Virus record (IMG/VR): IMGVR_UViG_3300017714_000103
Coordinates: 1-29,572 of that record
Strand: one strand, 5' to 3'
DNA: 29,572 bases
From: a virus
Under the pieces are notes generated by a model that did not search any database, was not told the origin of the DNA, and saw only the letters and a program-made list of their open reading frames with translations. This document shows positions 1 to 29,572 of the stretch, one piece after another (positions within the stretch are counted from its first letter, which is position 1; the number at the start of each line of letters is the position of its first letter). The position numbers and the translations under genes are program-made.

Positions 1-361
1 ATTCTTTAATATCAAACTTAGGAAGTTTTATTTCAACGTTACTAATACCTACTTCAGCAATCTGTAAACATTGTAGTGCAAGTTTAGTTACTACATCATC
101 GGGTGTGTTTAACCATTGAAACAGTTTACGCATTTTGTAACTTAACTGTCTGCCTGGAACCCAACTTGCTTTGAAGCCACAGTTGAAACAATGATAACTT
201 ATACCACCTTCGCCGTTATTGATTAGTCCGCCACGTTGTCTTTTGTCAGCATTGGTTCCGTTGTGTACACAACAAGGTGCATTGAAAGAAGTCCAACCAC
301 TTGGAGTAGTTTTCTTCTTAGTAGGTAGATGTAACTGTAGTGTCTCGAATACAATGCTCAT
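1..361 (-). CDS. DNA primase, gp61-like, N-terminal part (runs off left edge)
   Basis: The visible 120 residues begin with the ATG at 359-361 and remain open to the edge. They contain a CHC2-type zinc ribbon: C30 and H33 in a CxxH pair, then C58 and C61 in a CxxC pair, followed by a Trp and basic residues. This is the DNA-recognition zinc module of DnaG and T4 gp61 primases, which prime lagging-strand synthesis together with the gp41 helicase. The catalytic TOPRIM part lies outside the window, so the assignment rests on the zinc module and on the T4-like context. There is no Shine-Dalgarno sequence. A sigma70-type promoter ends six bases before the ATG, which predicts a leaderless mRNA. Confidence 0.75.
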   Translation of the reverse strand, partial: MSIVFETLQLHLPTKKKTTPSGWTSFNAPCCVHNGTNADKRQRGGLINNGEGGISYHCFNCGFKASWVPGRQLSYKMRKLFQWLNTPDDVVTKLALQCLQIAEVGISNVEIKLPKFDIKE

Positions 362-367
362 AATACT

Positions 368-396
368 ATTATAGTATCATTTGCATCAGAAGTCAA
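368..396 (-). promoter_or_regulatory. sigma70-type promoter of the primase gene
   Basis: On the minus strand TTGACT (391-396) is separated by exactly 17 bases from TATAAT (368-373). The six bases AGTATT then lead directly to the primase ATG, so the expected +1 falls on the A of the start codon. The -35 region extends to TTGACTTCTGA, an 11-mer repeated in the promoter at 11086-11114. The -10 lies in a small palindrome (ATACTAT-T-ATAGTAT on the plus strand). It looks like an early/middle promoter read by host RNA polymerase. Confidence 0.75.
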
Positions 397-1185
397 CTAA
401 TTTCGGACTAATACTTTATCAATTGTTCCAGAATTTGTTGTTGTATATTTGGTTCTCAAATATGAAAACACACCATTAAAATTAACTGGAGTAGGGTCAG
501 TTGGATTTTCTAAATTTACAGTTGTAATGTCTACCCAATTAGTTGGATTTTGGTTTTCCAAACTACCTTGAATAGTTACTGTACCTATAAAGTCAGTTGA
601 GTATATTGCCGCAGTATGTAATGCTTCGTTACCATTACGTGCCGCTTCTGCTGTGATCTGTTCGCTCTTATATTCAACAGGATCAGTGTTTTCTATCTCT
701 GTGAAAGAACTAACGGAGTATGTGTCTTTCGGTCCAGGGAATGCTTCACCGTGCAACTCGATGGTACCAATCATCTCAAAGTGGGTGTTAGCATACGTAA
801 GTACTTCACTGTTGTCACTGTCCTTAGTCAAGTAAATTGTATAAGTTAGTAACTGATCGTCTAAGTTTAATAAGTCGTTTGCAGTAATACTAACTTCAAA
901 CTGACCTTTATAGTTAGGCGTTGATGTTTCTTTAATTGTTCCTATTTTAGTAAGCACTTGTGTTTTAGCATGATCGAACGCTGTAAAGTGTGGCGTATAC
1001 GTATTAAGTATGCTTATAGGCTTACTGTCGTTGTTTTTTATTTCAAAGGTCAACATGTTGTCGATACCTTTAAAAATTTTTAAGTTTTTCTGGTACACTT
1101 GTCTTAACTCCGTTGTTGTGCCCGTAGTCACATTTGCTACGAGAGTGGTTTTGGCATTGACTAAATATCTGGGTATAAGTTGCAT
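397..1185 (-). CDS. putative virion structural (tail/baseplate-like) protein
   Basis: A 262-residue beta-rich protein with many Thr, Asn and Val residues and no membrane segment or catalytic motif. The N-terminal half (about 30-140) has the cadence of an immunoglobulin-like or BppU-type domain, with a framework around residues 37-55 followed by alternating beta-strand patterns. The C-terminal half (about 185-262) reads as a second beta-sandwich. Proteins of this look are common structural genes of marine T4-like phages. The strongest support for a virion role is the perfect T4 late promoter octamer at 1191-1198, five bases before the ATG. No Shine-Dalgarno is present. The exact structural role is unknown. 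Confidence 0.5.
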   Translation of the reverse strand: MQLIPRYLVNAKTTLVANVTTGTTTELRQVYQKNLKIFKGIDNMLTFEIKNNDSKPISILNTYTPHFTAFDHAKTQVLTKIGTIKETSTPNYKGQFEVSITANDLLNLDDQLLTYTIYLTKDSDNSEVLTYANTHFEMIGTIELHGEAFPGPKDTYSVSSFTEIENTDPVEYKSEQITAEAARNGNEALHTAAIYSTDFIGTVTIQGSLENQNPTNWVDITTVNLENPTDPTPVNFNGVFSYLRTKYTTTNSGTIDKVLVRN

Positions 1186-1190
1186 ATAAC

Positions 1191-1198
1191 TATTTATA
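1191..1198 (-). promoter_or_regulatory. T4-type late promoter (TATAAATA)
   Basis: The minus strand reads CTATAAATAG here, an exact match to the T4 late promoter octamer recognised by the gp55/gp33 sigma system. It is followed by GTTAT and then the ATG of the gene ending at 397. T4 late transcripts start about 5-7 bases after the octamer, so this mRNA would be leaderless or nearly so. The same spacing recurs at 16386 and, more weakly, at 16430 on the plus strand. Confidence 0.7.
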
Positions 1199-1202
1199 GG
1201 AT

Positions 1203-1571
1203 ATGATGTTAAGAAAAGACATAGAAGATAAATTTCCGTTTTTAAGTGTTGTTACATATGGTGGCAATGAGTACGTAGGTATCGTTTGTAATCAGGATAA
1301 CTTTATTACAAGCATGTACGTTTACTCAGAGTTACAAGATGGACATCAACCAGTGTTCTTAGAGATGGGTGAAACATGGTGGTGGGAAAGTAACCGCATG
1401 ATCCCTATCAACATCTTTTTGAGAAAAGAGATGGATAAGTTTAGATACGCATTGGTTAACATGAACAGTAAAGACGTAAAGATCGTTCACGGGCCAACTG
1501 TGAACTTAAAGAACCTTACACTCAAGAGAGTGAAAAGACGTTCTGTACAATTAGTAAAAAAGCCTAAATAA
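1203..1571 (+). CDS. conserved phage protein of unknown function
   Basis: A 122-residue basic protein, divergent from the structural gene with only 17 bases between them. It starts with two adjacent ATG codons (1203 and 1206), and the AGGA just upstream fits the second slightly better. It has a compact beta-rich core with a Trp-rich patch (TWWWES, about residues 58-63) and a strongly basic tail (KRVKRRSVQLVKKPK) that suggests nucleic-acid contact. It resembles a small hypothetical protein common in T4-like cyanophages. Its stop codon abuts the stop of the convergent DnaE-like gene, and no terminator lies between them. Confidence 0.7.
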   Translation: MMLRKDIEDKFPFLSVVTYGGNEYVGIVCNQDNFITSMYVYSELQDGHQPVFLEMGETWWWESNRMIPINIFLRKEMDKFRYALVNMNSKDVKIVHGPTVNLKNLTLKRVKRRSVQLVKKPK

Positions 1572-2132
1572 TTACTTTTGGATTTGCTCACAGAGCAAGT
1601 TCATATGAACTACGATTGCTTGGGCATACGCCATTGCGTGTGCTTTCTTAAAGTAGTAGGAACCGTCTTCAGGTTTTACCCACACCTCTTGTAGTATCTG
1701 TTCCCAGCCATGGTCTTGTAGATGTCTCTTCGCTGGTCTTATGATCGCCAGCACTGCCGCTAACTGCGGTATCGTTGTTGGCTTTAGTTTGCTTAGGAGG
1801 TAACTGTGTTCTCCTACGTGAAATAATTGTTTGCTGAATTCTGGAGCGGTTAGTAAATCCCATAATGGTTCCTTCTTCATGAGTCTAATAAGATGTGCTT
1901 CATCTTGTACATCTTTATATATCGAAACGTTGAGGAAGTCTAATTTAAAATATCCTCGCTCTTCTGCAGTCTTGTGTTCGATTGTAGATAAGTTGTCCAC
2001 AGGATTGTGTGGAACCTCAGTTGTGTATACACCTGTGTTATGTTTTTTGCCTGTGTCAAGTTTAGCGACACGATGCTTAATCTTATCAAGCACTACGTTT
2101 CTATCAGCAAAGTCTATATCAATATCAGGCAT
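1572..2132 (-). CDS. miniature DnaE-like (Pol III alpha palm) protein
   Basis: A 186-residue protein colinear with the catalytic palm of bacterial DNA polymerase III alpha but drastically shortened. Residues 2-8 read PDIDIDF, matching the DnaE PDFDVDF motif with two catalytic Asp. Residues 30-35 (KHNTGV) match the GKHAGGVV segment. FKLDFL at 62-67 matches VKFDFLGL with the third catalytic Asp (D65). AVLAIIRPA at 126-134 matches the conserved LFRPGP region, and FKKAHAMAYA at 161-170 matches FNKSHSAAYA. PHP, most of the fingers, the OB fold and the tau-binding region are absent. The ATG at 2132 is chosen because the PDIDIDF motif follows it and GGAAGAG lies ten bases upstream. An in-frame GTG at 2195 would add 21 residues without family similarity. 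Polymerase activity is not implied. Confidence 0.72.
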   Translation of the reverse strand: MPDIDIDFADRNVVLDKIKHRVAKLDTGKKHNTGVYTTEVPHNPVDNLSTIEHKTAEERGYFKLDFLNVSIYKDVQDEAHLIRLMKKEPLWDLLTAPEFSKQLFHVGEHSYLLSKLKPTTIPQLAAVLAIIRPAKRHLQDHGWEQILQEVWVKPEDGSYYFKKAHAMAYAQAIVVHMNLLCEQIQK

Positions 2133-2133
2133 T

Positions 2134-2226
2134 TTATTTAGGCTCTTCCTTGTCCATGCACCATAGCATGAATACGGGTATTGCGTAACACACACATAGA
2201 AATATTATTCCGTATAGTATTACCAT
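2134..2226 (-). CDS. putative 30-residue single-pass membrane peptide
   Basis: A short frame with an ATG start that overlaps the stop of the preceding micro-ORF (ATGGTAA). It stops one base before the ATG of the DnaE-like gene. Residues 2-23 are almost entirely hydrophobic and the end is charged (MDKEEPK), the usual make-up of a tiny inner-membrane protein. The perfect fit between flanking genes supports it; its size and the lack of a clear Shine-Dalgarno count against it. Function unknown. Confidence 0.42.
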   Translation of the reverse strand: MVILYGIIFLCVCYAIPVFMLWCMDKEEPK

Positions 2227-2297
2227 TTGGGTTTGTACAATGTTTGTATTGTACCATCTCCTGGAATGTAGTATCCTTCGATTTCTCTTTTAGTCAC
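2220..2297 (-). CDS. putative 25-residue peptide (GTG start)
   Basis: The GTG overlaps the stop of the 124-residue gene (AGTGACTAA), and its TAA overlaps the ATG of the next micro-ORF. The peptide is basic and aromatic (VTKREIEGYYIPGDG, then a tail ending KPKW), soluble-looking, with no recognisable motif. Overlaps at both ends match the style of the operon and are the main support. It could be a chance frame. Confidence 0.35.
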   Translation of the reverse strand: MTKREIEGYYIPGDGTIQTLYKPKW

Positions 2298-2664
2298 TCG
2301 CTTTTTCGATACTACTTTTTTCTTCTTCTTTTGTTTCTTTTGTTTCTGTTTCATTTGCTAAATTGTTTGGTTTAGTGATAGGCAAACCGCCTCTATCAAA
2401 CCATCTATCATCTTGTGTAACAAACACATGACTCTTAAATCGATTACCGTCTGTACCTTTGACCATAGTCATTTTTTTATTAATGGTTCCTTTATAGGTA
2501 GTGTAGTCTCTTTGAACTAATCTATACTTGCCACTATTAGGGTCTCCATAGATTCTATCTACACTTTCTCCGTCAACACCAACATGGTTTGACACTATCA
2601 TTTCATTATTGTTTTGTGTGTTCATAGTTATATTATACAGTTTTTCTTCGTCTTTGTCAATCAT
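2290..2664 (-). CDS. hypothetical phage protein with acidic/charged tail
   Basis: A 124-residue protein of unknown function. Its ATG overlaps the stop of the zinc-finger gene upstream (TTATGA), which supports this start; a second ATG at residue 14 is possible. Residues 25-95 look like a small beta-rich domain with a YGDPNSGKYR stretch and a DDRWFDRGG motif. The last 25 residues are a low-complexity Glu/Lys/Thr tail, probably disordered. It lies in the operon that begins at the promoter near 11.1 kb. Confidence 0.6.
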   Translation of the reverse strand: MIDKDEEKLYNITMNTQNNNEMIVSNHVGVDGESVDRIYGDPNSGKYRLVQRDYTTYKGTINKKMTMVKGTDGNRFKSHVFVTQDDRWFDRGGLPITKPNNLANETETKETKEEEKSSIEKASD

Positions 2665-3344
2665 AAGTTAGCCTTTTGTGCTATTTCTTTTACCAATTCT
2701 ACGTCTGTTGGACTACGTTTAAAACGTAATGCCCAATGCTGTGGATCCATTACAGCATATACAATCCCAAGTTGTTCATCATTAAATTTTGATAACATCT
2801 CTTTACCACTTGCACAATTCAATACAAGCCATGCACTAATCTTACCATCACGTAAATGTTGCGTTACTCTGTTAAGACTTGCATATCTAAAATAATCATT
2901 CCATTGTGCTTCTTGGTCATCTCCCCAATCCATCATAGTTTTGATTGAACGTTCTACTGCTGTTTCAACACCTTCTTTCTTTAAGATACCAATTGCGTAT
3001 TTTTCATACAGTTCATCTCTACACCAATGATCAAGTTTGACTCCGCTTGTTACTACATAGTCAATATACTTCTCTGGGTATAACGGACGCACATTGTTTA
3101 CAAATGATCCAAACTTTACAAATGCGTTATAGTATGATGACTTACAAAATTCTTCATAAGTCTTTTCTTTCTTAACGTTCTGACACAGTACATAGAATCT
3201 TGTAAATGCATAAAAGCCTAACTGTACACGTTTCTCGTTCTTTTGTAATGCTCTACGTTTTTGTTCGCACATATGCACCATAAGAGTTTTTTCTCTTGTG
3301 TATGCTGTATTGCAATATTGACATACGAACTTTTTATCTGACAC
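2661..3344 (-). CDS. conserved phage protein with N-terminal C2HC zinc finger
   Basis: 227 residues from a GTG at 3344. The GTG follows the upstream stop by one base (TAACGTG), and AAGGGG lies eight bases before it. A longer frame from 3422 would overlap the upstream gene by 77 bases and is less likely. The finger is C8-x2-C11 then H24 and C26 in a context typical of nucleic-acid binding (CQYCNTAYTREKTLMVHMC), followed by basic residues. The rest is an alpha-helical domain with conserved-looking aromatic blocks (SSYYNAFVKFGSFV and LDHWCRDELYEKY). Similar zinc-finger proteins occur in T4-like cyanophages without known function. A DNA- or RNA-binding role is inferred. Confidence 0.65.
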   Translation of the reverse strand: MSDKKFVCQYCNTAYTREKTLMVHMCEQKRRALQKNEKRVQLGFYAFTRFYVLCQNVKKEKTYEEFCKSSYYNAFVKFGSFVNNVRPLYPEKYIDYVVTSGVKLDHWCRDELYEKYAIGILKKEGVETAVERSIKTMMDWGDDQEAQWNDYFRYASLNRVTQHLRDGKISAWLVLNCASGKEMLSKFNDEQLGIVYAVMDPQHWALRFKRSPTDVELVKEIAQKANL

Positions 3345-3345
3345 G

Positions 3346-4158
3346 TTAGTAACCCCTTGCGTATCTTTTATTTGTATCGTAACCTGCTTCAAGAATTGCT
3401 TTTCCGATATCTTTGTAGTCATCTGTAGCCTCTAATACTTTCTGATATTTGCCTGCAAACTTTTTATCAATCCCTACACCTAACAATGGTGAAATGCGTT
3501 TCATTAGGAATTCATAATACATCATTGGCGTTGGGTGATAATCTAATGTAGGTTCCTCATCTAAGTTACCTAACTTTGCACCTTTGAACGATAAACGTTT
3601 ATCATGCATCTGTACCATCCAGTTATATAAATCCTTTTCAATCCAATAACTGTTTTGTAAAATCTTTTTGTAAGGTGCCCAATACGGATCATGTAATAAA
3701 TGTTCTCGCATGTCAGTACCAAATATAAAAACTACTCTTGCTTTAATAGTTCTTGCAAGTGCTACTGCGGCGTGTATAGAGTTAAACGAGTGCATCATAT
3801 ACGAACGTTCGTCCCACAACTTATTCATTACAAAGCCTTTAATCTGATCTGCTTGATTATCAACAAATATGTTGCCGCCCGGATACCAACTCTCAGGTAA
3901 GTCTGGATCACTCTTGTGATGATCAAATCTATGATAGTCAGTCCATTGTACAATAACTGTGTCCTCAGTTGTAAAGTCATGACGTAAACATGCTTCACTA
4001 AACCGTTCCATAATCTGTCTATTGCCAGCACCTCTGTTAGCCCAGTTGTAAAACTCAGCATAACTTTGTCCTAAGATATCTGCCCATGTAGGCCAGTGAT
4101 ATCTTGTTAGGCTACAACCAAATGTAAACAGTCTTCCGTTCTTTTTAATTATGCCCAT
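3346..4158 (-). CDS. SGNH/GDSL hydrolase-like protein
   Basis: 270 residues with the hallmarks of the SGNH hydrolase fold. Block I is FGCSLT with candidate nucleophile S16, an NRGAGN segment at 41-46 corresponds to the Gly/Asn blocks, and DYHPTP at 206-211 is the block V Asp-x-His pair. The family includes esterases and carbohydrate deacetylases; the substrate cannot be told from sequence. The protein is cytoplasmic by appearance (no signal peptide). Its ATG overlaps the previous gene by 14 bases, inside an operon otherwise concerned with DNA metabolism. Similar proteins occur in marine T4-like phages. Confidence 0.62.
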   Translation of the reverse strand: MGIIKKNGRLFTFGCSLTRYHWPTWADILGQSYAEFYNWANRGAGNRQIMERFSEACLRHDFTTEDTVIVQWTDYHRFDHHKSDPDLPESWYPGGNIFVDNQADQIKGFVMNKLWDERSYMMHSFNSIHAAVALARTIKARVVFIFGTDMREHLLHDPYWAPYKKILQNSYWIEKDLYNWMVQMHDKRLSFKGAKLGNLDEEPTLDYHPTPMMYYEFLMKRISPLLGVGIDKKFAGKYQKVLEATDDYKDIGKAILEAGYDTNKRYARGY

Positions 4159-4591
4159 TGAATTCCTCTATAAATTTTTCTATATCTTTCTTCTTATTCA
4201 TACTAACTAACATTTGTATTTCATCTGCTTTCATGTTAGGAAATATCTTTTCAAGTTCTTTACCTGATTTATTAGTAGCACCTTTTTTCTTTTTGTAACC
4301 TATCCATTCATGATACTGAATAGACTTGTTTTCGTTTGCTGTCATGCAAAGTAGTTGCCACAATAGTTTCTGATGTTTTGCAATAGTAAAATAGTTCTTG
4401 TTATAATATTCATTAGTTTTGAATACTGAAAGTTCTTGTGCTTCACGTTTACCTTTAACTACACTACAATATCTATTAAGCAAAAAGAAACTAACAGACT
4501 TACGTTGTTCATCAGTAAGTTCGTCCCATACATCTTTTGCATTCATATCGATTGCACCAAGTATATCTTTTAAAGGTAATCTATCAGCCAT
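4145..4591 (-). CDS. possible clamp-loader small subunit (gp62-type)
   Basis: A 148-residue basic helical protein. Its plan is an N-terminal ILGAID segment, an FFLLNRYCS helix (residues 35-43), NEYYNKNYFTIAKHQKLLWQ (60-79), an HEWIGYKKKK segment near 94-103, and a C-terminal helix pair. This matches my recollection of short marine-phage proteins annotated as phage clamp loader A subunit (T4 gp62), which couple gp44 to the gp45 sliding clamp. The similarity is in layout and key aromatics, not a definite motif, and gp44/gp45/gp43 are not in this window. It overlaps both neighbours. Confidence 0.4.
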   Translation of the reverse strand: MADRLPLKDILGAIDMNAKDVWDELTDEQRKSVSFFLLNRYCSVVKGKREAQELSVFKTNEYYNKNYFTIAKHQKLLWQLLCMTANENKSIQYHEWIGYKKKKGATNKSGKELEKIFPNMKADEIQMLVSMNKKKDIEKFIEEFNGHN

Positions 4592-5162
4592 TTAGTTTTG
4601 TCTCTATTGAATATGTCATACCTATTGTAACACGAAACGGAACCGTAGTCAAGTCCATAGTGTGCCAATAGTGTGCAGGAAATAGAACAGCATTTCCTCG
4701 TTTGTATTTTGTTCTTGTTAACTCTGTCTTGCCATCTTCTTCAAAGAAGATTGTATCACCGTCTGCATCATTAACATAGTAAACAAATGTCCATAGTCCG
4801 GGCTCGTTGTTGCTTACATCAGTGTGTGGGCCATAGTAAACGTTTTGTACTGTACCATTAAGTCTTGTACGTGTTACTTGATTAATCTCTGCATCTGGGA
4901 TTGTATTAGGAATAATATCACGAGTCAATGCAGTGTGCAATAACTTTGTAAGTTCTTTGTGATCATCGAGTATGTTGCTTTGTGTACAGAACATAACATC
5001 AGTAAACAGTGCAGGAGTTTTATATTTGTCTCCGTCTTCGTGTTCTGGCGGTACACTTACAAACTGCCAATTAACATCTTTAGTTTGATCTTCAATATAC
5101 TGTACAAGCCATTCTGGAAATGGATTCTCAATATCAAAAATATTTAATGGACTTACTTTCAT
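4584..5162 (-). CDS. 2OG-Fe(II) dioxygenase (prolyl-hydroxylase type)
   Basis: 192 residues forming a double-stranded beta-helix oxygenase. The iron ligands are H113-x-D115 (YGPHTDV) and H167 (AHYWHT), and R177 (VPFRVTIG) is the likely 2-oxoglutarate-binding residue. The domain fills the chain, typical for the small phage members of this family. Such enzymes hydroxylate protein side chains or small molecules; no substrate can be deduced. The ATG overlaps the preceding stop (ATGA). It differs clearly in sequence from the other oxygenases of the window, so they are not recent duplicates. Confidence 0.8.
   Translation of the reverse strand: MKVSPLNIFDIENPFPEWLVQYIEDQTKDVNWQFVSVPPEHEDGDKYKTPALFTDVMFCTQSNILDDHKELTKLLHTALTRDIIPNTIPDAEINQVTRTRLNGTVQNVYYGPHTDVSNNEPGLWTFVYYVNDADGDTIFFEEDGKTELTRTKYKRGNAVLFPAHYWHTMDLTTVPFRVTIGMTYSIETKLNG
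4624..4652 (-). promoter_or_regulatory. candidate internal sigma70-type promoter
   Basis: TTGACT (4647-4652) and TACAAT (4624-4629) are 17 bases apart on the minus strand, inside the 3' end of the oxygenase gene and about 33 bases before the ATG at 4591. The sequence is also coding and lacks the TTGACTTCTGA extension of the two stronger promoters, so a chance match is quite possible. Confidence 0.25.
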
Positions 5163-5344
5163 CTTTTTAAAAACCTTTTTGCGGCATCAATTGGATTACG
5201 TAAGCCTTCATATGTTTTGTCAATAAAGCCAATATGATTTTCAAGTTTATTATCTAATGCTTCAACAGTTAATTGCAACTTGTCTACTTTTACACTTAAC
5301 AACTCGATATCTTTTAAAAGTTTTTCTTCATTGCTTGGACTCAT
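5159..5344 (-). CDS. small coiled-coil protein
   Basis: 61 residues, overlapping both neighbours through ATGA junctions. Residues 6-36 show a heptad pattern (KLLKDIELLSVKVDKLQLTV) predicting a coiled coil, followed by a short basic tail (AAKRFLKR). No catalytic motif. It is preceded by a tiny membrane protein, and the two might act together, but that is only suggested by adjacency. Confidence 0.6.
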   Translation of the reverse strand: MSPSNEEKLLKDIELLSVKVDKLQLTVEALDNKLENHIGFIDKTYEGLRNPIDAAKRFLKR

Positions 5345-5448
5345 TTCCCTAACTCCTCTATAGTTTTTGTATCCTCAAAGTCTACGCCTGTGTCTGTGTA
5401 GATAGCCACTGCTGTAAATAATACTAAAATAAAAATTAATAATCGCAT
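5341..5448 (-). CDS. 35-residue membrane-anchored peptide
   Basis: The start is the ATG at 5448, which overlaps the upstream stop (TAATG) and has AAAGGAAAG just before it. A longer frame from 5598 lies within the upstream gene and is rejected. Residues 2-17 (RLLIFILVLFTAVAIY) form one transmembrane helix or uncleaved signal, followed by an acidic 18-residue tail. The stop overlaps the next ATG. Small inner-membrane peptides like this are common in phage early operons; function unknown. Confidence 0.55.
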   Translation of the reverse strand: MRLLIFILVLFTAVAIYTDTGVDFEDTKTIEELGK

Positions 5449-6161
5449 TACTTTCCTTTCTTTTTCATTCGGTTCATAAAACGTGAATAACTTCCTACGC
5501 CCATCATAAGACTGTTCATCTTTTTCAGTTCTTCTGAAGAAACCAAATGTGTTTTTAATTCGATCCGTTTGTCTGATAGTGGCACCAAGTGTAGCCACGG
5601 ATCACCTGGCTCAACGTTTAGTTCACTGTTGAATGGTACCATCAAGTTAACAATAGTTGCGTGTTGATACTTGAACTCTGATATAGCAGGAACTGTCCAA
5701 TACTCTATTGGATTAGTCATGTGCCATTGTGGACTTGTCCATAACCATTTAGTTCCGCTTGTGTCTCTTATCTGCCACGGACTCATTACTTTACCATGAA
5801 ACATGTTTGGCTTGTGGTGTGCATAGTCTTGTGGGTCGTGTGGTATAACAGGACTGCCTTCTGGATACGTTTGGATCATTGCTTGATTAGGTTGATCAAA
5901 TGTTTTAATTTTTAACTGCATCCAGGCAGGAAACATAACGCCTGTTGTTAATAATTCGTTTACGTGTGGGCAACGTTTTAGTGTAGCATTGTCTAAGCCT
6001 TGGTATGTCATGCTATCAAACTTACGTGTTGATGCCATCTTCTTCCACCAATCAGGCATTGTGTCTTTGGCAAGTTCGGGCTCATACGCATCATAGATAA
6101 TACGTTGATCAGTAAAACAATCTAATGTTATTTTGCTTGGCTTATTAAAAATACTAAACAT
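5448..6161 (-). CDS. conserved marine-phage protein of unknown function
   Basis: 237 residues, rich in Trp, Pro and His. It opens with a short basic stretch, then WWKKM near residue 38, a region with CPHVNELLTTG (64-74), a His-rich loop (HDPQDYAHHKPNMFHG, about 108-123), PQWHMTNPIEYW (about 144-155) and a beta-rich end with EPGDPWLHLVPLSDKRIEL. The end recalls uncharacterised DUF6065-like proteins, with low certainty. Start ATG has GAGG just upstream and overlaps the oxygenase gene by 8 bases. It may be a small enzyme acting next to the oxygenase; no motif proves this. Confidence 0.6.
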   Translation of the reverse strand: MFSIFNKPSKITLDCFTDQRIIYDAYEPELAKDTMPDWWKKMASTRKFDSMTYQGLDNATLKRCPHVNELLTTGVMFPAWMQLKIKTFDQPNQAMIQTYPEGSPVIPHDPQDYAHHKPNMFHGKVMSPWQIRDTSGTKWLWTSPQWHMTNPIEYWTVPAISEFKYQHATIVNLMVPFNSELNVEPGDPWLHLVPLSDKRIELKTHLVSSEELKKMNSLMMGVGSYSRFMNRMKKKGK

Positions 6162-6789
6162 CTTGCCTCGTTATATGGTTGTTGTCTAACTGTTGTGGAC
6201 GTTCTAACGCACAGTGCCAATTCATTCCCATTACAATTCTACGTTGTAATGATTTATTTGGTTGACTCTTATGGCTTAACCAGCCTGGAAAGAATACTAC
6301 GTCACCCTGTTTGACTTCAACCTCTGTAAAGTAGTTATGAAGTTTTGATTGATTTTGAGCGAAACGTGGATAGCCTGCAAACAATGTTCTTTCTTTATTT
6401 TCAAATTCTAAGTTGCCACCATTCTCTGGTTGCTGTATATACACACTACAAACAAGATGACTATCACCGTGATCGTGTGTGTCTGTCCATGCACCTTCAA
6501 AGTGACTGTTGACCCAACTCTTTGTTATACCAAATGTGTTGTAGTTCAAGTCCCATGCTTCTAAAACTTTATTTGCTTGTCCTTTTAACCAACCGTTCAA
6601 TAGTCTTGTTTCTTCCCATAAGTGTGGAGCATCAAGATGTCCTGTACTTGTAATACCACCATCTTGCTCTACTTCGCCTTGATCAACAATAGTGTCTAAT
6701 AGTTTTGCACTACGTTCAGCAATAGGGGTTAAGTCTATTGGACAGTTAACTTTATATACTAACTGTGGTGATATTAAAATAGATTCCAT
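6154..6789 (-). CDS. 2OG-Fe(II) oxygenase (TIGR02466-like)
   Basis: 211 residues from the ATG at 6789, which overlaps the cupin stop (TAATG); a longer frame to 6831 lies inside the cupin gene. The oxygenase core reads HDHGDS at 105-110 (iron ligands), followed by VYIQQPENGGNLEFEN, then FFPGWLSHKSQPN at 166-178 with distal H173, and the arginine pair R183/R184 for 2-oxoglutarate. This is the arrangement of the phage/bacterial TIGR02466 oxygenases. The substrate is unknown. It is the best in-window template for recognising the degenerate homologue at 16443-17036. Confidence 0.82.
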   Translation of the reverse strand: MESILISPQLVYKVNCPIDLTPIAERSAKLLDTIVDQGEVEQDGGITSTGHLDAPHLWEETRLLNGWLKGQANKVLEAWDLNYNTFGITKSWVNSHFEGAWTDTHDHGDSHLVCSVYIQQPENGGNLEFENKERTLFAGYPRFAQNQSKLHNYFTEVEVKQGDVVFFPGWLSHKSQPNKSLQRRIVMGMNWHCALERPQQLDNNHITRQDV

Positions 6790-7124
6790 TACGTATATCG
6801 CTTTCCATCGAATACACAAACGAAGTAGCAACCGTTGTCGCCTGCTTCTACTTTGTGAAATACTCCATCTTCAATTAAGACCATTTGTCCTTCTCTAATT
6901 TGAAAGCGGTTGTCATCTAATGTCATGTGTCCGTCGCCTTCAATAAACATATACACTTCTTCCTGACCATCATGTTTATGACCAGATGTTGCTTTGTTAG
7001 GTTTAAGTTTTGTACTACTAACAACTAAATTATTTAATTCTGTATTATCTCTTACAAGATATCTATCGTCTTCCTTTACTACCTTGCCATCAATATTTCT
7101 TATACTCATTACTGCTTGGTTCAC
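6789..7124 (-). CDS. cupin-domain protein
   Basis: 111 residues forming one cupin. The metal-binding motif is GHKH plus a downstream Glu in EEVYMFIEGDGHM (about 48-67), and the second motif includes DGVFHKVEAGDNG (about 86-98). The start is a GTG overlapping the methyltransferase stop (GTGA) with GGTGG upstream; the ATG at residue 6 has no Shine-Dalgarno. Single cupins of this type are sugar isomerases/epimerases, dioxygenases or ligand sensors. Position between a methyltransferase and an oxygenase suggests a small-molecule or sugar role. Confidence 0.75.
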   Translation of the reverse strand: MNQAVMSIRNIDGKVVKEDDRYLVRDNTELNNLVVSSTKLKPNKATSGHKHDGQEEVYMFIEGDGHMTLDDNRFQIREGQMVLIEDGVFHKVEAGDNGCYFVCVFDGKRYT

Positions 7125-7645
7125 TTGTCCACCACCATTAATATTTTTTGTTGTTTTTGAAGTGCATTTACTACTACATTTCCTTTTATGTTCTTAGTGA
7201 CTTTTTCAGTCCACCAATCCTTACCTTCAATTATCAAATGTGCGTTACGACCATCCGGTAATGTTTTGATTGCTTCTCTTGTATCAATTAACAAGAATGC
7301 ACTCTTCTTAAACAATGTATTAATATGTTGTAACACATTGTCAATCATTTCAGGCTCAATGTGTTCAAGTACATCTGTACACATTAGCAAGTCTGTTGCG
7401 AACTCAGGTATTTGATTATATTCAACCACACCTGGATCATAACCTTGCAGGTGGCATGTAGGATAACGTTTACCAATTTCTTTCATGACGTTTCCTTTAC
7501 CACAACCATAGTCAGTTAAACTCTGAGGTGACCATTTATCAATCCATTCATTAAGTCCTTTGTACTTTCCAGCACTGCCAAAACTTGACTTGAGCTGGTG
7601 TAACTTTCTTAATTGGTTTTGATAATGCTTAGAGTACAACTTCAT
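7121..7645 (-). CDS. class I SAM-dependent methyltransferase
   Basis: 174 residues. Motif I is LTDYGCGKGNV (about 43-53), the acidic end of strand 2 is GYDPGV (about 68-73), and a CTDVLEHIEPEM segment (about 89-100) is typical of the Methyltransf_11/23 group. The substrate is undetermined; relatives act on sugars, small molecules or proteins. AGGAGGT eight bases before the ATG, lying inside the upstream gene, gives a strong ribosome site, and the start overlaps that gene's stop (ATGA). Confidence 0.8.
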   Translation of the reverse strand: MKLYSKHYQNQLRKLHQLKSSFGSAGKYKGLNEWIDKWSPQSLTDYGCGKGNVMKEIGKRYPTCHLQGYDPGVVEYNQIPEFATDLLMCTDVLEHIEPEMIDNVLQHINTLFKKSAFLLIDTREAIKTLPDGRNAHLIIEGKDWWTEKVTKNIKGNVVVNALQKQQKILMVVDK

Positions 7646-7824
7646 TCAGGAAAACCTCCAGGAGGTACCAAGTCAGGTGTGATACAATGTAGTGCTACGT
7701 ATCCCGGATATAAATTATTTGCTGTAGCAATACCTTGCTCACAGTTTGCGAACTCGCCCACCTTAACAATATCCCATGGCATATACGCCACAGTCATCCA
7801 AACATACACTACAAATGCATTCAT
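7642..7824 (-). CDS. small conserved phage protein, hydrophobic N-terminus
   Basis: 60 residues beginning with a hydrophobic stretch (MNAFVVYVWMTVAYM) and followed by a small soluble part with two Cys (about 28 and 47) and a Pro/Gly-rich end. The start overlaps the upstream stop (TAATG). It resembles short hypothetical proteins of T4-like cyanophages that share the Met-Asn-Ala-Phe/Tyr-Val-Val-Tyr opening. The topology may be a signal anchor. Function unknown. Confidence 0.6.
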   Translation of the reverse strand: MNAFVVYVWMTVAYMPWDIVKVGEFANCEQGIATANNLYPGYVALHCITPDLVPPGGFPE

Positions 7825-8330
7825 TAAAATAGTTCTCCATAGTCAATTGTTTCAATTTGTCTTGATACATCTTTAATAAAAAATGCACACAATGGATTAG
7901 GTCCGTCTTCAATTGGTACACTTAATAATTGTCCGTTCTTAGTTTTAGGTACATGCCATTTAACATCATTATAGAAGTTTGTAACTTTTAAACTTCCAAA
8001 GTCTGGCTTGTAACTCTTTAGTGGATTAAAAACAAATGCTTCAAATCCTCTGTCGTTAATACTTGTTAGTGGTAGAATCTCGAGATCGTTTCCAGTCTCG
8101 GAGTCTCCTACTGCAATATGCCAGTCAAGTGGCATACTAATTTCTTTACCATTAATCTCCATAACAATCGCCGGAGAACTAAAACTTTCTAAAAATATTA
8201 GAGGTATAAAAAAGAAATCCGGATTTTTTGGATCCGCATTATCTAATACACTGAATCTAATATCTTCTTCAATCTGTTCTGGCAGGTTGTTAAGTGAAAA
8301 GGCTTTATTATCTAATGTTAATATATTCAT
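7824..8330 (-). CDS. conserved marine-phage protein of unknown function
   Basis: 168 residues, acidic N-terminal part and a beta-rich middle. Distinctive blocks are PDFFFIPLIFLES (about 37-49), WHIAVGDSETGNDLEILPLT (about 70-89) and GFEAFVFNPLKSYKPDF. AAAGGA stands just before the ATG and the gene begins 10 bases after the uvsW stop. It looks like a conserved T4-like cyanophage gene of unknown role; proximity to uvsW suggests DNA metabolism, which is inference only. Confidence 0.6.
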   Translation of the reverse strand: MNILTLDNKAFSLNNLPEQIEEDIRFSVLDNADPKNPDFFFIPLIFLESFSSPAIVMEINGKEISMPLDWHIAVGDSETGNDLEILPLTSINDRGFEAFVFNPLKSYKPDFGSLKVTNFYNDVKWHVPKTKNGQLLSVPIEDGPNPLCAFFIKDVSRQIETIDYGELF

Positions 8331-8340
8331 GTAGTTTCCT

Positions 8341-9801
8341 TTATTTTTGCCAATCTACTTTTTCAATCGTAAACGGATATTCTGCTTCTTTGTAAAACTT
8401 CTTACGTGATGTTAAATGTCTCTTTGCATATTTGCATGTGGACGTAACGTCCCATATCTGTACAAAGTCCTTGTCTTGTGCCTTTCGTATGCCTCTGCCA
8501 ATTGATTGAATCACTCGGACAAAACTCTTGCCTGGCTCGAGTAGTATTAAATTAAAGATACGTGGTATGTTAATACCCACAGCCGCAACACCATATGTTG
8601 CAATAATAATTTTGTTCGTACCTTCTTTAATTTCATCGTATGCGTCTTTTCTATCTGCAAGTTTAACATCGCCTTTGACGAACACTGCCTCTGGAAGAAG
8701 ACTTAATAATTTTTCACCTGCTGATATTCTATCAACAAGTATCAGTGTGTTACCTGATTCTGAAACTGTGCCTACTAACTTACCAATATATTCTAAACGA
8801 CCTTCGTCTGTTGTTAGATATTTTAGTTCGCTTTGATAATCCCTGTGTACTTGTGTGTCAATCATTTGTAATACATTAACATGACACTTACTCAATACAC
8901 CTTTGTCTTGTAATTCTTTTGCACTGATGTTACCAATGACAGGACCTAAACTTGCAAGAATACTTTGAAACTCAAATTGTTCCTTAGGTATTGTTCCTGT
9001 TAGTCCCCAACGTAACGGAGCATTCTTTAAATTTTGTGTTAGTAGTTTCTTAAGTACTTCTGCTTTTGCTTGGTGTACTTCGTCAATAATAATAGTTTTT
9101 ACATCATCTAAAAACTCTGCAAGACTTAAAACACTTTGTCCGTCTTTGTTACGTTTGTCAAGTATGTTTAAACTTTGCCAAGTACAAATAGTATGTGTTC
9201 TACCTAATTCTTTTCTATCACCAAAGTATACACCTACGTCTAATCCACAGTTAACATAGTCTTCTTCTGTTTGTGTAACAAGTGATTTGTTAGGAACAAT
9301 AACTAACGTCCGACCAAGTTTCTCTGTAATGTGTGATAGACAAGCAGTAATAATAGTTTTACCTGCACCAGTTGCAACCTCTTGTAGTGCTTGTGGATTA
9401 TCTAAGAAGTTGTTAATTGTTTCTACTTGATAGTCACGTAATACAATAGGTTCACCTTCTGCTGGATGTCCCTTAGGCCAACTCTTTGCCGCAAAATAGT
9501 TTTCATCGATCTTACTAAATTTTAAATTGTGTGTTTCTCTGTTGTCTGTAATTTCTGCAACTTCAACACCTTGTTCATTTAATACTTGCAGTACAACATC
9601 AAGATGATTAATGTAACCACTGCCGCCTAAGCCAAAGAATCCTACAGTTCCGTCCCAACGACCTAACTTGTATTGTGGCAAGTAACGTGCATACGGAACT
9701 TGAAACTTTAACTTATTCGCAATCTTTCTACGTACATCAACAGACAAGTTTTCAACTTTAAAGTTAACTTCATCGTGTATTACTATTCTACAACTGCTCA
9801 T
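8341..9801 (-). CDS. uvsW: UvsW-like SF2 DNA/RNA helicase
   Basis: 486 residues, near the size of T4 UvsW (503). An N-terminal substrate-recognition part of about 110 residues contains the conserved LPQYKLGRWDGTVGFF segment. The SF2 motor follows: Q-motif region LRDYQVETI (121-129), Walker A ATGAGKT (143-149), DEVH (240-243), LTGT (267-270) and motif VI QSIGRGIRK (432-440). UvsW unwinds R-loops and branched recombination intermediates and helps switch T4 from origin- to recombination-dependent replication. The ATG overlaps the stop of the upstream 420-residue gene (ATGA), so both share the promoter near 11.1 kb. Confidence 0.95.
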   Translation of the reverse strand: MSSCRIVIHDEVNFKVENLSVDVRRKIANKLKFQVPYARYLPQYKLGRWDGTVGFFGLGGSGYINHLDVVLQVLNEQGVEVAEITDNRETHNLKFSKIDENYFAAKSWPKGHPAEGEPIVLRDYQVETINNFLDNPQALQEVATGAGKTIITACLSHITEKLGRTLVIVPNKSLVTQTEEDYVNCGLDVGVYFGDRKELGRTHTICTWQSLNILDKRNKDGQSVLSLAEFLDDVKTIIIDEVHQAKAEVLKKLLTQNLKNAPLRWGLTGTIPKEQFEFQSILASLGPVIGNISAKELQDKGVLSKCHVNVLQMIDTQVHRDYQSELKYLTTDEGRLEYIGKLVGTVSESGNTLILVDRISAGEKLLSLLPEAVFVKGDVKLADRKDAYDEIKEGTNKIIIATYGVAAVGINIPRIFNLILLEPGKSFVRVIQSIGRGIRKAQDKDFVQIWDVTSTCKYAKRHLTSRKKFYKEAEYPFTIEKVDWQK

Positions 9802-11060
9802 ATAGTCTGCACTCCTGTTGTGTATGTTGTGTCACGGTGTCTTGTGTATGTTGATATCATACTGTCTTCTACTGTCCAAAATAATTTCAAATCAAATCTT
9901 TCTACGTACTCTCTTGCGTATGAGTGTGAACCTCTTGAGTCACCAAGTGATAGTACACATACTGGTTCCCAATTAGACTTTATAATAGGCTTTGTTATCT
10001 TCTTACGATTAGCAACGACAAGTCTTGTCTTACTGCTTATATTATTATTTAATCCCTTATCCCTGATGAATTGGTTAAATTCACCATTGGTCTTGTTGTC
10101 CAATCTAAACATAACGGATATTTCTTCGTTTGCTAAAAACCCGTTACATGCATTATAAATCATACTTAAATGATCAGATGCCACGTCAGGATCAATGAGC
10201 ATAATACACGGAAACCTGTTTAGTTCATTTAACGATTCTAATACTTGATTCAATGTCCATTCTGTTGATCTAATAAACACTGAACTATTTTTTCTATCTA
10301 ATAACTTGTGTGTCAACGTTGTAAGATCCTGGGGGAATGTAAAGTCTGGAAAACGATGTAGTCCGTACAAGTAACGTCTATCCCAAAGTTCAAGTAGTGA
10401 CTCGTTAGGGTTATTATATCTTGCTGACAACTTTTCTGCTAAACTACTACTCATATTTTTAAATTCATTTTCATATATGCCTGGAATAATCTTATCTTTA
10501 TTCATAGTAAATTCTACAAGTTCATTATAATATAATTGTACGTCTGTGTCAACATCAAACTGTTCTTTAAATTTATTTGCAATAGTTACAACTTTATAAA
10601 CATTCTGTTCAGTTGCCAAAAAGTTGTGCGTATGTTTTTCATAGAAGTATTCATCTTTACTTAGATCATTATTTTTAAGATCGTTAAGGTGTTCAATAAC
10701 TTGATTACTAAAAGGAAATCTAATGCTTACAAAGGTACCGTTTGAAGTTGGTGTAAACTTAACCCAATGACTTTTGTCTACATTTCTATAAGGCTCTCTA
10801 ATTTGATCAACGTGTTTAGTGATATCAATACCTTGTTCTGTAAACTGTTCAGTGTAATACTCAAGCAGTAATTTCTTAACAAGTGCATGTTGCTTTTGTG
10901 TTAGTGCAGAACCTTTGAACACTTGATGTCCAATACTGTTTAATACTTTTGAGTTGTCAACATGTAATTGAAAGCATTTATCTTTCCAATGCTTACCCGG
11001 CAGGACTGTTAATCCTACAAGTGCTTCTAATAAATCTTCAATTTTGTAATCGTGGTTCAT
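9798..11060 (-). CDS. conserved phage protein upstream of uvsW, unknown function
   Basis: 420 residues, first gene of the operon at the 11086-11114 promoter, with TAGGA seven bases before the ATG. The N-terminal 200 residues are helical and hydrophilic. The C-terminal half has an alternating alpha/beta pattern: SVFIRSTEWTLNQVLESL, FPCIMLIDPDVASDHLSMIY, EEISVMFRLDNKTNGEFN and PVCVLSLGDSRGSHSYAREY. This is compatible with a nucleotide- or DNA-metabolism fold, but I see no Walker A or nuclease motif. Translational coupling with UvsW suggests a partner in replication or recombination. Confidence 0.65.
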   Translation of the reverse strand: MNHDYKIEDLLEALVGLTVLPGKHWKDKCFQLHVDNSKVLNSIGHQVFKGSALTQKQHALVKKLLLEYYTEQFTEQGIDITKHVDQIREPYRNVDKSHWVKFTPTSNGTFVSIRFPFSNQVIEHLNDLKNNDLSKDEYFYEKHTHNFLATEQNVYKVVTIANKFKEQFDVDTDVQLYYNELVEFTMNKDKIIPGIYENEFKNMSSSLAEKLSARYNNPNESLLELWDRRYLYGLHRFPDFTFPQDLTTLTHKLLDRKNSSVFIRSTEWTLNQVLESLNELNRFPCIMLIDPDVASDHLSMIYNACNGFLANEEISVMFRLDNKTNGEFNQFIRDKGLNNNISSKTRLVVANRKKITKPIIKSNWEPVCVLSLGDSRGSHSYAREYVERFDLKLFWTVEDSMISTYTRHRDTTYTTGVQTI

Positions 11061-11085
11061 TTGTGATTCCTAAACTTATAATAGC

Positions 11086-11114
11086 ATTATACAGTATTAT
11101 AATTCAGAAGTCAA
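11086..11114 (-). promoter_or_regulatory. sigma70-type promoter of the uvsW operon
   Basis: TTGACT (11109-11114), 17 bases, TATAAT (11086-11091) on the minus strand. The -35 is extended as TTGACTTCTGA exactly as in the promoter before the primase. The -35 lies inside the last codons of the glycosyltransferase gene (Leu-Thr-Ser-Glu-Leu-stop) and the -10 after its stop codon. The expected start gives a leader of about 20 bases with a normal ribosome site. Confidence 0.75.
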
Positions 11115-11927
11115 GTGTTTTATTGGGATTCCTTGAGATATTTCCGGCACACTCCATTCTGTGTATGCCAAATTGTTGAGCCACTGTGTTCTATCATGCA
11201 GTTTAGGATCGTTTATATTTTGTAAATCTTTTATACTAACGTCCCATGCAAGGCTACTTGGTCCAGTGTATACAGGTATGCCAGCCATCACTGCTTGAGT
11301 TGCAGGATTACTTGACCAATTTACTACAGCATATACATCATCAAACTCTAAATCAAAATCATCATATGTGCCTGGTATTTGTTTTGGTATTATGGTTCTA
11401 ACGCCCGGAATGTTAATTTTACAACGTGGGTGTGGTCGGATAATTATTTCTTTGTCCGTATATGCTCGTATGTCGTTTACCATGTTACCTACCCATTGAT
11501 TGATAGTAGGCATGTTAGTCCATTGTTCGCTTTTATCATGCTGAGTACAAATTACAATCTTACTGCCGTCAGTGTTCCATGGTTTAAGTTCAAGTCCAAA
11601 CTGTGTAGCACGGTCAGAATTATTATTGCCTTTAGGAAATGTAGCATCTTTGTTAATACCATTAATGCCTACCTTCCATGTAGTGCCTCTAAACAATGCA
11701 CCTACTTCAAGTACAATAACTTTTTTATTTTGTTTTATAAATGTGTCCCACACGTTTTTGTTTGCTGACATTCTACCATGCCATAGTACACTCCATATAA
11801 CAGCAACATCGGCATTGATGTCATTGTACACAACTTCGTGTCCCAGATGTGCTACACCATTAGCAAATGCTTCAAAGACAGGCTTTGAATTTAATGCACC
11901 ATTGTGTGTAAACAAACCAAACTTCAC
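11097..11927 (-). CDS. GT-B/capsule-type glycosyltransferase-like protein (paralogue A)
   Basis: 276 residues, GTG start overlapping the upstream stop (GTGA) with GGAAAG before it. The layout is a Rossmann N-domain (MKFGLFTHNGALNSKP), a linker, EIIIRPHPRCKI (about 159-170), VVNWSSNPATQAVMAGIPVYTG (about 198-219, nucleotide-sugar pocket) and a C-terminal WLNNLAYTEWSVPEISQG helix. This pattern is typical of Kps/capsule polysaccharide transferases. It shares all these blocks with the proteins at 12745, 13665 and 26441. It probably helps build or modify a surface glycan; donor and acceptor unknown. Confidence 0.65.
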   Translation of the reverse strand: MKFGLFTHNGALNSKPVFEAFANGVAHLGHEVVYNDINADVAVIWSVLWHGRMSANKNVWDTFIKQNKKVIVLEVGALFRGTTWKVGINGINKDATFPKGNNNSDRATQFGLELKPWNTDGSKIVICTQHDKSEQWTNMPTINQWVGNMVNDIRAYTDKEIIIRPHPRCKINIPGVRTIIPKQIPGTYDDFDLEFDDVYAVVNWSSNPATQAVMAGIPVYTGPSSLAWDVSIKDLQNINDPKLHDRTQWLNNLAYTEWSVPEISQGIPIKHLTSEL

Positions 11928-12748
11928 TTGGCATCTTTCCAGTATTCTTCTTTGCGTACTTTAAATAAATCTTGTAGTTTACTTTTACCTACATTTTTCC
12001 GAGCACCTTTAAGATGATCAAAGTATGCACCAAGTTCTGTATTAATCAAAGGATGTCCTTCACCTTTAACAAGATGTCCACTTAGGTCTGTAATGTTAGG
12101 ATGTTGTACTCTAATCTTCTTTAGTACTTCATCGAATACATAACTGTCGTGCCATTCTTCCATTGTAAAGATACCATTGTCAGCGTCTTCATACACACGT
12201 TCAAATTCTTTGAGAAAATCAATAGCACCTTGTTGATTAATATACAAACCATAAAATCCGCACTCAGGCCATTTCTTGCCACGTCCTAAATACGCTAACC
12301 AGTTTTGTTCTGGAAAGAAACTTACAAGTTTGTCTTGTGTGATTGGACTATGACAAACAGTATCGCCGTCAATCCATATTACTAAATCGTATTGTGTTTG
12401 TGTACAAGCATCATACACTGCATACACTTTGTTTGCAAACCTAATAGCGTCCCACTTAAACTTCTTGTGCCAGTCGCGTGGTCGTCTTGCTTTAATATCT
12501 GGAGGACATATTCCGTTTGCTTTATCTACACTTCCCCATTTTTCTTTGAATGCATTTAATTTTGGTAATACTTGCTTTGCATCAACTATTTGAATTCTAT
12601 CTGGTTGTGGATTGGTAGGTGTGCAATCTTCTGTGTAAACAACTAAATCAATCTGCTTGTCTACGTTTTGTGCAAACGTATCTATAAAACGTTGTCCGTA
12701 TAACTCCAGACCTTCTTGATGGAATGTTGTTATTGCTAATACTTTCAT
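11924..12748 (-). CDS. GT-A fold glycosyltransferase
   Basis: 274 residues from the ATG at 12748, which overlaps the previous stop (ATGA) and has GAGGAAG eight bases upstream; a longer frame to 12778 would run into that gene. The beta-strand opening MKVLAITTFHQEG and the metal/nucleotide-binding triad in DLVIWIDGDTVCH (DGD at 127-129) mark a GT-A glycosyltransferase. A later segment (ECGFYGLYINQQGAIDFL) resembles the acceptor part of this group. Operon context with capsule-type transferases points to lipopolysaccharide or virion glycan modification. Confidence 0.72.
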   Translation of the reverse strand: MKVLAITTFHQEGLELYGQRFIDTFAQNVDKQIDLVVYTEDCTPTNPQPDRIQIVDAKQVLPKLNAFKEKWGSVDKANGICPPDIKARRPRDWHKKFKWDAIRFANKVYAVYDACTQTQYDLVIWIDGDTVCHSPITQDKLVSFFPEQNWLAYLGRGKKWPECGFYGLYINQQGAIDFLKEFERVYEDADNGIFTMEEWHDSYVFDEVLKKIRVQHPNITDLSGHLVKGEGHPLINTELGAYFDHLKGARKNVGKSKLQDLFKVRKEEYWKDAK

Positions 12749-13671
12749 TGTATATACTTCCTCATGTGTTTCCAGCAACTACCATCTTTAAGTTCTTCAA
12801 GTGTCCAATGACATTGTGCAAGTTTCTCAAGCCATGGTCCTCTATCAAATTCTTCTGGTTGTGATAGATATTTAAAATTGTAGTTAGCAACATCTTTTGC
12901 TTGACTACGTCCCGGGTCTGTTAAGAAAATAGGAACACCTTGAATAGCGGCAATGATAGTTGGACTACTATTATGTCCAACACATATTCTTGCTCCTTGT
13001 AAATCATCAAATATAGATTTACTATGACTAACGCTAACATTTAGATCTCGTATCTGTGGCTCATACGTATCTTTGTGCTTGTCACCTGGATGAAATCTTA
13101 CAATAATAGGAGCATCTATATGTTCTCTAATACGTTCAACTGTTTGTCGTAACCATTGTAATACATTTTGTCCCTGCATACTCCAACCGTTATTACGTTG
13201 GCAACAAACTAAAATATGTCCACTGTTTTGTATTCTCCAAGGCTTAACTTCTATCTTTAATTGGTTTTTCATTTTCTGCCAACGCACTTTGTCAACATGT
13301 TCTGGGGCGTTACAGTACTCGCCTGTGTTGGCAAATATACCATCATAACTGTAGCGGAGATATGTGTTACTGTTGTTTTTATCAAATGCAAGAAACAAAT
13401 TACTGTCAACAATAATACAACGCTTTCCACGTTTTAATTGATTGTCATAAACTTGTCTACGTAATTTTAAGTGTGGTGTTTGTTTACTGTTAGCATGTAC
13501 AAAGCCTTGTATCACTGCAACGTCTGTGTCTATAGGATGATAAGAGTCGACAATTAATCCTCTATCTCCTACAAGATTTACACCTTGAATAAAATTTTTA
13601 AGTAGTGCTGGTTTTTCTGGATTTGAATTCCCAGGCGGAATTACTTTCATGTATGATGCAACTGTTAACAC
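12745..13671 (-). CDS. GT-B/capsule-type glycosyltransferase-like protein (paralogue B)
   Basis: 308 residues. Same plan as paralogue A: N-domain with YMKVIPPGNSNPEKP, a middle HILVCCQRNNGWS, APIIVRFHPGDKH (about 191-203), CVGHNSSPTIIAAIQGVPIF and a terminal WLEKLAQCHWTLEELKDG helix. GAGGAG lies eight bases before a GTG at 13671 that overlaps the upstream stop. An ATG seven codons in is possible but less well placed. The RFHPG and GHNSSP motifs are those of Kdo/capsule polysaccharide transferases of the KpsC/KpsS type; exact specificity unknown. Confidence 0.66.
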   Translation of the reverse strand: MLTVASYMKVIPPGNSNPEKPALLKNFIQGVNLVGDRGLIVDSYHPIDTDVAVIQGFVHANSKQTPHLKLRRQVYDNQLKRGKRCIIVDSNLFLAFDKNNSNTYLRYSYDGIFANTGEYCNAPEHVDKVRWQKMKNQLKIEVKPWRIQNSGHILVCCQRNNGWSMQGQNVLQWLRQTVERIREHIDAPIIVRFHPGDKHKDTYEPQIRDLNVSVSHSKSIFDDLQGARICVGHNSSPTIIAAIQGVPIFLTDPGRSQAKDVANYNFKYLSQPEEFDRGPWLEKLAQCHWTLEELKDGSCWKHMRKYIQ

Positions 13672-14486
13672 AGATTAAACTCCTCTACAATATCTAATGC
13701 CCTGCCGTTACGCAGTTCTGTTGTCGTGTAGTTACAATATGCTAACCAATTTTGCCACTGTAAAACTTTTTCTTCGTCTGGATAATAAGGACTTTCTACT
13801 TCAGCAATCGTCTTTGTACATAACTCATCAGCCGCACCTGGAGCAAGTGCTACCGCAGGAACTCCTGTACTAATTGCTTCGGTTGCCGCAATACTATTGT
13901 ATGTTACAACACAATGTATATTGTCATTCACAAGTTGCATAGGTACACTAAAGTCACCTACACGTTCTCTACGTAACCCTTTATCTCTAATAATAATTTC
14001 TCTATCAGTATATTTTTTAATCTCTGATAATGTTTCTTCTACCCAAGTATCTCTATCAATGTTATAAAAGTTACAAGGCTTTGCTGATGGAGTAACAACA
14101 AGAATAGGGCCGTCAGCTCTGCGCCAACCTCTAAATCTAATACTACTCATTGACAGTGGTATCTGCTTAAATCTATCATCTGGAAGATCGTAGCGTGGCT
14201 TCATATGTTGCACGTTGTTCTTAACTACACGATGAAAATCTTTACGCTTATGTAGATTGCCCATATACCCTGTATCAATATAAAAATAATCACGGTTTTG
14301 TTTTTCTGCTACTTGTATAACCTTACGTTCAGTCATACCCCTAATAACAAGAGGAGTGTCTGAGGAATCGTTTAAAAGAACTTTATGTCCTGTGGGTTCT
14401 ATAACAGAAAAAGATTCTGTTAGACATTTAACAATTTCATCAGTAGTATCTGTTACAAAACATTTTGGTCTTTTATTCAGCATCAT
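13665..14486 (-). CDS. GT-B-like protein with altered HP motif (paralogue C)
   Basis: 273 residues, starting at tandem ATGs (14486/14483). It carries the same blocks as A and B, but the RxHP motif is replaced: EIIIRDKGLRRER instead of IIIRPHPR. CVVTYNSIAATEAISTGVPAVAL and WQNWLAYCNYTTTELRNG are retained. Paralogue D (26441) has the same kind of replacement, so C and D form a subfamily. Loss of the His could mean a different donor or loss of catalysis. Confidence 0.62.
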   Translation of the reverse strand: MMLNKRPKCFVTDTTDEIVKCLTESFSVIEPTGHKVLLNDSSDTPLVIRGMTERKVIQVAEKQNRDYFYIDTGYMGNLHKRKDFHRVVKNNVQHMKPRYDLPDDRFKQIPLSMSSIRFRGWRRADGPILVVTPSAKPCNFYNIDRDTWVEETLSEIKKYTDREIIIRDKGLRRERVGDFSVPMQLVNDNIHCVVTYNSIAATEAISTGVPAVALAPGAADELCTKTIAEVESPYYPDEEKVLQWQNWLAYCNYTTTELRNGRALDIVEEFNLC

Positions 14487-14949
14487 ATCTATTTCTTAAT
14501 TTCCTTCGTTTACTTACGTAGTGGTAATATTGTTCTTTATTATAGTTATTGTAGTAACCTTTCTTTTCTAACTCGATACTGGCATCATCAAGTTTTGTAA
14601 TCTTTTGTATGAATATCATTGTCCATTCATCATGAAATCCTAAAAGCCAAATGTCTTTGCCACGCTTGTTCAACATAAAATTTAAGCCTTCAATAGTTCC
14701 TTCAAGATAGTCTAAGCCAAATGGATTGTGTACAGAATACACAATAACAACGTCTTTAGTTCCGTCAAACTTTTCTATCTCTTGCGTAACTGTATCTAAA
14801 AAATCTTTATGGTCTGATTCTACAAATGATATTTTATCATTTACAAAAGTTGCTTTTGCGTATGGACATGGAGATAGATTATTAAACTGTTCACTCACAT
14901 TTGATAACTGACCGAATGCCAAGTCTTTAATTTTTTCCGGTATCGTCAT
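14473..14949 (-). CDS. conserved phage protein of unknown function
   Basis: 158 residues between two glycosyltransferase genes. An NNLSPCPYAKATF segment (about 23-35) opens the domain; a strand DVVIVYSVHNPFGLDYLEGT and an IWLLGFHDEWTMIF segment follow, ending in a basic coil (SKRRKLRNRYDAE). The CPYAK motif recalls proteins of the DUF1415 kind, with low certainty. The ATG overlaps the upstream gene by 23 bases. A helper in glycan synthesis is possible from context only. Confidence 0.6.
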   Translation of the reverse strand: MTIPEKIKDLAFGQLSNVSEQFNNLSPCPYAKATFVNDKISFVESDHKDFLDTVTQEIEKFDGTKDVVIVYSVHNPFGLDYLEGTIEGLNFMLNKRGKDIWLLGFHDEWTMIFIQKITKLDDASIELEKKGYYNNYNKEQYYHYVSKRRKLRNRYDAE

Positions 14950-15628
14950 TTGTGTACATCATATCTGTTAGATATTTTTTCCAAACATCACCATAGTCGC
15001 AGTGTCTGTAATTTTCAAACCAAGGACCGCCTTCTGTGTAGTGTAATGCTCTTGGGGTTCCGTCTTCAGGTTCTTGGTACCAGTCAACAAGCCAGTTCCA
15101 TTCGTGACTGATTTGTCCTACTTCTTCGTCCTTGAGCCAACTAAATCTGTGAAAGTATTTTCCATCGTAGTTAGGATTGTTTACACTGTCAATTGTTACT
15201 GCTTGATTACTTGGGTGTCCACAATTCCATAACACAACACTTGACCAGTTCTTACGTGGGTATTGTGTTTGTACTTGTCCGTCCATCTTTGTTCCAGGCT
15301 TGGGTGTATAATCGTGTTGGGCACACATAACAGCATACTTGTCGTCTGCAAGATCAAATAAGTTTTTTACATTTTCTGTAAACACAATGTCGCTATCAAT
15401 AAACAATGCCCAGCCATTGTAATTCATTAAGTGTGGGATAAGGAAACGTGTAAATGTAAATTCTGTTGAAGCAAGTTTGTCTTCACCTCTCCAATACAAC
15501 TTGTCATTCCTTAACTCGTTTTGCTTTAAAGGAATTACTTCTGCTGTTGGGCATAGTGATTCAATGCTGTGCTTACATACTTGGTAAGCAATGTCTTCTC
15601 TGGTATCGTATCCTACAAAAATTTTCAT
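14927..15628 (-). CDS. GT8-like glycosyltransferase
   Basis: 233 residues with a GT-A fold. It opens MKIFVGYDTREDIAYQVC, followed by KLASTEFTFTRFLIPHL (substrate lid) and the metal-binding DSD at 78-80 in ALFIDSDIVF. WLVDWY and ALHYTEGGPWFENYR near the end are typical of the GT8-like glycosyltransferases found in many marine phages. It presumably transfers a sugar to a lipopolysaccharide or virion acceptor. ATG overlaps the previous stop (ATGA). Confidence 0.78.
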   Translation of the reverse strand: MKIFVGYDTREDIAYQVCKHSIESLCPTAEVIPLKQNELRNDKLYWRGEDKLASTEFTFTRFLIPHLMNYNGWALFIDSDIVFTENVKNLFDLADDKYAVMCAQHDYTPKPGTKMDGQVQTQYPRKNWSSVVLWNCGHPSNQAVTIDSVNNPNYDGKYFHRFSWLKDEEVGQISHEWNWLVDWYQEPEDGTPRALHYTEGGPWFENYRHCDYGDVWKKYLTDMMYTNDDTGKN

Positions 15629-16380
15629 TCTTCTTTTCTTTCTATATCTTGTTCAATACAATGTTCGCCAAACTGTACCTCAAGTATATGGCAATATTCT
15701 TGTGTGTTGTTAATACCCTTGTGCCATACATTTTGATTTATCGTATAAGAACGATTTGTATCTACTGTTACTTTTTCGTCTCTGTTGTTATAGTTAGTCT
15801 GAATAACACAGGTACCTTTTAACACATACCAGTTTTCTGATCTATGTCTATGTCTTTGCATTGACAGACTCTTACCAGGCTCGATAACAAGTTCTTTAAC
15901 TTTATAACCTGGTTTGTTGTCAAGTACTCTATACCAACCCCAACTACGAACTGTTTTAGGATTTTTATATTCTTCTAAAATCCAACTACTTGAATTTATT
16001 TTGTCTGTACCACCTACCCCATATGCAAATTCTATTTTGTCACCATATGTAGCATACTCGGGTACGTTGCCATCAACCCTATCGCCGCCGTTAGCAAATA
16101 CATACTCACCTGTAGTAGTAGCCATTAGTTTGAATATTGCTCCACATGCTGTACCATCGCTGTCATCAAAACTTAATACGCTGTCAACACATTCAAGTTC
16201 GCTTATGATAGCAAGGCGTTCTGCAAATGGCATAAAGGGTTGACCTTTCTTTTCTGTCAACCACTCATCGCTGTTTAGTCCAACTACCAGTTTGTCACCA
16301 AGTTTCCTTGCCGCTTTAAAGTACGCTAAATGACCTGAGTGTAGTGGATCAAAGCCACCTGTAACTAATACATACTTCAT
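15625..16380 (-). CDS. nucleotidyltransferase-cupin fusion (sugar activation)
   Basis: 251 residues with two domains. Residues 1-145 form a cytidylyltransferase/RfaE-type domain: GGFDPLHSGH (8-17) with the HxGH motif, GLNSDEW (34-40) and a KINSSS motif near 127-132 in place of the usual KISTT-like motif. Residues 155-245 form a phosphomannose-isomerase-type cupin: KSLSMQRHRHRSENWYVL (170-187) and a later H220. The first half would activate a sugar or polyol phosphate; the second resembles the isomerase half of bifunctional GDP-mannose enzymes. First gene of the glycan operon, with no Shine-Dalgarno and a late-promoter-like octamer five bases before the ATG. Confidence 0.8.
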   Translation of the reverse strand: MKYVLVTGGFDPLHSGHLAYFKAARKLGDKLVVGLNSDEWLTEKKGQPFMPFAERLAIISELECVDSVLSFDDSDGTACGAIFKLMATTTGEYVFANGGDRVDGNVPEYATYGDKIEFAYGVGGTDKINSSSWILEEYKNPKTVRSWGWYRVLDNKPGYKVKELVIEPGKSLSMQRHRHRSENWYVLKGTCVIQTNYNNRDEKVTVDTNRSYTINQNVWHKGINNTQEYCHILEVQFGEHCIEQDIERKEE

Positions 16381-16385
16381 AGTTG

Positions 16386-16393
16386 TATTTAAT
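16386..16393 (-). promoter_or_regulatory. late-promoter-like octamer before the glycan operon
   Basis: The minus strand reads ATTAAATA, six of eight bases of the T4 late octamer TATAAATA with the TAAATA half intact. Five bases (CAACT) then separate it from the ATG at 16380, the same spacing as the perfect late promoter at 1191-1198. No ribosome site is present, as expected for a leaderless late message. Confidence 0.45.
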
Positions 16394-16404
16394 TTAGTGC
16401 CAGA
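16392..16404 (+). repeat. left copy of a 13-bp direct repeat
   Basis: ATTTAGTGCCAGA occurs here and again, same orientation, at 21475-21487. Both copies sit in short intergenic spaces next to late-promoter-like octamers, and they bracket a 5.1-kb set of accessory genes. It may be a shared regulatory element or a scar of module exchange. Confidence 0.5.
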
Positions 16405-16429
16405 TAACTTTGTTTAATCGTGGTTGCTC

Positions 16430-16437
16430 AATAAGTA
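16430..16437 (+). promoter_or_regulatory. weak late-promoter-like octamer of the plus-strand cassette
   Basis: AATAAGTA matches six of eight bases of the late octamer and is followed by five bases (ATTGC) and the ATG at 16443, the same geometry as at 1191 and 16386. There is no Shine-Dalgarno. The match is weak on its own; the spacing is what makes it notable. Confidence 0.3.
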
Positions 16438-16442
16438 ATTGC

Positions 16443-17036
16443 ATGGACACTTTAAATTTATTTGTAAACAGCATCAGTAGAGTTACATTTTCAAAGCACA
16501 AAGACGTCAAAAAATTATTTGATAGAATTGTTGAAGATTACCAAAAGCAAACCAATAATACAAATATACAACATATTAATACTTGGCAGAGCAAGGATAA
16601 CTTTCATACTAATAATGCGTTCAAACACATCAGCGAAAGTGAAGATGTTAAGACATTTGTTAAAGAGATTTCTGAGAAGTTTGAAGTTAAACAAGGACAA
16701 CACATTGCTATTACCAGAGCATACGTTCAAACAGTAATGCCGGGCGGGTGCCTAACTAAGACTAAAAAGACAGATAGTTTCTATTCAGGCATGTACTTTG
16801 TAACCAGTGATCCAAAAAGTGGTGGACTTGTAGTAGACAATCCTGTAAGCGAATACTACTTTAGTAAAATTCCAGTAGAGAATAAAAATGCATATAACAG
16901 TTGGCAAACATTCTTGCCAATGCCAGAAGGAGAAATGTATTTTATTCCAGGCTATCTTGACCTAAGTACAACTCCTAATATAAGCGAGAAGCCGTTAGAC
17001 ATTATTACTTTCGATCTCGAAATAATCAAAAAATGA
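16443..17036 (+). CDS. 2OG-oxygenase-fold protein lacking iron ligands (pseudoenzyme)
   Basis: 197 residues from the ATG at 16443; an in-frame TTG at 16410 is a poorer start. It follows the plan of the TIGR02466-type oxygenase at 6154-6789. AYVQTVMPGG leads to the core, TKKTDSFYSGMYFVTSDPKSGG (106-127) aligns with the HDHGDS...VYIQQPENGG block, and YFIPGYLDLSTTPN (166-179) aligns with FFPGWLSHKSQPN. All three iron-ligand positions are non-ligands (Lys/Thr in place of the HxH/D pair, Leu in place of the distal His), and the Arg pair is lost. Catalysis as a 2OG oxygenase is therefore unlikely; a binding or scaffold role is inferred. First gene of a three-gene plus-strand cassette. Confidence 0.62.
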   Translation: MDTLNLFVNSISRVTFSKHKDVKKLFDRIVEDYQKQTNNTNIQHINTWQSKDNFHTNNAFKHISESEDVKTFVKEISEKFEVKQGQHIAITRAYVQTVMPGGCLTKTKKTDSFYSGMYFVTSDPKSGGLVVDNPVSEYYFSKIPVENKNAYNSWQTFLPMPEGEMYFIPGYLDLSTTPNISEKPLDIITFDLEIIKK

Positions 17037-17458
17037 CCGACGAACAAGTATTAGAACTAATCAAGAACTCAAATCAAAATAAGTTCAGTAATGTTCTATT
17101 GCTACCGTTAGGAGATTCTACATTAGATACACATATAGAACAATGGTTATTGGAACGTGTAAACGTGGTTAAAATGCCTGTATATACCCCTGAATCATTA
17201 GAGTATGCTGTTGCTCGTGTAGACTATGCTTTGTGTACTGTAGACGCTTTAAAATGCGTCTTAGACGCCAGTATACCTATGTTTATCAACATACATACTA
17301 ATGAGATTGACATAGTAAATAAGGATAACAGATTTGTATTTGATCCGTTTAGAAATGAACCAAAAGTAGAAATTGATTATACAAGTGTGTTAGAATTAGC
17401 AACCAAATGTCTAAAAAATGATTTAGATAAACATTGGATACCATACTATGAAGTGTAG
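17033..17458 (+). CDS. unknown small alpha/beta protein
   Basis: 141 residues, ATG overlapping the previous stop (ATGA) and overlapping the next gene by 11 bases. The pattern is Rossmann-like: FSNVLLLPLGDSTLDTH, VNVVKMPVYTPESLEYAV, VDYALCTVDALKCVLDASIP and MFINIHTN, followed by a helical end. It could be a half-sized nucleotide-sugar or substrate-binding domain. No family recognised. Tight coupling with the radical SAM gene suggests it works with that enzyme. Confidence 0.6.
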   Translation: MTDEQVLELIKNSNQNKFSNVLLLPLGDSTLDTHIEQWLLERVNVVKMPVYTPESLEYAVARVDYALCTVDALKCVLDASIPMFINIHTNEIDIVNKDNRFVFDPFRNEPKVEIDYTSVLELATKCLKNDLDKHWIPYYEV

Positions 17459-18383
17459 TGCATTTTGGAACCATACTAATATACGAAGTGGCAATAGAGT
17501 CTATCCCTGTTGTCGATTCAAACGCTCTATTGATACATTTGATGGAGATGTTGATAACGTATTACACAGCGATGCATACAAGGACTTACGTGAGCAAAGT
17601 GCCAAAGGCGAGTTTATCAAAGGTTGTGAAAAGTGTTTCTATGAAGAAAAGATAGGACACAAAAGTTTACGTGAGGAGTTCAACGAGAAATACACAATGG
17701 ACAAAGTTGAACTAAAGTTTCTTGAAATTGGTTTTGATAACTTGTGTAATTTAACTTGTGATGGTTGTAATTCAGAATTCAGTACAAGTTGGATTGTAAA
17801 AGAAAAAGAAATTTATGGTGCACCGAAACACAAGTTGATGGAAATTGATGAGGTTACAAATGTACCAGAGGCACTTGAAAAGATATTGTTTCTTGGAGGC
17901 GAACCGTTAATTACTAACAGACATTTGAAACTGTTACGTCAAGTAAAAAACAAAAACAAAGTTGAAGTCATATACAATACTAACGGAACGTTTATACCCA
18001 ACGATGAAGTTGTTGAAGAACTACAGCATTATAAGAAAGTAACTTTTATATTAAGTATTGACGGTATAGGTGAACTTGGAGAACGTGTACGTAGCGGAAC
18101 TAAATGGCCTGATGTAGTTAAGTTTATTGACTGGGTGTACAATAACATGTACGTATTAGAATTTAATTCTGTACTACACAAAAACAATCACATGGGGCTA
18201 AAGGACTTACACGACTTCTGTACAAGATTCGAAGCACGTTGGTATATTAACGTGTTAACATATCCATTTGATTTAGACATTAAAGAACTTGATTTAAACG
18301 CAAAGAATCAAATTATTAATAATGCAAAAGAATTAAATTTACCTAATAAAGATTTTATTATTAATCATTTACAAAAGAATTAA
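17448..18383 (+). CDS. radical SAM protein with N-terminal twitch domain
   Basis: 311 residues. The N-terminus carries an auxiliary Fe-S ligand set (C3, C21/C22 in YPCCRFKR, C60 and C63 in GCEKC) placed before the radical SAM core, the layout of N-terminal twitch radical SAM proteins. The core has C100-x3-C104-x2-C107 (CNLTCDGC), ILFLGGEPL (146-154) for SAM binding, and VIYNTNGT and FILSIDG strands. It would generate a 5'-deoxyadenosyl radical; the auxiliary cluster suggests modification of a bound peptide or sugar. The end overlaps the convergent gene by 23 bases. Confidence 0.85.
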   Translation: MKCSAFWNHTNIRSGNRVYPCCRFKRSIDTFDGDVDNVLHSDAYKDLREQSAKGEFIKGCEKCFYEEKIGHKSLREEFNEKYTMDKVELKFLEIGFDNLCNLTCDGCNSEFSTSWIVKEKEIYGAPKHKLMEIDEVTNVPEALEKILFLGGEPLITNRHLKLLRQVKNKNKVEVIYNTNGTFIPNDEVVEELQHYKKVTFILSIDGIGELGERVRSGTKWPDVVKFIDWVYNNMYVLEFNSVLHKNNHMGLKDLHDFCTRFEARWYINVLTYPFDLDIKELDLNAKNQIINNAKELNLPNKDFIINHLQKN

Positions 18384-19515
18384 TCTTGTGTAGCAATTCA
18401 ACTGGTTGCTTTTCTTTAAACAATCGTAGATAATGTTCTCTGTTGTAATCAAGAACAGGAGTTAAACTATTATACAAGTCACGTACTTCGTGAATGTTTA
18501 ATTCATTTAATTTTTTAACTTGTTCCATTGCACTGTCTAATCTAAGAGATGCGTCTTTAATACTATCATAACGTTCGTCAATAATTTCATTAAACGTCAT
18601 AAAACCCATATCACGTAATAATTTAAGTGTATCTTTAAGACCAACAATAATAAACGGATGTTTGTATAAAAAACATTTTAGAACTTTTTCTGTAAATGCT
18701 TGTCTATCCTGATCGTAAAAATCACCTTCAGTAATAATACTAAAATAACTTTCACTGTAATATGTGTCTGCACTTGGTAAACTTCTTGACATTGATTTGT
18801 ATGTAACTTCATTTAAATCTAATTCAATAGGCAAGTTTTCTTTTAATGTTTGTACAACGCTATCTTGAAGTTGTACATTGTGTAAACTAACATCAAGGTA
18901 TTTTCTATGTTCTTGTTGTTGTAAATTTCCTTCGAGTACATGTTTGTAGTTGCCAAGTGGACAACTTAAAAATGTGTGATCTGCAATACCATTTTGTAAC
19001 AAATAGTTTGTAACTAATAGCCTATGCAACCGTTCTTGTCTGTTTAAACATAAAAACTTTTTCTTACGTAAATTACTATTGCCATTCCAGTCTTTGTTAA
19101 GATGATTACGTATGTCAATGCCGTCATACCTATCTAAGTGTACTTGTACATTAAAGTAAATTTTATTAGGTGTGTTTAACAACTTATTGTTTGTTAATAT
19201 TACCCAATCTATAATATACGGATTATCTAATACTGTTTGTTTTACTAATGCAAGAAATGCATCGTCTGTAAGTCCTTCGTATGAGTCATCTATAACAAGA
19301 AAGGTTGGTATTTTATACGTTTTAAAAAAGTTAGTAAATGTTTCAAATGTGTAATCATTGTCTCCTACATATTCAAAGAATACTACAAGTTTATCTTGGT
19401 CCTCGAGTACTTTATCATTATGTCCTTCAAAATCAATAATACCCTTGAAGTTCTCAATAAACGTACCGAGACTTCTGGAGTTACTGTCCATAGTAATTAA
19501 AGGTATTTTTTTCAT
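18361..19515 (-). CDS. putative glycosyltransferase-like protein
   Basis: 384 residues, ATGA overlap with the radical SAM gene upstream. The N-terminal half is an alpha/beta domain (LVVFFEYVGDND, PTFLVIDDSYEG, IDWVILTNNK). The second half opens with KKFLCLNRQERLHRLLVTNY and has SYFSIITEGDFY, TEKVLKCFLYKHPFIIVG and LLRDMGFMTFNEIIDERYD. That block order resembles exostosin/GT47- or fucosyltransferase-like proteins, where the conserved Glu before K-x-hydrophobic residues binds the donor. The family is not certain. Context with amidinotransferase and radical SAM enzyme suggests transfer of a modified sugar. Confidence 0.55.
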   Translation of the reverse strand: MKKIPLITMDSNSRSLGTFIENFKGIIDFEGHNDKVLEDQDKLVVFFEYVGDNDYTFETFTNFFKTYKIPTFLVIDDSYEGLTDDAFLALVKQTVLDNPYIIDWVILTNNKLLNTPNKIYFNVQVHLDRYDGIDIRNHLNKDWNGNSNLRKKKFLCLNRQERLHRLLVTNYLLQNGIADHTFLSCPLGNYKHVLEGNLQQQEHRKYLDVSLHNVQLQDSVVQTLKENLPIELDLNEVTYKSMSRSLPSADTYYSESYFSIITEGDFYDQDRQAFTEKVLKCFLYKHPFIIVGLKDTLKLLRDMGFMTFNEIIDERYDSIKDASLRLDSAMEQVKKLNELNIHEVRDLYNSLTPVLDYNREHYLRLFKEKQPVELLHKINSFVND

Positions 19516-20375
19516 ATCAATTTTACATTCTTAACCACTGCTTCGTCTTGTGGTTTTAGTTTTGGATTAGCAGGACACATTGCACAAATACTATGTGGCT
19601 TGAAAATATTTTTGACAAATTCTTCAAGTTCACTTTCTTGTACATCAATGTTAAGTCCTTGGTAATCTACATATGGTTTCCAATCAACATCATCAAGTTG
19701 TTGTGCTTTGCCTAAGTATGTACGTACCATACTAATAGGCGGACACTTGTATAACTGTCCTTTGTATATTATAGGATATATGTTTACACCACATGCTTTA
19801 TAACTTGCTTCAGGGTCTTTGTCAGTCCATGGTTTTAGTTTGCCGTTGATTGTTTGCCTATAATCATACCAGCCACCTACTGTAGGATCAGTAACTTCTA
19901 CTTCAACATCGTCTTGCTTGTGTGCAATATTACTAACCATACTCCAGTTGCCTTTGCTGTAAAAAGCATTCCATAAATTAGTTTCAATAAGTTCTCTAAC
20001 CTTAGGATTTTTATTATGTAAACTACAACTAATTTTTGCTCTGCCTATTTTCTTAAGGACCTTTAGTATATCCGGACGCTTGGGTAACAAGAATCCGTTA
20101 GTATAAACTTCAATGACTGCATGATCAAATATGCGTCTTGCTTCTTTTAGTATATCGTATATGCGTGGATGTAATAACGGTTCACCACCAATGATAGTAA
20201 CATGGTCCGGGTCAAGACGTTTGCCCCATGCTTCCATATTACTAACAATGTTATCAAATGATTCTACAAAAGGTAAGTTGTGATCAATGAACCTATCGCA
20301 ACCTGGACATGCCAGATCACAACTTGTCGTGATCATGTATTCAAGATTTGGTATATGATAACCGCGTTTACTCAA
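19512..20375 (-). CDS. radical SAM protein with C-terminal auxiliary cysteines
   Basis: 287 residues from a TTG start (20375) that overlaps the amidinotransferase stop and has GGAAAG five bases before it. The SAM cluster motif is C19-x3-C23-x2-C26 (CDLACPGC), with HVTIIGGEPLLHP (about 58-70) and VIEVYTNGFLLP. Late cysteines in YKACGVN, YKCPPIS and SICAMCPANP form a SPASM/twitch-like set for an additional cluster. Unlike the other radical SAM protein of the window, the extra cluster is at the C-terminus. The substrate is unknown; translational coupling links it to the amidinotransferase. Confidence 0.83.
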   Translation of the reverse strand: MSKRGYHIPNLEYMITTSCDLACPGCDRFIDHNLPFVESFDNIVSNMEAWGKRLDPDHVTIIGGEPLLHPRIYDILKEARRIFDHAVIEVYTNGFLLPKRPDILKVLKKIGRAKISCSLHNKNPKVRELIETNLWNAFYSKGNWSMVSNIAHKQDDVEVEVTDPTVGGWYDYRQTINGKLKPWTDKDPEASYKACGVNIYPIIYKGQLYKCPPISMVRTYLGKAQQLDDVDWKPYVDYQGLNIDVQESELEEFVKNIFKPHSICAMCPANPKLKPQDEAVVKNVKLI

Positions 20376-21429
20376 AGTAACTTTCCAATGTGCCTTTACG
20401 TTTCGTATCTAAAGTAACACAATGGAAACCACCACTCAATGTACGTGCTTGACGCATTGGTAATGCTATTGATTCAATTCCCCATTTATCTAATTCTTTA
20501 CGCAATGGTTCTTGATTCTCGTCACAAATTACAAGTTTCTCATTAACACTCATAAAGTTCAGACCAATATACTTACTGCATGGCGAAACGTTGTTCGGCA
20601 AGTTAGTACCAATATCATGTACCTTATCACCTGGGAAGAAAATCTTATCCCAGTCTTTAAAGATAGGTGGGTACCAGTCTTTGTTAATTCTATCTCCGTT
20701 AAACAACACAAGTCCAGGACGTAAAGGAATTACAGTACTGTCAAAATGTGAATAACTATAAAACTTTTCAGCAAGATGAATTTTATATCCTAATGGTTCT
20801 AATATAGTTTTTAACCATTGTCCACCAAGCAATGTACCTGAGTTACTAACTTGATATAATAAGTCTTTACCAAGACGCACAACATTAGGTGCATCAAATA
20901 CAATCTCATTATTTTTAAGAGTAGGAATACTTAGGTCTTCAAGTTGATAAATGTCATCAAGTAGTTTTGGGCGAGGCGCACTAATCCATTGTGAACCGCC
21001 AGCCATTGCTTCGTATAAAAATTCTCTGTATGCTGTAGTTTCGTATTGTCTTGCTCTCATTGCACCCGGACAATCAATAATAACATTGTTAAGTGGCAAT
21101 AATAAATCTCGTGGACAGTATGTGTACCAGCCTGTAGTTTTCCAATCTGGAGATCCAAATTCTACGCTGTGATCAATTGATTCAGGTCGTCTAACTTTAA
21201 CTCCAAGGTTAGTTAAAAGTTTAGCAAGACCGTCAAGATCTTCATTTGCTTCGTCAATTACCCACTTAGGACTTGGTCCTTCTAAGTCTTTGATGTGTTC
21301 GTATTTGCAATCTGCAAAGCCAAAACTATGTGTTGATTTATCTACTGTTGGTATTCTTGCGTGGTCTGCAATACCTACAAAACATTCTTCTAATGGATCC
21401 CAGTCGTTGTGACTGCTTACTACTGTCAT
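20368..21429 (-). CDS. amidinotransferase (AGAT/StrB1 family)
   Basis: 353 residues, full length for the family, with AAGGAG five bases before the ATG. CPRDLLLPLNNVIIDCPGAMRAR (105-127) matches the NPRD...GN.IIEAPMAWRSR block of arginine:glycine and inosamine-phosphate amidinotransferases. IVFDAPNVVRLGKDLL (176-191), SHFDSTVIPLRPGLVL (227-242; H228) and SGGFHCVTLD (332-341; C337) supply the catalytic Asp, His and Cys. The enzyme moves an amidino group from arginine to an amine, either glycine or an aminocyclitol/amino-sugar. Here it is coupled to a radical SAM protein and a glycosyltransferase-like protein, so a guanidinylated sugar is a reasonable but unproven product. Confidence 0.88.
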   Translation of the reverse strand: MTVVSSHNDWDPLEECFVGIADHARIPTVDKSTHSFGFADCKYEHIKDLEGPSPKWVIDEANEDLDGLAKLLTNLGVKVRRPESIDHSVEFGSPDWKTTGWYTYCPRDLLLPLNNVIIDCPGAMRARQYETTAYREFLYEAMAGGSQWISAPRPKLLDDIYQLEDLSIPTLKNNEIVFDAPNVVRLGKDLLYQVSNSGTLLGGQWLKTILEPLGYKIHLAEKFYSYSHFDSTVIPLRPGLVLFNGDRINKDWYPPIFKDWDKIFFPGDKVHDIGTNLPNNVSPCSKYIGLNFMSVNEKLVICDENQEPLRKELDKWGIESIALPMRQARTLSGGFHCVTLDTKRKGTLESYFE

Positions 21430-21453
21430 ATTAATCTCCTTGGTTAGTAGTCA

Positions 21454-21461
21454 TATTTAAA
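21454..21461 (-). promoter_or_regulatory. late-promoter-like octamer of the amidinotransferase operon
   Basis: The minus strand reads TTTAAATA, seven of eight bases of TATAAATA, 24 bases before the ATG at 21429. Unlike the others there is a normal AAGGAG ribosome site in the leader. The octamer is part of an ATTTAAAT palindrome, so its direction is less certain. Confidence 0.35.
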
Positions 21462-21474
21462 TGCCTAACCTAAG

Positions 21475-21487
21475 ATTTAGTGCCAGA
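21475..21487 (+). repeat. right copy of the 13-bp direct repeat
   Basis: ATTTAGTGCCAGA, identical to 16392-16404, located between the end of the PAAR gene and the octamer at 21454. The distance to the octamer is longer than in the left copy, so a fixed operator geometry is not conserved. Confidence 0.5.
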
Positions 21488-21498
21488 AGTGGTTTGGT

Positions 21499-21789
21499 TT
21501 ATCCGCCTGCGAAAACGTTAGGACTGCCAGCCGCTACACTTGTGCAACCTGATATAGCATCGCCGATTCTGCCTGTGCCTACGCTATTTGTGAATACTGT
21601 TGTTGATCCTACTGCTATTGGTGCAGAGTGTGATGGACAAGGTACACCCGGAAGTAAGTGCCCTGTGTTGTCGTCGCCCTGTCTTGAAACAGGAATGTTG
21701 TTAGCAAATACATTACCAGAGCCTACTGCCCGTGTCATTCCGCTACAGTGAGCAACGTCCGCATCACCTATTCTTGTTACTGCTGGCAT
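21499..21789 (-). CDS. PAAR-repeat tail spike-tip protein (gp5.4-like)
   Basis: 96 residues with the PAAR pattern: an opening MPAVTRIGDADVAHCSG, then SGNVFANNIPVSRQGD, GSTTVFTNSVGTGRIGD and GSPNVFAGG. The repeated G-[ST]-x-x-V-F-x-N and R-x-GD units fold into the small cone that caps gp5-type spikes of T4-like tails and type VI secretion. His and Cys residues near 14-15, 43-55 and 82 could hold the metal at the tip. GAGGGAG seven bases before the ATG. It lies among accessory enzymes, away from other visible tail genes. Confidence 0.88.
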   Translation of the reverse strand: MPAVTRIGDADVAHCSGMTRAVGSGNVFANNIPVSRQGDDNTGHLLPGVPCPSHSAPIAVGSTTVFTNSVGTGRIGDAISGCTSVAAGSPNVFAGG

Positions 21790-21985
21790 ATGATTTCTCC
21801 CTCTTTATTAATTCTTGTAACTTTGTGTTCCAAGATTCTATTTCCTTATGTTGTTCATCAGAGTGTGGTGGCTCTGGAACTTCTGGTGCAAACTTAATTA
21901 TATGATCAAACTCGTTTGGTATAGAATCAAACTCTGTGTATGTTTCTAATTTACCGTCTGTCTTAATTACAAATTCATTTGCCAT
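21764..21985 (-). CDS. small conserved phage protein upstream of the PAAR gene
   Basis: 73 residues, acidic and hydrophilic, with a Pro-rich middle (FAPEVPEPPHSDEQ) and a C-terminal helix (WNTKLQELIKREKSYASS). Overlaps the PLP enzyme gene by 11 bases and the PAAR gene by 26. Position suggests a tail assembly or PAAR partner; no motif supports this directly. Confidence 0.55.
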   Translation of the reverse strand: MANEFVIKTDGKLETYTEFDSIPNEFDHIIKFAPEVPEPPHSDEQHKEIESWNTKLQELIKREKSYASSNKNR

Positions 21986-22841
21986 TAACTATGTCACCAA
22001 TTAATTCGCTAATACAAACTCTGTTTAACTGACTGCCTCTGTTGTAATCTTTCCACTTATCGTCTCCGATTCCAAACATAATACAGTCTGTTGGTAACAA
22101 GTTTTTATCTTCAATTGCTTGGTTGTAAGCACTTGTATATTGTTGCCAATTCCAATCAACTGAAAACTTTTGTATCAGGCTATATGCAATACTTATGTCA
22201 ATTCTGTTATTCATTTCTACTGAGTTAAACACATCAATACCGTCATCAGTGTCTATACGTTCGCAACGTACTCCTACACGTAAAAACTCAGCACCATAAA
22301 ATGCTTTACTAATACTAAACGTAATAGTTTGTACACATTTCCATTGTGCTAAATCTACGTTAATATTTTTTGTACAAGGGTAATATGCAAAGTCAAGTAG
22401 CACAGGAATTTCTAAAGTATTACATTGGTCTAAGTAGTACTCCATGTCAACATGCTGTTTACCATGGTCGCTAAAAGGTACACTTATGATTAATACGTCA
22501 TCATGATCAAGTGGTTCGTCTTCAATGTATTCCCAATCACAACCATGTTTCAAACATGCACTGTGATACATAAATTCGCCTCTGAAAAATCTAAAGCGTC
22601 TTGTTTTGTGTCTAAAATAAAAGTGATCAAATGCTTGTACAGTTCCACAAACTAACTTTTGACTTGGAAATAAATCAAGACCTGATAATGTATTGTTACC
22701 ACTTGCACTAATCCAATCCATAAATGCTTTAGTAAATGTTGATGGTAATTCTTCATTATATAAATCACTTACAGGGTTAAGTCCTGTAATAAACTTCTTA
22801 ATTGCATTATCTGTTACAGGTTTAGCGCCTCTTAAATTCAT
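21975..22841 (-). CDS. PLP-dependent aminotransferase fold I enzyme
   Basis: 288 residues. The PLP pocket is visible as PVLLDFAYYPC (146-156; D150 for the pyridine nitrogen, a Tyr following) and TITFSISKAFYGAEFLRVGVR (172-192) with Schiff-base K179. A Gly/Ser turn at SASGNNTLSGLDLF stands in for the phosphate-binding part. The chain is about 80-100 residues shorter than usual class I aminotransferases, so the small domain is reduced. Likely amino-group transfer to a keto-sugar or acid. Overlaps the upstream gene by 20 bases. Confidence 0.68.
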   Translation of the reverse strand: MNLRGAKPVTDNAIKKFITGLNPVSDLYNEELPSTFTKAFMDWISASGNNTLSGLDLFPSQKLVCGTVQAFDHFYFRHKTRRFRFFRGEFMYHSACLKHGCDWEYIEDEPLDHDDVLIISVPFSDHGKQHVDMEYYLDQCNTLEIPVLLDFAYYPCTKNINVDLAQWKCVQTITFSISKAFYGAEFLRVGVRCERIDTDDGIDVFNSVEMNNRIDISIAYSLIQKFSVDWNWQQYTSAYNQAIEDKNLLPTDCIMFGIGDDKWKDYNRGSQLNRVCISELIGDIVNGK

Positions 22842-23340
22842 TCTTTACTCCAGTTACTTGCATTGTGTACTTAGGCGACATTCCACTATTAGAACTTAGA
22901 TGTGGTTCATTTTTTTCGATAATAACAGCATCTCCACGTTTCCAATTTGTAATAGGAGTCTTGTTTATTTCAAAGTAATGTCCACTTTGCCAATCCTCAA
23001 GGAATATATTAACACGGATACACCCATCAGGGTGAACATTGTTATGCTTGGCAAACATGTAAAATGTATCAACATGTTCTGGTAAAACTTGTCCTGGTGC
23101 TTGTTGCATTAGTGCTATTGTGCATCTATCAAACAACGTCTTACTAAAGTTTATAAAATTATAAGTTTCAGGAAATGCTTGTTTGTATTTTGTATTCTCT
23201 GCTGTGTAACCTGCAAGATGATATTTTTTATTTTGTGATTCAAAAGCAGTTGCTCTACCTTCATCAGTTACATTGTCTTTGTTTTCCCAAAGAACATTCT
23301 TATATGGTAGGTCGGGTATGTCTAATCTTATTTGGTCCAT
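22822..23340 (-). CDS. 2OG-Fe(II) oxygenase, aspartyl-hydroxylase-like
   Basis: 172 residues. The candidate iron ligands are H89-x-D91 (LPEHVDTF) and H147 (NEPHLSSNS), within a small double-stranded beta-helix; GCIRVNIFLEDW and GHYFEINKTPITNWKRGD lie between. A Lys (K157) occupies the usual position of the 2-oxoglutarate Arg, as in some members of the asparaginyl/aspartyl hydroxylase and clavaminate-like groups. Overlaps its neighbour by 13 bases. Substrate unknown. Confidence 0.7.
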   Translation of the reverse strand: MDQIRLDIPDLPYKNVLWENKDNVTDEGRATAFESQNKKYHLAGYTAENTKYKQAFPETYNFINFSKTLFDRCTIALMQQAPGQVLPEHVDTFYMFAKHNNVHPDGCIRVNIFLEDWQSGHYFEINKTPITNWKRGDAVIIEKNEPHLSSNSGMSPKYTMQVTGVKNEFKRR

Positions 23341-24074
23341 GGCTTATCGTAAGGTACCTTTTCTTTATCATCAAACCAGTACAGGCTTCTGTGTGGTGGG
23401 TGTTTATCATCATGTTTAGCATTACTAACATAATAAAACAAACGTAATGCTTTTCTACTTGTATTTTTTGGATTTGTCATTGGATTTGGATATCCGTGAA
23501 ATGCAAAGTTATCATAACTCCATATAACAGCATTACCATTACCAACAGGAACTTTACTGTGTACAGTTTGTCTTTCTCTATCATAGAACTGTAACTGTCC
23601 GCCCCATTCTTCTTTCCAATCATCATTAAGATATATTACTAAACTTAACATACGATGCAATCGTATTTGCTCGTTCCAATTGAAATCACAGTGTACTTTT
23701 AAACTATCACCTGTTAGTGACTTTACATATCCTGCACCAATTAAGTGAGGATCAGGTATGAGGTCAACAGTATCAGTAACTTCTTGTAACCATTTAATAA
23801 ATGTAGAACTGTGTAGTGCATCAATAACTGCATCTTGTACAGGCGTTTTTGTAACGTCATTATACTCGTACATACACGAACCTGCTCGTGTAAAATGTTT
23901 ACAATCTTCAAGTGGAACATTGTCTAACTCTTTAGCCATTGCACTAACAATATGCTTAGGAACAAAATCCTCAAGTGTTAGTAAACTATAACTTGGATGA
24001 CTACGATATGTCTTTTGTAATTCGTATGGGTCAGTGAAGTTTTCTATAATATGTTTAACAAGTTGTTGTTTCAT
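23328..24074 (-). CDS. 2OG-Fe(II) oxygenase (prolyl-4-hydroxylase-like)
   Basis: 248 residues with the P4H pattern: H128-C-D130 (LKVHCDFNWN), RMLSLVIYLNDDW (141-153), EEWGGQLQFYD (155-165), distal H193 (NFAFHGYPNP) and an Arg in SRKALRLFYY (206-215). The 100-residue helical N-terminus is a typical lid. Relatives hydroxylate proline or other residues, or oxidise sugars. ATG overlaps the previous stop (ATGA). Adjacent to another oxygenase and a methyltransferase, suggesting successive tailoring steps. Confidence 0.82.
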   Translation of the reverse strand: MKQQLVKHIIENFTDPYELQKTYRSHPSYSLLTLEDFVPKHIVSAMAKELDNVPLEDCKHFTRAGSCMYEYNDVTKTPVQDAVIDALHSSTFIKWLQEVTDTVDLIPDPHLIGAGYVKSLTGDSLKVHCDFNWNEQIRLHRMLSLVIYLNDDWKEEWGGQLQFYDRERQTVHSKVPVGNGNAVIWSYDNFAFHGYPNPMTNPKNTSRKALRLFYYVSNAKHDDKHPPHRSLYWFDDKEKVPYDKPWTK

Positions 24075-24772
24075 TTTTTAACTAATTCAAAACCTTTTCT
24101 GTCTATTCCTAATTCTGCAATATAGATATCAACGTACTTGTTAATTACTTCATTAATTCTTTCTTCAGTTGCGATGTCTTTTTTAATCATAAACCCTGTC
24201 CACGAAGTTGCAGTTTTTAGCAAATACTCGTCATGTGTTTCGTACAACTTGGGTTCAAGTTTGTCATAACCATATTCTTCAGGTTTTTCTGCATCATGAA
24301 ATATCATAACATCAGTTACACCTGTTAAACAATCAACTGTTGATTTTCTACAAGAAGCAAAGCCGTCTGTAAAAATTAAACTTGACTTGTATGGCATTAT
24401 TTCTATTTCAGTTGCAAGTGATTGATAGTAATTGTCAATAGCACTTTTCTGTGATTCGTTAAGTTGGCTTGGTAAAATTTTAATGCTTTCAATACCAAGT
24501 GGAGCAATATCGTGATGTCTAAATTCACTCTTGCTTGTAATACCGTCTGCATTTTCTTTCTTAACTAAGTCTAACCAACCTTGTTCGCTTTCAACATGAA
24601 TAATCTTTTGTGCAGGAAATTTAACAAATAAAGGTGTTGAATAACGTCCTACTCCTAATTCAAGTATTAGTTCGGGGTTAATTAATTCAACCATTGCTCT
24701 AACTACTGGTTGATGTGTGCTCCATCTATAATGGAAGTTTTTTCCGAATTTCTTTGCACTTTTAATTCTCAT
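24071..24772 (-). CDS. class I SAM-dependent methyltransferase-like protein
   Basis: 233 residues. ILELGVGRYSTPLFV (36-50) is motif I, HVESEQGWLDLVKK follows as motif II, and an acidic SSLIFTDGF plus VMIFHDAEKPEEYGY correspond to later strands. The STPLF after the glycine-rich loop is typical of proteins linked to sugar or small-molecule methylation. Overlaps the fusion methyltransferase gene by 11 bases, so two methyltransferase-fold proteins are made in sequence. Confidence 0.68.
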   Translation of the reverse strand: MRIKSAKKFGKNFHYRWSTHQPVVRAMVELINPELILELGVGRYSTPLFVKFPAQKIIHVESEQGWLDLVKKENADGITSKSEFRHHDIAPLGIESIKILPSQLNESQKSAIDNYYQSLATEIEIMPYKSSLIFTDGFASCRKSTVDCLTGVTDVMIFHDAEKPEEYGYDKLEPKLYETHDEYLLKTATSWTGFMIKKDIATEERINEVINKYVDIYIAELGIDRKGFELVKK

Positions 24773-25754
24773 TGTTTCTCTCTACAGTATACACTTCTTT
24801 TACATTTGCAAAACTTTTGATCGAAGGTGTAATCAAAGGCTTTGATTTATTATTCTTCTTTACTTCTTTACGTGTTTGCCCAATTAACTCCATACTTGGC
24901 GTTACAAAAAACACTACATCAACATCTGGATAATATTCCAAACCTCTGTAATCAAAAAGCACAAACTTGTCAATATTATTTAAGTCCGCTACATCAATTC
25001 TTGTGTTTTCTTGGCCCTTAATAGGATCAAGTAGCAAGTCGTCTACAAGAGTAAACTTATGTTCTAACTGTTGTAAATGCTTTCTAATATAAGTTTTTCC
25101 TGAAAATGATTTTCCTACTACTGCAATTTTATCATATTTGCTATTAACAATAGCCTGTATAGCATCGTCAATCTTCATCTTTTCTCTTGTACATCTAAAG
25201 AAAGGCCTGCTTACAGGTGTGTTACCCATATATTTGATTTCTGTGAAGTCTGTATATTCAACAAGATTTTGCATATACTTGTTGTATGTTTGTTTACCAT
25301 GCCCTTCAAAATACATAACTTTGTTAGTTTTGCGACATGCTTTGCTTAAAATTCCGTATCTATTTTCAAGTTCAATAGTATCAATAACTGCAAGAAACAT
25401 AACAACATCAAAGTTGTCTATGCTTGTCCAAAGAAAATTACTGTCTAAATCATCTACAACAAATTGTACATTTTCAATATCTAATTGATCTTTAATTTGA
25501 TTTGCATTGTTTACTGCATTAGCATCATATTCAATACCCATAACATTTTTTGCACCCCAAGTCGATGCTTGAAAACTCATCTGTCCCATGTTGCACCCTA
25601 AGTCAACTACAGTAGCATCTTTGAAATCGTCTGGATCATAGTAAGCAATTCTACTGTTAAGATCACGTTTACCTTTAATACCCAACTGTGGTATTTCATG
25701 ATAGTCATCAAACCAATTATCTCTTTTTACTAAATTTTTATTTTTTTTGCTCAC
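24762..25754 (-). CDS. SAM methyltransferase fused to a P-loop (kinase-like) domain
   Basis: 330 residues in two parts. Residues 1-190 form a class I methyltransferase: TVVDLGCNMGQMSF (48-61), GIEYDANAV (73-81), FVVDDLD (98-104) and VMFLAVIDTIE. Residues 195-330 contain KIAVVGKSFSGKTYIRKHL (209-227) with the Walker A GKSFSGKT, followed by FTLVDDLLLDP and VDVVFFVTP strands, the size of a nucleotide kinase core. The GTG start at 25754 has AGGAGC five bases upstream and overlaps the GT25 gene. The combination suggests methylation and phosphorylation of one substrate; substrate unknown. Confidence 0.78.
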   Translation of the reverse strand: MSKKNKNLVKRDNWFDDYHEIPQLGIKGKRDLNSRIAYYDPDDFKDATVVDLGCNMGQMSFQASTWGAKNVMGIEYDANAVNNANQIKDQLDIENVQFVVDDLDSNFLWTSIDNFDVVMFLAVIDTIELENRYGILSKACRKTNKVMYFEGHGKQTYNKYMQNLVEYTDFTEIKYMGNTPVSRPFFRCTREKMKIDDAIQAIVNSKYDKIAVVGKSFSGKTYIRKHLQQLEHKFTLVDDLLLDPIKGQENTRIDVADLNNIDKFVLFDYRGLEYYPDVDVVFFVTPSMELIGQTRKEVKKNNKSKPLITPSIKSFANVKEVYTVERNNEN

Positions 25755-26451
25755 TCTTTGCTCCTAAATGCTGTGTTAAACTTTCTGAGTTTATGTTTAT
25801 ACCAATAGAGTAGAATGGGTGTAGTCGTGCCACTGGTACATTTGTTGATGATAGTTCTAATAACTTAGACCCAATTTGTTGATCAGCCGCTACAACATAA
25901 CCGTGTTCAGCAACAAAGTCTAACAATTTTTGTGCGGCTTCTGGTTTAATAATGTAACTCCAAGCACCTCTAAAATAATTACCTACATACTTTAGAGTAC
26001 GTTTACCTTTTGCATGTATGTTATGATATGGTCCTACTACAATATCTTCTTTCATGCTTTGTTCAACTGCGTTATTGTATGCACCACTGTAAGGATCATA
26101 CTGATCTAATTTACATACGTGCTTAAATTTTGTAAGTATATCTTCTGGCAATGGTCTAATAAAGTATCCGTCGTGTTCAAGAATAAGATAAGGTGTATTA
26201 CTTTCAACACATTCTTTCCATAGTCCGTAATGACTTAGAAAGCAACCAAGCACTCCTAAACGTCCTTTTTTAACTTTGCTTATAGATGTAATACCGTACT
26301 TTGCACAGGCAATGTTAAAGTCATTGCCGTTGACAGCATTGAACTGTTCTACTTTAATTCCAAACTTGTTTGCTTGTGCAACACACTCAGCGGCCATTTG
26401 TACACTGTGAGCGTTGTCCTGTAAACATATAATCTTTGCTTTATAATCCAT
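25738..26451 (-). CDS. GT25-like (lipopolysaccharide) glycosyltransferase
   Basis: 237 residues. The opening KAKIICLQDNAHSVQMAAEC and the NAVNG segment, followed by GVLGCFLSHYGLWKECVES (66-84) and LILEHDGYF (89-97; EHD as the DxD-like metal site), are the standard markers of glycosyltransferase family 25. GAWSYIIKPEAAQKLLDF is the usual later block. Members add sugars to lipooligosaccharide. ATG overlaps the preceding gene by 14 bases or less, with AGGT nearby. Confidence 0.8.
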   Translation of the reverse strand: MDYKAKIICLQDNAHSVQMAAECVAQANKFGIKVEQFNAVNGNDFNIACAKYGITSISKVKKGRLGVLGCFLSHYGLWKECVESNTPYLILEHDGYFIRPLPEDILTKFKHVCKLDQYDPYSGAYNNAVEQSMKEDIVVGPYHNIHAKGKRTLKYVGNYFRGAWSYIIKPEAAQKLLDFVAEHGYVVAADQQIGSKLLELSSTNVPVARLHPFYSIGININSESLTQHLGAKSEQKK

Positions 26452-27223
26452 TTGCTACCTGATAATTAAATGTTACTTCCCATGCAGTTCCATTTTCATA
26501 TTCTTCTCTACTAAATTGACTGTGTGCAATATGTTCAAGCATAGGTGTTCTATCAAATCCAAACTGTCCTTGCCAATGTTCAACTGCACTTTGTCCTAAT
26601 ACTTCAATTGGTTTGCCTAAACATAATGCTTCAACAACTGCCATACTATGATACGTAATAACCTTTTTAGCCTTATGCATCATTGGTATTATTTCAGCAA
26701 ACCTGTGTCTACGTTTACCTGTCTTCTCTCTTATTACTAATGGCACATCTAAATTTTGATAATGTGCAATAGTTTGTTCACGCCATTCGTCGTAATCTTG
26801 TCCTAAGTATTTAAAGATATTAGTGTTACGTGGCATCACTAATAGGTTGTACTCACCCTTGTCATTCCAATCTTGATAACGATCGTCTAATTCAAGTGTG
26901 TGTATTCTACTTTTTTTAATAGGTCCTGGTTTAGTGTTTTGTAGGGAATTATAACTAATACGATAATACATAGGGCGTTTGTAATTCCAATTGCCTATAT
27001 AACCGTTATCTAAATGGAAGAAATTTAATTCTTTGTTGTTTTGTAATGCATCAAATACCCAATCGCAAAATGGGTGACTAAATGTTAAAATTCTATCTTG
27101 TTCGATTTGATCTTTTGATTCAATAATTTTTGTGTCAAAGTTATCAATAAGGTATGGAAATAATTGTCCGCGTAATTCAAGTGATCTTTTTGGAATTTGA
27201 AACTTGGGTTTAAATTGTTGCAT
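26441..27223 (-). CDS. GT-B-like protein with altered HP motif (paralogue D)
   Basis: 260 residues, overlapping the end of uvsY by 14 bases. It shares the blocks of the three proteins at 11097-14486: PLVIREKTGKRRHRF (replacing RPHPR), VITYHSMAAVEALCLGKPIEVL and MLEHIAHSQFSREEYENG. Its nearest in-window relative is paralogue C, with which it shares the R-[D/E]-K version of the motif. It is separated from the others by about 12 kb, showing that the family has spread to both ends of the accessory block. Confidence 0.6.
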   Translation of the reverse strand: MQQFKPKFQIPKRSLELRGQLFPYLIDNFDTKIIESKDQIEQDRILTFSHPFCDWVFDALQNNKELNFFHLDNGYIGNWNYKRPMYYRISYNSLQNTKPGPIKKSRIHTLELDDRYQDWNDKGEYNLLVMPRNTNIFKYLGQDYDEWREQTIAHYQNLDVPLVIREKTGKRRHRFAEIIPMMHKAKKVITYHSMAVVEALCLGKPIEVLGQSAVEHWQGQFGFDRTPMLEHIAHSQFSREEYENGTAWEVTFNYQVANGL

Positions 27224-27662
27224 CTTCCATACCAGCCACTCTTAACTTAACAATATTAGTAATTTGCCATTGCTTCTGGTCTAAGCCTTTAGTAATGCCT
27301 AACCATTTGTTACGCATTAATGCAAATTCGTTAATAATCTTTTCCATATCAACTACATCTGCTTCACCGTCAACATACTTTTCACAGTCCCTACTGCTTA
27401 ATGATCGTTGATAATTTTCAAGATACTTCTTAAAAAATGTGCTACGTAATCTGCGTAGTTCTATATTAAGATATTCTAAAATTGCTTCAAGTTCTTGTAA
27501 CTGATTGAAACGTTGTTCGACAAGGCCGGGCATCTCTGCCGCGGCCTTCTCAAGACTTCCGAAAATACGGATCTCTTTTTTTGCCTGTAATAACTGATCG
27601 TTATAATAATCTAACGCCTCAGGTATTTTACTAATATCTTTTGATATTTGGCTATACCACAT
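27210..27662 (-). CDS. uvsY: UvsY-like recombination mediator
   Basis: 150 residues from the ATG at 27662, two bases after the upstream stop; an in-frame TTG at 27674 would overlap and is not needed. The chain is helical and contains RSLSSRDCEKYVDGEADVVD (about 85-104) and LMRNKWLGITKGLDQKQWQI followed by TNIVKLRVAG, which I recognise from marine T4-like UvsY. UvsY loads UvsX recombinase on gp32-coated single-stranded DNA. Placement right after uvsX and a small gene matches other marine T4-like phages. Confidence 0.85.
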   Translation of the reverse strand: MWYSQISKDISKIPEALDYYNDQLLQAKKEIRIFGSLEKAAAEMPGLVEQRFNQLQELEAILEYLNIELRRLRSTFFKKYLENYQRSLSSRDCEKYVDGEADVVDMEKIINEFALMRNKWLGITKGLDQKQWQITNIVKLRVAGMEDATI

Positions 27663-27664
27663 GT

Positions 27665-27898
27665 TTAATCCCAATCGTCATCGTCCGCAGTCAACTCATC
27701 ATCAATATCAAGATAATAATTAATTGCCGCATCAAGATGATCATCAGTACCTAAAGATTCTTTTAATTGGTCATCACCTACACCATAATCAGCAAGTAAA
27801 TCAACAAACCTTTCGGCTAATGTTTCTACTTGTTTTTTATCTGTATGCTCTTTAAAAAGATTCCAGGTGTCTACGATTTGTGAACTATCCATACTCAT
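27665..27898 (-). CDS. small acidic protein between uvsX and uvsY
   Basis: 77 residues, strongly acidic, ending in a run of Asp (ELTADDDDWD). A ribosome site (AGAGGAAT) precedes the ATG at 27898. Helical core with VETLAERFVDLLADYGVG. Similar small genes lie between uvsX and uvsY in T4-like cyanophages. The DNA-mimic-like tail could contact gp32, UvsX or UvsY, but the role is not known. Confidence 0.65.
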   Translation of the reverse strand: MSMDSSQIVDTWNLFKEHTDKKQVETLAERFVDLLADYGVGDDQLKESLGTDDHLDAAINYYLDIDDELTADDDDWD

Positions 27899-27903
27899 AT
27901 AAT

Positions 27904-28989
27904 TTATTCCTCTGTGACTGTTTCGGTTGCTTCTGGAATTTCTTCCTCTTCAGTTGTAATTACCTCATCGGATACTTCACTGAACTCCATCATGACTCTG
28001 TCAAGTAATGGACCACCTGCTTCCCATGCCTTACGATATTCCTTAACTTCTTCTCCGTGTTTAGAATCGAATCTAAGTCTATTACCGTCTTTCTTTAGCA
28101 TGTTCTTTTTCTCAAACAAATCAACAAGACCACTATATGGGTTCATACCTGTTTCGTATGGGATTTTAACTTGTACACCTTCGAACGGTTTTGCATAACG
28201 AGTTTTCATTACTTTACAACCTGCTCTAATACCACGTACTTCGCTAATTTTATTACCATCTGCGTCTTCTTTCAGTTTCAATTTTTTCATTGCAACTACA
28301 ATTGAAGATGCATAGATAAAGCCTTGTCCACCTGATATCTTATCATCAGGGTCAAACATATCTTGCGATGCGTATGTGTGGTTAGTACATACAAGTCCTA
28401 CATTATGCGAACCAATCATGTTAACAGTGTTACGTACAAGTGATGTAAGTGCCTTAGGTTTTCTACCCATGTCACCTTTCATATCACCCTTGTTAAACTG
28501 ATCAACATCTGTTGGTGTTAGTAACATACCTAAACTGTCAACTACAAACATTACTTTAGGACGTTCTGCATCGTCCATTGCTTTATAGTCAATCATAAAC
28601 GTACTAATAGTTTTAGCAACGTCATCAATCATACTCATGTTAAGTTTAAGTAGTTTATCTTCGCTGGTATCTACATCAAGTGCTTGTAACCAAGTTTCAT
28701 CAAGTGCGTTCTCACTGTCAATTAGTACAACAAAGATACCTTGATCTTGTGCCGCCTTTACAATGTTACCTGCACAGATATATGATTTACCTGCTCCTGA
28801 TTCTCCTGCAAATACAGTTACCTTACCTAATGGAACGCCTTTATGAAAGTCGCCACTAATAAGATAGTTAAGGGCATAGTTTCCTGTACTAATCCAATCC
28901 GTAGGGTCATTAAAACCACTACTCATGCCTGTGATCGATTTAGTCAAGTTTTTACGAAACTTGGAAACGTCAAATGCTTTATTAGCCAT
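27904..28989 (-). CDS. uvsX: UvsX RecA-like recombinase
   Basis: 361 residues. Walker A GESGAGKS at 62-69 (VTVFAGESGAGKSYICAGN), VVLIDSENALDETWLQ (about 92-107), KVMFVVDSLGMLLTP (Walker B strand, about 144-158) and the L2 loop region MFDPDDKISGGQGFIYASS are those of T4 UvsX. It forms the presynaptic filament for strand exchange in recombination-dependent replication. The acidic C-terminal tail (SDEVITTEEEEIPEATETVTEE) is of the kind that modulates DNA binding. AAGGAG lies before the ATG, and a stem-loop separates it from gp32. Confidence 0.96.
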   Translation of the reverse strand: MANKAFDVSKFRKNLTKSITGMSSGFNDPTDWISTGNYALNYLISGDFHKGVPLGKVTVFAGESGAGKSYICAGNIVKAAQDQGIFVVLIDSENALDETWLQALDVDTSEDKLLKLNMSMIDDVAKTISTFMIDYKAMDDAERPKVMFVVDSLGMLLTPTDVDQFNKGDMKGDMGRKPKALTSLVRNTVNMIGSHNVGLVCTNHTYASQDMFDPDDKISGGQGFIYASSIVVAMKKLKLKEDADGNKISEVRGIRAGCKVMKTRYAKPFEGVQVKIPYETGMNPYSGLVDLFEKKNMLKKDGNRLRFDSKHGEEVKEYRKAWEAGGPLLDRVMMEFSEVSDEVITTEEEEIPEATETVTEE

Positions 28990-29012
28990 AGTATCTCCTT
29001 ATTCAGATTATT

Positions 29013-29037
29013 GTGAAGGGCCACAAGGACCCCTCAC
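29013..29037 (-). other. stem-loop between the gp32 gene and uvsX
   Basis: The minus strand reads GTGAGGGG, TCCTTGTGG, then CCCTTCAC: about 8 paired bases (one G-T) with possible extension by a G-T and a C-G pair, leaving a 5-base loop. It is the only strong hairpin in an intergenic gap here. No T-run follows in the direction of transcription, so it is not a standard rho-independent terminator; it may be an mRNA stabiliser or processing site after gp32. Confidence 0.6.
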
Positions 29038-29049
29038 TATAAAGCCGTA

Positions 29050-29572
29050 TTAGTTTTGACGTGAACGGATCATTGCTAAAATGTCTTCCGCACTATTGTC
29101 TTTTGCTGGTTCAGCCACTGGTGCCGCCGCAGTTGCTTCTACTACTGGAGCAGTTGCTACTGGTTCCGTCACCGGAGCCGCTACTGGTGCAGTTGGTGCA
29201 CTCTGACTTACAGCAGTTGCACTTGCACTTGCCGCCTTAGTCGGATCACCTGTTCTTGCCTGCATTCCCGCTGGACGGAAATACTGACCAAACTTTTCTG
29301 CATCATATGCTTCACCATCTACAGATGCTTGGAACATTTCTTGCATTACTTTAACCTCAACCTCTGAAGGCTTCTTAGGTAAAAAGTCTGACAAGTTGTA
29401 CAAGCCATTCTTCTCAACTGCCGCAGTTTCAATATCAGTTAATGGACGATCTCTACGTGCCCAATTACTTGTGCCGTAGTCTGCATATCCGCCTTTGGAT
29501 GTTTTGTTAAGACGGAAGTCTACACCTGCTGTCATATCTGTTGGCAACTCTTCCATATCTGGATCCATAAGA
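29050..29572 (-). CDS. gp32-like single-stranded DNA-binding protein, C-terminal part (5' end beyond right edge)
   Basis: At least 173 residues are visible, the frame being open to the edge, so the N-terminus and most of the OB fold are missing. ELPTDMTAGVDFRLNKTSKG and the following GYADYGTSNWARRDRP match the last core strands of gp32 (TCPWEGANFVLKVK...GFSNYDES in T4). A helical segment follows (about 95-120 from the edge), then an Ala/Pro/Val-rich repetitive linker and a terminal AEDILAMIRSRQN. T4 gp32 instead ends in a Ser/Asp-rich acidic tail. It coats single-stranded DNA and organises UvsY/UvsX and the replisome. Confidence 0.82.
   Translation of the reverse strand, partial: LMDPDMEELPTDMTAGVDFRLNKTSKGGYADYGTSNWARRDRPLTDIETAAVEKNGLYNLSDFLPKKPSEVEVKVMQEMFQASVDGEAYDAEKFGQYFRPAGMQARTGDPTKAASASATAVSQSAPTAPVAAPVTEPVATAPVVEATAAAPVAEPAKDNSAEDILAMIRSRQN

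What the first reader, a model, noticed from the sequence alone, without database searches (positions are those of the whole stretch)
1572..2132. A 186-residue miniature of the bacterial replicase DnaE with all three catalytic Asp
The protein lines up in order with five conserved blocks of Pol III alpha (PDxDxDF, GKHxxGV, KxDFL, the LFRPGP region, FNKSHxxAYA), but with almost everything between them removed. The three metal-binding Asp of the palm (D3, D5, D65) are kept, while PHP, most of the fingers and the DNA-binding parts are gone. A T4-like phage has its own family B polymerase, so this could be a domesticated DnaE fragment acting as inhibitor, clamp or tau decoy, primer-end binder, or a minimal nucleotidyltransferase.
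Basis: partly seen in the sequence, partly recalled or inferred. Interest (0 to 1): 0.85.

Follow-up and report, generated by a model that had tools for sequence, protein, structure and literature searches.

The report
Half of a split phage polymerase
The 186-residue protein is one of two separately encoded halves of a stripped-down bacterial-type DNA polymerase core that very large phages carry beside their main polymerase; the kind was described in 2021, but I found no published test of what it does.

Summary
In detail: window 2132..1572 (-) encodes 186 aa that align in order with bacterial Pol III alpha (DnaE) from the metal motif to FNKSHxxAYA. A family match (PHROG 405, E 3.8e-5), a profile comparison (E 1.7e-5) and a confident predicted fold (pLDDT 91) agree; the 15 best structural rows are all DnaE/PolC. 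The reading as a lone domesticated fragment, decoy or inhibitor is not supported. The protein is the C-terminal half of a split, minimal Pol III alpha. In 7 of 7 named jumbo phages tested, a second gene about 30 kb or more away encodes the N-terminal half with the GRGSS motif. It stops at DnaE residue 392-393; ours starts at about 399. All 80 metagenomic N-halves examined stop there. Catalytic Asp and Lys are invariant in 121 of 121 distinct C-halves. The pair lacks PHP, thumb, tip of fingers and tail. Iyer et al. 2021 (PMC7824862) published this split polymerase, so this is a new member of a known kind. Added: exact junction, thumb deletion, and gene positions (N-half near clamp-loader-type genes, C-half near helicase and primase genes). 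Biochemistry untested; the window fragment lacks the partner.

The parts
1572..2132 (-). C-terminal half of a split minimal DNA polymerase III alpha (186 aa): second part of the palm with metal Asp D3/D5/D65, plus the base of the fingers; no thumb
2109..2129 (-). PDIDIDF metal motif, residues 2-8; D3 and D5 correspond to E. coli D401 and D403
1929..1946 (-). KLDFLN, residues 63-68; K63 and D65 correspond to E. coli K553 and D555
1623..1652 (-). FKKAHAMAYA, residues 161-170; H165 and Y169 correspond to E. coli H760 and Y764
1203..1571 (+). Convergent 122-aa gene (PHROG 11637, unknown function); a homologue sits convergently downstream in 148 of 149 loci with room
2661..3422 (-). 253-aa protein (PHROG 11058) with a sub-threshold C2H2 zinc-finger match; a homologue was found upstream in 158 of 158 loci with room
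2..361 (-). Start of a DNA primase-like gene (PHROG 47, E 1.3e-5), cut by the window end

Best explanation
The protein is the C-terminal half of a two-gene, minimal family C (Pol III alpha type) polymerase core of jumbo phages with T4-type replication genes. It supplies the three metal-binding aspartates, the catalytic lysine and the base of the fingers. The partner, about 160-185 aa, encoded elsewhere in related genomes, supplies the first half of the palm with the GRGSS nucleotide-binding motif. The two are expected to associate without a covalent link and rebuild one nucleotidyltransferase active site, working beside the phage's family B polymerase. Shown here: homology, complementary and exact split, co-occurrence in related genomes, invariant catalytic residues, gene neighbourhoods. 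Inferred: physical association, enzymatic activity, a role at the fork, and presence of the partner in this phage, whose record is a 29.6 kb fragment.
For: Partner found with PF07733 in 7 of 7 named phage records that hold the C-half, E 7.9e-13 to 1.4e-8, profile positions about 18-98. N-half profile against DnaE: probability 97.6, E 3.2e-12, E. coli 313-395; PDB sequence match E 4.5e-4, E. coli 321-392; predicted fold pLDDT 92.3, 13 of the top 13 rows DnaE/PolC, Z 12.3 to 7.8, E. coli rows ending at 393. C-half fold starts at E. coli 399-401 (the tenth row aligns only from model residue 2). 80 of 80 N-halves kept from a scan end 33-39 aa from the start of GRGS; none of 160 C-half frames contains GRGS or has more than 52 residues before the metal motif. 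Co-occurrence: 59 of the 60 listed C-half phage records (63 in all) are among the 60 listed N-half records (175 in all); 7 of 8 N-half metagenome records of 200 kb or more hold the C-half; 3 of 5 C-half records of 200 kb or more hold the N-half (G002, G003, G066; not G004, G065), not counting G049, which came from the N-half scan. D3, D5, D7, H31, K63, D65, R132, F161, K162, H165, Y169 invariant in 121 of 121. Family B polymerase in 7 of 7 named phages and 8 of 8 N-half records of 200 kb or more. Prior statement of the same idea: PMC7824862.
Against: The N-half is not in the window, so pairing in this phage is inferred. Exceptions among large records: G043 (359 kb) has N-half and family B polymerase but no detected C-half; G065 (210 kb) has C-half and family B polymerase but no detected N-half, its polymerase gene lying 7 kb from the record's end; G004 (262 kb) has neither N-half nor family B polymerase. 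All these records are classed linear and may be incomplete. The pair lacks the thumb and the R709-bearing part of the fingers, so ordinary processive DNA synthesis is doubtful. The first 70 or so residues of the N-half have no detected match. No complex was modelled. Retrieval was pattern-based: the C-half patterns included D3-D7, and F161-H165, the N-half patterns GRGSS, so conservation of those is partly by construction; H31, K63, D65, R132, Y169 and the N-half stop position were in no pattern.
Confidence: 0.85

Rival explanations
1. A stand-alone minimal nucleotidyltransferase: the C-half alone binds metal and nucleotide and acts without the N-half.
For: The metal ligands and the Y159/F161/Y169 aromatics are in this chain; 30 of 37 C-half records show no N-half-like match, and neither do G065 (210 kb), G067 (180 kb) and G070 (78 kb).
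Against: Most of those records are short or visibly incomplete; the GRGSS part of the palm lies in the partner, and the two occur together in 7 of 7 named phages and most large records.
Confidence: 0.07
2. A catalytically dead decoy or inhibitor of the host replicase.
For: Derived from a bacterial-type replicase fold; small; related phages have their own family B polymerase.
Against: Catalytic Asp and Lys invariant in 121 of 121; the clamp- and tau-binding C-terminus is absent (alignment ends at E. coli 781); a second gene keeps the rest of the active site.
Confidence: 0.05
3. A trans-spliced DnaE, joined by a split intein as in cyanobacteria.
For: Two genes for one catalytic core.
Against: N-halves stop 33-39 aa from the start of GRGS, leaving no room for an intein (80 of 80); C-half frames have at most 52 residues before the metal motif, and at most 32 in 157 of 160.
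Confidence: 0.01
4. Chance resemblance or an unrelated fold.
For: No Pfam or PDB sequence hit for the C-half.
Against:: three methods agree, and the structural list is exclusively DnaE/PolC down to rank 15.
Confidence: 0.02

Closest known systems
Split minimal Pol III alpha of group 2.2 jumbo phages (Iyer et al. 2021, PMC7824862; section 13 read, other passages seen)
   Same: C-terminal Mg2+/template-binding half in its own gene, N-terminal NTP-binding half in a distant gene, family B polymerase in the same genomes; same protein families as in Atu_ph07, which the paper names in that group, and RaK2 and CBB (PHROG 11778 and, for the three N-halves scanned, PHROG 11127).
   Different: The window is an uncultured relative, 32-51% identical to the cultured members listed; its partner is outside the fragment.
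Bacterial DnaE (Pol III alpha), E. coli
   Same: Palm and base of fingers; counterparts of D401, D403, D555, K553, H511, R639, H760, Y764.
   Different: Split between residues 393 and 399; no PHP (1-280), thumb (433-509), tip of fingers (811-928) or tail (929-1160); domain limits from PMC4703070 (passages).
PolC of Gram-positive bacteria
   Same: Tied best structural row (3f2c_A, Z 9.6, 183 residues). End points against E. faecium 9qrn_A (1-186 on 970-1301, Z 7.8) would put D3/D5 and Y159/F161/Y169 on D972/D974 and Y1274/F1276/Y1284, residues named in PMC12592400 (passages); an inference, since ranges give end points only.
   Different: PolC is one long chain with an exonuclease domain.
Contiguous PHP-less mini-DnaE (548 aa) in some metagenomic relatives
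   Same: Family C core, in the same contigs as the C-half in 5 of 37 records.
   Different: One chain with 82 positions between the counterparts of D405 and H511, an RRAFAKK motif and a C-terminal extension; a fuller family C core (PHROG 405 E 9.3e-68).

Membership tests
Split minimal Pol III alpha of jumbo phages | C-terminal half with metal Asp as a separate gene | tested here: met
Split minimal Pol III alpha of jumbo phages | N-terminal NTP-binding half encoded elsewhere in the same genome | tested here: inconclusive
   Absent from the 29.6 kb window, which is a fragment; present in 7 of 7 named phages and in large relatives G002, G003, G066
Split minimal Pol III alpha of jumbo phages | Family B polymerase in the same genome | tested here: inconclusive
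   Not in the window fragment; present in 7 of 7 named phages and 8 of 8 N-half records of 200 kb or more; absent from G004 and from records under 200 kb tested
Bacterial DnaE / Pol III alpha (single-chain replicase) | Three catalytic Asp in palm context | tested here: met
   side-chain distances not measured
Bacterial DnaE / Pol III alpha (single-chain replicase) | GRGS nucleotide-binding segment in the same chain | tested here: not met
   absent from this protein and from 160 of 160 C-half frames
Bacterial DnaE / Pol III alpha (single-chain replicase) | Thumb between first and second palm motifs | tested here: not met
   D7 to H31 is 24 positions, D405 to H511 is 106; E. coli thumb is 433-509
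Bacterial DnaE / Pol III alpha (single-chain replicase) | PHP domain, clamp- and tau-binding C-terminus | tested here: not met
   Chain covers E. coli 399-781 only
Bacterial DnaE / Pol III alpha (single-chain replicase) | Template-directed DNA synthesis | not testable with these tools
   needs biochemistry
Split-intein DnaE | Intein halves at the split | tested here: not met

The most novel reading that the evidence does not exclude
The split is functional, not just ancestral. The halves are made from two replication gene clusters (N-half near clamp-loader-type genes, C-half near helicase and primase genes) and may ride on different fork subassemblies, so that a thumbless family C active site forms only when these meet. 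It would then act as a conditional primer-extending or nucleotidyl-adding enzyme, a phage counterpart in function of Pol alpha, beside a family B replicase.
Probability: 0.12. Interest if true: 0.8.

Novelty: new member of a known kind. Interest (0 to 1): 0.42.

Why it matters
Family C polymerases are the replicases of bacteria, and why a phage with its own family B polymerase keeps a split, thumbless family C core under purifying selection is open. A thumbless core of about 350 residues may also be among the smallest family C catalytic units (inference; not surveyed), which bears on how that enzyme arose, as Iyer et al. argued (passage).

Tried and rejected
Rejected: lone miniature (partner gene found in relatives); decoy or inhibitor (catalytic residues invariant, binding tail absent); trans-splicing (no room for an intein); chance (three methods agree). 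Considered and set aside: that in some phages the C-half goes with the 548-aa mini-DnaE in place of its N-half. The mini-DnaE was found in 5 of 37 C-half records (G016, G023, G024, G025, G037), 18-78 kb fragments in which a missing N-half means little; it was not found in 26 other records (the 4 weak hits there lie at N-half genes).

Led nowhere: PDB sequence searches with the C-half; Pfam and NCBIfam on the window protein; Pfam on ten neighbouring window proteins, which gave two sub-threshold matches (C2H2, ARM) on one of them; a paper search for a split Pol III, whose 20 listed papers (of 103) all came from the term 'split DnaE' and by title are mostly intein work. Coevolution between the halves was not tried: too few paired genomes.

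Biases: loci came from the best 80 hits per scan and from peptide patterns. Partner searches were given only larger records: 37 of 80 C-half records, 6 of 80, 27 of 80 N-half records. Identical strings were counted once in the residue counts (121 of 160 C-halves, 79 of 80 N-halves). Habitat of the metagenomic records was not looked up.

Full report
What is there. The ORF at 2132..1572 on the minus strand is a real gene of 186 aa, under purifying selection (dN 0.066, dS 0.66 against L009, 89% amino-acid identity). It matches PHROG 11778, annotated 'DNA polymerase', over residues 3-183 (E 6.5e-61), and PHROG 405, a 1190-position DNA polymerase family (E 3.8e-5). It gets no hit from Pfam or NCBIfam or from sequence searches of solved structures that would name DnaE. 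A 59-sequence profile aligned to 8 DnaE sequences with E 1.7e-5, from E. coli 510 to 774. AlphaFold2 gave pLDDT 91.3, and the second-look structural alignment put DnaE and PolC in all of the top 15 rows, 176-184 residues aligned, best Z 9.6 at 3.2 A; the next row is Z 3.4.

What is missing and where it went. Related phages carry a second gene. Pfam PF07733 finds it in 7 of 7 named phage records holding the C-half (RaK2, CBB, Atu_ph07, Phosso, SCTP-2, PAC2, Vibrio 2.275.O) and in 2 of 7 metagenomic records, G002 and G003. In the named phages it lies about 30 to 224 kb from the C-half in the record (positions); in G002 the two lie near opposite ends of the record, so the true distance is unknown. 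It is about 160-185 aa; the three scanned belong to PHROG 11127, also annotated 'DNA polymerase'. The G003 copy ends ...GRGSSVASYVLYLIGVHKINSIQYGLDWREFLR. The family profile matches E. coli DnaE 321-392 or 313-395, and the predicted fold of one member, L146 (pLDDT 92.3), matches DnaE/PolC in 13 of the top 13 rows, best Z 12.3, from about model residue 70 on, with E. coli rows ending at residue 393. Our protein starts at residue 399-401. The cut therefore lies just before the metal motif. In 80 of 80 metagenomic N-halves examined the chain stops 33-39 residues from the start of GRGS. None of 160 C-half frames holds GRGS or has more than 52 residues before the metal motif, so there is no room for a split intein.

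Co-occurrence. Of 63 phage records with the C-half, 60 were listed, and 59 of these are also among the 60 listed N-half records (175 in all, which include single-chain DnaE); the exception, PP728206, is a 109 kb record. OP752703 was on the N-half list only, but 3 C-half records were not listed. Among 27 metagenomic N-half records 9 hold the C-half, including 7 of the 8 of 200 kb or more; the exception is G043, 359 kb. Among 37 C-half records, A1 finds a true N-half in 2, both 236 kb, a mini-DnaE in 5 and nothing in 30. Of six more C-half records, 3 hold the N-half: G066 (261 kb), G068, G069; not G065 (210 kb), G067 or G070. G004 (262 kb) and G006 (167 kb) hold neither N-half nor family B polymerase and look incomplete. 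G065 does hold a family B polymerase, 7 kb from its end. In G047, G049, G053, G066 and PAC2 the N-half lies about 24-45 kb upstream of that gene (positions), so in G065 it may be off the record; this is an inference, and in RaK2 the order is reversed. Family B polymerase was found in 7 of 7 named phages and 8 of 8 N-half records of 200 kb or more. The window holds neither, but it is a 29,572-base fragment and the C-half lies 1.6 kb from its end.

Active site. In 121 distinct C-halves D3, D5, D7, H31, K63, D65, R132, F161, K162, H165 and Y169 never vary. The search patterns contained D3-D7 and F161-H165, so those are partly biased; H31, K63, D65, R132 and Y169 are not. End points of the alignment to E. 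faecium PolC 9qrn_A (model 1-186 on 970-1301) would place D3 and D5 on catalytic D972 and D974, and Y159, F161 and Y169 on Y1274, F1276 and Y1284, which PMC12592400 places at the polymerase site, F1276 being important for positioning the incoming nucleotide (passages). A range gives end points only, and the 9qpc row is shifted by one at the start, so this registration is an inference. E. coli domains from PMC4703070 (passages) show what the two halves lack: PHP 1-280, thumb 433-509, tip of fingers 811-928, tail 929-1160. The stretch from R639 to F756, which carries Q687, E688 and R709 (invariant in 8 DnaE), shrinks from 117 to 29 positions (R132 to F161). What is left is palm plus base of the fingers.

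Setting. In the 7 named phages the C-half is followed by a convergent gene of about 117-132 aa and then, starting within about 4 kb, by a gene annotated as gp41 or DnaB-type helicase or primase/helicase (7 of 7), with a separate primase annotated in 4 of 7. In 160 metagenomic loci the convergent gene is present in 148 of 149 with at least 450 bases downstream, a homologue of the C2H2-like protein upstream in 158 of 158 with at least 900 bases, and a homologue of the window's primase piece downstream in 83 of 94 with at least 3.5 kb. The N-half is followed within about 3.5 kb by a gene annotated clamp loader or gp44 in 4 of 7 and by an unnamed AAA or P-loop ATPase in the other 3. I did not see this contrast in the parts of PMC7824862 that I read; I did not read the whole paper.

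Literature. Iyer et al. 2021, PMC7824862 (section 13 read, other passages seen), described a minimal Pol III alpha of group 2.2 jumbo phages split into an N-terminal NTP-binding and a C-terminal Mg2+- and template-binding protein in distant genes, beside a family B polymerase, and proposed that they reconstitute an enzyme for one strand or repair. PMC5259590 (passages) noted a truncated 172-aa Pol III alpha in CBB, CBB_328; by number and length this is the N-half. PMC6102473 (passages) names Atu_ph07 gp316, also the N-half. PMC9123017 (passage) reports PF07733 in 51.9% of one group of jumbo phages in a marine study, which may be the N-half. Six literature searches showed, in titles and the abstract openings listed, no biochemical test of the split enzyme; most listed papers were not opened.

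Mechanism. Best supported: two chains rebuild one nucleotidyltransferase site; confidence 0.85 for identity and pairing together, lower (about 0.5) for DNA synthesis at the fork as the activity. Without a thumb and with cut fingers, short primer extension, gap filling or untemplated addition fit better than processive replication; this is inference. The bold reading, that the split makes activity conditional on contact between clamp-loader and primase-helicase assemblies, rests only on gene positions.

Verdict. A new member of a known kind. The finding is real and worth a bench test, but the central surprise, a miniature replicase in a phage with its own polymerase, was published in 2021 and is really half of a pair.

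Noticed in passing
L106, L109, L110 (records G024, G037, G023); truncated copies in L107, L108 (G016, G025): A contiguous, PHP-less family C polymerase of 548 aa (PHROG 405 E 9.3e-68 for L109) lies in the same contigs as the C-half in 5 of 37 records, about 5.5-10 kb away; it may be a second family C enzyme in those phages.
   Followed up: partly
window 1203-1571 (+): Convergent 122-aa gene of unknown function (PHROG 11637) whose end abuts the polymerase-half gene; homologue in 148 of 149 loci with room.
   Followed up: partly
window 2661-3422 (-): 253-aa protein (PHROG 11058) with a sub-threshold C2H2 zinc-finger match; homologue upstream of the C-half in 158 of 158 loci with room, 3 to 3170 bases away. 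A candidate accessory factor.
   Followed up: partly
window 4584-5162, 6154-6831, 16410-17036, 23328-24074: Four proteins matching 2OG-Fe(II) oxygenase PHROGs (for the first the best hit is phrog_274, 'DNA endonuclease V'), with two radical SAM proteins (17448-18383, 19512-20375), in one 29.6 kb fragment.
   Followed up: no
L289-L293 and L295, downstream of the N-half gene: A gene annotated GroES, chaperonin (10) or 'head morphogenesis' lies between the N-half and the clamp-loader-type gene in 6 of 7 named phages (not annotated so in SCTP-2).
   Followed up: no
G043 (359 kb record of L129) and G065 (210 kb record of L249): The exceptions to co-occurrence among large records with a family B polymerase: G043 has the N-half but no detected C-half, G065 the C-half but no detected N-half.
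   Followed up: partly
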